Part shown: one piece after another, positions 1-64,000 of the stretch
How the letters are laid out: each line of letters begins with the position of its first letter
Position numbering within the stretch: position 1 is the first letter of the stretch
Origin: Acholeplasmatales bacterium
Lineage (GTDB): Bacteria; Bacillota_I; Bacilli_A; Acholeplasmatales; Anaeroplasmataceae
Direction: 5' to 3'
DNA length: 64,000 bases
Assembly: GCA_017449215.1 (NCBI GenBank)
Contig: JAFSJY010000017.1
Span: 1 to 64,000, forward strand
Translations under genes and position numbers: made by a program
The notes under the pieces: model-generated
The model's input: only the letters and a program-made list of their open reading frames with translations
What the model was told of the DNA's origin: nothing
The model's database searches: none

Positions 1-104
1 GATAGCAAGATGGAAACACCTGTTCCCATCCCGAACACAGAAGTTAAGCATCTTTACGCCGATGGTAGTAAGTTTAATCTTGCGAGAGTAGGTAGTTGCC
101 AGGC
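1..104 (+). rRNA. rrf: 5S ribosomal RNA, first tandem copy (5' end cut by window)
   Basis: The sequence carries the conserved 5S core: a CCCATCCCGAACACAGAAGTT-like loop and the GATGGTAGT and GCGAGAGTAGGTAG blocks. It is nearly identical to the copy at 207-319. The first roughly nine bases, which form the 5' strand of helix I, lie outside the window. The 3' strand (GTTGCCAGGC) is present. It is probably the last gene of a 16S-23S-5S operon that starts upstream. Confidence 0.95.
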
Positions 105-130
105 TTTCTCTTTGATTTATATATACCTTC

Positions 131-156
131 ACAGCATGTAAATGCTGTTTTATTTT
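131..156 (+). terminator. Intrinsic terminator between the two 5S genes
   Basis: The arms ACAGCAT (131-137) and ATGCTGT (142-148) form a 7-bp stem with a GTAA loop. The run TTTATTTTT follows. This placement suggests that the rRNA operon transcript can end after the first 5S copy. Confidence 0.7.
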
Positions 157-168
157 TACTATTTTATC

Positions 169-196
169 TTGATTTATTTTTAATTAGTGATAAAAT
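169..196 (+). promoter_or_regulatory. Candidate promoter of the second 5S gene
   Basis: TTGATT (169-174) and TAAAAT (191-196) are separated by 16 bp and lie just upstream of the second 5S copy. A start near 203-204 would fall at the 5' end of that gene. This is a prediction from motif and spacing only. Confidence 0.45.
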
Positions 197-206
197 AAAT
201 TCGTGG

Positions 207-319
207 TTTGGTGGCGATAGCAAGATGGAAACACCTGTTCCCATCCCGAACACAGAAGTTAAGCATCTTTACGCCGATGGTAGTAAGTTTAATCTTGCGA
301 GAGTAGGTAGTTGCCAAGC
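207..319 (+). rRNA. rrf: 5S ribosomal RNA, second tandem copy
   Basis: This is a complete 5S gene of about 113 nt. The 5' strand TTGGTGGC can pair with the 3' strand GTTGCCAA to close helix I, and the conserved core matches the first copy almost base for base. It is followed at once by a strong terminator. A terminator-like hairpin and a candidate promoter separate it from the first copy, so it may be an independent transcription unit. Confidence 0.95.
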
Positions 320-321
320 TT

Positions 322-349
322 AAATACTGCTTATGCAGTATTTTTTTAT
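322..349 (+). terminator. Intrinsic terminator after the 5S genes
   Basis: A hairpin of AAATACTGC and GCAGTATTT with a TTAT loop is followed by a run of Ts. It ends the rRNA unit before the CPBP protease gene. Confidence 0.85.
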
Positions 350-355
350 TTTTTG

Positions 356-364
356 TGGTATAAT
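356..364 (+). promoter_or_regulatory. Extended -10 promoter for the CPBP protease gene
   Basis: TGGTATAAT matches the extended -10 form TGnTATAAT. It lies just after the rRNA terminator and about 20 bp before the ATG at 384, which would give a short leader. No convincing -35 box is seen. Confidence 0.55.
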
Positions 365-383
365 ATGTTTACGGAGTGATTAT

Positions 384-1163
384 ATGAACGTTAATATAAA
401 AGGGCCATCTAATCTTATGGCCGTTATTATATATCTATTAGCTTATGCATTAATAGGCGCTTTATTTGTGTTATTATCTATTGGTATTGCAGGTGCTTCT
501 AATGGTGCAGGCTTTGGACATTGTATAGATTTATATGCTCATTCAGCATATACTAAAAATCCAGCTTCATTAACAGCAGAGGAATTAAGTGCATATTATA
601 TAGGATCTGGAATAGGCAATGCATTAACATATGCTTTAATGGCATTTGGTGTATTATTTTATATGAGGGATGACTTTAAGAATGATTTTATTTCATTAAA
701 GGAAAAGCCTAAATTTTATTCCATCTATATTCCTGTATCAGCTATAATTTTTGCTGGTGCAGCTATAGGGTTATCACTATTATTTGGAAGCTTTGTGGAT
801 TCATCTGAAAATCAGGTTTTAATTGAAAATATCTTGAAGCATGCCGGTGCTGTACCAATGATTATATCAACTATTTTATTAGCACCAATTGTAGAAGAGG
901 CAATATATAGAAAATGTGTATTCCATTATCTAAATAGATATCCAGTATGGGTTTCATATTTAGTATCAACAATTCTATTTGCTCTACCACATATGATAAC
1001 AACTAATAAATCATTTGGAACTTGGTGCTTAATTGCTATTCCATATTTATTAGATGGATTAATGCTAGCGGCAGTTTATCATTTATCTAAGAAAAATATA
1101 TATGCGTCTATCGCGGCACATATGTTAAATAATTTAATAGCTGTAATTTTAGTATTTGTATAG
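384..1163 (+). CDS. CPBP family intramembrane metalloprotease
   Basis: This 259-residue polytopic membrane protein belongs to the CPBP (Abi/CAAX protease-like) family. The family motifs appear in order in the C-terminal half: EEAIYRK (EExxxR), FALPHM (FxxxH) and HMLNN (HxxxN). These residues bind the catalytic zinc within the membrane. The N-terminal half has several hydrophobic segments. The start at 384 is chosen because GGAGTG sits just upstream and an extended -10 box precedes it; a longer reading frame from 333 would begin inside the rRNA terminator. The substrate is unknown. A flavin reductase-like gene follows 12 bp downstream. Confidence 0.85.
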   Translation: MNVNIKGPSNLMAVIIYLLAYALIGALFVLLSIGIAGASNGAGFGHCIDLYAHSAYTKNPASLTAEELSAYYIGSGIGNALTYALMAFGVLFYMRDDFKNDFISLKEKPKFYSIYIPVSAIIFAGAAIGLSLLFGSFVDSSENQVLIENILKHAGAVPMIISTILLAPIVEEAIYRKCVFHYLNRYPVWVSYLVSTILFALPHMITTNKSFGTWCLIAIPYLLDGLMLAAVYHLSKKNIYASIAAHMLNNLIAVILVFV

Positions 1164-1175
1164 GAGGAGAATTAT

Positions 1176-1685
1176 ATGCTAAAAAAGAACCTTAAGGAAT
1201 TTGATTCAAATATTTTTACACTATTTGATAAGAAGTGGGCAATCGTTACTGCAGGTGATAAGAATGTAGGCTTCAATGGTATGACAGTATCATGGGGTGG
1301 GTTAGGAACCTTATGGAATAAGCCAGTAGCCTTTATCTTTGTTAGAAAGAGTAGATTTACCCATGAATTCTTAGAAAAATCTGATTCAGTTACTCTTTCA
1401 TTTTTAGGTGAAAAATATAAGAGCGCAATGACTGTATTTGGAAGAAAGTCAGGACGTGATATTGATAAATTTGCAGAAACAGGCCTTCATCCATCATTTG
1501 AACCAGATTACAATGGCTATTTCGTAGCTGAGGCAGAGGCAGTATTAAAATGCAAGAAGATTATGGGTCTTGATATCGAATATGATAAGCTACCTGATAA
1601 TATTAAGCTAGATTGCTATCCTGATAAGGATATCCATACTATGTATATAGTAGAGGTTAAGCAATATTTAACAAACGAAGAATAA
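1176..1685 (+). CDS. Flavin reductase-like (FMN-binding split barrel) protein
   Basis: The 169-residue protein resembles flavoredoxin and flavin reductase-like FMN-binding proteins. These are small cytoplasmic split-barrel proteins that bind FMN and carry or pass electrons. Recognisable parts are the N-terminal stretch ending FNGMTVSWGGLG, then KPVAFIFVRKSRFTHEF, and FGRKSGRDIDKF, which match the usual FMN-site blocks of this family. A strong AGGAGG site overlaps the end of the upstream CPBP gene, so the two are probably cotranscribed. The electron partner cannot be inferred. Confidence 0.8.
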   Translation: MLKKNLKEFDSNIFTLFDKKWAIVTAGDKNVGFNGMTVSWGGLGTLWNKPVAFIFVRKSRFTHEFLEKSDSVTLSFLGEKYKSAMTVFGRKSGRDIDKFAETGLHPSFEPDYNGYFVAEAEAVLKCKKIMGLDIEYDKLPDNIKLDCYPDKDIHTMYIVEVKQYLTNEE

Positions 1686-1694
1686 GAAAAATAA

Positions 1695-1737
1695 AAAACT
1701 ATAGCACTTTTAAAACCTGCTATAGTTTTTATTTTTC
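1695..1737. terminator. Bidirectional intrinsic terminator between convergent genes
   Basis: AAAACTATAGCA (1695-1706) pairs with TGCTATAGTTTT (1718-1729). There are Ts after the plus-strand arm and As before the other arm, so it can serve the flavin reductase gene and the minus-strand carD-like gene. Confidence 0.8.
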
Positions 1738-2229
1738 TAATGCATCATATAGAATTAGCTGCATCTGGTCTCTATTTGTTTCTAATACATAAGAGAATTC
1801 ATCTAATAATAGCTTTTCAGCATCCTTCATTGCAGCCTCATCAGTTGCGTGAAGCTTTCTACCCTTGTTTTTAATTTCTATTGTATGTACCTTAATAGAT
1901 TTAAGAATTCTTATGGTTTCTTTTCTATCACCAGATTTAATAATATCAGAGAATTTTACTTTTCTATCGTTATCTCTTTCAATCCAATATGGTTCAATAA
2001 AAGGAATTTCATTTATTAATTCATTGATTTCATCCTTAGAAAGAAGAGGATGTAATCTTAATGATGTCATTGGATTGTTTACAGGTAATGTTATTTCTGT
2101 ATTGCTCTCATTTAATGGTGAAAGAACATAATATTCTTCAGTTTTTCCCATAAATGTTTCTTCCTTTATGGAGTTGATTTTACAAATACCATAAGTTGTG
2201 TACATTACAACATCATCAACAGAAAACAA
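1729..2229 (-). CDS. CarD family transcriptional regulator
   Basis: The 166-residue protein starts FSVDDVVMYTTYGICKI, the typical opening of the CarD/CdnL RNA polymerase-interacting domain (related to the TRCF RID). An alpha-helical C-terminal half follows. Family members bind the polymerase beta subunit and affect open-complex stability at promoters, including rRNA promoters. The start is set at a TTG (2229) because a perfect AAAGGAGG lies seven bases before it; a longer frame from 2262 would have the ribosome site inside the coding region. It is transcribed alone, with a shared terminator at its 3' end. Confidence 0.88.
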   Translation of the reverse strand: MFSVDDVVMYTTYGICKINSIKEETFMGKTEEYYVLSPLNESNTEITLPVNNPMTSLRLHPLLSKDEINELINEIPFIEPYWIERDNDRKVKFSDIIKSGDRKETIRILKSIKVHTIEIKNKGRKLHATDEAAMKDAEKLLLDEFSYVLETNRDQMQLILYDALEK

Positions 2230-2349
2230 TTTAAAACCTCCTTTTCTTAGTGTATAAGCCAATATCTCAAGTAAATTATATCACATAATACACAAAATTT
2301 CCACTTTAAAAAATTTGAATTTTTGCTATACTCTTAAAATCAAATGTAA

Positions 2350-2355
2350 TATAAT
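2350..2355 (+). promoter_or_regulatory. Candidate -10 box for the queH operon
   Basis: A perfect TATAAT lies 36 bp before the TTG start of queH and after the divergent carD-like gene. No good -35 box at the usual spacing is visible. Confidence 0.4.
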
Positions 2356-2390
2356 ATAGACGGGAATTTAGCGCTAGGAGTTGAGGCATC

Positions 2391-3014
2391 TTGATTAATG
2401 ATTATAAAGAGTTTAAAAGTTTTCTTTTAAAGCTTGAAAATAAGCCAAAATTATTCCTTCATGCGTGCTGTGCTCCATGCTCATCACATTGCTTGCATGT
2501 GCTAAAGGATTATTTCGATATAACTATATTTTTTTCAAATGATAATATTTCACCAATCGAGGAATATGATAAGAGATTAAATGAAATAATTAAATTTGCT
2601 AAAGAATATGATAATATCAAGGTTATTGAAAATGGATATAATCCAGAAGATTTTTATAAGGCTATAAGTGGTAAAGAGGCTTTAGGCGAGCGTAGTATTA
2701 GATGCTACGAATGCTATAAGCTAAGAATGGAAAAAACAATAATACTAGCTAAGGAGCTTGGCTTTGATTATTATACAACTACATTATCTTTATCTCCTTA
2801 TAAGAATTCTAATTGGATTAATGAAATAGGATATGAATTAGAAAATAAACATGGTGTTAAATATTTATATTCTAATTTTAAAAAGGAAGAGGGCTATAAG
2901 GATTCTATAAAGCTATCAGAGGAATATGGCTTATATAGACAGGATTATTGTGGCTGTGAGTTTTCCAAAAGAGAAAGGGATGACGCTATTGACAGAGCTA
3001 AAGAAAAGAACTAA
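2391..3014 (+). CDS. queH: Epoxyqueuosine reductase QueH
   Basis: QueH carries out the last step of queuosine synthesis in tRNA, reducing epoxyqueuosine to queuosine, and replaces the unrelated QueG. The 207-residue protein has the expected cysteine pattern: HACCAPCS near residue 25, CYECYKLRM near 105, and YRQDYCGCEFS near 183. These cysteines supply the iron-sulfur cluster and a redox pair in characterised members. The start is TTG, ten bases after AGGAG. It overlaps the next gene, so it probably heads an operon with the phosphoesterase and an RluA-type synthase. No other queuosine genes are in the window. Confidence 0.9.
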   Translation: MINDYKEFKSFLLKLENKPKLFLHACCAPCSSHCLHVLKDYFDITIFFSNDNISPIEEYDKRLNEIIKFAKEYDNIKVIENGYNPEDFYKAISGKEALGERSIRCYECYKLRMEKTIILAKELGFDYYTTTLSLSPYKNSNWINEIGYELENKHGVKYLYSNFKKEEGYKDSIKLSEEYGLYRQDYCGCEFSKRERDDAIDRAKEKN

Positions 3015-4113
3015 GGTTAGAAGATTAAAATTAGATATTAATAGACGAATGATTTTTATTAGTGACATCCATGGCGACTTAGTCACAATGAAGGCTGGTC
3101 TTGATAAGTTTGGCTTTTGTGATAATGATTATCTTTTCATTATTGGAGATATTTATGAAAAAGGAGATAAGGGAACTAATCTTGAAATCATAAGATATGT
3201 AATGGAATTAGATAGGACTCATGATAATGTATTTGTTATGGCAGGAAATTGTGAGGAATCATTAAGATTTATTCTAACTCCAATGCCTAAAAGAAATTTC
3301 TTTTATTATGTCTTAAAAAGAGGTCATTCAATTTTAAATGATATGGCTGATGAAATGGGAATAGAATTAAATGAAAATATGGATGTTCCTGGATTCATTG
3401 AAAAGGTTCATAAGAATTATATAGATATTTATGATTATGTTGATACATTAGATGATGTAATTATTATTAATGATTCTATTGTATTAGTTCATGCAGGACT
3501 TGATGATATTAATAATATTCCAGAATATTCTATGAGTGTTTTGAAATATGATAATTTTGATACATTATCTAAAGGTGTAGATAAATTAACAATAGTAGGA
3601 CATTATCCAACAAGAAATTATAGACATGATATATCTTGTGCTAACCCTATCTTTAATATGAGAAAGAAGATTATATCAATAGATGGTGGAAATCATATTG
3701 TTAAGGGTGGTCAAATTAATTTCTTATTCCTAGAATCATTAAGAACAATGAAATTTAATTGGAATTATGTTGATCATTATCCTAAATACGAAATGAAATG
3801 TGATGTTAATTATGATGAGCCTGATGATTTTATTAATGTAACATATGGCGATAATGAAATAGAAATAGTAGATACAGACCTTGACTTTAATTTAGTTAAG
3901 CATGTTAATACAGGTATTACTATGTGGGTACATAAATCATATGTATATGAGGATAATGGTAAGATGTATTGCTATGATGCATCTAATCAATTCCTATCTG
4001 TAAGAAAGGGCGATGTTATTTCTGTAATAAGAAAGGCAATGCCTTATAGTATTATTAAAAAGAATGGTTATATTGGTTTAATAGATACCAAATATTTAGA
4101 ATATGATAATTAA
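2980..4113 (+). CDS. Metallophosphoesterase (calcineurin-like) with C-terminal SH3-like region
   Basis: The N-terminal part has calcineurin-type metal-binding motifs: SDIHGD, GDIYEKGD, GNCE (in place of the common GNHD or GNHE), HAGL and GHYPT. The fold acts on phosphate mono- or diesters or on phosphoproteins; the substrate here is unknown. The C-terminal ~120 residues look beta-rich and SH3-like and are not part of the core enzyme. The start is uncertain: ATG 2980 abuts AAAGGG, TTG 2989 has better spacing from the same site, and ATG 3049 begins right at the catalytic domain. The gene overlaps queH and the following RluA-type gene. Confidence 0.78.
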   Translation: MTLLTELKKRTKVRRLKLDINRRMIFISDIHGDLVTMKAGLDKFGFCDNDYLFIIGDIYEKGDKGTNLEIIRYVMELDRTHDNVFVMAGNCEESLRFILTPMPKRNFFYYVLKRGHSILNDMADEMGIELNENMDVPGFIEKVHKNYIDIYDYVDTLDDVIIINDSIVLVHAGLDDINNIPEYSMSVLKYDNFDTLSKGVDKLTIVGHYPTRNYRHDISCANPIFNMRKKIISIDGGNHIVKGGQINFLFLESLRTMKFNWNYVDHYPKYEMKCDVNYDEPDDFINVTYGDNEIEIVDTDLDFNLVKHVNTGITMWVHKSYVYEDNGKMYCYDASNQFLSVRKGDVISVIRKAMPYSIIKKNGYIGLIDTKYLEYDN

Positions 4114-4954
4114 TTATGATATAAAAAATGAAGGAACTATAATTGAATATTTAGAATCATTTTATATTTCTAAATCAAAAATATATAAGCTATTTTTAAA
4201 TGATTTAATTCTATTAAATAATCATAAATGCAAAAGAGAAGATAAAATAAAAAAAGGTGATGTTTTATCACTTATTTTAGATGAAGAAATAGATTATAAG
4301 CCGGCTCAAGGTAAGCTTAATATTGTTTATGAGGATGACTACTTATTAATAATAAATAAGGATCCAGGAATAATAATCCATAATGGTAAGGATAATCTAG
4401 ATTCATTATCTAATTTAGTTGCAAATTATTATTTAGAAAATGGTATATATTTAAATGTTAGATATGCTCATAGAATAGATAATGAAACAAGTGGAATTAT
4501 TATATTCTGTAAGGATATATTAACTCATTCATATATGAATCATTTCATTGAAAATCATGAAATAGAAAGAACATATAGATTATTTATTAGTGGTAAGCTA
4601 AGAGAAAATAAGGGAATAATAGATAAGCCTATTGGTGAGGATAGACATTCCAATAAAATGAGAATTAGCGATACAGGTAAGGAATCTATAACACATTATA
4701 AGGTTTTAAAGGCTTATAACGATTATTCATATTTAGAATGTAAGTTAAAAACAGGTCGTAAGCATCAAATAAGATGTCATATGGCATCTATAGGACATCC
4801 ACTATTAGGTGATTTATTATATGGTGCTAAGGATCTATACATTGATAGATGTGCACTACATAGCTATAGTGTAAAATTTATTCATCCAGTATTTAAGGAA
4901 GAAATGGAATTAGTTGCTGAAATTCCAAATGATATGAAAAAATTATTGAAATAG
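4103..4954 (+). CDS. RluA family pseudouridine synthase with S4 domain
   Basis: The 283-residue protein isomerises uridine to pseudouridine in RNA. An S4-like RNA-binding segment lies at about residues 10-60. The catalytic block HRIDNETSG (family HRLDxxTSG, catalytic Asp) is near residue 125, and GRKHQIRCHMASIGHPLLGD near 220 is the conserved RluA C-terminal motif. The start overlaps the phosphoesterase gene by 11 bp, and no clear ribosome site is visible, which suggests translational coupling. Whether it modifies 23S rRNA (RluC/D-like) or tRNA cannot be decided. Other pseudouridine synthases in the window are at 7183 and 26921. Confidence 0.88.
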   Translation: MIINYDIKNEGTIIEYLESFYISKSKIYKLFLNDLILLNNHKCKREDKIKKGDVLSLILDEEIDYKPAQGKLNIVYEDDYLLIINKDPGIIIHNGKDNLDSLSNLVANYYLENGIYLNVRYAHRIDNETSGIIIFCKDILTHSYMNHFIENHEIERTYRLFISGKLRENKGIIDKPIGEDRHSNKMRISDTGKESITHYKVLKAYNDYSYLECKLKTGRKHQIRCHMASIGHPLLGDLLYGAKDLYIDRCALHSYSVKFIHPVFKEEMELVAEIPNDMKKLLK

Positions 4955-4968
4955 AAAAGAGGGATAAT

Positions 4969-5625
4969 ATGGAAAAGTATAAATTATATTTAAGACATAT
5001 TATCCCTTTTTTTATTATGACATTATCAGTTGTTATATCAGTATTTACTATGTATAATAATCCAGCATTAATATATGAATATGATGAAGCCTTAGAGGGC
5101 TTTATTGTATCAGATGCTAGAGGTAATATTAGTGAATATATAATTCCTGATAATATAAATGAAATACCTGTTGTTGGAATAGGTGTTAGAGCATTTTTCC
5201 AGCATTCTGATTTAGAAGAGGTTAAATTTGAAAATCCAGAAAACATTAAGCTCATTGATAGACTAGCATTTTCTGAATGCCCTAAATTAAAAACAATTGA
5301 TTTAAGATATGTAGAAAAAATAGGTAAAAATGCTTTTGCCTATGATAGTGAATTAAATAATTTAGAAATTGGTGCTAAGCATATTTTAGGTAGTGCATTT
5401 TTTATGTGTGAAGCATTAGATACTATTACCCTAAAAGAGGGAGTAATATCAATTGGTACATTTGCTTTTTCACATACTAAAATAGAAGAACTTAAGATTC
5501 CATATTCAATGAAAACAATTTATAATGACGCATTTAAGTATATGAATTTAAAAACACTTTATATACCTTATAGCTTTACATCAGGTAATATTACCTACTT
5601 AAATCCAATTATTAAAAGATACTAG
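4969..5625 (+). CDS. BspA-like leucine-rich repeat protein with N-terminal membrane anchor
   Basis: The 218-residue protein has a hydrophobic segment at about residues 10-30 (signal anchor), then LRR_5-type repeats such as VGIGVRAFFQHSDLEEVKF, KIGKNAFAYDSELNNLEI and SIGTFAFSHTKIEELKIP. Such repeats occur in surface proteins and in proteins of gut bacteria. No sortase motif or lipobox is visible, so it probably stays anchored by the N-terminal helix. It lies 14 bp after the RluA-type gene at the end of that operon and is followed by a terminator. The ligand is unknown. Confidence 0.78.
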   Translation: MEKYKLYLRHIIPFFIMTLSVVISVFTMYNNPALIYEYDEALEGFIVSDARGNISEYIIPDNINEIPVVGIGVRAFFQHSDLEEVKFENPENIKLIDRLAFSECPKLKTIDLRYVEKIGKNAFAYDSELNNLEIGAKHILGSAFFMCEALDTITLKEGVISIGTFAFSHTKIEELKIPYSMKTIYNDAFKYMNLKTLYIPYSFTSGNITYLNPIIKRY

Positions 5626-5640
5626 AGATTAATACTAAAA

Positions 5641-5670
5641 AAAGCTCGATTAATTTCGAGCTTTTCGTTT
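5641..5670. terminator. Bidirectional intrinsic terminator
   Basis: AAAGCTCGA (5641-5649) pairs with TCGAGCTTT (5656-5664). T-rich sequence follows on the plus strand and A-rich sequence precedes it, so it serves the convergent LRR and aminopeptidase genes. Confidence 0.8.
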
Positions 5671-5672
5671 AT

Positions 5673-7046
5673 TTATGCGATGTTTTTAATGAATTCAATA
5701 TATCCCTTATATGCTTCATATACATCTACCTTTGAAACTGTTTCACAAGGAGCATGCATTGAAATAACAGGAATACCAGCATCAATTACATTCATGTTTA
5801 GATTTGATAGGATGTAGGCAATTGTTCCTCCTCCACCTTGATCAACTCTACCTAATTCAGCTGTTTGATAAGATACATTAGCATTATCCATAATGTTTCT
5901 AATCTTTGCAATAAATTCAGGGCTTGCGTCATTGCATCCGCTCTTACCTCTAGCACCTGTATACTTATTGAATGTTAAACCATGTCCTAGATATGCTGCA
6001 TTTTTCTTTTCAAATACTGATGGATATAATGGATCAAATGCTGCTGATACATCACTTGATAGCATATATGAATTAGTTAATGTATGCTGTAGCATTAAAT
6101 CATTATAATTATTCTTCATCTTATTAATAATTTCTGAAATTACATTTGAGAACCACTTTGATTGAGCACCAGTAGCACCAACAGATCCAATCTCTTCCTT
6201 ATCAACTAATACAGCACAAGAAGTACGATTAACTGATTCAGTATCTAAAACTGCTCTTAATGATGTGTAAGCACAAACTCTATCATCATGACCATAGCCT
6301 AAAACCATAGAAGAATCTAAACCTAAGCTTCTAGCCTTACCCTGTGGTACAATTTCAAGCTCACTAGATACGAAATCATTTTCTTCGATTCCATATTTAT
6401 CCTTTAATAGCTTTAATACGTTTGCCTTTACAGCATCCTTTTCTTCATCCTTTAAAGGCATATGACCGATTGTTAAATCTAAGTCCTCACCTTCAATTAC
6501 CTTAGTACCAGGCTTTACGTTCTTATCCTGTGCTAAATGTGGTAATAAATCAGAAATCATAACAACTGGGTCGTTATCATCCTCACCGATTACTACATCA
6601 ACAATAGAACCATCCTTCTTACATACAACACCATGAATTGCAAGAGGTCTTGCTACCCATTGGTACTTTACGATACCACCATAGTAGTGAGTATCAAAAT
6701 ATGCAAAATCAGAAGATTCGTATAATGGATTTTGCTTTAAATCAATTCTTGGTGAATCAATATGAGCACCTAATACATTAATACCCTTTTCGATATCTTC
6801 CTTACCAATGATGAAAGCTGCTACATTCTTACCTCTATTTACAGCATAGATTTTATCTCCAGCCTTTAAAGATGTAACATCATCTAAATTCTTATATCCA
6901 TTTTTCTTTAGGATTTCTACAGAAGCCTTAGTTACTTCACGCTCTGTCTTGTTGTTTGAAATAAATTCAATATACTCATCATTGAATTTAAATAAGTCTT
7001 TTAATTCTTTTTCGTCGTATTTTTTCCACGCATTTTCATTATACAT
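5673..7046 (-). CDS. M18 family zinc aminopeptidase
   Basis: The 457-residue protein is an M18 (aminopeptidase I/aspartyl aminopeptidase) metallopeptidase. These cytoplasmic, tetrahedral dinuclear-zinc enzymes remove N-terminal residues, often acidic ones. Visible motifs are GAHIDSPRIDLK (zinc His and Asp), DKEEIGS (catalytic Glu pair), GHDDRVCAY and SMHAPCE (C-terminal zinc His). The start MYNENAW is chosen because GAGGAGG lies about ten bases upstream; a longer frame from 7103 lacks such a site. It is a single-gene unit and shares a terminator with the convergent LRR gene. Specificity is inferred from family only. Confidence 0.9.
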   Translation of the reverse strand: MYNENAWKKYDEKELKDLFKFNDEYIEFISNNKTEREVTKASVEILKKNGYKNLDDVTSLKAGDKIYAVNRGKNVAAFIIGKEDIEKGINVLGAHIDSPRIDLKQNPLYESSDFAYFDTHYYGGIVKYQWVARPLAIHGVVCKKDGSIVDVVIGEDDNDPVVMISDLLPHLAQDKNVKPGTKVIEGEDLDLTIGHMPLKDEEKDAVKANVLKLLKDKYGIEENDFVSSELEIVPQGKARSLGLDSSMVLGYGHDDRVCAYTSLRAVLDTESVNRTSCAVLVDKEEIGSVGATGAQSKWFSNVISEIINKMKNNYNDLMLQHTLTNSYMLSSDVSAAFDPLYPSVFEKKNAAYLGHGLTFNKYTGARGKSGCNDASPEFIAKIRNIMDNANVSYQTAELGRVDQGGGGTIAYILSNLNMNVIDAGIPVISMHAPCETVSKVDVYEAYKGYIEFIKNIA

Positions 7047-7182
7047 ATGTCCGATTTCCTCCTCGGGTCTTATTATACTACAAAACGCTTGTGATTTCCT
7101 CATAAAATAAAAATATCTTCTTATTTATATCATTCTATGATATACTTTTAATTGTAAAATTTTAAAGATGGAAGTGATTGTC

Positions 7183-7911
7183 GTGGATGATAATAAGGAA
7201 AGACTTCAAAAGGTATTAGCTTCAGCAGGTGTTGCCTCTCGTAGAAAATGTGAAGAAATTATACAAGAGGGTAGAGTTAAGGTAAATGGTGAAGTTGTTA
7301 CTGTTTTAGGTACAAAGGTTTCCAAAAAAGATATGATTACAGTTGATGATAAATTAATTCAAAAGGAAGAATTAGTTTATTATGTACTAAATAAGCCAAC
7401 TGGCTATCTTACAACAGTAAGTGATCCTAAAAACAGAAGAACTGTTATGGATTTAATAGAGCCTGAGGATAAGAAGAAAAGAATTTTCCCAATTGGTAGA
7501 TTAGATTATGATACATCAGGAGTTTTATTATTTACAAATGATGGTAACTTATCATATAGATTAACAAGATCAAATAAAGAAATTGAAAAGACTTATCATG
7601 CTAGATTAGATGGCATTATTGATCAGACAGCTGTAACAAGACTTATTAAAGGTGTCATGATTGATGGTGTTATGACTAAGAGAGCATCAATTGAAATACT
7701 AGATATCGATAAAAAGAATAATTCAACTTTAATTGCTTTAACTATTACAGAAGGAAGAAATAGACAGGTTAGAAAAATGTGTGAAACTGTTGGCTTCCCA
7801 GTTAAGAAATTAAAAAGAGTTGCCTTTGGAACAATTACTCTTGAAGGATTAACAGTAGGAGCATATAGACCTTTAAAGCCACATGAGATTAAGAAATTAT
7901 ATAGTTTGTAA
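7183..7911 (+). CDS. rluB: RsuA/RluB family pseudouridine synthase
   Basis: The 242-residue protein has an N-terminal S4 domain (RLQKVLASAGVASRRKCEEII), then the RsuA/RluB catalytic block GRLDYDTSGVLLFTNDG with its catalytic Asp, and the C-terminal motif EGRNRQVRKMCE. Firmicute homologs modify 23S rRNA. The GTG at 7183 is preferred because GGAAGTGA lies five bases before it; the ATG at 7168 would overlap that site. It sits directly before cmk, a common Firmicute order. The assignment as RluB rather than RsuA is from overall resemblance. Confidence 0.85.
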   Translation: MDDNKERLQKVLASAGVASRRKCEEIIQEGRVKVNGEVVTVLGTKVSKKDMITVDDKLIQKEELVYYVLNKPTGYLTTVSDPKNRRTVMDLIEPEDKKKRIFPIGRLDYDTSGVLLFTNDGNLSYRLTRSNKEIEKTYHARLDGIIDQTAVTRLIKGVMIDGVMTKRASIEILDIDKKNNSTLIALTITEGRNRQVRKMCETVGFPVKKLKRVAFGTITLEGLTVGAYRPLKPHEIKKLYSL

Positions 7912-7959
7912 TTGATTGTTAAATGTGGTAAAATAATAAAAGTTAAGGATTTGATATTT

Positions 7960-8610
7960 ATGGATAAATTTGTAGTAGCGATTGATGGTCCTGCAGGGTC
8001 AGGTAAATCATCAATTTCTGAAATTGTTTCAAAAAAATTAGGCTTCACTAGAATCAATACTGGTGCTATGTATCGTGCTATAGCTGTTGTAGCTACGAGA
8101 AAGGGAATTAAGCTTGATGACGAAAGTGAATATGATTTTTTAGATGATATTTCAGTTATCTATGATAACGGCTTAACAAAGGTTAATGGAGTTGTTATAA
8201 GTGATGAGGAATTAAAGGGTGCATCACTTGCGGCTTCTAAATGCTCTAAGCTTAAAAGAGTTAGAGATAAAATGCTAATATTCCAAAGAAATTCTGCTAT
8301 TGGTAAGGTACTTATGGATGGAAGAGATATTGGAACTGTTGTTTTCCCAGATGCTGATTTAAAAATATATCTAGATGCATCAGCTGAGGAAAGAGCAAAA
8401 AGAAGATATCTTGAAATTAAAGGAACTCCTAATGAATTACCATATGATGTTATATTGAAGGAAATAAATGAAAGAGATTATCAGGATATGCATCGTGAGA
8501 TTGCTCCACTTAAAAAAGCGGATGATGCAGTTTTGATAGATACAACTTCAATGACTATTGATATGGTAGTTAATAAAATAGTTGAATTAATAAATGAAAA
8601 GATGAGGTAA
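7960..8610 (+). CDS. cmk: Cytidylate kinase
   Basis: Cmk phosphorylates CMP and dCMP with ATP in pyrimidine nucleotide salvage. The 216-residue protein begins with the P-loop IDGPAGSGKSS. It continues with the CMP-binding INTGAMYRA block, DGRDIGTVVFPDADLKIYLDAS and the lid region RDYQDMHREIAPLKKADDA. The length matches the family. The ATG at 7960 is chosen because it follows AAGGAT and fits the family N-terminus; an upstream frame from 7912 adds an unlike leader. It is followed five bases later by an S1-domain gene, the usual cmk-rpsA pairing. Confidence 0.95.
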   Translation: MDKFVVAIDGPAGSGKSSISEIVSKKLGFTRINTGAMYRAIAVVATRKGIKLDDESEYDFLDDISVIYDNGLTKVNGVVISDEELKGASLAASKCSKLKRVRDKMLIFQRNSAIGKVLMDGRDIGTVVFPDADLKIYLDASAEERAKRRYLEIKGTPNELPYDVILKEINERDYQDMHREIAPLKKADDAVLIDTTSMTIDMVVNKIVELINEKMR

Positions 8611-8615
8611 GAAAA

Positions 8616-9983
8616 ATGGAAACAATGGATGATTTATTAAAAGATTTTAGTAAGGTAAAACCAGGAGAGATAATAACTGGTACTGTTGTATCTATACCAG
8701 ATGATAAAACTGCATATGTAGATATTCAAGATTTTACAGAAGGAACTCTTCATCTTGATCATTTTACAAGAGATAAGAATGTTACATCTTTAAAGGATGT
8801 TTTAAAGGTTGGTCAATCAATCAAGGTTAAGGTAACATCTGTTAAGGAAGAAACTGTTTATCTATCTTGCTTAGATATTATCGATGATAAGGTTATCGAA
8901 GAAATCAGAACAGCATTTATTGAATGCAAACCTATCCAAGTTACTGTTAGTAGCGAGGTTAAGGGCAAGGGCTATGTTGCATCATACAAGGGATTAAGAG
9001 TATTCCTACCTAAGAGCCAAGCAACTGCTAGTGTAGCATTAAATAAGACAATTGAAGTTAAGATTACTGCCTTTGAGGAAAAGGGAGAAAAGACAAATGT
9101 TATAGTTTCTCGTCGTGAGATTGAAAACGAGGAATATAAGGAAAATAGAGAAAAGGAAATTGAAGGTATCAATGTTGGTGATGTATTAAAGGGTACTATT
9201 GCTAAGATTGAGAAGTATGGTGCTGTAGTTAAATTTAATTACGCAACAGGCTTATTACTTTTAAATCAAATTTCTCATAAGTTTATTGATATCAACAAGG
9301 AATTAAAGGTTGGTCAAGAGGTTGAGGTTAAGGTAATCAAGAAGGAAAATGGAAAGCTTGAATTATCTAAGAAGGCTTTAGTTGATTCTCCATTTGAAGC
9401 ATATGTAAAGTCTCATAAGGTAGCTGATAAGGTTACTGGTAAGCTAGTTAATAAATTACCTTATGGCTTATTATTAGAATTAGCTGAGGACGTTACTGGC
9501 TTATTACATTCAACTGAATATTCTCATAATCCAAATGACAATTATGCTAATTTCGTAAAGATTGGTGACATGATTGATGTTGCAATCATCAAGATTGATG
9601 AAGCAAAGGAAAGAATTTCTTTATCTAGAAAGGCTCTAATGGACAACCCTTGGGATAAGGTAGAGGCTAAGGTTGGAGATGTAGCAAAGGTTAAGATTAC
9701 AGAAATCAATGAAAAGGGCTTAAAGGTAGAAGCTTTTGGTGTTGATGGTTATATTCCAGCAAGTGAAGCAACAAAGGATAAGGCTGATTTAAATAGCTTA
9801 TTCGCTGTTGGTGATGAATATGACGCTGTAGTACTTGAAATTAGGCCAAAGGAATGGAGATTAAAATTATCCATTAAAAAGATTCAAGTAGCAAAAGAAA
9901 GAGAAGAATTTGAAAAATATATGACATCAGATGAATCTTCAGTAACAGTTGGAGATACTTTATCTGATGACTTAAAGAAATAA
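8616..9983 (+). CDS. rpsA: S1 RNA-binding domain protein (RpsA-like)
   Basis: The 455-residue protein contains about five S1/OB-fold repeats, beginning near residues 15, 90, 184, 268 and 352. Examples are GEIITGTVVSIPDDKTAYVDI, GDVLKGTIAKIEKYGAVVKF and DKVTGKLVNKLPYGLLLEL. It occupies the cmk-rpsA-der position seen in Firmicutes (B. subtilis YpfD). Such proteins bind mRNA and may help translation, but they are not always true ribosomal proteins. The start is ATG 8616, after GAGGTAAG at the cmk stop. The name rpsA is by homology, and ribosome binding is not shown by sequence. Confidence 0.9.
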   Translation: METMDDLLKDFSKVKPGEIITGTVVSIPDDKTAYVDIQDFTEGTLHLDHFTRDKNVTSLKDVLKVGQSIKVKVTSVKEETVYLSCLDIIDDKVIEEIRTAFIECKPIQVTVSSEVKGKGYVASYKGLRVFLPKSQATASVALNKTIEVKITAFEEKGEKTNVIVSRREIENEEYKENREKEIEGINVGDVLKGTIAKIEKYGAVVKFNYATGLLLLNQISHKFIDINKELKVGQEVEVKVIKKENGKLELSKKALVDSPFEAYVKSHKVADKVTGKLVNKLPYGLLLELAEDVTGLLHSTEYSHNPNDNYANFVKIGDMIDVAIIKIDEAKERISLSRKALMDNPWDKVEAKVGDVAKVKITEINEKGLKVEAFGVDGYIPASEATKDKADLNSLFAVGDEYDAVVLEIRPKEWRLKLSIKKIQVAKEREEFEKYMTSDESSVTVGDTLSDDLKK

Positions 9984-10002
9984 TATATTCGGTGGTGATA
10001 AT

Positions 10003-11307
10003 GTGTTACCTAAGGTAGCGATAGTTGGACGTCCTAATGTTGGGAAGTCCACATTATTTAACCGTATCATAGGTACAAGATTATCCATTACAGACGATCA
10101 ACCAGGTGTAACAAGAGATAGAATTTACTCTAAAGCATCTTGGCTTTCAAAGGAGTTTTTCCTTATTGATACTGGAGGTATCGAGCTTGGAGATGCTCCT
10201 TTTTTAACAGAAATTAAAGCACAAGCTGAAATCGCTATGGATGAAGCAGATGTAATAATTTTTGTAGTTGATTGCCGTACTGGAGTAACAGATGATGATA
10301 CGTATATAGCTAAAATTTTATATAAGACAAAGAAGCCAGTTATTTTGGCTGTAAATAAGGTTGATGATCAAAAATTCAGAGAAAATATCTATGAATTCTA
10401 TTCTTTAGGATTTGGTGACCCACTTCCTATTTCATCAAGCCATGGTATTGGTACTGGTAATCTATTAGATAAGATTATTGAGGATTTACCAAAGAAGGTA
10501 CAAGAAGAAAATGATGATGCAATTAAATTTGCAATCATTGGTAGACCTAATGTTGGTAAGAGCTCTTTAACTAATACTTTATTAAATGAGAATAGAGATA
10601 TTGTATCTCCAATTGAAGGTACAACAAGAGACGCTATTGACTCTAGATTTACTGCATATGGAAAAGAATATGTAGTAATTGATACTGCAGGCTTAAAGAA
10701 GCGTGGTAAGATTTATGAAAATGTAGAGAAATATTCTTCAATTAGAAGTATTGATTCTATTGAAAGAGCAGATGTTGTATTATTAATGCTTGATGCCTCA
10801 ACTGGCATCCTAGAGCAGGATACACATGTTGGTCAATATATTGAGGAATTCAATAAGCCATGTATTATTGTTGTTAATAAGTGGGATCTAATTGATAAGG
10901 ATTCTAAAACAATGCAAAGATGGACTGATGATATTAGAGGAACATTTAAGTATTTAGATTACGCTCCTATAGTATTCCTATCAGCTTTAGAGAATAAGAG
11001 AGTTCAAACATTATTCCCAGAAATTGATAGAGCACATGATGCATATTATAAGAGAATGTCTACATCTGTATTAAATGATGTTATTAGTGAGGCTGTATTA
11101 ATGTTCCCACCATCTGAATTTAATGGTGGTATCCTAAAGGTTTATTATGCATCTCAGGTAGGTATTGAGCCTCCTACATTTGCTATCTTTGTAAATGAAC
11201 CAAAATATTTACATTTCTCATATTATAGATATTTAGAAAATCAGTTGCGTAAGAATTTTGATTTCTTTGCAACACCTATAAAATTAGAATTTAGAAAGAG
11301 GGATTAA
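10003..11307 (+). CDS. der: Ribosome biogenesis GTPase Der
   Basis: Der (EngA) has two tandem GTPase domains and a KH-like C-terminal domain and is needed for 50S subunit assembly. The 434-residue protein shows both: P-loops GRPNVGKST near residue 9 and GRPNVGKSS near 180, DTGG and DTAG switch motifs, and NKVD and NKWD specificity motifs. The start is GTG at 10003, following GGTGGTGAT. It sits between rpsA and gpsA in the conserved Firmicute order and is probably cotranscribed with both. Confidence 0.97.
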   Translation: MLPKVAIVGRPNVGKSTLFNRIIGTRLSITDDQPGVTRDRIYSKASWLSKEFFLIDTGGIELGDAPFLTEIKAQAEIAMDEADVIIFVVDCRTGVTDDDTYIAKILYKTKKPVILAVNKVDDQKFRENIYEFYSLGFGDPLPISSSHGIGTGNLLDKIIEDLPKKVQEENDDAIKFAIIGRPNVGKSSLTNTLLNENRDIVSPIEGTTRDAIDSRFTAYGKEYVVIDTAGLKKRGKIYENVEKYSSIRSIDSIERADVVLLMLDASTGILEQDTHVGQYIEEFNKPCIIVVNKWDLIDKDSKTMQRWTDDIRGTFKYLDYAPIVFLSALENKRVQTLFPEIDRAHDAYYKRMSTSVLNDVISEAVLMFPPSEFNGGILKVYYASQVGIEPPTFAIFVNEPKYLHFSYYRYLENQLRKNFDFFATPIKLEFRKRD

Positions 11308-11309
11308 TT

Positions 11310-12311
11310 ATGAATATATCCATTATTGGCGGTGGAGCATGGGGTACAACTCTTGCCCAAGCTTTAGCGGATAATAATCATCAGGTTTTAATTAGAGATA
11401 TTAATCCAGATTTTGTTAAAAAAATAAATGATGATCATTTACATCCATTTTTTAATAAGGAAATACCATCAACAATTAAGGCAACATTAGATATTGATTT
11501 AGCATTAGAGCATTCTAATGTATTAGTATTATGTGTTCCTACTAAATTTATGCGTGGTGTTTTAACTGAGATTTCTCCTAAATTAAAAGAAAAGAAGCTT
11601 TTTATTAATGTATCTAAGGGTATTGAACCAGATACATCTAAGAGAGTTTCTGAAATTGTTAGTGAGGTTATTGATAAGGATAAGCTAGAAGGCTATGTAG
11701 CTTTATCTGGACCATCTCACGCAGAAGAATTAATTGATAGAAAGATTACATCTTTAGTTGCCGCATCTGAAAATGAGGCTTTAGCAACTAAGGTTCAAGA
11801 GCTATTTGCTAATGATAAATATTTAAGAGTTTATACTACTAATGATGTTATTGGTGTTGAAACTGGTGGGGCTATGAAAAATGCTATCGCTATTGTTTCT
11901 GGTATAGGCTTTGGTATGGGCTTAGGTGAAAATGCAAGAGCTATGCTAATTACAAGAGGTATTAAGGAAATTGTATCTATTGTTACAGCATTAGGTGGTT
12001 CTATGGAAACAGCCTATGGCTTATCTGGTATTGGTGACTTAATTGTTACTGCATCAAGCTTTAATTCAAGAAATTTCCAATGTGGTAAAAGAATTGGTGA
12101 AGGCTTATCAGTAGATGAGGCTGTTGGTGCTAGTGCTCAAACAGTTGAAGGTATTCGTGCAATTATTGCAGGATATGAAATAGCTCAAAAATATAATTTA
12201 GAGCTTCCTATTATTTCTACAGCATATGAATTAGTATGTGGTAGATTAACAGCTATTGAGGCATTAGAAAAGCTAATGTCAAGAAGCTTGAAAAAGGAAA
12301 GATATTGGTAG
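11310..12311 (+). CDS. gpsA: Glycerol-3-phosphate dehydrogenase [NAD(P)+]
   Basis: GpsA reduces dihydroxyacetone phosphate to sn-glycerol 3-phosphate, the backbone of membrane phospholipids. The 333-residue protein opens with the nucleotide-binding motif GGGAWGTTLA. It continues with NVSKGIE, ALSGPSHAEE (substrate-binding block), the catalytic Lys in GAMKNAIAI, and GIGDLIVTASS. The length is normal. It begins two bases after der and is followed four bases later by a DegV-type gene. Confidence 0.97.
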   Translation: MNISIIGGGAWGTTLAQALADNNHQVLIRDINPDFVKKINDDHLHPFFNKEIPSTIKATLDIDLALEHSNVLVLCVPTKFMRGVLTEISPKLKEKKLFINVSKGIEPDTSKRVSEIVSEVIDKDKLEGYVALSGPSHAEELIDRKITSLVAASENEALATKVQELFANDKYLRVYTTNDVIGVETGGAMKNAIAIVSGIGFGMGLGENARAMLITRGIKEIVSIVTALGGSMETAYGLSGIGDLIVTASSFNSRNFQCGKRIGEGLSVDEAVGASAQTVEGIRAIIAGYEIAQKYNLELPIISTAYELVCGRLTAIEALEKLMSRSLKKERYW

Positions 12312-12315
12312 AATT

Positions 12316-13236
12316 ATGTTAAAGATTAAGGTTATTACTGATTCGTCAGCTGGCTTTTCTAAGGAAGAGGCAGAAAAGTATAATGTTATTGTATTACCTT
12401 TAACATTATCATACGATGGAAAAGATTATTTAGATGGTATAGATATTACAACGGATGAATTTTATAAATTATTCTTTGAAAACCAAGAAAAGAAGGGCTT
12501 AGCTAAATTAGATGTTTTAGGTCTTTTCAATAAGGATGAAAAGGGATTCCCTAAAACATCAATGGTTACACCTGCAGTTTTTGAGGATACATTTAATAAG
12601 GTTATTAGCGAAGGATATGTTCCTGTAGTATTACCTATTTCTAAAAAGCTATCTGGTACATATCAATCAGCATGTATAGCTAAGGATATGCTAGAGGATG
12701 ATAATATCATTGTTGAGGATTCTGCATCAGCGCTTGGTGCTGTTAAGGTAATGATTAAATCATTATTACAAAAGGAATACGAAACTAAGGAAGATGTAAT
12801 TAAGGAAATTGATTATTTAAAGAAGCATGTTAATTTCTATGCTGTACCAGAAACATTAGCTTATTTAGCTAAGGGTGGAAGACTTGGTAAATTTAGTGCT
12901 AGAGTAGGTAATTTCTTACATTTTAAGCCTGTAATTCAATTAGATTTTGAAGGTGTACTAGTTCCTATTGATAGGCCTAGAGGTTTAAAGCATGCCTTTA
13001 AGGCTGTAAGTGATTATTTAAAGGATAATCCAATTGATTTTAATTATCCTTGTGAATTTGGTTATTCAACTAAGGAAGAAAATGTTAATGCATTAATAGA
13101 AGCATGTAAATCTAATTTAAATGGAGATTATACTAAGGCACAAATTTCACCTGTAGTAGGTGCTCATGTTGGACCTGGTGCTTCAGCATTATTCTATATT
13201 GCTAAAAACGAAGTAAATAAGAAATTAAAAGATTAA
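12316..13236 (+). CDS. DegV family fatty-acid-binding protein
   Basis: The 306-residue protein begins with the DegV signature VITDSSAGFS and has PLTLSYDGKDYLDG, VLPISKKLSGTYQSA, YLAKGGRLGK and GAHVGPGA. DegV/FakB proteins bind a fatty acid and present it to the FakA kinase for phosphorylation and entry into lipid synthesis. A link to lipid synthesis would fit its position after gpsA, but that is inference. The start is close to the gpsA stop with no strong ribosome site. It ends the rluB/cmk-to-degV series; the next gene has its own promoter. Confidence 0.9.
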   Translation: MLKIKVITDSSAGFSKEEAEKYNVIVLPLTLSYDGKDYLDGIDITTDEFYKLFFENQEKKGLAKLDVLGLFNKDEKGFPKTSMVTPAVFEDTFNKVISEGYVPVVLPISKKLSGTYQSACIAKDMLEDDNIIVEDSASALGAVKVMIKSLLQKEYETKEDVIKEIDYLKKHVNFYAVPETLAYLAKGGRLGKFSARVGNFLHFKPVIQLDFEGVLVPIDRPRGLKHAFKAVSDYLKDNPIDFNYPCEFGYSTKEENVNALIEACKSNLNGDYTKAQISPVVGAHVGPGASALFYIAKNEVNKKLKD

Positions 13237-13248
13237 TTTTATAATTTA

Positions 13249-13277
13249 TTTACACATATAAAAAATTGTGTTATTAT
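13249..13277 (+). promoter_or_regulatory. Promoter of the lysine biosynthesis operon
   Basis: TTTACA (13249-13254) and TATTAT (13272-13277) are 17 bp apart. They lie directly upstream of the lysine riboswitch, so transcription would start near 13284. Confidence 0.55.
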
Positions 13278-13291
13278 AAAGAAGAAATAAA

Positions 13292-13448
13292 TATTAGAGG
13301 TAGCAATGCAAATGAGTAATATATCTAGGAGGCATCCGTTATGGTATATGAAAGGTAACCATTGCCGAATAGAAATTCCGGCAGGAATTATCTATGGGGA
13401 TATAGGAAATACTTATATCACTCCTACAATGTTGTAGAGGCGCTAAAA
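13292..13448 (+). promoter_or_regulatory. Lysine riboswitch (L box)
   Basis: The leader carries the conserved lysine riboswitch blocks in order: AGAGGTAGC, GAGTA, GGAGG, GAAAGG and GCCGAA, then a hairpin with AATTCC and GGAATT arms. TTAG at the 5' end and CTAA at the 3' end can close the domain. The arms GCAATG and CATTGC enclose the first part. It is followed by a terminator and then lysA, dapF-like, dapA and dapB. Lysine binding is expected to favour termination. The call rests on motif order and on the downstream genes; a covariance search was not run. Confidence 0.85.
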
Positions 13449-13476
13449 AATAATTTTCATTTATATGTAAACTATA

Positions 13477-13507
13477 TAAAGGGCCCTCGGGTCCTTTTAT
13501 TTTTTTA
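13477..13507 (+). terminator. Riboswitch-controlled intrinsic terminator
   Basis: AAAGGGCCC and GGGTCCTTT (one G-T pair) form a stem with a small loop, followed by a long T tract. It lies between the lysine riboswitch and the lysA ribosome site GGGAGG. Confidence 0.85.
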
Positions 13508-13527
13508 TGTAATAGGGAGGTAAGATT

Positions 13528-14763
13528 TTGAAAATTTCAGGTGTAGATTTATTAGATTTAAAGAAAGAATATGGCACTCCATTATACATATTTGATGCGA
13601 GCCATATTAAGAGAAACATTGATGGTTATTTAAATAACTTCAAATCAAATCAATTTGAAACAGAGGTATTATTTGCTTCTAAGGCCTTCAATGTAAAGGA
13701 AATGATTAGAATACTAATTGAAAAGGGAATGAGCCTTGACTGTGTATCTAAGGGCGAATTATATACAGCCTTAAAGGTTGGCTTTGATCCTAAAAAGGTT
13801 TATTACCATGGAAATAATAAATCAAGAGAAGAAATTGAATATATTATCTCTAATGGTGTTGGAACTATCGTATGTGATAATTTACAGGAATTAGAATTAA
13901 TAGATGTAATTGCTAATGAATTAAATAAGGATGTTAATGTAATGTTTAGAATGAATGTAGGTGTTGATGCACATACACATAAATTCATTATTACAGCTCA
14001 TGTAGATTCTAAATTTGGTGTGTTACATGATTCAGAGGATTATAAAAAGATTAGAGAGGTCTTAGCTAAATCTAAGCATATTAAATTTGTTGGATTCCAT
14101 TCACATATTGGTTCTCAAATATTTGATTTAAATGCATTTAAGAGTGCGGCTGAAAGATTAGTTGGATATTGTAAGGATTTCGATTATCCACTTGTATTAA
14201 ATCTAGGTGGTGGATATGGTGTTCATTATACAAATGATGATAAGCCTATTCCATTTGATATAGTTTCTAAAACATTAATTAAAACTGTCGAGGATGAAAT
14301 CAATAAGCAAAACATTAAAATTAAGAAGCTAGCAATTGAACCAGGTAGAAGTATCGTAGCTGAGGCAGGTTATACTTTATATACTGTAGGCTTCACAAAG
14401 AAGACACCAAATAAGGAATATTATTTCATTGATGGTGGTATGACAGATAATATTAGACCTGCATTATATCAAGCTAAATATGACGCTACTATCGTTGGTA
14501 AGGAAAATGAGAAGAAGGATCATATTGTTACAATTGCTGGTAAGTGCTGTGAATCAGGAGATTTAATCATTGAAGGCATTGCACTTCCTAAGGCTGAAAG
14601 CGGAGATTTATTATTAACATATACAACAGGTGCTTATGGCTATTCTATGAGTAGTAATTATAATAAGGCCTTAACTCCTGCAGTTGTATTTGTTGAGGAT
14701 GGTAAACCTAAGCTAGCTGTAAGAAGAATGACTTACGATGAATTAATCGAAAGGGAATTATAA
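13528..14763 (+). CDS. lysA: Diaminopimelate decarboxylase
   Basis: LysA decarboxylates meso-diaminopimelate to lysine using PLP. The 411-residue protein has the fold-III PLP lysine in FASKAFN (near residue 50), GFHSHIGSQIFD, the phosphate-binding LNLGGGYG, IEPGRSIV, and CCESGD, which carries the active-site Cys. The start is TTG at 13528, with GGGAGGTAAGA upstream. It is the first gene after the lysine riboswitch and is followed two bases later by a DapF homolog. The related but distinct decarboxylase at 46030 belongs to the polyamine branch. Confidence 0.95.
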   Translation: MKISGVDLLDLKKEYGTPLYIFDASHIKRNIDGYLNNFKSNQFETEVLFASKAFNVKEMIRILIEKGMSLDCVSKGELYTALKVGFDPKKVYYHGNNKSREEIEYIISNGVGTIVCDNLQELELIDVIANELNKDVNVMFRMNVGVDAHTHKFIITAHVDSKFGVLHDSEDYKKIREVLAKSKHIKFVGFHSHIGSQIFDLNAFKSAAERLVGYCKDFDYPLVLNLGGGYGVHYTNDDKPIPFDIVSKTLIKTVEDEINKQNIKIKKLAIEPGRSIVAEAGYTLYTVGFTKKTPNKEYYFIDGGMTDNIRPALYQAKYDATIVGKENEKKDHIVTIAGKCCESGDLIIEGIALPKAESGDLLLTYTTGAYGYSMSSNYNKALTPAVVFVEDGKPKLAVRRMTYDELIEREL

Positions 14764-14764
14764 A

Positions 14765-15577
14765 ATGTTAATTTCAAAGATGCATTCATCAGGTAATGAT
14801 TTTTGTATTGTTGATTTTATAGAAAAAACAGATTTTAAAAGCTTAGCAGTTAAAATATGTAATAGAAAATTAGGTGTTGGAGCCGATGGATTAATTGTTG
14901 TCAAAAAAAGTCCAAGGCTTGAAATGCTTTATTATAACATGGATGGTTCAACATCATCTATGAATAGTAATGCCTTAAGATGCTTCGTAAGATATTCTAA
15001 AGAAAATGGATATTTTAAGGGAGATAAGGTAGAGGTATTAACTGGGGCTGGATTAATATTAGTTGAAATAGAAAATGAAAATCCATTTGAATGTAAGATT
15101 AATTTAGGAAAGCCTAATTTTAATAACCAAATGCTACACGCTACTGATATGATCAATAATTTTGGTAGAGTAATTGATATAGAAGGCATTAAGGTTACTA
15201 TTTATTCTTTATTTATTGGAAGTATTCAAACAGTTATATTAGTTAATAGCTTTGATGATGAAATAATAAAATATGCGGAATTAATTCATTCCTATAAGCT
15301 ATTTGCTAAAAAAACTAGCGTCAATTTCGCTATTATTAAAAATAAAAATGAGATTGATGTTAAAACATATGAAAAGGGCGTAGGATTTACATATGCTAGC
15401 GGCGATGGCTGTGCCGCTAGTGTTATTGCGTTAAACAAATTAAATCTTATAAGAAATACTGTAAGATGTAATTTAGAATTAGGCTATTTAAATGTTGATA
15501 TAACAAAAAGAGGATATGTTTATTTAACAGGTCCTGCAGAAAAATTATTTACATGTGACTTTAAGGAGGAAAATTAG
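14765..15577 (+). CDS. DapF-like protein lacking both catalytic cysteines
   Basis: By fold this 270-residue protein is a diaminopimelate epimerase: it has MHSSGNDF near the start, GVGADGLI, NMDGS, and EKGVGFTYASGDG near the end. In true DapF two cysteines do the two-base epimerisation, in blocks MCGNGxRC and ACGTG. Here the first block reads MNSNALRC and the second ASGDG, so the positions hold Asn and Ser. The frame is intact and sits between lysA and dapA in the riboswitch operon. It may be inactive, act on another substrate, or have a structural role. If inactive, meso-DAP must come from another route, for example a dehydrogenase encoded elsewhere. Confidence 0.85.
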   Translation: MLISKMHSSGNDFCIVDFIEKTDFKSLAVKICNRKLGVGADGLIVVKKSPRLEMLYYNMDGSTSSMNSNALRCFVRYSKENGYFKGDKVEVLTGAGLILVEIENENPFECKINLGKPNFNNQMLHATDMINNFGRVIDIEGIKVTIYSLFIGSIQTVILVNSFDDEIIKYAELIHSYKLFAKKTSVNFAIIKNKNEIDVKTYEKGVGFTYASGDGCAASVIALNKLNLIRNTVRCNLELGYLNVDITKRGYVYLTGPAEKLFTCDFKEEN

Positions 15578-15578
15578 T

Positions 15579-16466
15579 ATGGAATTAAAAGGAAGTATTG
15601 TAGCACTTGTAACACCATTTAATCAAGATGGAAGTGTAAATTATGATGAATTAGGTCGTTTATTAGATTATCATTGTGATAATAATTCTGGTGGTATTGT
15701 TATTTTAGGTACTACTGGTGAGGCATCTACTTTATCATTTGATGAAGAGGAGAAGATTGTTAAATTCTCAGTAGCTAGAGTAAATCATAGAGTACCAGTT
15801 ATTGTTGGCTCAGGTTCTAATGAAACAGCAAAGGCTGTAACTTATTCTAAGAAGTATTCAGAATTAGGTGCTGATTATGTATTAGTAATCACTCCATATT
15901 ACAATAAGACAAATGAAACAGGATTAATTAAGCATTTTGAGGCAGTAGCTGCCGCTTCTAAGTGTCCAGTAATTATGTATAATGTACCTGGTAGAACTGG
16001 TATGAGTATTTCTATTTCAGCACTTGAAAAGCTTGCTAAAAATCCTAATATTTATGGTATTAAGGAAGCATCTGGAAATATGAGCTATGCAGCTAAGGTT
16101 TCTAAGCTATTAGGTAAGGATTTCCACATGTTCTCTGGTAACGATGATATTATTGTTCCAATGATGTCTATTGGTGCTGAGGGTGTTATTTCAGTATTAG
16201 CTAACGTTGCGCCTAAGCAAACTGCTAAGATGTGTGAGCTATGCTTAAATAATCAATATCCTGAAGCTTTAAAGATTCAAAATGATTTATTAACTTTAAT
16301 TAATGACCTATTCTTAGAGGTTAACCCTATCCCTGTTAAAGCAGCTATGGATTATATTGGCTTATTTAATGTAGGTGGCTATAGAGCACCTCTTGATGAT
16401 ATGGATCCTACTAAGAGAAAGGTATTAGAGGCAGAAATTGATAGAATTAAGGAGCTAATTTACTAA
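15579..16466 (+). CDS. dapA: 4-hydroxy-tetrahydrodipicolinate synthase
   Basis: DapA condenses pyruvate with aspartate semialdehyde in the first step of the lysine/DAP branch. The 295-residue protein has GTTGEASTL, the Tyr-bearing YYNKTNETG, YNVPGRTG and the Schiff-base Lys in YGIKEASGN. The ATG at 15579 is chosen because AAGGAGG lies upstream and it fits the family start; an upstream frame from 15555 lies inside the previous gene. It begins two bases after the DapF-like gene and overlaps dapB by one base, so coupled translation is likely. Confidence 0.96.
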   Translation: MELKGSIVALVTPFNQDGSVNYDELGRLLDYHCDNNSGGIVILGTTGEASTLSFDEEEKIVKFSVARVNHRVPVIVGSGSNETAKAVTYSKKYSELGADYVLVITPYYNKTNETGLIKHFEAVAAASKCPVIMYNVPGRTGMSISISALEKLAKNPNIYGIKEASGNMSYAAKVSKLLGKDFHMFSGNDDIIVPMMSIGAEGVISVLANVAPKQTAKMCELCLNNQYPEALKIQNDLLTLINDLFLEVNPIPVKAAMDYIGLFNVGGYRAPLDDMDPTKRKVLEAEIDRIKELIY

Positions 16467-17179
16467 TGAAGGCGTGTGTTGTTGGCTATGGAGCTATGGG
16501 AAAAATCATTTCTGAAATGCTAGGTGATGATTTATTCTTAAATGTAGCTTTAGAATGTGAAAATAAAAATTTTGATAATGTTAAGGATAAGATTGATGTA
16601 ATTATTGATTTTTCAAGTCCTTTTAATTTAGATATGATTTGTGATTATGTATCTAAGACTAAAACTCCTGTTGTATTCGCAACTACAGGATATTCAAAGG
16701 AGCAATTAGATAAGATTAATGAATTATCTAAGATTGCCCCAGTTTTAAGAAGTGCAAATTTCTCTTTAGGTGTAATTGTATTAAATAGATTAGTAAAGGA
16801 AGTTACACCATTACTTGAGGGTTATGATATTGAAATCATCGAGGCACATCATAATAAGAAGGTAGATGCACCTTCTGGAACAGCTAAGATGCTATTAAAG
16901 AGTGCTATGGACGCAACTGGCTATGATGCTAAGATGGGTAGAAATGGCTATTGTCCAAGAGAGAAGAATGAGATTGGTGTATCAGCTGTAAGAGGTGGTA
17001 CTATCGTTGGTGAGCATGAGGTTATGTATTGTGGTAATGATGAGGTTATTACATTAAAACATTCTGCTCAATCTAAGAAAATCTTCGCAACTGGTGCTAT
17101 TAAGGCTGCTAGATGGCTTAAGGATCAAAAGCCTGGATTCTATGATATGGAAGATGTATTATTTGGTCCAAATAAATAA
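16466..17179 (+). CDS. dapB: 4-hydroxy-tetrahydrodipicolinate reductase
   Basis: DapB reduces the DapA product to tetrahydrodipicolinate with NAD(P)H. The 237-residue protein has the Rossmann motif VGYGAMGK, DFSSP, FATTGYS, the catalytic EAHHNKKVDAPSGTA block and GEHEVMYCG. It overlaps the dapA stop by one base and ends the riboswitch-controlled operon. Later DAP-pathway genes (dapD/E, dapL or ddh) are not in this window. Confidence 0.96.
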   Translation: MKACVVGYGAMGKIISEMLGDDLFLNVALECENKNFDNVKDKIDVIIDFSSPFNLDMICDYVSKTKTPVVFATTGYSKEQLDKINELSKIAPVLRSANFSLGVIVLNRLVKEVTPLLEGYDIEIIEAHHNKKVDAPSGTAKMLLKSAMDATGYDAKMGRNGYCPREKNEIGVSAVRGGTIVGEHEVMYCGNDEVITLKHSAQSKKIFATGAIKAARWLKDQKPGFYDMEDVLFGPNK

Positions 17180-17221
17180 TTATAACATCTTTAAAACAAT
17201 AATCAAATAAAAAATATATAC

Positions 17222-17294
17222 AAAATCAACACTGTGTACGTGCTAGAAATACAACTGTAATATTCTCGCGAAAAAAGTGTTGATTTTCTTTTTT
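17222..17294 (+). terminator. Long-loop inverted repeat ending the lys operon
   Basis: AAAATCAACACT (17222-17233) and AGTGTTGATTTT (17276-17287) form a perfect 12-bp stem around a 42-nt loop, followed by CTTTTTTTT. It looks like an intrinsic terminator with an unusually long loop. The 3' arm overlaps the -35 box of the asd promoter. Confidence 0.65.
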
Positions 17295-17308
17295 TAAAGT
17301 TTTATAAT
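17280..17308 (+). promoter_or_regulatory. Promoter of asd-lysC
   Basis: TTGATT (17280-17285) and TATAAT (17303-17308) are 17 bp apart, giving a start near 17315, upstream of the GGAGAG ribosome site of asd. The -35 box lies in the 3' arm of the preceding terminator stem. Confidence 0.65.
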
Positions 17309-17343
17309 AAAGACATATTTTTTAATATAAGGAGAGAGATATT

Positions 17344-18354
17344 ATGAAAAAGTATAATGTTGGTATTCTAGGAGCAACTGGCGCAGTTGGTCAAGAAATG
17401 TTAAAGGTATTAGGTGAAAGAAATTTCCCTGTTAATGAATTAAGATTATTAGCTTCTGAAAGAAGTGTTGGTAAGAAGGTAAATTTCAAGGGTAAGGAAT
17501 ATACTATTCAATTAGCAGCACATGATGCTTTCGAAGGATTAGATATAGTTTTAGGTGCAGCTTCAAATGCTGTAGCTAAGGAATTTAAGGATGATATCGT
17601 TAAGGCTGGTGCCGTATTTATCGATAACTCAAGTGCATTTAGATTAGATGAAAATGTACCTCTAGTAGTTCCTGAAATTAACCCAGAGGATGTATTTAAG
17701 AATAAGGGTGTTATTTCTAACCCTAACTGCTCAACTATCATTACTTTAGTTGCAGTAAATGCTATTAATAGTTTATCAAAGATTAAGGCTATGAATGCTT
17801 CAACATATCAAGCAACTTCAGGTGCTGGTGCTGCTGGTCCTGTTGAATTAAGAAATGAAGAGGCTGCTTTATTAAATGGTGGTGCTATTAATCCTCAAGT
17901 ATTCCAATATCAAATTGCTGAAAATGTAATTCCTCATATTGGTTCATTCTTAGATAATGGCTATACTACAGAGGAAATGAAGATGCAAAATGAAGGTAGA
18001 AAGATTATGCATCTACCTGAATTAAATGTAACTTGTACTTGTGTTAGAGTACCAGTTGTAAGAAGCCACTCAATTTCTGTAACAGTTGTTACTGAAAACA
18101 AGGTTTCTGTAGAAGCTGTAAGAGAAGCAATTAAGAATGCTAAGGGTACAGTATTATATGATGTACCAGCTGAAAAGAAGTACCCTATGCCAATCGTAAC
18201 TTCTGACCAAGATTTAGTATATGTTGGTAGAATTAGAGAAGATTTAGTATGTGAAAATGGTATTACTTTATGGTGTGCTGGTGACCAAGTTAGAAAGGGT
18301 GCCGCTACTAACGCAGTACAAATCGCATTAGTATTAGCTGGCTTAGAGTATTAA
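17344..18354 (+). CDS. asd: Aspartate-semialdehyde dehydrogenase
   Basis: Asd makes aspartate semialdehyde from aspartyl phosphate, the branch point to lysine/DAP and to threonine and methionine. The 336-residue protein has GATGAVGQEM (NADP binding), the active-site Cys in SNPNCSTI, TYQATSGAGAAG, and the RVPVVRSHS block with the catalytic His. It has its own promoter and GGAGAG site and is followed one base later by lysC. Apart from the DapF question, this supplies the dapA substrate locally. Confidence 0.96.
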   Translation: MKKYNVGILGATGAVGQEMLKVLGERNFPVNELRLLASERSVGKKVNFKGKEYTIQLAAHDAFEGLDIVLGAASNAVAKEFKDDIVKAGAVFIDNSSAFRLDENVPLVVPEINPEDVFKNKGVISNPNCSTIITLVAVNAINSLSKIKAMNASTYQATSGAGAAGPVELRNEEAALLNGGAINPQVFQYQIAENVIPHIGSFLDNGYTTEEMKMQNEGRKIMHLPELNVTCTCVRVPVVRSHSISVTVVTENKVSVEAVREAIKNAKGTVLYDVPAEKKYPMPIVTSDQDLVYVGRIREDLVCENGITLWCAGDQVRKGAATNAVQIALVLAGLEY

Positions 18355-18355
18355 T

Positions 18356-19660
18356 ATGTTAAAGGTTGTTAAGTATGGTGGTAGCTCATTATCATGTGCT
18401 ACACAATTTGAAAAAGTTAAAAATATCGTTTTAAGTGATGCAACTAGAAAGATTGTTGTATGTAGTGCACTTGGTAAAAGAGATAAGAGTGATACTAAGA
18501 TTACTGACTTATTATTCATTTTACATGCTCACTTAAAGTATTCAGTTCCTTATGCTGATATTTGGTCTATGATCTATGATAGATTTATGGGCGTTCAAGC
18601 AGATTTAAAGATTTCTTATAATATTAAGGATGATTTAGATTTATTAAAGTCTGAATTAAATAAGAATATAAGCCAGGACTATTTAGTAAGCCGTGGTGAA
18701 TATTTAACATCAAAGCTTATGGCTGCATATCTTGGATATACATTCGTAGATGCTAAGGATTTATTAAGATACAACTATGATGGTAAGCTAGATGAGGAAT
18801 TAACAGAGAAGAACGTTCAATTAGCATTCTCTAAGTATGGTAAGATTGTTGTTCCTGGATTCTATGGTGCTTATCCTAATAATTCAATTAAGCTATTATC
18901 TAGAGGTGGATCTGACGTTACTGGTTCAATTTTAGCTAAATGCTTAAATGTATCAGTTTATGAAAACTGGACTGACGTATCTGGTGTATTAGCTTGTGAC
19001 CCAAGAATTGTTAAGAATCCTCGTGCTATTAAGGAAATTACTTATGCAGAATTAAGAGAATTATCATACATGGGTGCTTCAGTATTACATGAAGAAACTG
19101 TATTCCCTGTACAAGGCTTAAATATTCCTATTAATATTAGAAATACTAATGAGCCAGAAAATCCAGGTACTATGATTTTAAATGAATGTACTGATGAGGA
19201 AAATGTTGTTACTGGTTTAGCTGGTAAGAAGGATTTCGTAGCATTCAATATTTATAAGGATCATATGGCTGATAAGGTAGGCTTCCTAAAGGGTGTATTA
19301 GAGGTATTCTCTGAATATGAGGTATCTGTAGAACACGTTCCAACTGGTATTGATTCATTCTCTGTTATCGTTTCTGGTGATCAGGTTGATAAGTGTAAGT
19401 ATGAATTAGTTACAGATTTAAAGAGAAGCTTTGATTGTGATGTTGATGTTGAATCTAATATTGCCTTAGTCGCAATAGTAGGTAGAAATATGGCAAAGAG
19501 ATCTGGTGTTTGTGGTAAAATCTTCGCTGCATTAGGTGAAGAAAATATCAACGTTAGATTATTAGCTCAAGGACCTAATGAATTAAATATCATCATCGGT
19601 GTTAGCCAAGATGATTTCGAAAAAACATTACAAGCATTATATGAAAGCTTAGTAAGATAA
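18356..19660 (+). CDS. lysC: Aspartokinase
   Basis: LysC phosphorylates aspartate at the head of the pathway. The 434-residue protein begins VVKYGGSSL, the conserved KxGGSS motif, then has VSRGEYLTSKLMA and SRGGSDVTGS. Tandem ACT regulatory segments follow (around FLKGVLEVFSEYEVSVEHV and IFAALGEENINVRLLAQG). These suggest feedback control by an amino acid, but the effector cannot be told from sequence. It begins one base after asd with no evident ribosome site, so translation is probably coupled. A terminator follows directly. Confidence 0.95.
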   Translation: MLKVVKYGGSSLSCATQFEKVKNIVLSDATRKIVVCSALGKRDKSDTKITDLLFILHAHLKYSVPYADIWSMIYDRFMGVQADLKISYNIKDDLDLLKSELNKNISQDYLVSRGEYLTSKLMAAYLGYTFVDAKDLLRYNYDGKLDEELTEKNVQLAFSKYGKIVVPGFYGAYPNNSIKLLSRGGSDVTGSILAKCLNVSVYENWTDVSGVLACDPRIVKNPRAIKEITYAELRELSYMGASVLHEETVFPVQGLNIPINIRNTNEPENPGTMILNECTDEENVVTGLAGKKDFVAFNIYKDHMADKVGFLKGVLEVFSEYEVSVEHVPTGIDSFSVIVSGDQVDKCKYELVTDLKRSFDCDVDVESNIALVAIVGRNMAKRSGVCGKIFAALGEENINVRLLAQGPNELNIIIGVSQDDFEKTLQALYESLVR

Positions 19661-19666
19661 TTAATT

Positions 19667-19697
19667 AACTCAGGTTTAAATTCCTGAGTTTTTTATT
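19667..19697 (+). terminator. Intrinsic terminator after lysC
   Basis: AACTCAGG (19667-19674) and CCTGAGTT (19683-19690) form a stem followed by a T tract. Confidence 0.8.
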
Positions 19698-19701
19698 GCT
19701 T

Positions 19702-19728
19702 AAAAAAGAAGGCAATTAAGCTGCCTTC
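19702..19728 (-). terminator. Intrinsic terminator of the ATP-grasp gene
   Basis: On the minus strand GAAGGCA and TGCCTTC form a hairpin followed by a run of Ts. The stop codon of the ATP-grasp gene lies within the hairpin. Confidence 0.7.
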
Positions 19729-20966
19729 TTAGTAGTCTTTGTAGTTTTAACTGCTGGTTTTTTCTTTGGCTTTGGATCAGCCTTAGCGGAAACCATTTCC
19801 TTGAATTTTTCCATATCCTCGATGAATTCAAATCTAGCAATATAGAATTCATTACCCATAGCACCAGATAAAATATCATCCATTCTACCATGCATCTGAA
19901 TGAATGGATACTTTTCCTTTATTTCATCAAATGAATATTTATATTCAAATCTATCACGTCTTCCATAATAGAAGCAGTAATACTTAGGATAATCTAATTT
20001 AACATTAACAACTCTATCATATTTCATGACATCTGCATAGATTTGATATGTATCAACTGACTGACCGAAATTAATCATATCAGGTGTAAATCCTCCAGGT
20101 GGACGCATGTTAACCTCTAACGCTACGATGTCACCTGCTTTACCTAAGCCCTTCTTAGCCTTAGTTAAACGGAAGAACTCTAGATGGAAATATCTAGATT
20201 TAATATTAAATGCCTTTAATACCTTTTGACCAATCTCTCTAATATCATCAGGTACAATCTTATTTACATAATATGAAACCTCAAGGTTTTCATTTACGAT
20301 ATCCATAATAGAAGGTGGGAATACCTCATTATCACAGAATACTACATTTGAATTAGAATCTACGATTCCATCAAATGATGTAATATCACCTGTAATGAAT
20401 TCCTCCATAATATAAGGAACTTGTACTCTATATTCATGGAATTTCATTAAATCATATTCATTCTTTAGCTTATAAGTCGCAGCGGCACCTACACCTACGT
20501 TTGGCTTAACTACAACTGGGAAGCCAACCTCTTCATTAACGAATTTTAAATCTTCCTCATAAGTTGTAACAAACTTATATCTAGCAACTGGTACACCAGC
20601 CTTGATATAAAAATCCTTCATATCGCTTTTTGAAGTGAAGCTAACTACATCTTCAAATTTAGCACCATTTATATTAAAATCAGTTCTTAGTTTTGAGTCT
20701 TGTCTAAGCCAATATTCATTATTTGATTCAAGAAAATCTATCTTACCATACTTAAAAGCGAAGAAGGCTACAGCTCTATAAACCTCATCATAGCTTTCAA
20801 GTGAGCTTACTCTATAATATTCGGTTAAAGAATTTTTTACATTTTCGTCTAATTCGAAATAATCAGTATCTCCGATACCTAATACATTGAAGCCATTTCT
20901 TAATAATCTATCACAGAAATTGTAATAATTTTTTGGGAATGCTGGGGATATAAAAACAAAATTCAT
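19716..20966 (-). CDS. ATP-grasp domain protein with Lys-rich tail
   Basis: The 416-residue protein has the layout of ATP-grasp carboxylate-amine/thiol ligases related to carbamoyl-phosphate synthase. VGFPVVVKPNVGVGAAATYKL is the ATP-binding Lys and glycine-rich loop, VPYIMEEFITGDITSFDGI carries the hinge, and LEVNMRPPGG holds metal-binding Glu/Asn. The acceptor and donor are unknown. The last ~20 residues are rich in Lys, Pro, Thr and Ala (KPKKKPAVKTTKTTKKAA), like a histone-type nucleic-acid-binding tail. The start MNFVFISP follows GAGGTGAGAG; a longer frame from 20987 contains that site. It is divergent from the membrane-protein gene at 21090. Confidence 0.8.
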   Translation of the reverse strand: MNFVFISPAFPKNYYNFCDRLLRNGFNVLGIGDTDYFELDENVKNSLTEYYRVSSLESYDEVYRAVAFFAFKYGKIDFLESNNEYWLRQDSKLRTDFNINGAKFEDVVSFTSKSDMKDFYIKAGVPVARYKFVTTYEEDLKFVNEEVGFPVVVKPNVGVGAAATYKLKNEYDLMKFHEYRVQVPYIMEEFITGDITSFDGIVDSNSNVVFCDNEVFPPSIMDIVNENLEVSYYVNKIVPDDIREIGQKVLKAFNIKSRYFHLEFFRLTKAKKGLGKAGDIVALEVNMRPPGGFTPDMINFGQSVDTYQIYADVMKYDRVVNVKLDYPKYYCFYYGRRDRFEYKYSFDEIKEKYPFIQMHGRMDDILSGAMGNEFYIARFEFIEDMEKFKEMVSAKADPKPKKKPAVKTTKTTKKAA

Positions 20967-21028
20967 CTCTCTCACCTCGTACACCACAAATTATATCATA
21001 ATTTGATGTTTCATATATATAAAAATGC

Positions 21029-21057
21029 TTTCAAAATATAAATATTTAAAGTATAAT
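21029..21057 (+). promoter_or_regulatory. Candidate promoter of the membrane-protein gene
   Basis: TTTCAA (21029-21034) and TATAAT (21052-21057) are 17 bp apart. The -35 box is weak. It lies in the divergent intergenic region upstream of the ATG at 21090. Confidence 0.45.
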
Positions 21058-21089
21058 TAATGTGACGCGTTTATACGAGGTGAGTTTTA

Positions 21090-22013
21090 ATGTTTGGAAA
21101 GAAAAAGAAAAAAGAAGAATTAGAAAAAGTAGAGGACGTAAACGTTGAAGAAGAGCTTGGTGATGCCAAAGTAGACGCTACAGATTCTGCTGTTGATCTT
21201 CCTGATAATAATGAAGAAAAGACTGAAGAAGCTAAGCCTGAAGAGCCAAAGAAAAAAAGAAAGCTAATTGGTGCTTGGGATACTTTTAATCTTTATAAAT
21301 TCATATTTGAAATTGTAGCAACTTCATTATTAGTAGCATTAGGATTCTTAATTCTATTTAATAAGAATGAAGCAATGTTTGCTATTTTTGTTATTACTGG
21401 TGGTGTACCACTTGTAACTATTATAATTAGAGCAATTGTTTTAATTAGAAAGAGAAAAGATAAAGAAAAAAAGCTTATTAGATTTATTTTAGTAGAATTC
21501 CTAATTGAAGGAATCCTAGCTATAGCTATGATATTCGCAGCTATTATGTGTATTGAAGCAAAGGCTGATGATGCAGAAACTGCTAAAAAAATACAAACAT
21601 GGTTTAATGATACATTCGCTTATTGGGCAACAGGTCTTTTATATGTAAGCTCTATTTCATTCTTTATTCGTGTAATCATTTTTAAGGAATATACAGATAG
21701 ATTTAAATTCTGGATGAATATAGTATTTATTACAGGCGCAATCTTATTATTATATTTCAAGGGTTCAACTGATATTACAGTTTGGGCAATCGCAATCATC
21801 ATTGCAGTACTTGCATTCCTATGCGCAGCTGTACTTGGTACAGATGCTGGTGGAGGATATTATAATTATTATAAGAGATCTAAAGCTAAGGCTGATGCTG
21901 AAAAAGAAAAAGAGGAAGAAAATAAGATTGAGGTTCCAGCAAATGAATCAACAAATGATGTAATTATTAATGATATTGATTCAACTGATCAGGATTCTGA
22001 TAGAATAGCTTAA
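21090..22013 (+). CDS. Membrane protein with charged N- and C-terminal regions, function unknown
   Basis: The 307-residue protein is not recognised. The first ~65 residues are charged: a Lys-rich start, then an acidic stretch, then KKKRKL. About six hydrophobic segments follow between residues 70 and 255, then a charged tail rich in Lys, Glu and Asp. The layout suggests an integral membrane protein with both ends in the cytoplasm. A GAGGTGAG ribosome site precedes the ATG. It has its own promoter and terminator, so it appears to be a single-gene unit. Confidence 0.7.
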   Translation: MFGKKKKKEELEKVEDVNVEEELGDAKVDATDSAVDLPDNNEEKTEEAKPEEPKKKRKLIGAWDTFNLYKFIFEIVATSLLVALGFLILFNKNEAMFAIFVITGGVPLVTIIIRAIVLIRKRKDKEKKLIRFILVEFLIEGILAIAMIFAAIMCIEAKADDAETAKKIQTWFNDTFAYWATGLLYVSSISFFIRVIIFKEYTDRFKFWMNIVFITGAILLLYFKGSTDITVWAIAIIIAVLAFLCAAVLGTDAGGGYYNYYKRSKAKADAEKEKEEENKIEVPANESTNDVIINDIDSTDQDSDRIA

Positions 22014-22036
22014 TAATTTAATTATTATGACATATT

Positions 22037-22066
22037 AAACTAGGAGTTAATCTCTTAGTTTTTTAT
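22037..22066 (+). terminator. Intrinsic terminator
   Basis: AACTAGGAG (22038-22046) and CTCTTAGTT (22052-22060) pair with one G-T, followed by TTTTATTT. Confidence 0.75.
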
Positions 22067-22084
22067 TTACTATTCGAAATTTTG

Positions 22085-22093
22085 TGATATAAT
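22085..22093 (+). promoter_or_regulatory. Extended -10 promoter of tig
   Basis: TGATATAAT matches TGnTATAAT. It lies about 110 bp before the tig ATG, giving an AU-rich leader of about 100 nt. Confidence 0.55.
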
Positions 22094-22155
22094 TAAATAG
22101 GTTTTTTTATATAAAAAGGAATTTTAGAGATTTTAATATAAAAATTATAATTTTT

Positions 22156-22201
22156 AGGAGGAGCAGACTATTCCAAATTATCTCGGTCTGGATTTTGTAT
22201 T
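22156..22201 (+). promoter_or_regulatory. tig leader with hairpin between ribosome site and start
   Basis: The only strong ribosome site, AGGAGGAG (22156-22163), lies 38 nt before the ATG, which is too far for normal use. CAGAC (22164-22168) and GTCTG (22186-22190) can form a hairpin that removes 27 nt and brings the site to about 11 nt from the ATG. No in-frame ATG, GTG or TTG occurs in between. This is a structural inference. Confidence 0.45.
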
Positions 22202-23449
22202 ATGGTAGTTGAAAAGTTAGAACATAGTAGAACAAAGTTAACATTTGATGTAACACCTGAAGAATTTGAAAAGGCATTAGATAAAGCATTTGAAGAAGAA
22301 AATGCTAAGGTTTCTATTCAGGGTTTTAGAAAGGGTAAGGCACCTAGATCTGTATTCGAGAAGCACTATGGTGTTGAATCTTTATATGCAACAGCAATCG
22401 ATGTTATTTTAAATAACAAGATTCAAGAGGCTGTTAAGGATGAAAATTTAGTTAAGGATTTCATTGGTCAATTTGAACCATTATTAGAGGATAAGGTAGA
22501 AAGAAATACTAATTTCAAAGTTTCTTTAGTTATCGATACATATCCTGAAGTTAAGTTAGGCGATTATAAGGGCATTGAAGTTGCTAAGAAGAACTTAGAA
22601 GTAACTGATGAAGAAGTTGAGCAAGCTTGTAAGTCAATGGCTGCTAAGGATGCAACTATGGAAGTTAAGGCTGAGCAAGTAATCGCTAAGAATGATTTCG
22701 TAACATTCGATTTCGTTGGTTCAGTTGATGGTGTTGAATTCCCAGGTGGTAAGGCTGATAATTATGAGCTTCAAATAGGTTCAGGACAATTCATTCCTGG
22801 ATTCGAAGATCAAATGATCGGTATGAAGGCTGAGGAAGTTAAGGATATTAATGTTACATTCCCAGAAAATTATGGCGAGGCTTCATTAGCTGGTAAGGCT
22901 GCAGTATTCAAGGTTACTGTTCATGAAGTTAAGGAACAAAAGCTTCCTGAATTCACTGATGAGTATGTTAAGACTTTAAATAAGGACGTTAACAACTATG
23001 ATGAATTAAAGGCTGCTAAGAAGGTTGAATTAGAGGCTACTAAGGCTCAAGCTGAAAAGGATAGACAAACTAATGATTTAATTAATAAGATCATTGACAA
23101 CGCTACAGTTGATATGCCTAAGACTTTAGTTGATTCTAGATATAATGCTATGAAGAGACAATATGAGAATCAAGCTAAGATGTACAACATTCCATTTGAA
23201 ACATTCATTCAAATCATGGGTTCTACATTAGAGCAATTCGAGGATATCACTAGAAAGCAAGCTGAAAGACAAGCATTATTCGATGTAGTAGCTGGTGCTA
23301 TTATTGAAGCTGAAAAGCTTGTTCCTACTAAGGAAGAAATCGACGCTAAGGTTGGTGATGACAAGAAGGCTAACAGAGTTCAAATCATGAATGAGTTAAC
23401 TTATCAAAAGCTTGTTGATTTCTTATTAGCTAACGCAAAGGAAATCTAA
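22202..23449 (+). CDS. tig: Trigger factor
   Basis: Trigger factor is the ribosome-bound chaperone and prolyl isomerase that receives nascent chains. The 415-residue protein has the ribosome-binding block GFRKGKAPRSVFEKHYG near residue 40. The FKBP-type domain spans about residues 155-245 (NDFVTFDFVGSVDGVEF, then IPGFEDQMIGMKAEE). A helical chaperone domain follows to the end. The length is normal. No other start fits, so the distant ribosome site is a real oddity. A terminator follows, and lon is the next gene under heat-shock-type control. Confidence 0.95.
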   Translation: MVVEKLEHSRTKLTFDVTPEEFEKALDKAFEEENAKVSIQGFRKGKAPRSVFEKHYGVESLYATAIDVILNNKIQEAVKDENLVKDFIGQFEPLLEDKVERNTNFKVSLVIDTYPEVKLGDYKGIEVAKKNLEVTDEEVEQACKSMAAKDATMEVKAEQVIAKNDFVTFDFVGSVDGVEFPGGKADNYELQIGSGQFIPGFEDQMIGMKAEEVKDINVTFPENYGEASLAGKAAVFKVTVHEVKEQKLPEFTDEYVKTLNKDVNNYDELKAAKKVELEATKAQAEKDRQTNDLINKIIDNATVDMPKTLVDSRYNAMKRQYENQAKMYNIPFETFIQIMGSTLEQFEDITRKQAERQALFDVVAGAIIEAEKLVPTKEEIDAKVGDDKKANRVQIMNELTYQKLVDFLLANAKEI

Positions 23450-23456
23450 AACAAAT

Positions 23457-23486
23457 TAGACTGGGTGAAAACCTAGTCTTTTTTTG
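23457..23486 (+). terminator. Intrinsic terminator after tig
   Basis: AGACTGGGT and ACCTAGTCT form a stem with a GAAA loop, followed by a T tract. Confidence 0.85.
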
Positions 23487-23533
23487 AAAAAAAGTTTATT
23501 TTTAGTGCTGATTTTTAAGTATTTTACAAAAAA

Positions 23534-23560
23534 TTAGCAATCTACTTGCAAAAGTGCTAA
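23534..23560 (+). promoter_or_regulatory. CIRCE operator (HrcA binding site) upstream of lon
   Basis: TTAGCAATC, nine bases, then AAGTGCTAA. The CIRCE consensus is TTAGCACTC-N9-GAGTGCTAA, so each arm has one mismatch and the spacer is exactly nine. It overlaps the predicted -35 box of lon, which fits repression by HrcA. CIRCE control of lon is known in mycoplasmas but is unusual in Bacillus-type Firmicutes. Confidence 0.85.
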
Positions 23561-23574
23561 AAATACGATATTAT
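23546..23574 (+). promoter_or_regulatory. Promoter of lon
   Basis: TTGCAA (23546-23551) and TATTAT (23569-23574) are 17 bp apart, and the -35 box lies inside the CIRCE repeat. A small hairpin (CCAGTT and AACTGG, 23582-23598) follows in the leader before the ribosome site GGGAGG. Confidence 0.6.
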
Positions 23575-23616
23575 AATAATACCAGTTCATAAAACTGGAG
23601 ATTGGGAGGTACGATT

Positions 23617-25935
23617 ATGGAAGAAAATACAAAGATTGTCTTACCTGCAATTGCCGTTCGCGGTATCGTTCCATTACCTGGTAATGAATTTAAAATTGAG
23701 GTTGGTCGTTCAAATTCAGTTCAAGCATTAGATGCTGCTGAAAAGATGTATGGCGGAAATATCGTTCTATTAATCCAAAAGGATGCTAACGCAAAGGATG
23801 TTAATCCTGAGGATATAGAAGAAATCGGTGTATTAGCAAAGGTAACATTAAAGCTAAAACTACCTAGCAATAATTATCGTGTAAAGTTTAAGATTACTAA
23901 TAGAGTTAAGGTATTAGAATATACATCAGTAGATCCATATTTTGTTGTTAATTACGATAAAATCTATTCTATTTTACAAAATGATGATATAGAAAGAGCT
24001 TTAATTAAGAATGTAGAGGTTGAGGTTTCTAAGAACGCTCAAAATCTATTAACTAATCCAGAGGAAATAGCAAGACTTATTTCTGCTGGTACAAATGCAG
24101 ATGTTTTAACAGATGTTATTGCTTATCAATTACGCTTAAATACTAATGTTTCTAAATATAGATATTTAGCTGAGCTTAATGTTTCTAGAAGATTAGAAAT
24201 GATCTTAGAGGATATTGAACATGAAAAACAAATAGTAGCTATTGAAGAGAAAATCAATAAGGATGTTAAAAAGTCAATCGATGATTCTCAAAAGGAATAT
24301 TATTTAAGAGAAAAGATGAGAGCTATCCAAAATGAGCTAGGTGATAAGGCTCGTCAGGAAGAGGATGTAGAAAAGCTTAGAAAGGCATTAGAGGAAGCTA
24401 AGCTACCTGAAAATGTTTATAAGAAGGCTATGGATGAGCTTCAAAAGTATGCTCAAACATCTAATCAAATGGCTGAATCTGGAGTTATTAGAAATTATCT
24501 AGATTGGATTATATCTTTACCTTGGTATAAGCAATCTGAGGATAATAATGACTTAAAGGATGTTGAAGAGAAGTTAAATTCTACTCACTTTGGTTTAACT
24601 AAGGTTAAGGATAGAATTATTGAATATCTAGCTGTAAAGATTATGACTGGAAAGAATCCATCAACAGTTATCTGCTTTGCAGGTCCTCCAGGAGTAGGTA
24701 AAACATCTTTAGCTAAATCTATCGCAGATGCATTAGGTAGAAAGTTTGTTAAGCAATCTCTTGGTGGTGTAAGAGATGAATCTGAAATCAGAGGTCATAG
24801 AAGAACTTATATTGGAGCTTTACCTGGACGCATCTTAAAGGGTATGAAGGATGCAGGTACAGTAAACCCAGTATTCTTGCTTGATGAAATTGATAAGATG
24901 ACTGCTGATTATAGAGGAGATCCAGCTGCCGCTATGCTTGAGGTATTAGACCCTGAACAAAATAAATTCTTCTCTGATAATTATTTAGAAGAGCCTTATG
25001 ATTTATCTCAAGTAATGTTTATTACAACAGCAAATGATATTTCAAATATTCCAGGACCACTTCGTGATAGAATGGAAATTATTGAATTATCAAGCTATAC
25101 AGAAATTGAAAAATTCAATATTGGTAAGGATTACCTATATCAAAGAAATCTTAATGAGCATGGCTTAAAGCCAGAACAACTCAAGATTACTGATGATGCA
25201 TATTATGAAACTATTCGTTCATATACTAGAGAATCTGGTGTACGTGAATTAAATAGAATGATAGCTACAATGTGTAGAAAGGCAGTAAGAAAGATTTTAG
25301 TTGATAAGGCTGAATCTGTTGATGTTACTAAGGATAATTTAACTGATTATTTAGGTAAGGTTAGATTTACTGGTAATCAAAATAGAGGAGAAGACCAAAT
25401 TGGTGTTGTTACAGGTCTTGCTTGGACTATGTTTGGTGGAGATACATTAGATATCGAAGTTACAACATATCCTGGTAAGGGTGGCTTATTATTAACAGGT
25501 AAGCTTGGTGATGTAATGAAGGAATCAGCTCAAGCTGCATTCTCATATGTTAAATCACACGCTAAGGAATATGGAATTGATGAAAAGATATTCCAAGAAA
25601 AGGATATTCATATCCATGTACCTGAAGGAGCTACTCCAAAGGATGGCCCATCTGCAGGTGTAACATTAACAACAGCTTTAGTATCTTGTCTTTCTGGTAA
25701 GCCAGTAAGCTGCCATATTGGTATGACTGGTGAAATCACATTAAGAGGTTCAGTATTACCTATCGGTGGTTTAAGAGAAAAGTCAATCGCTGCTAATAGA
25801 AATGGATTAACTAAGATTTTCATTCCAAAGGAAAATGAAAGAGATATCGAAGATATTCCTGAAGAGGTAAGAAAGGAATTAGAAATCCAACCTGTATCTC
25901 ATATTTCAGAAATTTTAGATTCATTATTTAAATAG
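23617..25935 (+). CDS. lon: ATP-dependent protease Lon
   Basis: Lon degrades misfolded and regulatory proteins in the cytoplasm. The 772-residue protein has the N-terminal substrate-binding region, a helical segment, and the AAA+ module with Walker A GPPGVGKTS and Walker B VFLLDEIDKM. The Ser-Lys protease domain carries the catalytic Ser in PKDGPSAG and Lys in REKSIAA. The length is typical. The ATG at 23617 is chosen because GGGAGG lies just upstream; a TTG at 23602 overlaps that site. Transcription is probably repressed by HrcA through the CIRCE element. No hrcA or dnaK lies in the window. Confidence 0.97.
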   Translation: MEENTKIVLPAIAVRGIVPLPGNEFKIEVGRSNSVQALDAAEKMYGGNIVLLIQKDANAKDVNPEDIEEIGVLAKVTLKLKLPSNNYRVKFKITNRVKVLEYTSVDPYFVVNYDKIYSILQNDDIERALIKNVEVEVSKNAQNLLTNPEEIARLISAGTNADVLTDVIAYQLRLNTNVSKYRYLAELNVSRRLEMILEDIEHEKQIVAIEEKINKDVKKSIDDSQKEYYLREKMRAIQNELGDKARQEEDVEKLRKALEEAKLPENVYKKAMDELQKYAQTSNQMAESGVIRNYLDWIISLPWYKQSEDNNDLKDVEEKLNSTHFGLTKVKDRIIEYLAVKIMTGKNPSTVICFAGPPGVGKTSLAKSIADALGRKFVKQSLGGVRDESEIRGHRRTYIGALPGRILKGMKDAGTVNPVFLLDEIDKMTADYRGDPAAAMLEVLDPEQNKFFSDNYLEEPYDLSQVMFITTANDISNIPGPLRDRMEIIELSSYTEIEKFNIGKDYLYQRNLNEHGLKPEQLKITDDAYYETIRSYTRESGVRELNRMIATMCRKAVRKILVDKAESVDVTKDNLTDYLGKVRFTGNQNRGEDQIGVVTGLAWTMFGGDTLDIEVTTYPGKGGLLLTGKLGDVMKESAQAAFSYVKSHAKEYGIDEKIFQEKDIHIHVPEGATPKDGPSAGVTLTTALVSCLSGKPVSCHIGMTGEITLRGSVLPIGGLREKSIAANRNGLTKIFIPKENERDIEDIPEEVRKELEIQPVSHISEILDSLFK

Positions 25936-25940
25936 AATAT

Positions 25941-25966
25941 TCGGAGCTTAGGCTCCGTTTTTCTTT
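25941..25966 (+). terminator. Intrinsic terminator after lon
   Basis: CGGAGC and GCTCCG form a stem with a TTAG loop, followed by TTTTTCTTTTT. Confidence 0.85.
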
Positions 25967-26045
25967 TTGTTTATATTGATTATTATAAATAAAATTTATA
26001 TAATATAAAAAAGTGATAGAATTTATTTATGAGAGAAGTGATAAT

Positions 26046-26921
26046 ATGATGGATGCAAAATTAGAAACTCTAATCACTTTAATAGACGAGAAAAATTTCA
26101 CAAATACAGCTAAGAAGCTTTTTATTACTCAGCCAGCTGTAACGCATCACATTAAATCAATAGAAAAGGAATATAATATAACCTTATTTTCAAATCCTAA
26201 AACATTTGAATTAACTAAGCAGGGACAGGTTCTGTTAGAATATGCTAAAGCATCTAAGCTAAGCTATGAGCTTTTGATCAATACCTTAGCAAAGCAAGCA
26301 TCCCTAACAGCATCTGTAGGTATTACACCTATGGCAGTTCAATGTGCAAGACAAAGAGTTATTTCAAATTTAAATAAGGGTAATGTATCATTTAATTTAT
26401 TCTGTTATCCTTATGAGCAAATATTAAAAAGCTTATCATCAGGTGATTTAGATTTTGCGATAGTAGATAATAGCTTTGATTCTACTAAATATGAAAACAA
26501 ATTCTTGTTTGCAGAAAGAATTATTTTAGTATGTAATCCAGAAGGACAGTATAAGGGCTTAAATAAGATTACAAGAGATCAATTATCATCAGCGATTATT
26601 GTATTACCAGATGATAAATGTGGCCTTTATAATCAAGTTAAGACTACTATGAAGCTTAAGAATATTAAGCTTAAAAATGGGTTTACATTAACAGCTAATA
26701 ATTTAGACTTAACTAGAGCCTTAATTGATCAAAATGACGCTGTAGCCTTTGTATATGAGACTTCTGTAGAAAGCTTAATTGAAAATGGTAAGTTAAAGAA
26801 GCTTGATATTACTAATTTCTCACCTACACAGAATTTTTATCTTTTATATAATAGATTATTATCATTTGATGAAAGATTCCTACAATTTTTAGAGTTATTA
26901 AAGAATTCAGGTATTCAATAA
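26046..26921 (+). CDS. LysR family transcriptional regulator
   Basis: The 291-residue protein has the N-terminal LysR winged HTH (KLETLITLIDEKNFTNTAKKL, then ITQPAVTHHIKSIE) and a periplasmic-binding-protein-like effector domain. The effector is unknown. The start at 26046 (ATG ATG) follows GAGAAGTGAT; a longer frame from 26013 runs through that site. It is not divergent from a metabolic operon, as LysR genes often are. Instead it overlaps by one base with an RluA-type gene and phoH downstream, so its targets probably lie elsewhere. Confidence 0.9.
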   Translation: MMDAKLETLITLIDEKNFTNTAKKLFITQPAVTHHIKSIEKEYNITLFSNPKTFELTKQGQVLLEYAKASKLSYELLINTLAKQASLTASVGITPMAVQCARQRVISNLNKGNVSFNLFCYPYEQILKSLSSGDLDFAIVDNSFDSTKYENKFLFAERIILVCNPEGQYKGLNKITRDQLSSAIIVLPDDKCGLYNQVKTTMKLKNIKLKNGFTLTANNLDLTRALIDQNDAVAFVYETSVESLIENGKLKKLDITNFSPTQNFYLLYNRLLSFDERFLQFLELLKNSGIQ

Positions 26922-27556
26922 TGGTAGATGTATTATATGAGGATAACCATATTATTGTCGCTGTAAAGCCTAGAGGTGTATTATCTCAAGCAGATGGCTC
27001 TAATAAGCCTGATATGCTAACTATATTAAAGGATTATATTAAAGAGAAATATAATAAGCCTGGTAATGTTTATTTAGGCCTATTACATAGACTAGATATT
27101 AATACTAAGGGAGTAATGGTTTTTGCTAGAACCTCTAAGGCAGCTAGTAGAATATCTGAGGATATTCAGAAGCATGATTTTGTAAAGAAATATCTGGCGA
27201 CAGTAGAAGGTATTATTGATAATAAGGATTTTATACTATTAGAAAGTAAAATTTCTAAGGATGAAAAAATTAGAAAAGCATATATAGATAAGAATGGTCA
27301 AATAGCTAAATTAGAATATAGATGTATTAAGAATTATAAAATTGGTAATACTAATGTATCTGATTTAGATATTATATTGCATACAGGTAGATTTCATCAG
27401 ATTAGATGTCAAATGTCATCTATAGGTCATCCATTATATGGAGATACTAAATATGGCAGTAAGAATAAAATAGATGATGATAGCTTCCCACTTGTTGCTT
27501 ACCATTTAGAATTTAAGCATCCAATTTCTAAAGAAATAATGAAATTTGAAATATGA
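26921..27556 (+). CDS. RluA family pseudouridine synthase, short form without S4 domain
   Basis: The 211-residue protein starts directly with the catalytic domain (VLYEDNHIIVAVKPRGVLSQ). It has HRLDINTKGVMVFA with the catalytic Asp near residue 57 and the C-terminal GRFHQIRCQMSSIGHPLYGD. The short S4-less form resembles RluA-type enzymes acting on rRNA or tRNA. It overlaps the LysR gene by one base. It ends at TGA inside an ATGA overlap with the frame of phoH; this is one of only two TGA stops in the window. Confidence 0.9.
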   Translation: MVDVLYEDNHIIVAVKPRGVLSQADGSNKPDMLTILKDYIKEKYNKPGNVYLGLLHRLDINTKGVMVFARTSKAASRISEDIQKHDFVKKYLATVEGIIDNKDFILLESKISKDEKIRKAYIDKNGQIAKLEYRCIKNYKIGNTNVSDLDIILHTGRFHQIRCQMSSIGHPLYGDTKYGSKNKIDDDSFPLVAYHLEFKHPISKEIMKFEI

Positions 27557-27567
27557 AAGTGAGCTTT

Positions 27568-28524
27568 ATGAATTTAAACGTAATATTATATAATCAGGAT
27601 GATATTAAAAATATAATAGGATGTCATAATGTTAATTTAAAAGCATTAGAACAATTATTTGAATGCTCTATTGATATTCATGGTGATACTATTATTACAA
27701 ATCTAGAGGATGAATCTAAAATAGAAAGATTAAATGAGATATTTGATTTATTATTAAAGATGAGTCAAAATCATTTTAATATATCTCCTCGTGATATTTT
27801 ATATGTTAATAATGTTATAGCTGAGGGTAATGTAGAAAAGTATTTAGATTTCTTAAATAAGAGAAAGCCAATATGTAGAACACATCATGGAAAGCCTATC
27901 TATGCTAAAACATTAAAGCAAGATGAATATGTAGGAGCACTTAAGAACAAGGATTTAATATTCTCAATAGGTGCGGCAGGTACTGGTAAAACATATTTAG
28001 CTGTATGCTATGCTGTAAATGAATTAAAGTCTGGCAATATTGAAAAGATAATATTAACAAGACCAGCAGTAGAAGCAGGAGAATCGTTAGGATTCCTACC
28101 TGGTGATTTAAAAGAAAAGGTTGATCCATATTTAAGACCTTTATATGATGCCTTACATGATATGCTAGGAGTTGAACAAACTCAAAGCTTAATCGATAAG
28201 CAGGTTATTGAAATAGCTCCTTTAGCTTATATGAGAGGTAGAACATTAGAGAATGCATTTATCATTTTAGATGAGGCACAAAACGCGACTATAGATCAAT
28301 TAAAGATGTTCTTAACAAGAATGGGCTTTAATTCAAAAATGGTTGTTACAGGTGATATATCTCAGATAGATTTACCAAATAGTAAGAAGTCTGGATTAAA
28401 GGTTTCTGCAAATTTATTAAAGGATTTAGATGAAGTAGAAGTAATCGTATTTGAGAAATATGATGTAGTAAGACACCCACTTGTTGGTAAGATTATTGAG
28501 AAATTTGAAAGTCTAGAAAATTAA
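27568..28524 (+). CDS. PhoH family P-loop ATPase
   Basis: The 318-residue protein has a KH-like N-terminal segment and a PhoH domain with Walker A GAAGTGKTYLA and Walker B FIILDEAQNAT. PhoH proteins are ATPases linked to RNA metabolism in Firmicutes, often next to ybeY, which is not adjacent here. The start MNLNVILY (27568) is preferred since AAAGTGAG lies upstream; the ATG at 27553 overlaps the previous stop and would place that site inside the gene. Confidence 0.9.
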   Translation: MNLNVILYNQDDIKNIIGCHNVNLKALEQLFECSIDIHGDTIITNLEDESKIERLNEIFDLLLKMSQNHFNISPRDILYVNNVIAEGNVEKYLDFLNKRKPICRTHHGKPIYAKTLKQDEYVGALKNKDLIFSIGAAGTGKTYLAVCYAVNELKSGNIEKIILTRPAVEAGESLGFLPGDLKEKVDPYLRPLYDALHDMLGVEQTQSLIDKQVIEIAPLAYMRGRTLENAFIILDEAQNATIDQLKMFLTRMGFNSKMVVTGDISQIDLPNSKKSGLKVSANLLKDLDEVEVIVFEKYDVVRHPLVGKIIEKFESLEN

Positions 28525-28526
28525 TA

Positions 28527-28554
28527 TAAACAGGGTTTATCCCTGTTTTTTTGT
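28527..28554 (+). terminator. Intrinsic terminator after phoH
   Basis: AAACAGGG and CCCTGTTT form a stem with a TTTAT loop, followed by Ts. Confidence 0.85.
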
Positions 28555-28629
28555 TATGTTTTGGTATTTGCAAAGAAAAAACGCTTTCTGTGATATTTTT
28601 AACCTAATTGGTAAAATATGCTAAAAATT

Positions 28630-28683
28630 GGCACTAATTTTTATAAAACTTTAGTATATTTTTGTTAAAAAGTGCCGTTTTTT
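28630..28683 (+). repeat. Imperfect inverted repeat, terminator-like
   Basis: GGCACT (28630-28635) and AGTGCC (28671-28676) are joined by an A/T-rich inner helix (TTTT with AAAA after a two-base bulge). GTTTTTT follows. It lies between the phoH terminator and the promoter of the large membrane-protein gene. It may be a second terminator; its role is not certain. Confidence 0.5.
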
Positions 28684-28705
28684 ACGCAAAAAACGCATTT
28701 TTCGC

Positions 28706-28734
28706 TTGAATAAGTACGAAAATGAGAATAAAAT
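28706..28734 (+). promoter_or_regulatory. Promoter of the large membrane-protein gene
   Basis: TTGAAT (28706-28711) and TAAAAT (28729-28734) are 17 bp apart. An AAAAGGAG ribosome site lies at 28766 before the ATG at 28779. Confidence 0.55.
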
Positions 28735-28778
28735 ATTTATAGATATTGGATTTTGTCCAAATAGAAAAGGAGATAAAA

Positions 28779-31337
28779 ATGAAAGAGAACTATTTTAAGA
28801 GTTACTTTAAGACTTCTGGTCTATTGACAACAATCATCGCTATCTTAGCGTTTGCTGTAGTTGGCTACCTATCTATTTTCACAAAGGCTGTTAATACAAA
28901 CCTTGCGAATATTATTACAGGTGTAGTCATCGCAGCATTAGGTTGTTTCGCATTAATAGGCTTCAGTGGTCTTAAAAGAGAAAAATGTGGCTTCGTTGAT
29001 TTCTTACGTGTAGTTGGCTTTATCGCTAGCTTAGTATTATTAATCATGTGTGCTGCAAAGGGCGGTCACGGCCTATTACTTACTGGCTTCGCAGTAGAAT
29101 GTGGCTTATTATTTATTCAAGTTGCATTACGTTTTGTTTTCTGTCAAACATACGACGAGGATGCATCATTCAAGAATTACTTTGGTACATTAGCTGGTAA
29201 ATACAATCCACTAGTAATTTTAGTTGCTGGTGCTGTAGTTGCATTCATTGCTGTAATCCTATTTAAGACAGATGCTTTAACAGGTATCGATGCATTAAAG
29301 AATTACATGCAATATAAATATGTATTCTTCGGTGGTGTTATCGCATTAGTAGTAATGATGATTATCCTTGGCTTAGATAAGAGTACTGATGTAAACTTCT
29401 TTGATTTAATCTTATCTGTATTATTCGTAGCATCTGCTTACCTATGTGTATTCACAGCTCCTGCTGGTTTAACAAATTCTATCGTACCATTCTTATTAAT
29501 CGTATTTGGTTTATCAATTGGTACTGCAATGCTAATTAGAGCTATATTATATAATAAGGGTAAAGGTTATTCTAACCCAGCTCATAAGATTAGAACTTAT
29601 TTCAAGTCTGTATATGATGAATATGATGTAACTATTCCTCTATTCTGTAGCTTAGTTGTTATCCTATTAGTATTAATTGGTGCTGGTAAGCTTTATGGAG
29701 ATAAGACATTAATCATCAATAGAGTTTGGAAGGCTGCTGCTAGTGATGGTGCTATTATGGCATTATATATCATTGCATTAGTTATTGGTCTATGTGGTGT
29801 TGTATTAACATTAGTATTTAGAAAGTTCAAGGCACAAAGTGCTGTTAGAACAGATGATATCTTAGTTGGTTTATTATTTGCTTCATTCTTCGTAGTATTA
29901 TACGGAATTGTAATGTTAGCATTTACTAAGCATGATTTCTTCGGAAATACTGCAAATATTATCTTATTCATTGGTTATGCATTAATCTTTGTATACTCTG
30001 CTGTAGTACAATTTATTAGATTAAAGAAATTCGAGCCAATTCAAGCTGTAATCACTGCTGCTCCAAAGGTTGAAGAAGAGGAAGCTGCTCAAGAAGAGGC
30101 TGAAGAGGAAGAAGCAGTTGAAGAAGAAGTTAAAGAGGAAGAAGTTAAAGAAGAGGAAAATAATGATCCATTCGCATTAACTGAAGAGGATGAAGCATTA
30201 TTTAATTCATATTATGGTGCTGAAGCTACTGAAGAAGAGCAACCTCAAGAAGAAGTTGTTGAAGAGGTAGTTGAGGAAGAAGAACCTGTTGAAGAAGTTC
30301 AAGAAGAAGAGGTTGTCGAAGAAGTTGTTGAAGAGCAACCTGTTGAAGAAGTAACTGAAGAAGTTGTTGAAGAAGAAGCTGAAGAGGAAGCCGAGGAAGA
30401 GGAAGAAGAGGCTGAGGAAGAGGAAGCTGAAGAAGAAAACCTTGAAGAAGACGGCGAGCCTGTAGAAGATGTTCAACATGAAGCCCATAAGGAAGAAAAT
30501 ATCGTTGTTCAAGACTTCCAAGTTCTTGATGAAAATGGCGAAGTTAGAAAGATTAAGAGAAAGTTCTTAACTAAGATGATGTTTGCTCCTTACCAAACTA
30601 AGGAATATTATAACGAAATTAAGAATTATTTAGGATTATATCGTGCTAAGGGCCGTCAATCTGCTAGATGTGAATCATTCAGATATAAGGGCTTAGTTGC
30701 AAAGGTTGCTTTAGGTGGAAAGTCAGTTAAGGTATTCTTAGCAATTGATCCATCATTCATTGATGAAAATCCTAAGTATCATTTAAAGGATGTTTCTGAG
30801 AAGAAGCAATATCAAGAAGTTCCAGTAATGATGAAGGTTAGATCTGATAGAGGTCTAAAGTATTTCAAGGAATTAGTTGATTATATGTTCGCAACTCGTG
30901 GTGTTAAGCCAAAGAGAAATTATGAGAATGTTGATTACTTACCTACATTAATTCCAAATGGTGAAGCTATCCTAGCTACATTAGGTATGTCAACTTATTA
31001 TTTACAAAATTCAATGAATGCTAAGGGTATTCCTGATGAAATGCCAGATAATCTTGAGGATTACTTACCAATGATTCCTGGTGAAGAATTACCTGAAGGT
31101 GAAGAAATTGAAGCTACTGTATACTTAGATACTTTATGTAACCATTTCGAAGATGGTAACGAAGTTACAATCGATGTTCTTAAGTCATTACATATTGTTA
31201 CTCGTGGTAACGTATTAAGAGTTAAGGCTCGTGGTACATTAGATAAGAAGTTAATCATCTATGCTGAGTACTTCGACGAAGATGCATTAAAGATGTTAAT
31301 GTGTACAAATTGTACAGCAGTTAAGGTTGTAAGATAG
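28779..31337 (+). CDS. Large membrane protein with Glu/Val-rich linker and uL15-like C-terminus
   Basis: The 852-residue protein has three parts. Residues ~10-425 hold about ten to twelve membrane segments. Residues ~430-575 are an extreme acidic linker built of Glu-Glu-Val-Val-type repeats. Residues ~590-715 are a conserved-looking basic domain (KMMFAPYQTKEYYNEIKNYL, then RCESFRYKGLVAKVALGGKS) of unknown function. The last ~75 residues (EDGNEVTIDVLKSLHIV, then RVKARGTLDKKLIIYAEYF) resemble the C-terminal part of ribosomal protein L15. The start follows AAAAGGAG; an upstream TTG frame is rejected. The gene stands alone. The function is unknown. Confidence 0.75.
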   Translation: MKENYFKSYFKTSGLLTTIIAILAFAVVGYLSIFTKAVNTNLANIITGVVIAALGCFALIGFSGLKREKCGFVDFLRVVGFIASLVLLIMCAAKGGHGLLLTGFAVECGLLFIQVALRFVFCQTYDEDASFKNYFGTLAGKYNPLVILVAGAVVAFIAVILFKTDALTGIDALKNYMQYKYVFFGGVIALVVMMIILGLDKSTDVNFFDLILSVLFVASAYLCVFTAPAGLTNSIVPFLLIVFGLSIGTAMLIRAILYNKGKGYSNPAHKIRTYFKSVYDEYDVTIPLFCSLVVILLVLIGAGKLYGDKTLIINRVWKAAASDGAIMALYIIALVIGLCGVVLTLVFRKFKAQSAVRTDDILVGLLFASFFVVLYGIVMLAFTKHDFFGNTANIILFIGYALIFVYSAVVQFIRLKKFEPIQAVITAAPKVEEEEAAQEEAEEEEAVEEEVKEEEVKEEENNDPFALTEEDEALFNSYYGAEATEEEQPQEEVVEEVVEEEEPVEEVQEEEVVEEVVEEQPVEEVTEEVVEEEAEEEAEEEEEEAEEEEAEEENLEEDGEPVEDVQHEAHKEENIVVQDFQVLDENGEVRKIKRKFLTKMMFAPYQTKEYYNEIKNYLGLYRAKGRQSARCESFRYKGLVAKVALGGKSVKVFLAIDPSFIDENPKYHLKDVSEKKQYQEVPVMMKVRSDRGLKYFKELVDYMFATRGVKPKRNYENVDYLPTLIPNGEAILATLGMSTYYLQNSMNAKGIPDEMPDNLEDYLPMIPGEELPEGEEIEATVYLDTLCNHFEDGNEVTIDVLKSLHIVTRGNVLRVKARGTLDKKLIIYAEYFDEDALKMLMCTNCTAVKVVR

Positions 31338-31352
31338 TTCTTTAAAATAAAA

Positions 31353-31386
31353 GAAGGTCTAGCTATGCTAGGCCTTTTCTTTTTGC
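31353..31386 (+). terminator. Intrinsic terminator
   Basis: AAGGTCTAGC (31354-31363) and GCTAGGCCTT (31367-31376) form a stem, followed by TTCTTTTT. Confidence 0.8.
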
Positions 31387-31390
31387 CTTA

Positions 31391-31424
31391 AAGCAAAATA
31401 AAAAGTGTTGGTTGCCCAACACTT
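31391..31424 (-). terminator. Intrinsic terminator of the fumarase-malic enzyme operon
   Basis: On the minus strand AAGTGTTGG and CCAACACTT form a stem with a GCAA loop, followed by TTTATTTT. Confidence 0.8.
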
Positions 31425-31435
31425 ATATTAGTTAA

Positions 31436-32644
31436 TTAATTTTCATTATATTCATTAATACCAGCTACGCCAGTTTCTATTGCCGCTAGAGCAACAGCCT
31501 TTGAAACAGCCTTAGCAACTCTCTTATCGAAAGCACCAGGTACGATATAATCAGGACTTAATTCATCATCTGAAATGATATAAGCTAATGCCTTAGCAGC
31601 AGCTAGCTTCATTTCCTCGTTAATCTTTCTTGCTCTTACAGCAAGCGCACCCTTGAATAAACCAGGGAATGCTAATACGTTATTGATTTGGTTAGGAAAA
31701 TCTGATCTACCAGAGCCTACGATATAAGCACCAGCTTCCTTAGCTTCCATATAACCAATTTCAGGTGTTGGATTTGCCATTGCAAATACGATTGCACCAT
31801 CATTCATTGTCTTAATCATTTCAGGTGTTACAAGTCTTGGAGCTGATACACCAACGAAGGCATCGGCACCCTTTAAAATAGAAGCTAATGTACCATCATG
31901 ATTTTCAGGAGTAGTATAAGTACCTTCATCAATTAATTCCTTAATTAAGAAATTATATGAATCATATTTTTTCTTATCAATAACACCTGTAATATCAGAT
32001 GCGTAAATTTTACCTACACCAATTCTCTTTAGCATTTTAGCAATCATAGAACCAGCAGCTCCAGTACCTGACATAACAACAGTCATATCACTTAAATTTC
32101 TCTTTGTAAGTCTAGCAACATTCATAAATGCTGCGGCTACGATAATAGAAGTACCATGCTGATCATCATGGAATACTGGAATATCCATTTCCTTGATTAA
32201 TCTTCTTTCAATTTCAACACATCTTGGTGCTGAAATATCTTCTAGATTAATAGCGCCAAGTGTTGGCTCTAAAATCTTACATGTCTTAATGATTTCTTCA
32301 ACATCCTGAGTCTTTAAGCATAGAGGAATAGAATCTACACCGGCTAACTCCTTCATTAAGATTGACTTACCTTCCATAACTGGAATAGCACCATAAGGTC
32401 CAATGTTACCAAGACCTAATACTGCAGAACCATCTGTAATAACAGCTACCATATTAGATTTAGAAGTATACTTATAAGCTAATTCCTTATCCTTTTCAAT
32501 TTCCTTACATACATATGCAACACCAGGTGTATATGCAAGTGATAAGTCAGCTTGATTTTCTACCTTTACCTTAGATTTGATTTCAAGCTTACCACCATTT
32601 TCATGAAGCTTTAAGCTTTTTTCCTTTAATTCATTTGCGTCCAT
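31436..32644 (-). CDS. NAD(P)-dependent malic enzyme
   Basis: The 402-residue protein oxidatively decarboxylates malate to pyruvate and CO2. It has the short bacterial malic-enzyme layout: SLAYTPGVAYVCKEI near the start, ITDGSAVLGLGNIGPYGAIPVMEGK, metal-binding EDISAP and FHDDQHGTSI, and a Rossmann domain with VMSGTGAAGSMIA. The start MDANELKEK follows ATAGGAGAG; a longer frame is rejected. It is the last gene of a three-gene operon after fumarase alpha and beta, so the operon converts fumarate to pyruvate. The NAD versus NADP preference is not decided. Confidence 0.93.
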   Translation of the reverse strand: MDANELKEKSLKLHENGGKLEIKSKVKVENQADLSLAYTPGVAYVCKEIEKDKELAYKYTSKSNMVAVITDGSAVLGLGNIGPYGAIPVMEGKSILMKELAGVDSIPLCLKTQDVEEIIKTCKILEPTLGAINLEDISAPRCVEIERRLIKEMDIPVFHDDQHGTSIIVAAAFMNVARLTKRNLSDMTVVMSGTGAAGSMIAKMLKRIGVGKIYASDITGVIDKKKYDSYNFLIKELIDEGTYTTPENHDGTLASILKGADAFVGVSAPRLVTPEMIKTMNDGAIVFAMANPTPEIGYMEAKEAGAYIVGSGRSDFPNQINNVLAFPGLFKGALAVRARKINEEMKLAAAKALAYIISDDELSPDYIVPGAFDKRVAKAVSKAVALAAIETGVAGINEYNEN

Positions 32645-32645
32645 A

Positions 32646-33173
32646 TTAATCTCTCCTATCAAATATATTATTACCAAAATAATCAATTGCTAAAATCATC
32701 TTAAATCCATCTACCTCAAGTCTCTTGATAGATTCAGGGCCTAAATCGAAAAACGCGATTTCTTGGGCCTTTTTTACTGATTTAGCAAGTAATGCACCAC
32801 AGCCACCAGTAGTAACGAAATATAAAATCTTATTATCTATATAAGTTTTTACACATTCTTCATCTCTTGGACCCTTACCAATAGTAGCTAGTACATTCAT
32901 CTTAGGCATCATATATGCAAATTTATCCATTCTTGATGATGTTGTAGGTCCAATAGAACCAACTACATTACCTGGCTTTGTTGGAGTAGGTCCAGCATAA
33001 TAAATAAATGAATTACTAAAATCTACTGGAAGCTCCTCACCATTTTTCATCATTTGTTCCATTCTTAAATGAGCGGCATCTCTTGATGTATAGATAATAC
33101 CAGTTAATTCAACAACATCACCAGCATGTAATGTTTTTAGTTTTTCTAAATCCTTAGGTATTTCAATTCTCAT
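32646..33173 (-). CDS. Class I fumarate hydratase, beta (C-terminal) subunit
   Basis: The 175-residue protein corresponds to the C-terminal domain of class I iron-sulfur fumarases (FumB/TtdB type). It has GDVVELTGIIYTSRDAAHLR, YYAGPTPTKPGNVVGSIGPTTSSRM and YFVTTGGCGALLAKSV. With the alpha subunit it hydrates fumarate to malate. The stop of the alpha gene overlaps its start by one base, so subunits should be made in equal amounts. Two-subunit class I enzymes are oxygen sensitive and common in anaerobes. L(+)-tartrate dehydratase is a related alternative, but the malic enzyme neighbour favours fumarase. Confidence 0.9.
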   Translation of the reverse strand: MRIEIPKDLEKLKTLHAGDVVELTGIIYTSRDAAHLRMEQMMKNGEELPVDFSNSFIYYAGPTPTKPGNVVGSIGPTTSSRMDKFAYMMPKMNVLATIGKGPRDEECVKTYIDNKILYFVTTGGCGALLAKSVKKAQEIAFFDLGPESIKRLEVDGFKMILAIDYFGNNIFDRRD

Positions 33174-34009
33174 TATAGAATCACCACCTTATGACGTGAA
33201 GCGTGACATTGAATGTTTACAGCAACAGGAAGTGAAGCTATATGGCAAGGATATAAATTAACCTTAACTGCAAGTGCAGTAGTTTTACCGCCTAAGCCCA
33301 TAGGACCAACTCTTAAATCATTCAATTCCTTATATAATTCCTTTTCAAGCTTATTTGCATCAGGGTCACTTGATTCATCATCAATAGGACGAAGAAGAGC
33401 CTCCTTAGCGATTAAGCCAGCCTTTTCTATATCTCCACCGATACCAACACCTACAACAAGTGGAGGACATGGTCTACCACCAGCCTCTTTTACAGTATCA
33501 AGTACAAATTTCTTTATTCCTTGAATTCCATCTGCAGGCACAAGCATTTTAACCTTAGACATGTTTTCAGAACCAGCACCCTTAGGACAGATTGTTATTT
33601 TTAATTTATCACCCATAACAAATTTAATATGAATAATACCAGGAGTATTATCCTTTGTATTAACTCTATTAAGAGGTGATTTAACAACACTCTTTCTTAA
33701 ATAGCCCTTTGTATAACCATCACTAATTCCTTTATTAATGGCATCATAAATATCACCATTAATATGAACATCATTTCCTATTTCAACAAATACAACAGTA
33801 ATACCTGTATCTTGACACATAGGAACATTTTCTTTAGTAGCTAATTCATCATTTTCAATAATTTGAGATAGGATTTCCTTAGCTAAGCCATCTTCATTAT
33901 TCATAGCTTTTTTAAGACATGATAATACATCATTTTCAATGTATGTTGCAGCCTCAATACAAAGCCTTGAAACCTCTTTAGTTATTGCTTCTGGTTCAAT
34001 AATTTTCAT
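33173..34009 (-). CDS. Class I fumarate hydratase, alpha (N-terminal) subunit
   Basis: The 278-residue protein matches the iron-sulfur subunit of two-part class I fumarases. It has [18 protein letters not shown] with the first cluster Cys, [20 protein letters not shown], and [16 protein letters not shown] with another Cys, then [13 protein letters not shown]. It heads the operon fumarase alpha, beta, malic enzyme on the minus strand. The [4Fe-4S] cluster acts as Lewis acid in this family. Context supports fumarase over tartrate dehydratase. Confidence 0.9.
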
Positions 34010-34129
34010 ACTTATACCTCACATGCGTTTATTATACACTTAAATTAGTTATTTTGAAATGATTTTTATTATTTATAATAAAATATCGAAAAATATGCTA
34101 AAATTAATAAAAGGTAAGGTGATATTAAT

Positions 34130-34657
34130 ATGAAAAAAATAATTCTATTTATAAATATGATTTTTGTTGCTTTTTTATTATTATCTTGTACTACTAGTTG
34201 TTCTAAATTTGGAAGTTATACAGAATGTTCTGAAATCATTGTTCCTGGAATATTAAATTGTAAGTCTGGCGGTGATACAGAAGAAGTTTATGAATATATA
34301 TGTGAAGATGCTGATTATGAAAAAATTTATTCTTTTAGAAAAGTTAGAACCATAACTCTAAATGATTTTAATTATGAAATAGGTTTGTATGTTGGTGATA
34401 TTTACACATGGAAAAGAACAATTTATTATAATGAAAACACTAAAAAAGTATGTATTGTTATAGAACAAAATGTTAATAAATCAGTAGATGATTCAATTTA
34501 TTCTTATATAAAAAATCATCCAGTATTTGAAACTGGTGTTACAGATTCTGACTATAAGTATTTTACTGAGTTAGAATCAAATTATGCTTATAGAGAAGAA
34601 TACTATGATTTGAGTAATGAGGAAGATATAAGTTTTAAACCAGTTAAGAAGATATAA
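34130..34657 (+). CDS. Putative lipoprotein, function unknown
   Basis: The 175-residue protein has a lipoprotein signal: MKKIILFINMIFVAFLLLSC, with a lipobox-like LLSC at residues 17-20. The mature part has several cysteines near its N-terminus and is rich in Tyr, Asp and Glu, with no recognised domain. An AAGGTGAT ribosome site precedes the ATG. It is probably anchored to the outer face of the cytoplasmic membrane. It lies between the fumarase operon and the serine acetyltransferase gene and seems to be a single-gene unit. Confidence 0.7.
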   Translation: MKKIILFINMIFVAFLLLSCTTSCSKFGSYTECSEIIVPGILNCKSGGDTEEVYEYICEDADYEKIYSFRKVRTITLNDFNYEIGLYVGDIYTWKRTIYYNENTKKVCIVIEQNVNKSVDDSIYSYIKNHPVFETGVTDSDYKYFTELESNYAYREEYYDLSNEEDISFKPVKKI

Positions 34658-34714
34658 GCATACACCTATTAATTGATTTAAATATATAGTATAATTATAA
34701 ATGAGGTATTATTT

Positions 34715-35539
34715 ATGACAAGTTATAAGGATTGGTTAATGTCTAAGAAGGCAGAACAGAAGCATGGCGAAGCTGTGGATTATGCTGATATAAAGAAGTT
34801 CTTAATTAATATTAAAGGATTATTCTTCCCAGGCTATGTTGAAAAATTTGCCACATTAGATGATTATTTAGAGGAAAAAAGTTCATCAGTAAAGTTTTAT
34901 TTAAAGAGAATGCTATCTGGAATTGAAAAGCTTACAAAGGAAACTTTAGATAAGGATGATATCATTTGTAAGTTCTATGAGGCAATTCCTGAGGTAGATA
35001 GATTATTAAAAACAGATATTCAAGCTATGTTTGATGGAGACCCTGCTTGTAAATCACCAGTAGAAATAATATTATGCTATCCTGGATTTACAGCAATATT
35101 CACATATAGAATTGCACATATTCTATATGAATTAAATGTTCCTGTATTACCAAGATTCTTAACAGAAACTGCTCATTCAAAGACTGGTATTGATATTAAC
35201 CCTGGTGCTAAGATTGATGAATATTTCTTTATCGACCATGGTACAGGTATTGTAATAGGTGAAACATGTGTTATTGGTAAGCATGTTAAGCTATATCAAG
35301 GAGTTACTCTTGGTGCCTTATCATTATCTAAGGGTCATGATTTAATTAATGTTAAGCGTCACCCTACTATTTGTGATAATGTTACTATTTATAGTGGAGC
35401 TTCAATCTTTGGTGGTAATACTATAATTGGAGAGAATACAACTATTGGCTCATCAGTATTCATTACTGAAAGTGTAGACGCTAATATGGTTGTTACGTTA
35501 GAGGGAATCTCAAAGAAGCACTCAAAGGGAGGAATCTAA
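34715..35539 (+). CDS. cysE: Serine O-acetyltransferase
   Basis: The protein acetylates serine with acetyl-CoA in the first step of cysteine synthesis. The 274-residue protein has the helical N-terminal region with TDIQAMFDGDPA, typical of the longer EpsC/CysE type. The left-handed beta-helix follows: TGIDINPGAKIDEYFFIDHGTG, then GETCVIGKHVKLYQGVTLGA with the active-site His residues in FIDHG and RHPTI. It is followed two bases later by an esterase gene. No cysK is in the window, so the name rests on the domain. Confidence 0.88.
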   Translation: MTSYKDWLMSKKAEQKHGEAVDYADIKKFLINIKGLFFPGYVEKFATLDDYLEEKSSSVKFYLKRMLSGIEKLTKETLDKDDIICKFYEAIPEVDRLLKTDIQAMFDGDPACKSPVEIILCYPGFTAIFTYRIAHILYELNVPVLPRFLTETAHSKTGIDINPGAKIDEYFFIDHGTGIVIGETCVIGKHVKLYQGVTLGALSLSKGHDLINVKRHPTICDNVTIYSGASIFGGNTIIGENTTIGSSVFITESVDANMVVTLEGISKKHSKGGI

Positions 35540-35540
35540 G

Positions 35541-36299
35541 ATGAAGGTTGAATATTATAAGGAATGGAGCTCTGTATATCAAAGAGATTTAGAATTTAAG
35601 GTATTTGGACATGCTGGAAAGCCTTGTATTGCTTTCCCAAGCCAGGATGGTAGATTCTTTGATTATGAAAATAGAGGAATCATTGATTCAATGAGCTGGT
35701 ATATTGAGCAAGGAAAGATTCAAGTATTCTGTGTTGAATCAATGGATCAGGAATCTTTTTCTGCGACATATAAAAGCGGCTATGATAGAATAAGAGCTCA
35801 AGAAGCTTATTATGAATATATCATTAAGGATATTGTTCCTAGAGTATATGAAATTAATACATATGGTAATGGCGGAGGAGTAGCTTCTGGCATTATGACC
35901 TTTGGTGTATCACTTGGTGCTTACCATGCAGTTAATTTCATAATGAGAAGACCTGATATTTTTGATGCAGTATTAGCGTTATCTGGTGTATATGATTCAT
36001 ATTTCTTTATACAAGGCTATTCAGATGAATTAATGTTCTTAAATTCACCTGTAGAATCATTAAAGAATATGGCATATGATCACCCATATGTTAATATGTA
36101 TAAGAACTCAAGAATAGTTATCTGTGTAGGTCAAGGTAACTGGGAAGAAGAATGCTTAAAATCAACAAGAGAAATGGATACACAATTACATCGTTTAGGC
36201 ATTCCAGCATGGTGTGATTATTGGGGATATGACAAGCCTCATGACTGGCCAAGCTGGCTTGAACAAGTGCCTTACTTTTTGTATCATATTTTAGACTAG
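35541..36299 (+). CDS. Esterase family alpha/beta hydrolase
   Basis: The 252-residue protein belongs to the esterase-D-like group of alpha/beta hydrolases. The nucleophile elbow is GVSLGAYHA (GxSxG), followed by a region with DIFDAVLALSGVYD. A likely catalytic His is in YDKPHDWPSW near the end. There is no signal peptide, so it should be cytoplasmic. It begins one base after the cysE stop and is followed by a terminator, so the two are probably cotranscribed. A link to O-acetylserine chemistry is possible but unsupported. Confidence 0.8.
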   Translation: MKVEYYKEWSSVYQRDLEFKVFGHAGKPCIAFPSQDGRFFDYENRGIIDSMSWYIEQGKIQVFCVESMDQESFSATYKSGYDRIRAQEAYYEYIIKDIVPRVYEINTYGNGGGVASGIMTFGVSLGAYHAVNFIMRRPDIFDAVLALSGVYDSYFFIQGYSDELMFLNSPVESLKNMAYDHPYVNMYKNSRIVICVGQGNWEEECLKSTREMDTQLHRLGIPAWCDYWGYDKPHDWPSWLEQVPYFLYHILD

Positions 36300-36322
36300 A
36301 AAAAATTGAAGATTAATGAATT

Positions 36323-36353
36323 TTGGAGAATATTTATATTCTCCATTTTTCTT
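36323..36353 (+). terminator. Intrinsic terminator after the esterase gene
   Basis: TGGAGAATA and TATTCTCCA form a 9-bp stem with a TTTA loop, followed by TTTTTCTTT. Confidence 0.85.
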
Positions 36354-36411
36354 TCATAAATCTTTCATAATTTTCTACTTTCAATTATTTTTATAAATTT
36401 AAAATTTATTA

Positions 36412-36439
36412 TTGTAATTCTGAAATTTTAGTCTATAAT
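36412..36439 (+). promoter_or_regulatory. Promoter of the potABCD operon
   Basis: TTGTAA (36412-36417) and TATAAT (36434-36439) are 16 bp apart, giving a start near 36446 and a leader of about 130 nt before potA. Confidence 0.6.
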
Positions 36440-36445
36440 TAATAT

Positions 36446-36578
36446 CGTTCAATAAATAATTATTGAACATCTGTCACGTTAAATGTAGAATTACATTTTT
36501 AACGATTTACAGGCCAAAAAAAGAATATTAGGAGAAAGGATAAGAAAAGACATTGTTCTTTTCGTTCGGTAAATTGAG
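36446..36578 (+). promoter_or_regulatory. Structured 5' leader of potABCD, unknown class
   Basis: Three consecutive hairpins can be drawn. GTTCAATAA/TTATTGAAC (36447-36468) is a perfect 9-bp stem. CGTTAAATGTA with TACAT-TT-TTAACG (36477-36504) gives 11 pairs with a two-base bulge. GAAAAGA/TCTTTTC (36544-36563) follows. The ribosome-site-like GGAGAAAGGA lies at 36531-36540, before the third hairpin and about 38 nt from the TTG start. No known riboswitch motif was recognised. A role in sensing polyamines is speculation from the downstream genes. Confidence 0.5.
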
Positions 36579-37871
36579 TTGGAAAGAAAGCCAATTATCG
36601 AATTGCACAATATCGTTAAATATTATGGCGATAACTGTGTTGTAGATAACATTGATTTGGATATCTACGAAAATGAGTTTATTACTCTTTTAGGACCATC
36701 TGGTTGTGGTAAAACTACTACACTAAGAATGATCGGAGGATTTGAGTATCCTACAAGTGGTGAAATTATTGTTAATGGAAAGATTATTAATGATCTACCT
36801 GCTTATGCAAGACCTATTAATACAGTTTTCCAAAGATATGCATTATTCCCACATTTAAACGTTTTTGATAACGTTGCATTTGGTTTAGTAAACCGCGGAA
36901 GAAGATTTTTAATCGATTTTTATGGCGGCGATGAGCAAGTTGCAAAAGATGCCTTAGAGTACAACCAAAAGATTGGTAAGGCTCAAGGAAAGACTGTACC
37001 TTCTTATTTTGATATTAGAAGATACCTTAAGGCTAGAGTTGCTGAATCAGTAAGTGAAGCATTAAAGCTAGTTAATCTTTCTGGTTATGAGGAGAGAAAG
37101 ATTGACAAAATTTCAGGTGGACAAATGCAGAGAGTTGCAATTGCCCGCGCCATTATTTTAAAGCCAAAGATTCTTTTACTAGATGAACCATTATCTGCAT
37201 TAGACCATAAGCTAAGAGTTAACATGCAATACGAGCTTAAGGAAATGCAAAAGAATCTAGGTATTACATTTATTTTCGTTACACATGACCAAGAAGAAGC
37301 AATGGTTATGAGTGACCGTATTGTTATTATGAAGGATGGTATCATCCAGCAACAAGGTTCTCCAAAGGATATCTATAATGAACCAAACAACAGATATGTT
37401 GCTAACTTCATTGGTGAATCTGATATTGTTAAGGGTGTTTACCTAAAGAAGAATTTAGTTAAGTTCTTAGGACAAGAATTCCCTGTAGTTGGTTATGAAT
37501 TCGATGATAATGAAATCGTTGATGTAGTAATTAGACCAGAGGACTGGGATATCGTTCCAAGAGAAACTGCAAAGGTTATTGCTAAAGTTACATCTTCAAT
37601 CTTCAAGGGTGTTCATTACGAATTATTAGTAGATATCGAAGGTAATGAATTCGTTGTACATACATATGAAGACATTCAAGCAGGAGAAATCATTGGTTTA
37701 ACAGTAGACCCATATGAAATCTGCTTAATGAAGGAAGATGGTTCACCTAAAAAGCTTGTACCATTAACTCAGGAGGAATCAAGAAAGGCTGTTACATTAT
37801 TTGATGTAGCTGCTAAGTATGAGACTAAGAATGATTTCTATGGTCATGAGGAAGCTTCGGAGGAAAAGTAG
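36579..37871 (+). CDS. potA: Spermidine/putrescine ABC transporter ATP-binding protein
   Basis: PotA drives polyamine import with PotB, PotC and PotD. The 430-residue protein has Walker A GPSGCGKTT, the Q-loop in TVFQRYALFPHL, signature ISGGQMQR, Walker B ILLLDEPLSALD and H-loop VTHDQEEAM, then a C-terminal TOBE-type regulatory domain. About 40 extra residues lie between VAFGL and the signature, in the helical subdomain, compared with E. coli-type PotA. The start is TTG at 36579, with TAA three codons upstream in frame and no close ribosome site. It is followed three bases later by potB. Confidence 0.92.
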   Translation: MERKPIIELHNIVKYYGDNCVVDNIDLDIYENEFITLLGPSGCGKTTTLRMIGGFEYPTSGEIIVNGKIINDLPAYARPINTVFQRYALFPHLNVFDNVAFGLVNRGRRFLIDFYGGDEQVAKDALEYNQKIGKAQGKTVPSYFDIRRYLKARVAESVSEALKLVNLSGYEERKIDKISGGQMQRVAIARAIILKPKILLLDEPLSALDHKLRVNMQYELKEMQKNLGITFIFVTHDQEEAMVMSDRIVIMKDGIIQQQGSPKDIYNEPNNRYVANFIGESDIVKGVYLKKNLVKFLGQEFPVVGYEFDDNEIVDVVIRPEDWDIVPRETAKVIAKVTSSIFKGVHYELLVDIEGNEFVVHTYEDIQAGEIIGLTVDPYEICLMKEDGSPKKLVPLTQEESRKAVTLFDVAAKYETKNDFYGHEEASEEK

Positions 37872-37874
37872 TCT

Positions 37875-38744
37875 ATGCAGAAGAGTGAAAAGAAGGCTGT
37901 AATACCTTCATATCAGTGTGCACATAGACTTGATAGATTAGCTAGACCATATATCTACTTTTTGTATATATTTGCAGTATTACCTGTATTATTTATGATT
38001 TTCTTAATGTTTGTTGATACAGAAGGAATTTCATTTAAGGGAATGACAGCAAGTATAACAAATTTCCAAATACTAACAGAGAAATCTACAATTATTGCTT
38101 TTTTTAATTCAATTAAATATGCAGTAGTAACAACAGTTGCTTGTATATTTTTTGGATTCTTATTAGCATACATGCTATACAAGTCTAAAATTAAAAATAA
38201 GTATTTAGTTTTAATTATTTTAATATTACCAATGTGGACTAATATCCTACTTCGTATCAATGCCCTAGCAAGTGTATTTAAGTCAAATAATATCTTAACA
38301 GATATCTTTGGATTAAATGGCTATGGATTAGATATCATTGGTACTGATTTAGCTATTTATTTAGGTATGATATTTACATACTTACCATTCATGGTAATGC
38401 CTATTTATACATCATTAGAAAAGATTGATCCATTATTACATGAGGCTGCCTTAGATTTAGGTATAACTGAATTTAAGAAGTTCTGGAAGGTTATTGTTCC
38501 ACTTGCATTAAAGGGCGTAATCTCAGGATCAATAATGGTATTATTACCATGTCTATCAGGATTCGCTATTCCTAAGATTTTAGGTGATGGTAACATTACA
38601 TTAATTGGTAACGTTATTGAACAAAGCTTCATTAACATGAGCTACAATATGGGTTCAGTTTTAGCTATAGCAATCTTAATCATTATATTAGGTTCAATCC
38701 TTATAGTATCAAAGGTTGATAAGGAAGGAGAGACATTATTATAA
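37875..38744 (+). CDS. potB: Spermidine/putrescine ABC transporter permease PotB
   Basis: The 289-residue inner-membrane permease has about six hydrophobic segments. The cytoplasmic EAA loop is at HEAALDLGITEFKKFWKVIVPLA, the docking site for PotA. It is the first of two permeases. A GGAGG ribosome site lies within the end of potA, and its stop overlaps the potC start by one base. This position and sequence resemble PotB rather than PotC. Confidence 0.92.
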   Translation: MQKSEKKAVIPSYQCAHRLDRLARPYIYFLYIFAVLPVLFMIFLMFVDTEGISFKGMTASITNFQILTEKSTIIAFFNSIKYAVVTTVACIFFGFLLAYMLYKSKIKNKYLVLIILILPMWTNILLRINALASVFKSNNILTDIFGLNGYGLDIIGTDLAIYLGMIFTYLPFMVMPIYTSLEKIDPLLHEAALDLGITEFKKFWKVIVPLALKGVISGSIMVLLPCLSGFAIPKILGDGNITLIGNVIEQSFINMSYNMGSVLAIAILIIILGSILIVSKVDKEGETLL

Positions 38745-39643
38745 TGGAAGAATTAGTAAAGAAGACTTATAATCCTAACGATTATGAGCGTGCATCATTA
38801 GAAGATTATGGATATAAAGAGCATAAGGGCTTGAAGATGACTTGGAAGGTTATTTCAATAATCTTATTATGCTTCTCAATCTTTATGCTATATTTCGCAG
38901 TAATTATTATTGCTATCCAATCATTTAACTCTTCAGATTCAACAACTGAATTTGCATCATTCACATTTGCAAATTATGCAAATATGTTTGGTAAAACATC
39001 TTTAAATAAATCAATATTAAATACATTCTTAACAAGTATTTGTGCAACAGCTATTGCTACAGTACTTGGTACATTAATTGGTATTGGTGCTTATTATTTA
39101 CCTCCAAAGGTAAAGCAAAGATTAACTTTCTTAAATAATATACCTCTATTAAATGCTGATATTGTAACAGGTGTATCATTAATGATTATCTTCTCATTAT
39201 TCTTATATATAGATAAGCATATCTTTGGTTTCTGGACAATTTTATTAGCACATATTTATTTCATACTTCCTTATATCATCTTATCTGTATTACCTAAGAT
39301 GAAGGAAATTGACCCTAATATGCTAGAGGCATCACTTGACCTAGGTGTTAAGCCTATCAAGTCATTAAGAAAGGTAATAGTTCCATGTGTTAAGGGTGGT
39401 ATTTTCTCTGGTATGATTTTAGCCTTCACAATTTCTTTTGAGGATTTCGTTGTTGGTTACTTCACAACAGGAAACGGCTATAACACATTATCTATTTGGA
39501 TTTATTCATCAATTGGTAGAAAGAGCTTATTCCCTGGTGTATATGCCTTCTCTACATTATTAACTGTTGTAATGATTTTAGCAGTTATCGGATATAACTT
39601 AATAATGAAAGGACGTAAGAATCATGAAAAGAAGAATGGCTAG
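38744..39643 (+). CDS. potC: Spermidine/putrescine ABC transporter permease PotC
   Basis: The 299-residue permease has about six membrane segments and an EAA loop at LEASLDLGVKPIKSLRKVIVP. The first ~35 residues are charged and cytoplasmic. It pairs with PotB to form the channel. Its start overlaps the potB stop, and its 3' end overlaps the potD start by 20 bp, so translation of the three genes is probably coupled. Confidence 0.92.
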   Translation: MEELVKKTYNPNDYERASLEDYGYKEHKGLKMTWKVISIILLCFSIFMLYFAVIIIAIQSFNSSDSTTEFASFTFANYANMFGKTSLNKSILNTFLTSICATAIATVLGTLIGIGAYYLPPKVKQRLTFLNNIPLLNADIVTGVSLMIIFSLFLYIDKHIFGFWTILLAHIYFILPYIILSVLPKMKEIDPNMLEASLDLGVKPIKSLRKVIVPCVKGGIFSGMILAFTISFEDFVVGYFTTGNGYNTLSIWIYSSIGRKSLFPGVYAFSTLLTVVMILAVIGYNLIMKGRKNHEKKNG

Positions 39644-41003
39644 TCTTTTATTATTAGGAGCTTCTTTATTAACTTTATCTTCATGTGGTAGTAAAGATAC
39701 TTTATTATTTCTTAACTGGGGAGAATATATTGATGAATCATTAATTGAATCATTTGAAGAGGAATATAATTGTACTGTTCAAATGGATTTAGGCGAAAGT
39801 AACGAAATTTTCTATTCAAAGGCAAAAGCAGGTACAACTGTTTATGATGTAATTTGTCCATCAGATTACATGGTAGAAAAGATGTATGTTAATGAACTTT
39901 TAGAAAAATTAGATTTTTCACAATTACCAAATGTTGATTTAGCTGATAGAAAGCTATCTACTAAGAAAATTTATGAGGATATGAATATCAACCTTAAGCA
40001 ACACTTAGGTGATTCATATGAAATGGGTACCATTGAAAATTATGCAGTACCTTATCTATCTGGTACTTGGTGTATTATGTATACAACAAAGAAGGATGGA
40101 GTTGAACAAGCAGTAACAAATAATGCTAAAAATCAATGGGGTTCATTATTTGATAGATCTACATTACCAGCTGGTACTAAGGTAGCTATGTATGAATCTC
40201 ATCAACATGACTATTATGCATTATCTAGATATTTAGGATTAGATCCAACACTAGAACAGCCTCAAAATGTATTAGACCAAATGGAAAAAATCATTTCTGG
40301 CATGAATTATGATGCATGGGGTACAGATACAATTAAGAAGGATATCGTAGCTGGTAATATTCATTTAGGCTATATGTGGACTGGTGATTTCCTATATTAT
40401 TATTCTGAAAACGCCGCTAATCAAGCAATGGATGCTTATTTAGCAGGTGATATTAAAATTGATGAGGTTGCTAACTTCTTAGATGTAATTACATCTGATG
40501 AAAGAAAGTATACTGTAAATGATAATACATATGAAATTGGATTTGATTGCTTTATTCCTGATGATACAGTTGCCTTCTGTGATAACCTAGTTATTACTAA
40601 GGATTCTGCAAATAAGGAATTAGCATATAAGTTCATTGATTATATGTTAACATCTAAGGTAGAAGATGAAGAAGAATCATCACCTGCATTTACTAATACA
40701 TATTATGTAGACTATGACGCTCCATATAATACTGTATATAATGACTTAGTTGCATTAGCTGATACAGAAATCTTTACTCAAGAAGTAGCTGATGAATTTG
40801 ATCCTAAGGATGGAGATCCTTATGATTCAGATTTATATTGGTTATTCTATGATTATGCAATTGGGTTAAGCTTTGCTAAATATTATGAAAATGATGAATA
40901 TTTAGAAGCTAATAATTTAGAGCCAAAGGGTAATATTCTAGCATTATTTGATAGAAAATACGTTAATAGAATTAATGTAACATTCAATAACGCAAGAGTA
41001 TAA
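39624..41003 (+). CDS. potD: Spermidine/putrescine-binding lipoprotein PotD
   Basis: The 459-residue protein is the extracellular substrate-binding component, tethered as a lipoprotein: a short signal ends in the lipobox LTLSSC. The mature start LLFLNWGEYID is typical of PotD/PotF. Trp, Tyr and Asp residues in the binding regions (for example CPSDYMVEKM, GYMWTGD) fit a polyamine site, though the exact ligand is not decided. It is longer than E. coli PotD (about 350). It closes the operon and is followed by a terminator. Confidence 0.92.
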   Translation: MKRRMASLLLLGASLLTLSSCGSKDTLLFLNWGEYIDESLIESFEEEYNCTVQMDLGESNEIFYSKAKAGTTVYDVICPSDYMVEKMYVNELLEKLDFSQLPNVDLADRKLSTKKIYEDMNINLKQHLGDSYEMGTIENYAVPYLSGTWCIMYTTKKDGVEQAVTNNAKNQWGSLFDRSTLPAGTKVAMYESHQHDYYALSRYLGLDPTLEQPQNVLDQMEKIISGMNYDAWGTDTIKKDIVAGNIHLGYMWTGDFLYYYSENAANQAMDAYLAGDIKIDEVANFLDVITSDERKYTVNDNTYEIGFDCFIPDDTVAFCDNLVITKDSANKELAYKFIDYMLTSKVEDEEESSPAFTNTYYVDYDAPYNTVYNDLVALADTEIFTQEVADEFDPKDGDPYDSDLYWLFYDYAIGLSFAKYYENDEYLEANNLEPKGNILALFDRKYVNRINVTFNNARV

Positions 41004-41015
41004 TTACTTGAATTT

Positions 41016-41053
41016 GAAAGACATTATCCAAAAAAGGTAATGTCTTTTTCTTT
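41016..41053 (+). terminator. Intrinsic terminator after potD
   Basis: AAAGACATTA (41017-41026) and TAATGTCTTT (41038-41047) form a 10-bp stem with an inner CC/GG, followed by Ts. Confidence 0.85.
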
Positions 41054-41167
41054 ACCCTCCTAAAAATACAATTATATTATCTTATACGTGATAGGACAAA
41101 CATGGGACTAGTAATTTTTTTTAAATAAAGAAGAAAAATAATGTAATTACTGTAGAATATTTGTTAT

Positions 41168-41188
41168 ATTAGAATAATTAGTTCTAAT
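41168..41188 (+). promoter_or_regulatory. Inverted repeat, candidate operator
   Basis: ATTAGAA (41168-41174) and TTCTAAT (41182-41188) form a perfect inverted repeat with a seven-base spacer, 54 bp before the small winged-helix gene. It overlaps the likely promoter region, so autoregulation is possible but unproven. Confidence 0.4.
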
Positions 41189-41242
41189 CAAAAATAAAAT
41201 TATATGATAGAATTAATAAAACAAACAATTGGAGGTAAAAAT

Positions 41243-41422
41243 ATGGAAAAGGATTTAGTATTAGAAACAATGAAAAAGGCTGGTATTCCTTTAAATGCTG
41301 GTAAAATAGCTGAATTATCAGGACTAGATAGAAAGGCAGTAGATAAGGCTATGGCTGATTTAAAGAAGGAAGGATTAATTGTTTCACCTGTTCGTTGTAA
41401 GTGGGAACCAGCAAATAAATAA
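41243..41422 (+). CDS. Small winged-helix protein, possible regulator
   Basis: The 59-residue protein looks like a single winged-helix unit: [38 protein letters not shown] is helix-turn-helix plus wing, similar to the wHTH found at the end of DprA and in small regulators. The start MEKDLVLE is chosen because TTGGAGG precedes it; a longer frame from 41204 lacks a site. An inverted repeat upstream may be its operator. It has its own terminator and stands apart from the pot operon. Regulatory function is inferred from fold only. Confidence 0.7.
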
Positions 41423-41425
41423 TTA

Positions 41426-41451
41426 TAAGCCTCATTTGAGGTTTTTATTTT
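41426..41451 (+). terminator. Intrinsic terminator
   Basis: AAGCCTC and GAGGTTT (one G-T pair) form a stem with an ATTT loop, followed by TTATTTT. Confidence 0.7.
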
Positions 41452-41476
41452 AAGATAGAAATTGGTGGTGTTATAA

Positions 41477-42046
41477 ATGATTTTATATCATTTAGGCTTT
41501 GATATAATTAAGGATATTGATTTGAGGCATGGAAGAATAAATGCTGATTTTGGTCAAGGCTTTTATTTATCTAATAATATAGAATTTTCAAAAAAGTGGG
41601 CAACTATAAAAAATGATAGGGATACAATATTAAATTTTTATGATTTAGATTTAAATTCATTAAATGTATTAGAATTTAAAGAAAGAAATAAGGAATGGTT
41701 TGATTATATTTTTAAAAATAGAAATGGCCAATCTGATATTTATAAGGAATATGATGTAATTATTGGTCCTATCGCAAATGATACAATATTTGATTTATAT
41801 GGTATTGTTACAAGTGGATTAATTAATAATGAATTAGCATTAAAAATTTTAGATATAGGTCCTACCTATTATCAAATAGTTTTAAAATCAGAAAAGGCAA
41901 AATCAAATATTAATTTTTTAAAATATGAAATATTAGATAAATTAGATATTAAAAATAATCAAAATGAAATAAGAAAAATAGAAGAGGATTACCAGGATAA
42001 GGTATTTAATTTATTAGATGATAAGGTAAAGGATATATTAAGCTAG
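41477..42046 (+). CDS. DUF3990-like protein (ADP-ribosyltransferase-like fold)
   Basis: The 189-residue protein starts MILYHLGFDIIKDIDLRHG and has NADFGQGFYLSNNIEFSKKWA. This matches the DUF3990 pattern (YHG, then DFGxGFYLT with following Ala-Trp-Ala), a family thought to share the ADP-ribosyltransferase fold. A clear RSE-type catalytic set cannot be named here, so activity is uncertain. A GGTGGTG ribosome site precedes the ATG. It is followed nine bases later by a DUF1848 gene, probably in one operon. The DUF3791 partner often found next to DUF3990 is not seen. Confidence 0.65.
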   Translation: MILYHLGFDIIKDIDLRHGRINADFGQGFYLSNNIEFSKKWATIKNDRDTILNFYDLDLNSLNVLEFKERNKEWFDYIFKNRNGQSDIYKEYDVIIGPIANDTIFDLYGIVTSGLINNELALKILDIGPTYYQIVLKSEKAKSNINFLKYEILDKLDIKNNQNEIRKIEEDYQDKVFNLLDDKVKDILS

Positions 42047-42055
42047 GGGGATAAA

Positions 42056-42991
42056 ATGATTATTAATACAGGACAAAGAACAGATATACCTGCCTTTTAT
42101 TCTAAATGGCTTATAAATAGAATAAAGGAAGGCTTTGTATTAGTTAGAAATCCCTATTATCCTAATTTGGTTACTAAATTTAGATTAGATCCAAAGGTAG
42201 TAGATGTTATCGGATTTTGTACAAAAAATCCAAGGCCTATGCTTAAATACCTTGATTATTTAAAGCCATTTGGTCAATTCTGGTATATTACAATTACAGG
42301 CTTTGGTAATGATATAGAGCCTAATGTGCCACCTATCGATGATGTGATAGAGGATTTTAAATATTTATCTAATAAAATAGGTAAAAACGCAATTGGATTT
42401 AGATATACTCCAATTATTATTAATGAAAAATATACATTAGATTATCATATTAAGACATTTGAAAAAATAGCTTCTAGCCTAGATGGCTATACTAATTTAT
42501 GTGTATTTGGCTTTTTAGATTTATATGATAAGCTAGCAATATTTCATAAGGAATTAAGTGATTGTAGTGATAATGAAAAAATAATTATAGCTAAGGAATT
42601 TAAAAAAATAGCTGATAGGCATAATATGAAGTTAAGGCTATGCTCTAAGGAAAAATGGCTAGCAGAATATGGTATTGATGTAAATGGTTGTATGAGGCAA
42701 GAGGATTATGAAAATGCAATTGGAAAAAGATTAATTATAAAATCTAATATGCAATCTAGAAAGAATTATTGCTCATGTCTAATAGCTAATGATATAGGAT
42801 TTTATAATTCATGCATGCATCTTTGTAAATATTGCTATGCTAATGGAGATAAGAATAAGGTAGTTAAAAATTATAAAATGCATAATGATAATTCTCCATT
42901 TCTAATAGGAGAATTAAATGAAAATGATGAAATTAAAGAGGCTAAGCAGGAATCATGGATTAATAATAATCCAACATTATTTGATCTATAA
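42056..42991 (+). CDS. DUF1848 family protein with C-terminal cysteine cluster
   Basis: The 311-residue protein begins IINTGQRTDIPAFYSKW and has LVRNPYYPN, GFCTKNPRPML, GQFWYITITGFGNDIEPNVPP and FRYTPIIINEKYT, matching the DUF1848 family. Near the end, CSCLIANDIGFYNSCMHLCKYCYAN has several cysteines in a radical-SAM-like CxxCxYC arrangement that could hold an iron-sulfur cluster. The biochemical role of the family is not established to my knowledge. It follows the DUF3990-like gene with a GGGG-containing site and ends at a terminator. Confidence 0.8.
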   Translation: MIINTGQRTDIPAFYSKWLINRIKEGFVLVRNPYYPNLVTKFRLDPKVVDVIGFCTKNPRPMLKYLDYLKPFGQFWYITITGFGNDIEPNVPPIDDVIEDFKYLSNKIGKNAIGFRYTPIIINEKYTLDYHIKTFEKIASSLDGYTNLCVFGFLDLYDKLAIFHKELSDCSDNEKIIIAKEFKKIADRHNMKLRLCSKEKWLAEYGIDVNGCMRQEDYENAIGKRLIIKSNMQSRKNYCSCLIANDIGFYNSCMHLCKYCYANGDKNKVVKNYKMHNDNSPFLIGELNENDEIKEAKQESWINNNPTLFDL

Positions 42992-43016
42992 CCAAGTTTA
43001 CCAGTTAATATATAAA

Positions 43017-43055
43017 GAAATCCAGTAACATTTGGCTTGGTTACTGGATTTTTAT
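43017..43055 (+). terminator. Intrinsic terminator
   Basis: AAATCCAGTAAC (43018-43029) and GTTACTGGATTT (43040-43051) form a 12-bp stem, followed by Ts. Upstream ACCAAG and CCAGT could compete for the 3' arm, so alternative folds exist. Confidence 0.85.
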
Positions 43056-43121
43056 CTTGTGTGCCGGGCATTTTTGATTATAAATATATGCAAAAGTAAC
43101 AAGGTAACACTCATTTTTTGA

Positions 43122-43149
43122 TTGTTTTGTTGCACATTTTTACTATAAT
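43122..43149 (+). promoter_or_regulatory. Candidate promoter of the XRE-LRR gene
   Basis: TTGTTT (43122-43127) and TATAAT (43144-43149) are 16 bp apart, 43 bp before the ATG at 43193, which is preceded by AAGGAGG. Confidence 0.5.
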
Positions 43150-43192
43150 TAAATTGAATTTGTAGAAAAAATTCCCAAGGAGGAATGGCTAA

Positions 43193-44428
43193 ATGGAATT
43201 TAAGGAAAAGCTTAAAAAATTAAGAAATGATAATAATCTAAGTCAAAAAGAATTAGCTGATGCTATCTTTGTTTCAAGATCAGCCATTGCTAAATGGGAA
43301 AATGGTAATGGTGTACCAAGTGATGATAATTTAAAAGAAATCATTAAATATTTTAATTTACCAAGTGATTATTTTAATGAATCTAAATTTGATATTAATT
43401 TATATCGAAAGCTTGTAAGAAGAAGACAAATAATAATTAAATCTATTAAGATAGGCGTGGTTGCTTTACTTGTTATAACAGCTTTATTATTAATAGAAAT
43501 ACTAGCACCTAGCATAGGTAGTGAATTTGTAGTAGATGGATATAGATATAGAATTATAGATACTAAATATTTGTTTTCAAAAGGCGAAGTAAAATTAATT
43601 GAAACAGAAGACGAATCTGATGAATTAATTATTCCAGATACTGTAACTAAATGCTTTGGTATATTTCCAGATACATTTAAGGTTAAATATGTTTCCCCAG
43701 CTGTTTTAGTTGGTAAGAGTGTAAAGCTACCTAGATATTTTGAAGGCTATCATAAAAATACTAAAATATCTGATTACTATTTACGTGAATCATTTATTAA
43801 AAATATTAGTGTTTCTGAAGAAAATGAGTATTATGATTCAAGAGAAGATTGTGGTTGTATAATTGATTCAAAAACGAATATTCTTCTATATGCTTCAGAA
43901 AATTATTTTTTACCTAAATCTGTAGTTGGTGTTGCATCTTTTGCTTTTCTAGCTTTTATGTATAATAATGGAACTAAGTTTATTCTACCAGATAATATTG
44001 AAATATTAGATGATTGGGCTTTTGGTCATTATCCTGGTGGTATAAACCTAGAAGATAATTTGATGATAGATTATTATGATTTTTCTAAAGTTAAAGAAAT
44101 TGGCAGTGGTGTTATAAATGGAATTAAAGTAAGAAATAATTCAACAATTATATTGCCAAGGACAATTGAGAAGATGGATTATACTGCATTTGGTATTCAT
44201 ATCGACAATAAAAATGTAAATTTTTACTATAAGGGTTCACTATCTGATTGGAACAATATACAACTTAAAGTTCGTTATGGTGATTTAAAAAATATGAGTG
44301 ATGCCAACGAAGACGATTTATATTTTTTAGAAGGAAATAATCTATATTTTTATTCTGAAATAGAACCAGTAGAAAAAGGTAAATATTGGCATTTCGATAA
44401 CAATAATCAGCCAATAGTTTGGAATTAG
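43193..44428 (+). CDS. Membrane-spanning XRE regulator with LRR-like outer domain
   Basis: The 411-residue protein joins three parts. Residues 1-62 form an XRE-type HTH (LRNDNNLSQKELADAIFVSRSAIAKWENG). Residues ~82-105 form one membrane helix. Residues ~110-411 have BspA-like LRR_5 features (for example VVGVASFAFLAF, IEILDDWAFGHYPGG, IEKMDYTAFGIH) and should lie outside the cell. The layout suggests a regulator that links an outside signal to DNA binding, but the ligand and target are unknown. A strong AAGGAGG precedes the ATG. It is a single-gene unit with its own terminator. Confidence 0.8.
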   Translation: MEFKEKLKKLRNDNNLSQKELADAIFVSRSAIAKWENGNGVPSDDNLKEIIKYFNLPSDYFNESKFDINLYRKLVRRRQIIIKSIKIGVVALLVITALLLIEILAPSIGSEFVVDGYRYRIIDTKYLFSKGEVKLIETEDESDELIIPDTVTKCFGIFPDTFKVKYVSPAVLVGKSVKLPRYFEGYHKNTKISDYYLRESFIKNISVSEENEYYDSREDCGCIIDSKTNILLYASENYFLPKSVVGVASFAFLAFMYNNGTKFILPDNIEILDDWAFGHYPGGINLEDNLMIDYYDFSKVKEIGSGVINGIKVRNNSTIILPRTIEKMDYTAFGIHIDNKNVNFYYKGSLSDWNNIQLKVRYGDLKNMSDANEDDLYFLEGNNLYFYSEIEPVEKGKYWHFDNNNQPIVWN

Positions 44429-44438
44429 TCTTATTATT

Positions 44439-44471
44439 GAGAAGATAGGTTTTTCTATCTTCTTTTAATTT
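44439..44471 (+). terminator. Intrinsic terminator
   Basis: GAAGATAG (44441-44448) and CTATCTTC (44455-44462) form a stem, followed by TTTTAATTT. Confidence 0.8.
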
Positions 44472-44497
44472 GACTATTTTGTCAATTATGATATAAT
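44470..44497 (+). promoter_or_regulatory. Strong promoter of the structured leader and polyamine genes
   Basis: TTGACT (44470-44475) and TATAAT (44492-44497) are 16 bp apart, and TGA before the -10 makes it an extended type (TGnTATAAT). The start would be near 44504, about 265 nt before the coding region. Confidence 0.75.
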
Positions 44498-44503
44498 CTT
44501 TTT

Positions 44504-44719
44504 GTAAACAAAAGCTCATTTAGAGTCGTAGTCGAAATGGCTTCATGCCGTAAGTGATAAATTATCACATTATTGATTGAGTTAAAAGCTCAAATTTTAT
44601 AAGTTGGTTACTTTACAACCTTTGCACTTTGTGCCACTTGTGAAACGGTCAATAAGAGTAGTAAAAGTATTATTTACTGTATAGACTCTATATGAATACA
44701 ATTCATTTTAAGTTTTATT
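44504..44719 (+). promoter_or_regulatory. Structured leader RNA, candidate riboswitch of unknown class
   Basis: The 341 bp between genes is mostly a folded leader. TCATTTAGAGTC (44516-44527) pairs with GACTCTATATGA (44684-44695), with one mismatch, closing a 180-nt domain. Inside are TTATTGA/TCAATAA (44570-44576 with 44649-44655) and hairpins ATGGC/GCCGT (44537-44551), GTGATA/TATCAC (44554-44568), TTGAG/CTCAA (44577-44593), GCAC/GTGC (44624-44634) and AGTAAA/TTTACT (44660-44678). TAGTCG at 44529 can pair with the 3' arm of the terminator downstream, a possible antiterminator. It does not match riboswitches I recognise. Confidence 0.6.
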
Positions 44720-44748
44720 ATAGTCGCACATATAGCGACTATTTTTTT
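44720..44748 (+). terminator. Leader terminator before the polyamine genes
   Basis: ATAGTCGC (44720-44727) and GCGACTAT (44735-44742) form an 8-bp stem followed by seven Ts. It lies between the structured leader and the ribosome site GAGGAGG, where it could attenuate transcription. Confidence 0.8.
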
Positions 44749-44769
44749 GTTATACGAGGAGGATATATT

Positions 44770-46029
44770 ATGGGTAGAGTAATAGTAATTGGATGTGGTG
44801 GTGTAGCTACAGTAGCTATTCATAAATGTTGTCAACATCCTGAGGTTTTTACTGATTTATGTATAGCATCTAGAACAGTATCAAAATGTGATGCACTAAA
44901 GGAAAAATTACAAAATACAACTAAAACTAATATTACTACAAGACAAATAGATGCTAATAACTTAACTGAGTTAATTCATTTCTTTGACGAATATAAGCCT
45001 GATTTAGTTATGCATTTAGGTATGCCATATCAAAATTTAATTATTATGGATGCCTGCTTAATTTGTAAATGTAATTATCTAGATACAGCTGCTTACGAAC
45101 CAGAGGATACTGATGAACCAGTATGGCGTAAGAGATATGAGGAAAGAATTAAGGAAAAGAATTTTACTGCATATTTCGATTATAGCTATCAATGGGAATA
45201 TAAGAAGAAATTTGAAGAGGCTGGTCTAATTGCTTTACTTGGATGTGGATTTGACCCAGGTGTAACTCAAGCTTATGTTGCTTATGCGAAGAAGCATGAA
45301 TTTGATAGAATTGATACATTAGATATTTTAGATTGTAATGGTGGTGACCATGGCTATCCATTTGCTACAAACTTCAATCCTGAAATTAATTTAAGAGAAG
45401 TATCTAGTGAAGCTGATTATTATGAAAATGGTAAGTGGATTAGAGTACCTGCAATGTCAGTAAAGAAACAATATAATTTCGATGGTGTAGGTATGAAGGA
45501 TATGTATCTATTACACCATGAGGAAATTGAATCTATCTCTACAATTTATCCAGAAATTAAAAAGATTAGATTCTATATGACATTTGGTCAATCTTATATT
45601 ACTCATATGAATTGTTTCCAAAACGTAGGATTATTATCTACAACACCTATTATGTATGAAGGAAGAGAAATAACTCCAATTCAATTCCTAAAGGCATTAT
45701 TACCAGATCCTGCAAGCCTAGGACCTAGAACTAAGGGTAAGACTAATATTGGTTGTATCTTTACTGGTGTTAAGGATGGTAAAGAAAAGAAATACTATAT
45801 TTATAATGTATGTGACCATGAGGAAGCTTATAAGGAAACTGGCCTTCAAGCAATTTCTTATACAACAGGTGTACCAGCAATGTGTGGTGCTATGATGATT
45901 TTAAATAAGGTTTGGACTAAGCCAGGTGCGAATACATTAGAGGAATATGATCCAGATCCATTTATTGAAGCATTAGATAAATATGGTCTTCCAAAGAGAG
46001 AATCATATGATCCAGTTATGGTGGACTAA
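44770..46029 (+). CDS. Carboxynorspermidine/carboxyspermidine dehydrogenase
   Basis: The 419-residue protein is of the saccharopine dehydrogenase type and closely resembles carboxy(nor)spermidine synthase. This enzyme joins a diamine to aspartate semialdehyde with NADPH to give carboxyspermidine or carboxynorspermidine. It opens with the Rossmann motif IVIGCGGVATVA and has HLGMPYQNL, LLGCGFDPGVTQAYVAYA and YTTGVPAMCGAMMI. The start MGRVIVIG follows GAGGAGG; a longer frame from 44692 overlaps the leader. The decarboxylase gene follows with no gap. The asd gene at 17344 would provide aspartate semialdehyde. Confidence 0.88.
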   Translation: MGRVIVIGCGGVATVAIHKCCQHPEVFTDLCIASRTVSKCDALKEKLQNTTKTNITTRQIDANNLTELIHFFDEYKPDLVMHLGMPYQNLIIMDACLICKCNYLDTAAYEPEDTDEPVWRKRYEERIKEKNFTAYFDYSYQWEYKKKFEEAGLIALLGCGFDPGVTQAYVAYAKKHEFDRIDTLDILDCNGGDHGYPFATNFNPEINLREVSSEADYYENGKWIRVPAMSVKKQYNFDGVGMKDMYLLHHEEIESISTIYPEIKKIRFYMTFGQSYITHMNCFQNVGLLSTTPIMYEGREITPIQFLKALLPDPASLGPRTKGKTNIGCIFTGVKDGKEKKYYIYNVCDHEEAYKETGLQAISYTTGVPAMCGAMMILNKVWTKPGANTLEEYDPDPFIEALDKYGLPKRESYDPVMVD

Positions 46030-47232
46030 ATGAAGGATTTAAGACCACCCTTTATTGGATTAAAGGATATTAATCCTACTGAATTTTTTAAAAATATTAA
46101 AACACCTTGCTATATGATTGATGAGGCAATGATTATTAAGGATTGTGAAATTCTAAAATCAGTACAGGATAGAACAGGTGCGAAAATATTATTAGCTCAA
46201 AAGGCATTTTCTAACTTTAATTTATATAACATAATTGAGCCATATCTTGCAGGTACTGAGGCATCAGGTCTATATGAGGCAAGACTTGGAAAAGAAGAGA
46301 TGCCAAATAAAGAGGTACATGTATTTAGTGCTGCCTATAGAGAAGATGAATTTAATGAGCTATTAAAATATGCAGATCATATAATCTTTAATTCAGTTTC
46401 TCAATTAAAAAAATATGGAAAAAAGGCAAAAGCTAATGGTAAAGAAATTGGATTAAGAATTAATCCTGAAATCTCTACTCAGCCAGGCCATGAAATATAT
46501 GACCCATGCTCAAGTGGTTCAAGACTTGGCGTTACTATTAATTCGTTTATAGAAGAAATGACAGATGAATTAATTAATATGTTAGATGGAATTCATTTTC
46601 ATACATTATGCCAACAAAATTCAGATGATTTAGAAAAAACATTAAATGTTGTTTTAGATAGATTTGGTAAATATTTTAATAATTTAAAATGGATTAATTT
46701 TGGTGGTGGACATCATATCACAAGATTTGATTATGATATTGAAAGATTAATTAGATGTATAAATCTAGTTAAGAATAAATATAATGTAGATGTTTATTTA
46801 GAACCAGGAGAGGCAGTAGTATTAAATGCTGGATATGTATTAACTAGAGTATTAGATAAATTTAAAAAGAATGGAATGAATTTCCTAATAGTAGATACAA
46901 GCGCTGCTTGTCATTTCCCTGATGTACTTGAAATGCCATTTTTACCACCATTATATTTAGCTGATTTAGAAGGTAATGATATTCTATATAGAATAGGCTG
47001 TCCTACCTGCTTAACAGGTGATGTTATTGGTAATTATAAATTTAAAAATGAAATAAATGTTAATGATTTATTAATCTTTGGAGATATGGCATTATATACA
47101 ACATGTAAGAATAATACCTTTAATGGTATGCCATTACCTGACATTTATATCTTAAGAAAAGATAAAAAAATAGATAAAATAACTAATTTCGGGTACACAG
47201 ATTTCAAAATGCGTCTCGGTAAATTGAATTAA
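46030..47232 (+). CDS. nspC: Carboxynorspermidine/carboxyspermidine decarboxylase
   Basis: The 400-residue protein is a fold-III PLP enzyme of the LysA-related NspC group that decarboxylates carboxy(nor)spermidine to (nor)spermidine. It has the PLP lysine in LLAQKAFSNFN, IHFHTLCQQ (NspC-type, unlike the HSHIGSQ of LysA at 13528), NFGGGHH, LEPGEAV, and CPTCLTGD with the active-site Cys. Its ATG directly follows the dehydrogenase stop. Together they give an AdoMet-independent spermidine route, common in gut bacteria. Spermidine versus norspermidine cannot be told. Confidence 0.92.
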   Translation: MKDLRPPFIGLKDINPTEFFKNIKTPCYMIDEAMIIKDCEILKSVQDRTGAKILLAQKAFSNFNLYNIIEPYLAGTEASGLYEARLGKEEMPNKEVHVFSAAYREDEFNELLKYADHIIFNSVSQLKKYGKKAKANGKEIGLRINPEISTQPGHEIYDPCSSGSRLGVTINSFIEEMTDELINMLDGIHFHTLCQQNSDDLEKTLNVVLDRFGKYFNNLKWINFGGGHHITRFDYDIERLIRCINLVKNKYNVDVYLEPGEAVVLNAGYVLTRVLDKFKKNGMNFLIVDTSAACHFPDVLEMPFLPPLYLADLEGNDILYRIGCPTCLTGDVIGNYKFKNEINVNDLLIFGDMALYTTCKNNTFNGMPLPDIYILRKDKKIDKITNFGYTDFKMRLGKLN

Positions 47233-47237
47233 TAAAT

Positions 47238-47268
47238 AAAATGATAGGTCTAAGCCTATCATTTTTGT
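47238..47268 (+). terminator. Intrinsic terminator after nspC
   Basis: AAATGATAGG and CCTATCATTT form a stem with a TCTAAG loop, followed by TTGTT. Confidence 0.8.
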
Positions 47269-47274
47269 TATAAT
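47266..47274 (+). promoter_or_regulatory. Extended -10 promoter of the pectinesterase gene
   Basis: TGTTATAAT matches TGnTATAAT, directly after the nspC terminator. A start near 47281 leaves a very short leader before the ATG at 47294. Confidence 0.5.
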
Positions 47275-47293
47275 AGCCTTGAGGAAAAGGGTC

Positions 47294-48163
47294 ATGATAA
47301 TAGATTTAGAAAAAGAGAAGATGTCTATATCTGAAGCATTATTTATTGCCAAGGAATATGATGTTATTTTACTTGAAAATAAAACATATAATGAAGAAGT
47401 AATAATAGATAAGCCACATCTTACATTTAAGGGAAAAGAAAACACTAAAATATCATTAGATTTATGGTCATCTAAAATAGATATAAGAACAGGTAAGAAG
47501 CTAGGAACATCAGGCTCTGCCGTAGTTAAGGTTTTAGAGTCGGCTAATAACACAACGTTTGAATCTATTATTTTTGAAAATAGTCATATTAAAAATAAAG
47601 AGGATCTGGGAGAACAAGCAGTAGCCTTTAAAACATCAGCCTCATTTACATTAATTAAAAATTGTAAATTCTATTCATTCCAGGATACATTATATATTGA
47701 TAATGGTTATATGAATTTAGTTATGGATTCATATATTGAAGGAGATATAGATTTTGTTTTTGGTTCATCTGATTGTCTGTTTTATAATGTAGAGCTCGCC
47801 GCAAAAACAACAAATATAAATAGCTTTTATACAGCTCCTTCAACATATGCTCAAAATAGATATGGCTTTGTATTTAAAAATTCAAAGTTATATCAATTAA
47901 ATGATACTAAATCATATTTAGGTAGACCTTGGTATCCAAGTAGTGCTATATCACCTTCAATTCCTAAGCTTTCATTTATAGATTGTAATTTATACGGTAA
48001 TATAGAATTAGATTATATTAAGATGAATGAACATGATCCTAATTATCATAGATTATCTATTATTAATTCTAAATTAAATGATAATTTAATTAATAATGTT
48101 AATGAAATTAATTATGATGAATATATAGATAAGGTATTAAAATATTTTAAAGTAATCAATTAA
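47294..48163 (+). CDS. Pectinesterase-like (CE8) protein without signal peptide
   Basis: The 289-residue protein has the pectin methylesterase motifs in order: GEQAVAFKTSA, FYSFQDTLYID (QDTL, catalytic Asp), YIEGDIDFVFGSS (second catalytic Asp) and YLGRPWYP (Arg and Trp). Such enzymes remove methyl esters from pectin. No signal peptide is present, so it should be cytoplasmic and probably acts on imported pectic oligomers. The start at 47294 follows GAGGAAAAGGG; a TTG at 47279 is rejected because it lies at the expected transcript start. It has its own promoter and terminator. Confidence 0.88.
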   Translation: MIIDLEKEKMSISEALFIAKEYDVILLENKTYNEEVIIDKPHLTFKGKENTKISLDLWSSKIDIRTGKKLGTSGSAVVKVLESANNTTFESIIFENSHIKNKEDLGEQAVAFKTSASFTLIKNCKFYSFQDTLYIDNGYMNLVMDSYIEGDIDFVFGSSDCLFYNVELAAKTTNINSFYTAPSTYAQNRYGFVFKNSKLYQLNDTKSYLGRPWYPSSAISPSIPKLSFIDCNLYGNIELDYIKMNEHDPNYHRLSIINSKLNDNLINNVNEINYDEYIDKVLKYFKVIN

Positions 48164-48174
48164 ATTTAAGAAAA

Positions 48175-48206
48175 TGGTGGAGCTTTCTCCATCTTTTCTT
48201 TTTTCA
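48175..48206 (+). terminator. Intrinsic terminator after the pectinesterase gene
   Basis: GGTGGAG and CTCCATC (one G-T pair) form a stem with a CTTT loop, followed by TTTTCTTTTTT. Confidence 0.75.
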
Positions 48207-48264
48207 CTTGAAATATTATTTTATAATATTTATAATTAACTTTGGTATTATAAGGAGGATTCAT

Positions 48265-48825
48265 ATGGATTTTATTAAAAAGAATAAATATATTTTATGT
48301 ATTATATTAGGTGTAGTCGCAATGGCATTAATGATTCCTAATATCGCTAGAATGTTTAAGCAATTCCAATATTATAGCGAAAATGGTGTAGAAATACCAA
48401 TGGCTTTAATATTCTTACTTGTAGAATATATTTGTATATTTATAGCAGAACTAGTATTTGCATTAATTGGTTATAGAAGATCAATGGATAAATCATTGAT
48501 AATAACATCAGTAATTTTATATTATGCATCTACAGGAGCATATTATGTTTATGAAGCATTTGTCGAAAATGATTATTCTTATGTGTTTAATATAATTATT
48601 TCAGTATTATGTATTGTTACTGTTGTATTAGCATTAACAAATCCAAGATATATGATATCTGCAATCATTTTATTATTAATTGATTCTGCATTTAATTTAT
48701 CATATACATTTACAGGATCTACATCTGGCTTTAGCTCATTAATATTAACTATTATGCTAATATTTACTGTTGTATTATATAAGAGCTCTTTAAGAGAAGA
48801 TACTGAATTTACTATTTATAGTTAA
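48265..48825 (+). CDS. Small membrane protein, function unknown
   Basis: The 186-residue protein has about five hydrophobic segments, beginning KYILCIILGVVAMALMIP. No domain is recognised. The start MDFIKKNK is chosen because AAGGAGG lies just before it; a longer frame from 48208 has no ribosome site. It is convergent with a TetR-type gene on the minus strand and shares a bidirectional terminator with it. A functional link to that regulator is possible but not shown. Confidence 0.65.
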   Translation: MDFIKKNKYILCIILGVVAMALMIPNIARMFKQFQYYSENGVEIPMALIFLLVEYICIFIAELVFALIGYRRSMDKSLIITSVILYYASTGAYYVYEAFVENDYSYVFNIIISVLCIVTVVLALTNPRYMISAIILLLIDSAFNLSYTFTGSTSGFSSLILTIMLIFTVVLYKSSLREDTEFTIYS

Positions 48826-48830
48826 AAAGA

Positions 48831-48857
48831 AAAATGATGGTTGCCCATCATTTTTTT
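48831..48857. terminator. Bidirectional intrinsic terminator
   Basis: AAAATGATGG (48831-48840) and CCATCATTTT (48845-48854) form a stem with a TTGC loop, with Ts on one side and As on the other. It serves the convergent membrane-protein and TetR-type genes. Confidence 0.85.
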
Positions 48858-49368
48858 AGTTATAATCAATAAGAATATCAATACATTTCTTTTCTAGAAT
48901 TGTTCTAGTAATTTCTTCCATTTCCTTTGGTGTATTTTTCTTTAAATTACTCCAATTACATAAAATAGAAGAAAGGATAGATACCTTTAAATCTAATAGA
49001 TATGGATTATCATATTTATTCATATCATATCTTTTAATACAATCCTTTAATATACTTTCATTTTGAGTATAGATTATATTTATTAAATCTCTATGATATC
49101 TCCAATATTCAAAGAAGAATAATAATTGATTAGGCTTATCTACTCTTTCATCTAGATATCTTTTATAAAAATAATCTAGCATAAGCTCTAATACTTCAAT
49201 TACATTATTAAAATTTCTATAAAATGTTGATCTTGAAATACCGCATTCTTGGCTTATATCAGCAACTGTTACATCTGATAAGGGCTTTGTTAATAAAATA
49301 CGTCTTAAGCTTTTATAAATTTTTACTTGGCTATCGAATGCTTTTTTGTTAGTTTTGAACTCTTTCAT
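48856..49368 (-). CDS. TetR/AcrR family transcriptional regulator
   Basis: The 170-residue protein has the N-terminal TetR HTH: SLRRILLTKPLSDVTVADISQECGISRSTFYRNF. The C-terminal part is helical with several aromatic residues and resembles the DhaS-like TetR group. The ligand is unknown. AAAGGAG precedes the ATG. The promoter region contains a small inverted repeat (TGTTT, three bases, AAACA at 49406-49418) that could be its own operator. The neighbouring gene on the other side, divergent at 49524, may be a target. Confidence 0.85.
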   Translation of the reverse strand: MKEFKTNKKAFDSQVKIYKSLRRILLTKPLSDVTVADISQECGISRSTFYRNFNNVIEVLELMLDYFYKRYLDERVDKPNQLLFFFEYWRYHRDLINIIYTQNESILKDCIKRYDMNKYDNPYLLDLKVSILSSILCNWSNLKKNTPKEMEEITRTILEKKCIDILIDYN

Positions 49369-49394
49369 ATGGATTATTCTCCTTTCATGTATAA

Positions 49395-49423
49395 ATTATA
49401 GCATATGTTTTTTAAACAAACAA
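49395..49423 (-). promoter_or_regulatory. Promoter of the TetR-type gene
   Basis: On the minus strand TTGTTT (49423-49418) and TATAAT (49400-49395) are 17 bp apart. An inverted repeat TGTTT-N3-AAACA lies within the spacer region, so repressor binding there would block transcription. Confidence 0.5.
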
Positions 49424-49523
49424 CGATACAATTATGGGGAATTGTGTTTAGATTTGTCGCATTTTCGAAAGTATTAAAAGATTTAATACATTATGGTATA
49501 ATAAGTTTAATGAGGTTATGTTT

Positions 49524-50396
49524 ATGATAAATTTCCACAAATTTAATTTCTTAGATTGTAAAAAATTAAAAACATTTCTAGATGAAAAAAATTTATTTTT
49601 ATATGAATATAATCCATATTGGATTTTCACTAACGCAAGCTTTTATAAGCCTGAAATTTGTTTTGGAAATGAATATGTATTCATAAGATATAATTTACCT
49701 GGTACTGGAAAGGTATATTACCCTCCAATAAAGAATCAGGGTGGAAATTTAGAAATGACATTACTTGAAATGGCAGAGGATGCCAATGAATTGGAGATTC
49801 CTTTTTATTTAGGTCCTATTCCTGAGGGGGATAGAAGATTATATGAATCCTTATCCTATAGTGTGTTAAAGAATGATAATTTAAGTACCTATATATTTAA
49901 TATGAGTGAATTATCTAATTTAGCATTAAATAAGAATTATAAAAGTGATATTAAAACATTTAATAAGATGCATAAGGATGTATTCCTAAAGAAGGTAAAA
50001 AAGGAAGATTTTACTCAAATTATTGAATTCATTTCTACGATTAGAGATAAGCAGGATGAATTAGAATTCTATCCTAAGATTAATGAGCTAAAGGAATGTA
50101 TGGATCATTTATATGAGCTTGATTTAATTGGTGTATTATTGTTAGATGAGAAGCAGACCTATGGATTTGCCGTTGGCTCTTTAATGGATAATTGCTTCTA
50201 TTATCATTTAATGTTTTATGATAGTGAGGTTGTAGGTGCATTACCTATGCTTATTTCAGCACTTGCTAAATATGCTCAGGCATTTTCTAGATTCGCGGCA
50301 ATGCCTGCTCATAAGGGTAAAAAGGAATTAATTGATTTATATGAATCATTAAAACCATTAAGAATTGAAAATTATAATGGTAATTTCAATGTTTAA
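49524..50396 (+). CDS. DUF2156-like acyltransferase-fold protein
   Basis: The 290-residue protein resembles DUF2156 proteins, the GNAT-like fold found in the C-terminal half of MprF-type lysyl-phosphatidylglycerol synthases. It has FTNASFYKPEICFGNEYVFIRY near the start, and KTFNKMHKD, YPKINELKECMDHLYELDLIGVLL and FYYHLMFYD later. The donor and acceptor are unknown, and no MprF membrane part is attached. ATG 49524 is preferred over ATG 49518 because GAGGT lies eight bases before it. Confidence 0.7.
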   Translation: MINFHKFNFLDCKKLKTFLDEKNLFLYEYNPYWIFTNASFYKPEICFGNEYVFIRYNLPGTGKVYYPPIKNQGGNLEMTLLEMAEDANELEIPFYLGPIPEGDRRLYESLSYSVLKNDNLSTYIFNMSELSNLALNKNYKSDIKTFNKMHKDVFLKKVKKEDFTQIIEFISTIRDKQDELEFYPKINELKECMDHLYELDLIGVLLLDEKQTYGFAVGSLMDNCFYYHLMFYDSEVVGALPMLISALAKYAQAFSRFAAMPAHKGKKELIDLYESLKPLRIENYNGNFNV

Positions 50397-50455
50397 TATA
50401 GAATTCTTCTATATTTTTATGTATAATTGAGTTGTTAGTTATGTGAGGTATAAAA

Positions 50456-51022
50456 ATGGAAAATAAAGATGAAATTGAAAAGCTACATGAGGCTTCATTA
50501 AAATTAAATAAGGAAGTAAAGGAAAAGCTAGCTAAGGCAGAGGCTGAGGGTCAAAAGGTACCTGAATCTGTATGGGCTGATGGTATTCCTGATAAGGTAG
50601 ATGAAAAGGATAAGATTCCACAGGATGAATTAATGTCTATGGCAGTAGACTATATTATGACAAATGTTATTATTCCTAAGGGATTTAAAATTGAGCCAGG
50701 CTTCCCTAGACCTCAATATCCAAATATCATTTGTAAAAGAGATGGCTTAAAATATTCAATTGTAATTGTTCCATGCTTATATCCAGCATTCATTACAATT
50801 GATGATAAATCAAGATTAGAGTTTGTTAAGACTTGTAAGCAGAATGATTTAATTCCTTTATACGCAGCTGTAGGCTATAGATCTTATGATGAGGAAAGAG
50901 CTAAGGCTAGATTATTATTAAGAGGAGATATCTTCATTACAACATTCCCTGGATTCATCGTTTTAGGCGATAAGGAAACTCAAAATTTCGATATTAAAAC
51001 TACAGAAATGTTCCGTCCATAA
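50456..51022 (+). CDS. Conserved-looking cytoplasmic protein, function unknown
   Basis: The 188-residue protein is not recognised. The first ~60 residues are charged and probably helical (KLNKEVKEKLAKAEAEGQKV). The rest looks alpha/beta: DYIMTNVIIPKGFKIEPG, YPNIICKRDGLKYSIVIVPCLYPAF and LIPLYAAVGYRSYDEERAKARLLLRGD. That pattern could fit a nuclease- or restriction-like fold, but no catalytic set is clear. A GTGAGG site precedes the ATG. It lies just upstream of the L21-L27-Obg cluster, which has its own promoter. Confidence 0.6.
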   Translation: MENKDEIEKLHEASLKLNKEVKEKLAKAEAEGQKVPESVWADGIPDKVDEKDKIPQDELMSMAVDYIMTNVIIPKGFKIEPGFPRPQYPNIICKRDGLKYSIVIVPCLYPAFITIDDKSRLEFVKTCKQNDLIPLYAAVGYRSYDEERAKARLLLRGDIFITTFPGFIVLGDKETQNFDIKTTEMFRP

Positions 51023-51050
51023 TAATATATTATTGACTCGAAAAAAGTTG

Positions 51051-51079
51051 TTGACTTTACATTTTAAATCAAATATAAT
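51051..51079 (+). promoter_or_regulatory. Promoter of the rplU-prp-rpmA operon
   Basis: TTGACT (51051-51056) and TATAAT (51074-51079) are 17 bp apart, among the best promoter matches in the window, as expected for ribosomal protein genes. Confidence 0.75.
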
Positions 51080-51086
51080 TATATCG

Positions 51087-51155
51087 TTGTAACATGCACC
51101 ACGTAGAAAGGGTCCTAAAATGGATAAAAACCTACCCTAATAGTGTGTCTTAAAA
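51087..51155 (+). promoter_or_regulatory. L21 leader-like structured RNA
   Basis: The leader upstream of rplU holds a compact structure: AGGGT (51109-51113) can pair with ACCCT, and GCAC near 51096 with GTGT near 51143. This is where the Firmicute L21 leader, a ribosomal-protein autoregulatory RNA, lies. The match to that family is by position and general form only. Confidence 0.45.
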
Positions 51156-51176
51156 ATAATAAGGAGGTAATACGAC

Positions 51177-51491
51177 ATGTATGCAATTGTAGAAACAGGT
51201 GGAAAGCAAGTTAAGGCTATCGTTGGTGAAGCAATCTATGTTGAGAAGTTAGAGGTTGCTGAAGGCGAAACTTATACTTTCGAAAATGTTTTATTAGTAT
51301 CAGAGGATGGCAAGGCTGCTAAGGTTGGCGCTCCATATGTTAAGGGTGCTACAGTAACAGCTAAGGTTGAAAAGCATGGCAGAGGTGAGAAGATCGTTAT
51401 CTTCAAGTATAAGCCAAAGAAGCATTCAGCTAGCAAGAAGGGTCATCGTCAGGCTTACACAAAGTTAGTTATTGAAGCAATCAATGCTTAA
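51177..51491 (+). CDS. rplU: 50S ribosomal protein L21
   Basis: The 104-residue protein begins [14 protein letters not shown], the L21 signature, and ends with the basic [21 protein letters not shown] motif. It binds 23S rRNA in the large subunit. An AAGGAGG ribosome site precedes the ATG. It heads the conserved cluster rplU-prp-rpmA-obgE. Confidence 0.98.
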
Positions 51492-51496
51492 TAATT

Positions 51497-51793
51497 ATGA
51501 CTAAAATTAGTATTAAAGAAGTAGATAATAAAATTAATGTAGTAGTTGATGGACATGCAGATTTCAAAAATTTTGGAAAAGATATTGTATGTGCAGGTGT
51601 ATCTACAGCATTAACAATGACTATAAATGCTCTTGATAATCTTGGTTACAACATTATTGGATTAGAAATGAGCGAGGGATATTCTACATTTACGGTAGAA
51701 TCAAATGACATCACACGTGCTATTATAAAAACCTTTAAAGAGGTTATGACACAGTTGTCAGAAGAACATCCTAAAAATGTAAAAATTTTCTAA
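51497..51793 (+). CDS. prp: Ribosomal-processing cysteine protease Prp
   Basis: Prp removes the N-terminal extension of L27 in Firmicutes. The 98-residue protein has the catalytic His in VDGHADF and Cys in DIVCAGVS, with normal spacing. It lies between rplU and rpmA, as usual. No ribosome site is evident, so it is probably translated by coupling with rplU. The matching cleavage site is seen in the L27 gene that follows. Confidence 0.95.
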   Translation: MTKISIKEVDNKINVVVDGHADFKNFGKDIVCAGVSTALTMTINALDNLGYNIIGLEMSEGYSTFTVESNDITRAIIKTFKEVMTQLSEEHPKNVKIF

Positions 51794-51808
51794 ATGGAGG
51801 ATAATACG

Positions 51809-52096
51809 ATGTTAGTAAGATTAAATTTACAGTTATTCGCATCTAAAAAAGGTGTTGGTTCTACAAAGAACGGTCGTGATTCTGAGGCTAAGCGTCTTGG
51901 CGCTAAGGCATCTGACGGTGAAGTAGTATCAGCTGGTTCAATTTTATATCGTCAAAGAGGTACTAGAGTTTTCCCTGGTGCTAACGTTGGTCGTGGTGGA
52001 GATGACACTTTATTCGCTAAGGTTGCTGGTACTGTTAAATTCGAGCGTAAGGGTAAGGATAAGAAGCAAGTTTCTGTTTACCCTGTTGAAGCTTAA
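51809..52096 (+). CDS. rpmA: 50S ribosomal protein L27 with cleavable N-terminal extension
   Basis: The 95-residue protein begins [15 protein letters not shown]. The extension up to LQLF is the Prp cleavage motif, and [15 protein letters not shown] is the mature L27 start that reaches the peptidyl-transferase centre. GGAGG precedes the ATG at 51809; an upstream frame from 51794 is rejected because it contains that site. The Prp gene is directly upstream. Confidence 0.97.
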
Positions 52097-52116
52097 TTAA
52101 AAAAATTAGTTATCTT

Positions 52117-52148
52117 AATGCCCGATTTTTTTGTCGGGCATTTATTTT
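52117..52148 (+). terminator. Intrinsic terminator after rpmA
   Basis: ATGCCCGA (52118-52125) and TCGGGCAT (52134-52141) form a stem with a T-rich loop, followed by TTATTTTC. Confidence 0.85.
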
Positions 52149-52171
52149 CTTTATGAAGGGAGGCTTTTATT

Positions 52172-53446
52172 ATGTTTATAGATTTAGCTAAAATTGAAGT
52201 TGAAGCTGGTAAGGGCGGAGACGGAATCGTCGCTTATAGAAGAGAGCTTAAGGTTGAACGAGGCGGACCTTATGGTGGAAACGGTGGAAAGGGTGGTTCA
52301 GTCATCTTTGTTGGTGATGAAGGACTATCTACATTATTAGATTTAAGATACAATCCAAAAATAAAAGCTGTTCCTGGAGAAAAAGGTAGAAATAAAGGAC
52401 AATATGGTAAAAATGCCGAGGATACTTATGTAAGAGTACCTGTTGGAACAACAATCTTTGATGAAGAAACTAATAAGGTTATATGTGATATAACTGAGAA
52501 TAAGCAAGAATTTGTTGTTTGTAAGGGTGGCCGTGGAGGCCGTGGTAACCTAGCATTAGCTAATGGTACATATAAATGTCCTGACTTCTGTGAGAAGGGT
52601 GAGCCAGGCGAAAAGAAGACAGTTAGATGTGAGCTTAGAGTTTTAGCTGACTGTGGCTTAGTTGGATTCCCTTCTGTTGGTAAATCAACTTTAATAGCAG
52701 CTGTTTCTTCAGCAAGACCAAAGATAGCTGCATATCATTTTACAACTTTAGTTCCAAATTTAGGTATGGTTAGACTTCCTGATGGACGTGACTTTGTTAT
52801 GGCTGACCTTCCAGGTATCATTGAGGGTGCTCATGAGGGCGCGGGACTAGGTCTACAATTCCTACGTCATATTGAAAGATGTAAGGTAATTGTTCATATC
52901 ATTGATATGGCATCTGTAGATGGAAGAGATCCATATGAGGATTACCAAATTATAAATAATGAGCTTAAGGAATATAAGATGAATTTATCTAAGCGTCCTA
53001 TGATTATTGTTGCTAATAAGATGGACGTTGAGGGTGCTAAGGAAAACTTAGCAGAATTTAAGAAGCATGTTGATTTACCTGTTATAGAAATTTCTGCGAT
53101 GACACATGATAATTTAAATGAATTATTATATAAGATTGCGGACACATTAGAAACTACTGAGGCATTCTCATTATTTGAAGAGGATGAATTAGATGTGGTT
53201 GAATATACATTTAAAGAAGAAGAAAAGCCATTTGTCATCGAAAAACAAGATGATGGTGTTTATAATGTAAGTGGAAAGAAAATCGAGAAGATTTTTGCTA
53301 TGACAGATTTCGATTCAGATATTGCAAGAGCTCGTTTTGCTCGTCAATTAAGAAGCTTTGGCGTTGATGATGAGCTAAGAAAGCTTGGAGTACAAAATGG
53401 AGATTTAGTAAGAATCCTAGATTTCGAATTTGAATTTATAGACTAA
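52172..53446 (+). CDS. obgE: GTPase Obg
   Basis: Obg is a GTPase involved in 50S assembly and stress responses. The 424-residue protein has the glycine-rich OBG fold (about 1-157: GKGGDGIVAYRRELKVERGG, then GGNGGKGGSV). The G domain follows (GFPSVGKSTLI, DLPGIIEGAHEGAGLG, NKMD), then a C-terminal OCT domain to the end. GGGAGG precedes the ATG. It follows the rpmA terminator, which may reduce but not block readthrough from the ribosomal operon. Confidence 0.97.
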   Translation: MFIDLAKIEVEAGKGGDGIVAYRRELKVERGGPYGGNGGKGGSVIFVGDEGLSTLLDLRYNPKIKAVPGEKGRNKGQYGKNAEDTYVRVPVGTTIFDEETNKVICDITENKQEFVVCKGGRGGRGNLALANGTYKCPDFCEKGEPGEKKTVRCELRVLADCGLVGFPSVGKSTLIAAVSSARPKIAAYHFTTLVPNLGMVRLPDGRDFVMADLPGIIEGAHEGAGLGLQFLRHIERCKVIVHIIDMASVDGRDPYEDYQIINNELKEYKMNLSKRPMIIVANKMDVEGAKENLAEFKKHVDLPVIEISAMTHDNLNELLYKIADTLETTEAFSLFEEDELDVVEYTFKEEEKPFVIEKQDDGVYNVSGKKIEKIFAMTDFDSDIARARFARQLRSFGVDDELRKLGVQNGDLVRILDFEFEFID

Positions 53447-53474
53447 AAAAATGGTGTTTTGACACCATTTTTTA
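53444..53474. terminator. Bidirectional intrinsic terminator
   Basis: AAAAAATGGTGT and ACACCATTTTTT form a stem with a TTTTG-type loop between the convergent obgE and minus-strand genes. Confidence 0.85.
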
Positions 53475-54068
53475 ATATAAATCATTCATTTGTTCCATGT
53501 ATGAATTATATTCTTCATTACTTAAAATTTCCATTTGGTTAACCTTTAATATATTATTTTCCTTAGCCATATAAACAAAATCGTCTAGGTTTGAAGGAAT
53601 ATAATCAGACATATATACATTTACCATTTTAGCATCCTCAAGCATCTTGGCATAGATTCTATCATGACCACTAATAGCTACATATTCATCATCAATAATG
53701 GTAACAGGGATATAAACCTCCTTATCCTCTAAATATTTAGAGATGGAATCTAATCTATCCTTGTTAATAAAGAATTTTGATGGCTGAATAATTTTAATAG
53801 GAAGCTTAAATGTAAATGTATCATCAAAGGCTCTATAATATGTTCTATCTTCATTATAGAAGATATTAATATAGCCAAAATATTTTCTAAATTCTTCGAT
53901 AACCTTATCAACTAATGATAATCTATCGTATTTTATATAGGCTTCATAGCCTCTAATATCAAATTCAAAATAATATCTAATATTATTTTCAACAACTGTA
54001 AAGCATTGTCCTAATAGTCTATTTTTAGTAGAATAAACAGTGCTTTCATAATCTCTAATTATTTTCAT
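53472..54068 (-). CDS. ParB-like nuclease-fold domain protein
   Basis: The 198-residue protein is not a chromosome-partitioning ParB but has a ParB/sulfiredoxin-like core. IQPSKFFINKDRLDSISKYL leads to YIPVTIIDDEYVAISGHDRIYAKMLED, where GHDR matches the family GHxR motif. The first ~90 residues are of unknown type. The function is unknown. It is a single-gene unit convergent with obgE. The start at 54068 has only a weak site (GGGTG) upstream. Confidence 0.6.
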   Translation of the reverse strand: MKIIRDYESTVYSTKNRLLGQCFTVVENNIRYYFEFDIRGYEAYIKYDRLSLVDKVIEEFRKYFGYINIFYNEDRTYYRAFDDTFTFKLPIKIIQPSKFFINKDRLDSISKYLEDKEVYIPVTIIDDEYVAISGHDRIYAKMLEDAKMVNVYMSDYIPSNLDDFVYMAKENNILKVNQMEILSNEEYNSYMEQMNDLY

Positions 54069-54175
54069 TTATAACACCCGTAAAAATTATAACAATAACT
54101 CTTTATTATTTCAAATTATTGTTTTATAATAGCAAATTGAACGACTGTACGAATTTAGAAAAGGAGGACGATATT

Positions 54176-55972
54176 GTGATATTTGAAAAGCACATGAGAA
54201 AATATTATAAGAAATATTTCGTCTTGTATATAATTGGAATAATCTCCCTAATAGCGGTAGATGTAGCACAGCTATTTATACCTGAATTTTTGGGAGATAT
54301 TGTAAATATTTTAACAGATAAGCCAGCTGATGCCGCAAGTCAAATTTCAAGAATTATAATCTGGATCATAGCTATCGCGATTATAATGTTTGCTGGTAGA
54401 ATGCTTTGGAGATTTGCATTATTTAATGCATCTATAAGAATAGAAGCCGGAATGAGACATGAGATGTTTCAAAAGGCTACTAGATTATCTCAAAAATATT
54501 ATCATGAGAACAAGGTTGGTTCTATAATGTCTTGGTTTACCACAGACCTTGAGCAGATAGAAGAATATTGTGGTTTTGGTACAGTAACAATAGTAGACGC
54601 ATTCTTCTTAGGCCTACTAGTAATTATTAGAATGGTAAAGCTTGATTGGATTTTATCATTAATAGCATTCGTTCCAATGATTTTAATCGTTGTATGGGGA
54701 TTCTTAATTGAAAAATATATGTCAATTAAGTGGAGAGAACGTCAGGAGCAGTTTGATAAGCTTTATGATTTTACTCAAGAAACATTCACAGGTATTAGAG
54801 TAATTAAGGCATTTGTTAAGGAAACTGCAGAATTACATGCCTTTGCAAAGATTGCTAGAAAGAATAAGGATACAAACGTATCTTTTGCAAGAATATCAGT
54901 ATTATTTGATGTATTAATTGAATTAATTATCGCAGCTATTATGTCACTAGTATTAGGTGTTGGTGGCTATGTTGTATATAGATTTGCAACTGGTGAGGCT
55001 ATGATTATATTTAATCATACAGTTGAATTAAATGCAGGTGGATTAGTTGCCTTTATTAGCTATTTTGATACATTGATTTGGCCTTTAATTGCGATGGGCT
55101 CAATCGTTGCGATGAGAAGTAGAGCTAAGACATCGTTAAAGAGAGTCGCTGAATTTTTAGATACAGAGGAGGATATTGCTAATGTAGATAATCCTCATGT
55201 GTTAAAGGATGTTAAGGGTAAAATTACATTTAAGAATTTAACATTTGCTTATCCAGATGCTAAGGATGTTAATTATTTAAAGAATGTTTCATTTGAAATT
55301 GAACCAGGTGAAAAGATTGGTATTATAGGTAAAATTGGTTGTGGTAAGACAACATTAGTTAATTCATTATTAAGACTATATAATGTTCCAAAGGGTTCTA
55401 TCTTTATTGATGATCATGATCTAATGGAATGTGATATTAAATCAGTAAGAGATGCTATAGGCTATGTTCCTCAGGATAATTTCTTATTTTCTGATAAGAT
55501 AACAAATAATATAGCATTTAGTGATAGAAAGAAGGACGCAGTAGCTGTTAGAAACGCTGCTAAATTCGCTGATGTTGATGATAATATCATCAATTTCAAA
55601 GATGGATATGATACTATCTCAGGAGAAAGAGGAGTAACATTATCAGGTGGACAAAAACAAAGAATTTCTATTGCTAGAGCCTATATTAAGGATGCACCTA
55701 TTATGATAATGGATGACTCAGTTTCTGCAGTAGATGTAAAAACAGAGGAAACAATTTTAAAGAATATTAGTGAAAAGAGAAATGGTAAGACTACAATAGT
55801 TATCGCATCTAGAGTATCTACTGTAGCTCATTTAGATAAGATATTAGTATTAAATAATGGTGAGGTCGAAGCCTTCGATACACCTAAGAATTTATTAAAT
55901 ATTTCTGAAACATATAAAAAGATGGTTTATCTTCAGGAACTAGAAAAAGAAGTTGAAGGAGGTGCTATCTAA
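54176..55972 (+). CDS. ABC exporter subunit with degenerate ATP site (BmrC/TM287-like)
   Basis: The 598-residue half-transporter has a six-helix membrane domain (about 20-330) and an ATPase domain. Walker A is GKIGCGKTT near 387 and the signature LSGGQKQR near 487 is canonical. Walker B is IMIMDDSVSAVD, with Asp where the catalytic Glu should be, and the H-loop reads IASRVST, with Ser for His. Such changes mark the degenerate partner of heterodimeric exporters. The start is GTG at 54176 after AAAAGGAGG. The partner gene overlaps its stop. Substrate is unknown; multidrug or lipid export is possible. Confidence 0.92.
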   Translation: MIFEKHMRKYYKKYFVLYIIGIISLIAVDVAQLFIPEFLGDIVNILTDKPADAASQISRIIIWIIAIAIIMFAGRMLWRFALFNASIRIEAGMRHEMFQKATRLSQKYYHENKVGSIMSWFTTDLEQIEEYCGFGTVTIVDAFFLGLLVIIRMVKLDWILSLIAFVPMILIVVWGFLIEKYMSIKWRERQEQFDKLYDFTQETFTGIRVIKAFVKETAELHAFAKIARKNKDTNVSFARISVLFDVLIELIIAAIMSLVLGVGGYVVYRFATGEAMIIFNHTVELNAGGLVAFISYFDTLIWPLIAMGSIVAMRSRAKTSLKRVAEFLDTEEDIANVDNPHVLKDVKGKITFKNLTFAYPDAKDVNYLKNVSFEIEPGEKIGIIGKIGCGKTTLVNSLLRLYNVPKGSIFIDDHDLMECDIKSVRDAIGYVPQDNFLFSDKITNNIAFSDRKKDAVAVRNAAKFADVDDNIINFKDGYDTISGERGVTLSGGQKQRISIARAYIKDAPIMIMDDSVSAVDVKTEETILKNISEKRNGKTTIVIASRVSTVAHLDKILVLNNGEVEAFDTPKNLLNISETYKKMVYLQELEKEVEGGAI

Positions 55973-57735
55973 TGGAAGAAGAGTTATTAAAGCTTAAGGG
56001 CGATAAGAAGATTCCAACAAGAATCCTATTAAGACGTACAATGAAATACGTTAAGCCTGAATGGATATCATTTGTTATAGCATTAATCCTTTTAATCGCA
56101 AACGTAGTATTAGATTTATATTTACCACTTGTTGTAGAGGATATCACTAATAATGTTACAGGTGCTAGCATTGATTTAGATAGAATAATTAGAATGGCAA
56201 TTATCTATTTTGTTGTAATGCTAGTAACAATGGGAACATTATATTTAGAATCAATGCTTTTACAGCGTGCTGGTCAAAGAATTATTTATAATTTAAGAAT
56301 TGATGTATTTACTCATATTGAAAATATGAGCCAGCATCAATTTGATGAAATGCCAGTTGGTTCATTAGTAACAAGAGTTGCTTCATATACACAATCAATG
56401 AGTGATTTCTTTACTAATGTAATCGTAAGAGTTATAAAGAATGTTTTATATCTTGCTGGTGTACTTGCAGTAATGTTCTATTTATCAGTAAATATTACCT
56501 TATTCATGCTAATCTCAGTTGTATTAGTAGCTGTATCCTCATTCATTTTCTCTAAAGCTGTATCTAAGAGATTTAGAACAGAAAGAAGAGCATTATCTGA
56601 TTTAAATACTTATTTAAATGAGAATTTATCAGGTATGAAGATTACACAAATCTTTAATCAAGAGGATTATAAGATTAATGAATTTAAGGAAAAGAATGAT
56701 TTCTTAAGAAAATCTAGATTTAATTCTATAACATGCTTTGCATTATATAGACCATTTATTACATTAGTTTATATTATAAGCGTTGCTGTATGCTTCTATT
56801 TAGGCTTTGAATATGGAATGCTTGCAGGTGCTGTAGTTGCATATTATATGTATTTATCTAAATTCTTTAACCCAATTCAGGAGCTAGCTGATGAATTAAA
56901 TCAAATTCAAAAGGCTTTAACAGCTTCAGAAAGATTATTTAATTTAATGGATGTAATGCCAGAGGTTAGAGATAAGGAAGATGCTATTGATATTGAGCAT
57001 TTCAATGGTAAGATTGAATTTAAGAATGTATGGTTTGCATATAAGGATGAGGATTGGATTTTAAGAGATGTATCATTTGTTATTAATCCAAAGGAGACAT
57101 GTGCATTTATTGGTGCGACAGGTGCCGGTAAAACAACAATCCTAGGATTAATAGTTAGAAATTATGAAATCCAAAAGGGTCAAATTCTAATTGATGATGT
57201 TGATATTACAAATATCAAATTAAAATCATTAAGAAGAGCTATTGGACAAATGCTTCAGGATGTATTCCTATTCAGTGGTACTATTAGAGAAAATATTACT
57301 TTACATGATACCTCATATCCAGATGAAAAGATATTAGATACTTGTAAGTATGTAAATGCTGATTCATTTATTAGTAAGCTTCCTAAGGGATTAGATGAAG
57401 AAGTAATTGAGCGTGGTGAGAATTTCTCTCAAGGTCAACGTCAATTATTATCATTTGCGAGAACAGTACTTGCTGATCCTCAAATTCTAATTCTAGATGA
57501 GGCAACAGCTAATATCGATACTGAAACAGAGGTATTAATTCAGGAGTCACTTGAAAAGATAAAGAATATAGGAACAATGCTAGTTGTAGCTCATAGATTA
57601 TCTACTATCCAACATGCAGATCAAATCATAGTTCTTCAGAAGGGTGAAATAGTAGAAAGAGGTAATCACCAGGAGCTTTTGGCTAAGCATGGTCATTACT
57701 ATAAGCTTTACAAGCTTCAATTTGAAGAAAGATAA
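55972..57735 (+). CDS. ABC exporter subunit with canonical ATP site (BmrD/TM288-like)
   Basis: The 587-residue half-transporter has a membrane domain and an ATPase domain. Walker A is GATGAGKTT near 382, Walker B ILILDEATANID keeps the catalytic Glu, and the H-loop AHRLST keeps His. Its signature is the non-canonical FSQGQRQ. Paired with the preceding subunit this leaves one full ATP site (this Walker A/B with the partner's LSGGQ) and one degenerate site, as in TM287/288 and BmrCD. The start overlaps the partner's stop by one base, with GAAGGAGGTG upstream. Confidence 0.93.
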   Translation: MEEELLKLKGDKKIPTRILLRRTMKYVKPEWISFVIALILLIANVVLDLYLPLVVEDITNNVTGASIDLDRIIRMAIIYFVVMLVTMGTLYLESMLLQRAGQRIIYNLRIDVFTHIENMSQHQFDEMPVGSLVTRVASYTQSMSDFFTNVIVRVIKNVLYLAGVLAVMFYLSVNITLFMLISVVLVAVSSFIFSKAVSKRFRTERRALSDLNTYLNENLSGMKITQIFNQEDYKINEFKEKNDFLRKSRFNSITCFALYRPFITLVYIISVAVCFYLGFEYGMLAGAVVAYYMYLSKFFNPIQELADELNQIQKALTASERLFNLMDVMPEVRDKEDAIDIEHFNGKIEFKNVWFAYKDEDWILRDVSFVINPKETCAFIGATGAGKTTILGLIVRNYEIQKGQILIDDVDITNIKLKSLRRAIGQMLQDVFLFSGTIRENITLHDTSYPDEKILDTCKYVNADSFISKLPKGLDEEVIERGENFSQGQRQLLSFARTVLADPQILILDEATANIDTETEVLIQESLEKIKNIGTMLVVAHRLSTIQHADQIIVLQKGEIVERGNHQELLAKHGHYYKLYKLQFEER

Positions 57736-57742
57736 TAGATTA

Positions 57743-57771
57743 GGGCACGATTTATCGTGCTTTTCTTTTTT
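57743..57771 (+). terminator. Intrinsic terminator after the ABC exporter
   Basis: GCACGA and TCGTGC form a stem with a short TTTA loop, followed by TTTTCTTTTTT. Confidence 0.8.
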
Positions 57772-57772
57772 G

Positions 57773-57781
57773 TGTTATAAT
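57773..57781 (+). promoter_or_regulatory. Extended -10 promoter of the HD-GYP gene
   Basis: TGTTATAAT matches TGnTATAAT just after the exporter terminator. A start near 57788 gives a very short leader with AAAAAGGAGG before the ATG at 57805. Confidence 0.5.
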
Positions 57782-57804
57782 ATGAAAAAGGAGGTCATTT
57801 CATT

Positions 57805-59634
57805 ATGAATAAGATTGATGTAATTAATAATTTTAAAACTAAATATATAAATAACATGAAGCTTTATAGTGATTATAATGATTCTCTTTTTAATGTTATT
57901 GAATTTAATTCTTGGAAGAATAATTTAATAAATAGATCTAAATCAATAAGAGAAATGTTTATTGAAAATGAAAAAATAATTCCTGAAATAAAAGAAGTAA
58001 TTAAAGATTTAGATGATGATAGTGCTAGTCTATTAGTTGATACTATTAAATTATTTAATAAAGAAAATATCCATGATGCCTCTATTATGATTGAAATAAT
58101 AGATAAGCTTATTGCTTATTATGAATCTAAGGATGAATTAGATTATGATAAATTAATTATGCTAAATACTATAGGTGCATTAGAGGAAATGGAATTCTTT
58201 TTAAGAATGGATTCTAATACTAATATAGTTAATCCAAAAGATAAATATTTAAAGGTTTTATCATATAAAGATAATTACGATAAAATTAAAACTATAGATG
58301 GAAGAAGAGGAATCTTTTTAGCTTATTATAATTTAATAGGACCTCTTGCTGATTTACTGCCTTCAGAAAGAGAAAATGTAATTAAATATTATAAGGAAGT
58401 AAAGAACTTTTATTATAGTGATATAGTGCAGGATAAGGATGATGATATAGATATATTATCAGATGAAATGATTTATATAAATGATACATTCTTATCTAAT
58501 TTCTCATATTATATTGATAGTCCATTAAGAGATGAATATTTTAAATTAATAGATGAAATGGATAAATCCGATTTAGAAAAGAATCAGATTGAATGTATTA
58601 ATCTAGCTGTTAAATATATCAATAAAAAGATAGATTTAGAAGAAATGATAGAATCATTAACAAAGCTATTTTTCCATTATATTGGTAAGGGATTAAAATA
58701 TAATGGTAGAGATAGTAATTTAAATAAATTTTGTAACGCATCTGATATAGCTGATGTAATATTTAATTTATTAAAGAATAATCCATATGATGAAGCTAAA
58801 AAATATACATTATTACCTAAAATAGGCTATGCCCTATTTAATTATATTGATAGTATTCCATATAAGGATTACACAAGCTTCTTTGATGATATATGTGCTG
58901 ATTTATTTGAAAAGCTATTACCATTTTGTGTTACTACAAAATATAAGGATGAGCTTTTAACAATGCTTATTTTAAGGCGTCAGCCTATTACCTATATTCA
59001 TTCAATTATGGTTAATAAAATAAGTGTAGCTATTACTCAATCCATATTAATGACTAATAGAGATTTATTTAATGATTTAATTGAATTAGGCTATGATAAT
59101 GATGATAAGATAATAGAATATATATCAAATGCTTCATTCTATCATGATTTAGGTAAATGCTTAACATTAGGTGTTATTAATTTACAAAATAGAAGGTTAA
59201 CTAATACTGAATTTCAATTCATAAAGATGCATCCAGCTAAAAGTATTGTATTATTAGGTAATGATGAATCATATAAGGAATATTATGATGTAATGCTAGG
59301 TCATCATAAAACATATGATGGTAAGGGTGGATATCCTTTAGAATTTGATAATTTAAATTCTAAATATAAATCTGCGATAGATTTAATATCTATATCAGAT
59401 TCAATAGATGCCGCGACTGATGTTTTGGGTAGAAATTATGCTAATGGTAAAAACTTTTATTCATTATTAGATGAATTAAAGAATGAATCAGGTACTAGAT
59501 ATAATCCTTTTATGGTAGAATGTATTTCAAATGATAATAGTCTAATGGAATATTTAGATCAATTAACAGGTGAAAAAAGAGCTGAAGTATATTATGATGT
59601 ATATGTTAAGATTTTAAATAATTTAAATAAGTAG
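57805..59634 (+). CDS. Variant HD-GYP domain phosphohydrolase-like protein
   Basis: The 609-residue protein has a long, mostly helical N-terminal region (~1-400) of unknown type and a C-terminal HD domain. The latter shows HSIMV, YHDLGK (HD metal site), KMHPAKS and HHKTYDGKGGYP. The last block resembles the GYP motif of c-di-GMP phosphodiesterases (HHExxDGxGYP), but Glu is replaced by Lys and one Gly is added. It may therefore act on another substrate. No sensor or membrane segment is seen. A small unknown gene follows nine bases later. Confidence 0.75.
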   Translation: MNKIDVINNFKTKYINNMKLYSDYNDSLFNVIEFNSWKNNLINRSKSIREMFIENEKIIPEIKEVIKDLDDDSASLLVDTIKLFNKENIHDASIMIEIIDKLIAYYESKDELDYDKLIMLNTIGALEEMEFFLRMDSNTNIVNPKDKYLKVLSYKDNYDKIKTIDGRRGIFLAYYNLIGPLADLLPSERENVIKYYKEVKNFYYSDIVQDKDDDIDILSDEMIYINDTFLSNFSYYIDSPLRDEYFKLIDEMDKSDLEKNQIECINLAVKYINKKIDLEEMIESLTKLFFHYIGKGLKYNGRDSNLNKFCNASDIADVIFNLLKNNPYDEAKKYTLLPKIGYALFNYIDSIPYKDYTSFFDDICADLFEKLLPFCVTTKYKDELLTMLILRRQPITYIHSIMVNKISVAITQSILMTNRDLFNDLIELGYDNDDKIIEYISNASFYHDLGKCLTLGVINLQNRRLTNTEFQFIKMHPAKSIVLLGNDESYKEYYDVMLGHHKTYDGKGGYPLEFDNLNSKYKSAIDLISISDSIDAATDVLGRNYANGKNFYSLLDELKNESGTRYNPFMVECISNDNSLMEYLDQLTGEKRAEVYYDVYVKILNNLNK

Positions 59635-59643
59635 TGGAGTATT

Positions 59644-59988
59644 ATGGAAAAGTTAAAATTAAGAATTGATGAAAAATTTGAAACAAAGGAATTAATAAAA
59701 AAAGAAATTAACTTAGATTCTGATATAAAGAAGAACTTAGTAACTAAGACATTTAAATCTAGTTCGAAGACTGTCTATTTTTATATGTATGAAGAATACT
59801 TTATGAGAACTAATTCTGAGTTAACTGTAACTATCTTTGTGCTTGAAACACCAGATTTTACAGAAATAGAATTAATATCTTCAGGTGGAGGTGTAGGCTT
59901 TGCATCTTCAACTTGGGGTAGCGAAAAGACATCACTTAAATATTTTAAGAAGCTATTTCTAAATTTAGGATTTAAAGAAGTAGAATAA
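59644..59988 (+). CDS. Small unknown protein, possibly DUF6054-like
   Basis: The 114-residue protein has no recognised catalytic motif. The segment EEYFMRTNSELTVTIFVLE, then TEIELISSGGGVGF and TWGSEKTSLKYFKKLF, recalls DUF6054-type small proteins of Firmicutes, but I am not certain of that family. It lies nine bases after the HD-domain gene with a GTGGAG site, so the two are probably cotranscribed. A terminator follows. Confidence 0.55.
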   Translation: MEKLKLRIDEKFETKELIKKEINLDSDIKKNLVTKTFKSSSKTVYFYMYEEYFMRTNSELTVTIFVLETPDFTEIELISSGGGVGFASSTWGSEKTSLKYFKKLFLNLGFKEVE

Positions 59989-60012
59989 TTGGCCACATTG
60001 TGGCCTTTTGTT
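59989..60012 (+). terminator. Intrinsic terminator
   Basis: GGCCAC and GTGGCC form a stem with a short loop, followed by TTTTGTTT. Confidence 0.75.
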
Positions 60013-60082
60013 TATAATTGAAAGAGAATCTATTTTATGATAAAATAGTTGTAACTTGTTTTTATAAGGGAGGTATCTTAAT

Positions 60083-60577
60083 ATGAAGGAATTAATTAGA
60101 GAAAAAATTCTTAGAAATTTAGAGGCGAATAGTAGAATTGATTTACATGAATTATCAGTTATGCTAGGGGCGAGTGACGCGGAGGTCGCGAACGAGATTG
60201 CCGAAATGGAAAAGGAACATATTATTTGTGGATATACTACCTTAATAAATTGGGATAATACAGATAAAGAAATTGTTACTGCATTAATTGAGGTTAAGGT
60301 TACTCCCCAACGTGGTATCGGCTTTGATTCAATTGCTGAAAGAGTTGCAAAATTCCCAGAGGTTACATCTGTATATTTAATGTCTGGTGGTTTTGACTTT
60401 ATGGTATTAATTGAAGGAAAATCAATGAAGGAGATTGCTAGATTCGTCTTTGATAAATTGTCTACATTAGAGACAGTTAATTCAACTTCAACTCATTTCG
60501 TATTAAAGAAATATAAGGATCATGGAGTTGATTTAGTTGAAACTAAGAAGGATGAAAGAATGCTAGTTAGTGCATAA
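60083..60577 (+). CDS. Lrp/AsnC family transcriptional regulator
   Basis: The 164-residue protein has an N-terminal HTH (ANSRIDLHELSVMLGASDAEVANEIAEME) and a RAM/AsnC ligand-binding domain (ALIEVKVTPQRG, FPEVTSVYLMSGGFDFMVLIEG). Family members sense amino acids and regulate amino-acid genes. GGGAGG precedes the ATG. An aminotransferase gene follows one base later, a pairing seen in other Firmicutes, so it may regulate itself and that gene. About 40 bp inside the HTH coding region (60166-60204) are strikingly GC-rich. Confidence 0.9.
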   Translation: MKELIREKILRNLEANSRIDLHELSVMLGASDAEVANEIAEMEKEHIICGYTTLINWDNTDKEIVTALIEVKVTPQRGIGFDSIAERVAKFPEVTSVYLMSGGFDFMVLIEGKSMKEIARFVFDKLSTLETVNSTSTHFVLKKYKDHGVDLVETKKDERMLVSA

Positions 60578-60578
60578 A

Positions 60579-61742
60579 ATGAGAGATTTTGTTAGTAAAA
60601 AGGTTAGAGATATCAAGCCTTCAGGTATTAGAAAATTCTTTGATATCGCATCTGAAATTGAGGGTGCTATATCTTTAGGTGTTGGTGAGCCTGATTTTGA
60701 TACTCCTTGGCATATTAGAGAAGAGGGTATTTATTCCTTAGAAAAGGGAAAAACCTATTATACATCTAATAGTGGTTTAAAGGAGCTAAGACTTGAAATC
60801 GCAAAATATAATAAAAGAAAATATAATATCGAATATGATGGATTAAATGAATGTCTAGTTACTGTTGGTGGTAGTGAGGCTATTGATTTAGCAATGAGAG
60901 CTATCATTGAACCAGGGGACGAAATCATTATTGTTACTCCATGCTACGTATCATATGAGCCATGCGTTACATTAGCTGGTGGTGTTGTTAAGACTATCGC
61001 ATTAAAGAATGAGAATGAATTTAGATTAACACCAAAGGAATTAGAGGATGCTATTACAGATAAGAGTAAGGCTGTAATTATTAATTTCCCTAATAATCCA
61101 ACTGGTGCGATTATGGAAAAGTCTGATTTAGAAAAGATTGCGAAGGTTGTAATTGAGCATGATTTATTAGTAATATCTGATGAAATCTATGCCGATTTAT
61201 CATATTATGGTAATCATACATCAATCGCATCTTTAGATGGAATGAAGGAAAGAACTATTGTTGTAAATGGATTCTCAAAGGCATTTTCAATGACAGGCTG
61301 GAGACTTGGTTATGCTTTAGGCCCATCTGACATCATTAAGCAAATGACTAAGATTCACCAATTCTGCATTATGTGTGCTCCTACAACATCACAATACGCC
61401 GCTATTGAAGCTTTAAGAAATGGTGATAATGATGTTGATTTAATGAGAGAATCATATGATGAAAGAAGACGCTATCTTTTAGATAGATTAAATAAAATGG
61501 GTCTACCTTGCTTCACTCCAAAGGGTGCATTCTACGTATTCCCAGACATTAGAGGCTTTGACTTATCAAGTGATGATTTCTGTTTAAAGCTTTTGGAAAA
61601 TGAAAAGGTTGTAGTAGTTCCTGGTAATGCATTTGGTGATTCTGGAGAGGGCTTTGTAAGAATATCTTATGCTTACTCTATTGATGATTTAAGAAATGCA
61701 TTAGATAGAGTAGAAAAATTCATTAAGACTTTAAAAAAATAA
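60579..61742 (+). CDS. Class I/II PLP-dependent aminotransferase
   Basis: The 387-residue protein is a fold-type-I aminotransferase of the aspartate/aromatic group. It has LGVGEPDFDTPWHI, TVGGSEAIDLAM, NFPNNPTGAIM, SDEIYADLSY, and the PLP lysine in NGFSKAFSMTGWRLGYA. The C-terminal Arg in FVRISYAYS binds the substrate carboxylate. The substrate is not decided. The ATG at 60579 is preferred; a GTG at 60570 would overlap the regulator. It is cotranscribed with the Lrp-type gene. Confidence 0.9.
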   Translation: MRDFVSKKVRDIKPSGIRKFFDIASEIEGAISLGVGEPDFDTPWHIREEGIYSLEKGKTYYTSNSGLKELRLEIAKYNKRKYNIEYDGLNECLVTVGGSEAIDLAMRAIIEPGDEIIIVTPCYVSYEPCVTLAGGVVKTIALKNENEFRLTPKELEDAITDKSKAVIINFPNNPTGAIMEKSDLEKIAKVVIEHDLLVISDEIYADLSYYGNHTSIASLDGMKERTIVVNGFSKAFSMTGWRLGYALGPSDIIKQMTKIHQFCIMCAPTTSQYAAIEALRNGDNDVDLMRESYDERRRYLLDRLNKMGLPCFTPKGAFYVFPDIRGFDLSSDDFCLKLLENEKVVVVPGNAFGDSGEGFVRISYAYSIDDLRNALDRVEKFIKTLKK

Positions 61743-61750
61743 TTATAAAA

Positions 61751-61780
61751 TAAGAGCATTTTATGCTCTTTTTATTTTGC
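61751..61780 (+). terminator. Intrinsic terminator after the aminotransferase gene
   Basis: AAGAGCA (61752-61758) and TGCTCTT (61764-61770) form a stem, followed by TTTATTTT. Confidence 0.8.
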
Positions 61781-61824
61781 GAAAATTTGTACTATAGTGT
61801 ATAATTTAATATGTTGGTGATTTT

Positions 61825-62931
61825 ATGGAAAAATATGAATTAAATAAATTCATAACTGAATATAGTAAGAAGCTTCTTGATTTATATCAAGCTTTTTCGA
61901 TTTCTGTAAAAAGAGAAGAATATGATAGCTTATCTAAAGAAATCCAAAAGGATGATTTTTGGAATGACCAAAAGAAGGCTCAGGATACAATTTCCAGATT
62001 AAATGCTATCAAGGATTCTATTAACCAATATGATTCATTAGAAAAGAAATTTAATGACATTAAGGATTCTATAGATTTAGCTCTTGTTGATAATGATTTA
62101 ATGATGATGCTTGAAGATGAAATAGAAACCTTTAAAAAGGAATTAGATGTTAGTGAAAAGAATGCATTATTATGTGGTAAATATGATTTTAATAATTGTA
62201 TTTTAGAGCTACACCCAGGTGCTGGTGGTACTGAATCAATGGACTGGGCTTTAATGCTATATCGAATGTATTCTAGATATTTTAATTTAAAGGGCTATAA
62301 GGAGTCAGTGCTTGAATATCAGGCTGGTAGTGAGGCGGGTATTAAGTCTATTTCGATTGAGGTTACAGGGCCTTATGCCTATGGTAGATTAAAGGGAGAG
62401 CGTGGAGTTCATCGTTTAGTTAGAATTTCTCCATTTGATTCATCAAAGGCAAGACATACATCATTTTGTTCTTGTGATGTAACACCAATTATTGATGATA
62501 ACAATGACATTGAAATTAAGGATGAGGATATTAAAATAGATGTATTCCATTCATCTGGTGCGGGTGGTCAAAGTGTTAATACTACAGATTCAGCTGTAAG
62601 AATAACCCATAAGCCAACAGGTATTGTTGTTACATGTCAAAATGAAAGAAGTCAAATAAAGAACAAGGAATTTGCTATGAATGTTTTAAGATCTAAGCTA
62701 GCAAATTTGGAAATAAAGAAAAGAGAAGAGGAATTAAATTCTGAGAAGGGCTCTCAAATGAAGATTGATTTTGGTTCTCAAATTAGATCTTATGTTTTTA
62801 CTCCGTATACATTAGTTAAAGATCACAGAAGTGAGTATTCTGAAAATAATGTAGAATCTGTTATGAACGGGAATTTGGATGGCTTTATAGATGCTTATTT
62901 AAAGTTTATTGCAGGTGAAAGAAATGATTAA
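61825..62931 (+). CDS. prfB: Peptide chain release factor 2, without programmed frameshift
   Basis: RF2 ends translation at UAA and UGA. The 368-residue protein has the SPF recognition tripeptide in RISPFDSS, and the GGQ catalytic motif in SGAGGQSVNTTDSAVR. In many bacteria an in-frame UGA near codon 25 forces a +1 frameshift for self-regulation. Here the region (YSKKLLDLYQAF) reads through with no stop or slip site, so production is not controlled in that way. GGTGAT precedes the ATG. RF2 indicates that UGA is a stop codon here. Confidence 0.96.
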   Translation: MEKYELNKFITEYSKKLLDLYQAFSISVKREEYDSLSKEIQKDDFWNDQKKAQDTISRLNAIKDSINQYDSLEKKFNDIKDSIDLALVDNDLMMMLEDEIETFKKELDVSEKNALLCGKYDFNNCILELHPGAGGTESMDWALMLYRMYSRYFNLKGYKESVLEYQAGSEAGIKSISIEVTGPYAYGRLKGERGVHRLVRISPFDSSKARHTSFCSCDVTPIIDDNNDIEIKDEDIKIDVFHSSGAGGQSVNTTDSAVRITHKPTGIVVTCQNERSQIKNKEFAMNVLRSKLANLEIKKREEELNSEKGSQMKIDFGSQIRSYVFTPYTLVKDHRSEYSENNVESVMNGNLDGFIDAYLKFIAGERND

Positions 62932-63865
62932 TGATGAAAAAAATTTAACATTAGAAGAATTAAAAAAGCTTAGAATGAAGAAGCTTTTTAAGCAGTATTT
63001 ATTTGTATCGTTTGGTGTATTATTAGTAGATTTAGGATTCTATTTTTTCCTACAGCCAGCTGATATAGTTATTGGAGGTATGACAGGCTTATCTATTATT
63101 TTAAGTAGATATGTACCTGCAACATCATGGTTTACACCATCAGTATTCTTATATTTTGCCAATGGCATATGCTTGATATTAGGTTTGATATTTATAGGTA
63201 AGGATTTCTTTTTTAAGACAATCTATGCATCCCTATTATCTCCTACAATTATTCTTTTATTAGAAAAATTTGTTGCTTATGATATTTTCTATAAGTCAAT
63301 TACAGAAAATAAGATATTAATATGCTTTTTATGTAGTTCACTCTTAACGGGTCTTGGTGTAGGTATAGCAGTAAAGAATAATGGCTCTACAGGTGGAATG
63401 GATGTTATTCAAAAGATGATTAGTAAATTCTTTAGAGTTCCTATGTCTATTACTATGTATGTAACTGATATTATCGTTGTATTTGTTGCTGGATTCTTTT
63501 TCGCACCATTTAGATTTGATTTAGAATTAACAATTTATGGTATTATAGGTGTTATTGGAGTAGCATATATTGTAGACGTAGTGGCATTATCATTAAAGCC
63601 AAGAAGAACTATGTATGTTATTACTAAAAAGCCAGATATTATTAAGGAAGTAATATTTAAGGAATTAGATAGAGGTGTTACTTTATCTGATGTTCAGGGT
63701 GGTTATACAGGAGATCACTTAACTATGGTAATTTGTACTATGGATAAGAATGAGTCCTATAGAATGTCTAGCATAATTACAAGTGTTGATCCTAAGGCCT
63801 TTACATTTGTTACATCTTGTAAAGAGGTTAAGGGTGAATACGATCATAGAGGATTTTTCTTATGA
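62924..63865 (+). CDS. YitT family membrane protein (DUF161/DUF2179)
   Basis: The 313-residue protein matches the YitT family: several membrane segments with FFLQPADIVIGGMTGLSIIL and GVGIAVKNNGSTGGMDVIQKM, then a C-terminal DUF2179 domain (ITKKPDIIKEVIFKELDRGVTL). The function is unclear; transport has been suggested for some members. ATG 62924 follows AGGTGAAA and overlaps prfB by eight bases; a TTG at 62909 would cover that site. It ends with TGA in an ATGA overlap with recX. Confidence 0.88.
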   Translation: MINDEKNLTLEELKKLRMKKLFKQYLFVSFGVLLVDLGFYFFLQPADIVIGGMTGLSIILSRYVPATSWFTPSVFLYFANGICLILGLIFIGKDFFFKTIYASLLSPTIILLLEKFVAYDIFYKSITENKILICFLCSSLLTGLGVGIAVKNNGSTGGMDVIQKMISKFFRVPMSITMYVTDIIVVFVAGFFFAPFRFDLELTIYGIIGVIGVAYIVDVVALSLKPRRTMYVITKKPDIIKEVIFKELDRGVTLSDVQGGYTGDHLTMVICTMDKNESYRMSSIITSVDPKAFTFVTSCKEVKGEYDHRGFFL

Positions 63866-64000
63866 TAATAGAGTCTGTTTCAAAAGCTAAAAAGAAGAAT
63901 TTATATAATGTAATAATTGAAAAAAAGGTATATGAATTTAATGAGGATATCATTATTGAATTTAACCTATATAAGGGTAAGGAAATAGATGATGAATTAT
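63862..64000 (+). CDS. recX: RecX family regulatory protein, 5' part (cut by window end)
   Basis: The last 139 bases open a frame at ATG 63862 that reads MIIESVSKAKKKNLYNVIIE, then KKVYEFNEDIIIEFNLYKGKEIDDEL. This is the typical N-terminus of RecX, a modulator of RecA: a K-rich strand, then a short strand ending in the NLYKGKEID turn before the helical repeats. The start overlaps the YitT-family stop as ATGA. The rest lies beyond the window, so the assignment rests on about 46 residues. Confidence 0.7.
   Translation, partial: MIIESVSKAKKKNLYNVIIEKKVYEFNEDIIIEFNLYKGKEIDDEL

What the first reader, a model, noticed from the sequence alone, without database searches (positions are those of the whole stretch)
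44504..44748. 180-nt branched leader RNA with terminator before polyamine synthesis genes
A strong extended -10 promoter is followed by a domain closed by a 12-bp stem (one mismatch) between 44516-44527 and 44684-44695. It has a nested helix and about five hairpins. An 8-bp terminator follows. TAGTCG at 44529-44534 repeats the terminator 5' arm, so the terminator 3' arm could instead pair upstream. That is riboswitch-like logic before carboxy(nor)spermidine dehydrogenase and decarboxylase. I do not recognise it as a known class.
Basis: partly seen in the sequence, partly recalled or inferred. Interest (0 to 1): 0.75.

Follow-up and report, generated by a model that had tools for sequence, protein, structure and literature searches.

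The report
Polyamine-gene riboswitch-like leader RNA
The RNA just before this bacterium's spermidine-making genes belongs to a broader, mostly unclassified family of folded RNA switches that sit before polyamine synthesis and uptake genes in several bacterial families; it very likely shuts those genes off when polyamine is plentiful, although no ligand has been tested.

Summary
A promoter, a 180-nt folded leader and an intrinsic terminator precede carboxynorspermidine synthase and decarboxylase (CANSDH, nspC); the fold beats 200 of 200 shuffles. The leader itself matches no Rfam family.

A covariance model from six same-genus copies found distant homologues in other families of the class (best E 8.5e-16). 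They lie upstream of other polyamine genes: speD with an Orn/Lys/Arg decarboxylase, nspC alone, potA and potD. Some precede secreted C39- or M28-type peptidase lipoproteins. In many the core follows the 54-nt Rfam family RF02440 (SpF59 sRNA, "ldcC RNA"). That 5' module is not detectable in the window and the core is not in Rfam. Across 31 sequences 23 of 39 pairs show two-sided changes.

Proposed mechanism: the 3' strand of helix P5 pairs either inside the aptamer or with the terminator's 5' arm (p about 1e-4; 7e-4 on held-out leaders), so ligand binding would terminate transcription. One leader class serves two unrelated spermidine routes, so a shared polyamine such as spermidine is the likely ligand. 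Neither ligand nor switching has been tested.

The parts
44470..44497 (+). sigma-70-type promoter with extended -10 (TTGACT - 16 nt - TATAAT, TG before the -10)
   Evidence: same layout seen by eye in G003, G024, G016, G007
44516..44527 (+). P1, 5' strand (window-genus form)
   Evidence: outer pairs replaced in G007 (AACC/GGUU instead of UCAU/AUGA)
44684..44695 (+). P1, 3' strand; includes GACUC, conserved in many relatives
44537..44551 (+). small hairpin AUGGC-UUCAU-GCCGU at the place of the RF02440 module of relatives; keeps AUGCCG; absent in G016 and G007
44554..44568 (+). P2 hairpin
   Evidence: covaries, all 5 modelled pairs have changes on both sides
44570..44577 (+). P3, 5' strand (closes the P3/P4/P5 three-way junction)
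   Evidence: 99.1% of cells paired
44648..44655 (+). P3, 3' strand
44578..44592 (+). P4 hairpin UGAG-UUAAAAG-CUCA
   Evidence: 4 of 4 pairs with two-sided changes
44595..44603 (+). P5, 5' strand UUUUAUAAG
   Evidence: 99.6% of cells paired, 6 of 9 pairs vary on one side (G-U/A-U exchanges)
44606..44620 (+). P6 hairpin GGUU-ACUUUAC-AACC with conserved loop; absent in short forms
   Evidence: 4 of 4 pairs with two-sided changes; loop also ACUUUAC in G453
44624..44634 (+). P7 hairpin GCAC-UUU-GUGC; absent in short forms
   Evidence: 4 of 4 pairs with two-sided changes, 79% of cells paired
44637..44645 (+). P5, 3' strand CUUGUGAAA; proposed switching strand
44660..44678 (+). P8 hairpin AGUAAAAGUAUUAUUUACU, strongly conserved
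44629..44646 (+). antiterminator 5' strand UUGUGCCACUUGUGAAAC (3' strands of P7 and P5)
   Evidence: duplex with 44711-44731 at -13.3 kcal/mol, p = 0.045
44711..44731 (+). antiterminator 3' strand, overlapping the terminator 5' arm
44529..44534 (+).
44720..44749 (+). intrinsic terminator (8-bp stem 44720-44742 plus T tract)
   Evidence: stem sequence replaced in G016 and G007 while pairing is kept
44756..44763 (+). Shine-Dalgarno-like GAGGAGGA
44770..46029 (+). CANSDH (carboxynorspermidine synthase family, NF043000)
   Evidence: E 3e-114, below the equivalog cut-off; saccharopine dehydrogenase domains
46030..47232 (+). nspC, carboxynorspermidine decarboxylase
   Evidence: TIGR01047 414 bits, cut-off 409

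Best explanation
The window holds a cis-acting transcription attenuator of a polyamine-gene leader class, most likely a polyamine (spermidine-type) OFF riboswitch. Shown by comparison: a conserved, covarying core in which P3, P4 and P5 form a three-way junction, with hairpins P2, P6, P7 and P8. In the window genus the core is closed by P1; in many relatives a 5' RF02440 module comes before it. Supported but not proven: the 3' strand of P5 (with that of P7) is shared between the aptamer and an antiterminator made with the terminator's 5' arm. Inferred: when spermidine or a close polyamine is abundant it binds the core and locks P5, so the terminator at 44720-44742 forms and CANSDH and nspC are not transcribed. 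When polyamine is scarce the P5 3' strand captures the terminator's 5' arm (helped here by 44527-44534 taking its 3' arm), and transcription reads through.
For: Homologues in other families of the class, found with a model trained on one genus only, then 16 of 43 genomes of family f17. Downstream genes are speD (TIGR03331), Orn/Lys/Arg decarboxylase, nspC (TIGR01047, 424 bits), potA and potD. L072 (upstream of potA) was found through RF02440 alone and still scores 124 bits with the core model, not having been in its training set. Covariation on 31 sequences: 94.8% of cells paired, 23 pairs with two-sided changes against 11.9 in shuffles, 99 such cells against 29.7, 0 of 500 shuffles as high, and shifted controls at 37-52% paired. 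Antiterminator complementarity: Fisher p about 1e-4 with one leader per genus and 7e-4 on six held-out leaders. The core is about 91% identical between G000 and G007, whose CANSDH coding DNA is 75% identical. Leader and HTH-cupin regulator replace each other in front of CANSDH within the genus, 5 against 9 genomes. No AdoMet decarboxylase was found in the window genome, so the leader class serves two unrelated spermidine routes whose shared metabolites are polyamines.
Against: No ligand binding, termination or expression data exist here. The covariation alignment was fitted to the model, which leans towards the structure. P5 itself shows only one-sided changes. The antiterminator test is not significant in several leaders on their own (e.g. 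G007, G509, G442, L074, L076). Some members precede C39- or M28-type peptidase lipoproteins with no obvious polyamine link. Short forms (G342 group) lack P6 and P7, and the 5' module is missing in the window, so it is unclear which part would bind a ligand.
Confidence: 0.66

Rival explanations
1. It is a riboswitch of this kind, but the ligand is not spermidine itself: putrescine, agmatine, cadaverine, a carboxy-polyamine intermediate or another cell signal.
For: All these are near the regulated genes (OKR decarboxylases make agmatine, putrescine or cadaverine), and uptake genes fit any imported polyamine. Peptidase lipoprotein targets suggest a wider signal.
Against: Only spermidine-type products are common end products of CANSDH/nspC and SpeD-based routes; putrescine is a shared precursor and remains possible.
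Confidence: 0.25
2. The leader is the target of an RNA-binding protein (protein-dependent attenuation) rather than a direct metabolite sensor.
For: Nothing here excludes it; a protein site can also be conserved and sit before a terminator (no tool result bears on it directly).
Against: A large fold with a conserved multi-helix junction spread over several families and many gene contexts is more typical of a ligand-binding RNA; no dedicated regulator gene was noticed next to the leaders examined, though this was not searched for systematically.
Confidence: 0.1
3. Ribosome-mediated attenuation through a leader peptide, as in the speF/speFL arrest-peptide systems.
For: Short ATG ORFs exist in single leaders (e.g. 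MASCRK at 44537 in the window).
Against: No ATG ORF is shared by the class: MASCRK is cut to two codons in G003 (ATG GCT TAA) and missing in G016 and G007; no Shine-Dalgarno-like sequence was found before any of the listed ORFs.
Confidence: 0.04
4. The transcript is mainly a trans-acting small RNA, as the Rfam type of RF02440 (Gene; sRNA) suggests; the terminator is its normal 3' end.
For: Rfam types RF02440 as an sRNA; a terminated leader would accumulate as a short RNA.
Against: In the loci read it lies directly upstream of a same-strand gene, most often of polyamine synthesis or uptake; in the G342 group the switching strand pairs near the Shine-Dalgarno region; alternative pairing is conserved.
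Confidence: 0.07

Closest known systems
Rfam RF02440 SpF59_sRNA (Streptococcus sRNA, 'ldcC RNA')
   Same: Forms the 5' end of many homologous leaders (G182, G442, L071-L076 and others), which then continue into the same core; also sits before decarboxylase genes. Rfam's model rings in the Lactococcus lactis control genome.
   Different: The 54-nt model does not match the window leader (E up to 10). The roughly 150-nt core, its switch and its terminator are outside the Rfam model, which is typed as an sRNA. Whether Streptococcus copies carry the core could not be read here.
Spermidine riboswitch (SAM-I variant; Salvail et al. 2023, PMC10853860)
   Same: Upstream of polyamine genes (speE, speB, speD, ldcC), transcription-terminating OFF switch with terminator and antiterminator.
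   Different: A SAM-I four-stem-junction aptamer; the window leader and its homologues show no Rfam SAM hit, and the architectures differ.
speF RNA motif / speFL leader
   Same: Leader before a polyamine-synthesis gene; reported as without a shown ligand (PMC11477304).
   Different: Alphaproteobacterial motif; no Rfam match here.
Lysine riboswitch (RF00168), a copy of which is at 13287-13453 in this window
   Same: Large leader aptamer before a decarboxylase-family gene (lysA).
   Different: The leader at 44516-44695 has no RF00168 match at E up to 10.

Membership tests
Leader class described here (models R1 and R2) | Core matches a covariance model and its helices covary across genera | tested here: met
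   (the window is one of the training sequences; distant members were found independently with R1)
Leader class described here (models R1 and R2) | Located directly upstream of polyamine synthesis or uptake genes | tested here: met
   window CANSDH-nspC; relatives speD, OKR decarboxylase, nspC, potA, potD; other relatives precede peptidase lipoproteins
RF02440 SpF59_sRNA / ldcC RNA | Match to the 54-nt covariance model (UGACC-hairpin-AAGGCCAUACGGACAGCCGGGUCAAAUGCCGA) | tested here: not met
   no match in 44400-44800 at E up to 10; only AUGCCG remains
RF02440 SpF59_sRNA / ldcC RNA | Same 3' core as RF02440-bearing leaders of this class of bacteria | tested here: met
   8 of the 14 new RF02440 loci of family f22 (L071-L076, L079, L081) match core model R2 at E below 1e-5, as does L052
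SAM-I-variant spermidine riboswitch | SAM-I aptamer fold (Rfam SAM match) | tested here: not met
   no SAM-family match at E up to 10
Riboswitch (any class) | Conserved structured aptamer domain | tested here: met
Riboswitch (any class) | Expression platform with mutually exclusive structures | tested here: met
   by complementarity and energy only:
Riboswitch (any class) | Direct, selective metabolite binding | not testable with these tools
   needs in-line probing or similar
T-box, lysine, cobalamin and other Rfam leaders | Rfam match | tested here: not met

The most novel reading that the evidence does not exclude
A new riboswitch class for a polyamine, unrelated in fold to the SAM-I variant: a roughly 150-nt three-way-junction core, with or without the RF02440 5' module, that controls two unrelated bacterial spermidine routes (CANSDH/nspC and SpeD-based), polyamine import, and some secreted peptidases, through competition for the P5 3' strand.
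Probability: 0.55. Interest if true: 0.85.

Novelty: new variant of a known kind. Interest (0 to 1): 0.74.

Why it matters
Natural polyamine riboswitches were long claimed and only recently shown, for a rare SAM-I variant (13 examples; PMC10853860). This class is different in fold and was found here in more than 30 genomes. It links one RNA to two unrelated spermidine pathways and to polyamine uptake, which narrows the ligand to a shared polyamine and makes the question directly testable. It also suggests that an Rfam family now filed as a short sRNA (RF02440) is, at least in these genomes, the 5' piece of a cis-regulatory leader.

Tried and rejected
Known Rfam class: none credible at E up to 10. 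Kissing loop between the P6 loop (UACUUU) and the P8 loop (AAAGUA): perfect in the window genus, but G182, G430 and G453 break it without compensation (read by eye), so dropped. Leader peptide: not conserved. Antiterminator through 44529-44534 alone: repeat lost in G016 and G007; kept only as a helper. P1 as a class-wide feature: not supported; relatives with the 5' module have a different 5' end, so P1 was left out of model R2. Hit in G019 (E 0.035, L020): inside what reads as protein-coding DNA, taken as chance. Viral contigs: no matches to three patterns. A Streptococcus handle to test the RF02440 seed species: not obtained. Papers naming ldcC RNA or SpF59 in this sense: none held.

Full report
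Observation. The domain 44516-44695 folds at -45.7 kcal/mol, z = -3.5, and no shuffle of 200 is as stable (whole leader z = -3.9). Rfam at gathering thresholds finds only 5S rRNA and a lysine riboswitch in the window. At E up to 10 the leader matches nothing credible.

Genes. The first gene downstream is of the carboxynorspermidine synthase family (NF043000, E 3e-114, though below that model's equivalog cut-off; saccharopine dehydrogenase domains in Pfam). The second is nspC, above its cut-off. A spermidine/putrescine-type ABC operon (potA-like gene at 36579 to the solute-binding gene ending at 41003) lies upstream. In G003 the solute-binding gene of that operon directly precedes the leader. 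No AdoMet decarboxylase (PF02675) was found in the genome (98.7% complete), so CANSDH/nspC is the likely spermidine route.

Same genus. DNA search found the leader in five further genomes. Between G000 and G007 the core is about 91% identical while the CANSDH coding DNA is 75% identical. The leader is single-copy in the window's genome. Of 14 genomes of the genus with CANSDH, five carry the leader; the other nine carry an HTH-cupin-type regulator gene directly upstream instead (Pfam on one of them, the rest by sequence similarity). G024 has the leader at a contig end. This looks like replacement of one polyamine-responsive regulator by another; that last step is inference.

Distant homologues. 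Model R1, built from the six same-genus leaders, found nothing credible beyond the genus in the order. In the class it found G182 (E 8.5e-16), G430 (3e-15), G453 (1e-11), G342 and G442. G182 lies before speD plus an Orn/Lys/Arg decarboxylase, G430 and G453 before such a decarboxylase. Rfam then recognised RF02440 at the 5' end of G182 and G442. Model R2 found 16 of 43 genomes of family f17, mostly before speD-decarboxylase operons. RF02440 found 15 of 126 genomes of family f22, with the same core following in most. There the genes include nspC (L071), potA (L072, and L073 by reading its N terminus), potD (L076), speD (L077, L078, L080), and C39- or M28-type peptidase lipoproteins.

Structure. 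On the 31-sequence alignment A5, 94.8% of cells pair and 23 of 39 pairs show changes on both sides, against 11.9 in shuffles (0 of 500 as high). Shifted versions pair 37-52% of cells. P2, P4, P6 and P7 covary at every modelled pair. P3 and P5 are almost always paired but vary mostly on one side. The alignment was fitted to the model, which favours the structure; relatedness is only partly controlled by the shifted versions. P1 is a feature of the window genus: its outer part changes from UCAU/AUGA to AACC/GGUU in G007.

Switch. The segment from 10 nt before the P5 3' strand to its end was tested against the spacer down to the start codon, with dinucleotide shuffles of the spacer. The window gives -13.3 kcal/mol (p 0.045), G016 -17.5 (0.036), G430 -17.7 (0.014), G342 -14.1 (0.006; there the partner lies near the Shine-Dalgarno region). 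Fisher over one leader per genus gives 1.2e-4, and 1.6e-3 with the worst value per genus. Six leaders not used before give 7e-4, although L074 and L076 fail on their own. The partner sequences differ between groups while complementarity stays, e.g. UCACAAGU in L071. For the window the aptamer-plus-terminator state is at -59.7 and the forced antiterminator at -54.8 kcal/mol.

Interpretation. Homology, structure and gene context are shown by comparison. The switch is supported statistically. Ligand identity and direction of control are inferred: the terminator and the end-product logic suggest OFF, and a common ligand for a SAM-free and a SpeD-based route suggests a polyamine, most simply spermidine.

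Known systems. The validated spermidine riboswitch is a SAM-I variant (PMC10853860), which this is not. RF02440 covers 54 nt of many relatives but not the window. I could not read the original description of the ldcC motif or any Streptococcus locus, so how much of the class others have described is uncertain.

Noticed in passing
L047:1029-1117; also L041, L042, L043, L045, L046 upstream of CANSDH: In families f2 and f4 of the same order the CANSDH gene is preceded by a different conserved leader that matches the c-di-GMP-I riboswitch (RF01051) at 31-37 bits, around its cut-off of 35. Its core letters differ from the consensus, so a c-di-GMP aptamer or a variant with another ligand is possible.
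   Followed up: partly
L029-L037, L040: HTH-cupin-type regulator gene directly upstream of CANSDH in nine same-genus genomes and G053, in place of the RNA leader (Pfam on L030).
   Followed up: partly
L055, L067-L070, L075, L079, L081, L084; L052, L074: The same leader class precedes C39-like and M28 peptidase lipoproteins, an unexplained target; in the G342 group the switching strand pairs near the Shine-Dalgarno region rather than with a clear U-tract terminator.
   Followed up: partly
window 13287-13453: Ordinary lysine riboswitch (RF00168, 77.5 bits) before lysA and further diaminopimelate-pathway-like genes.
   Followed up: no
window 43193-44428: An HTH_3 protein gene lies between the polyamine ABC operon and the leader in the window; in G003 that operon's last gene directly precedes the leader.
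   Followed up: no
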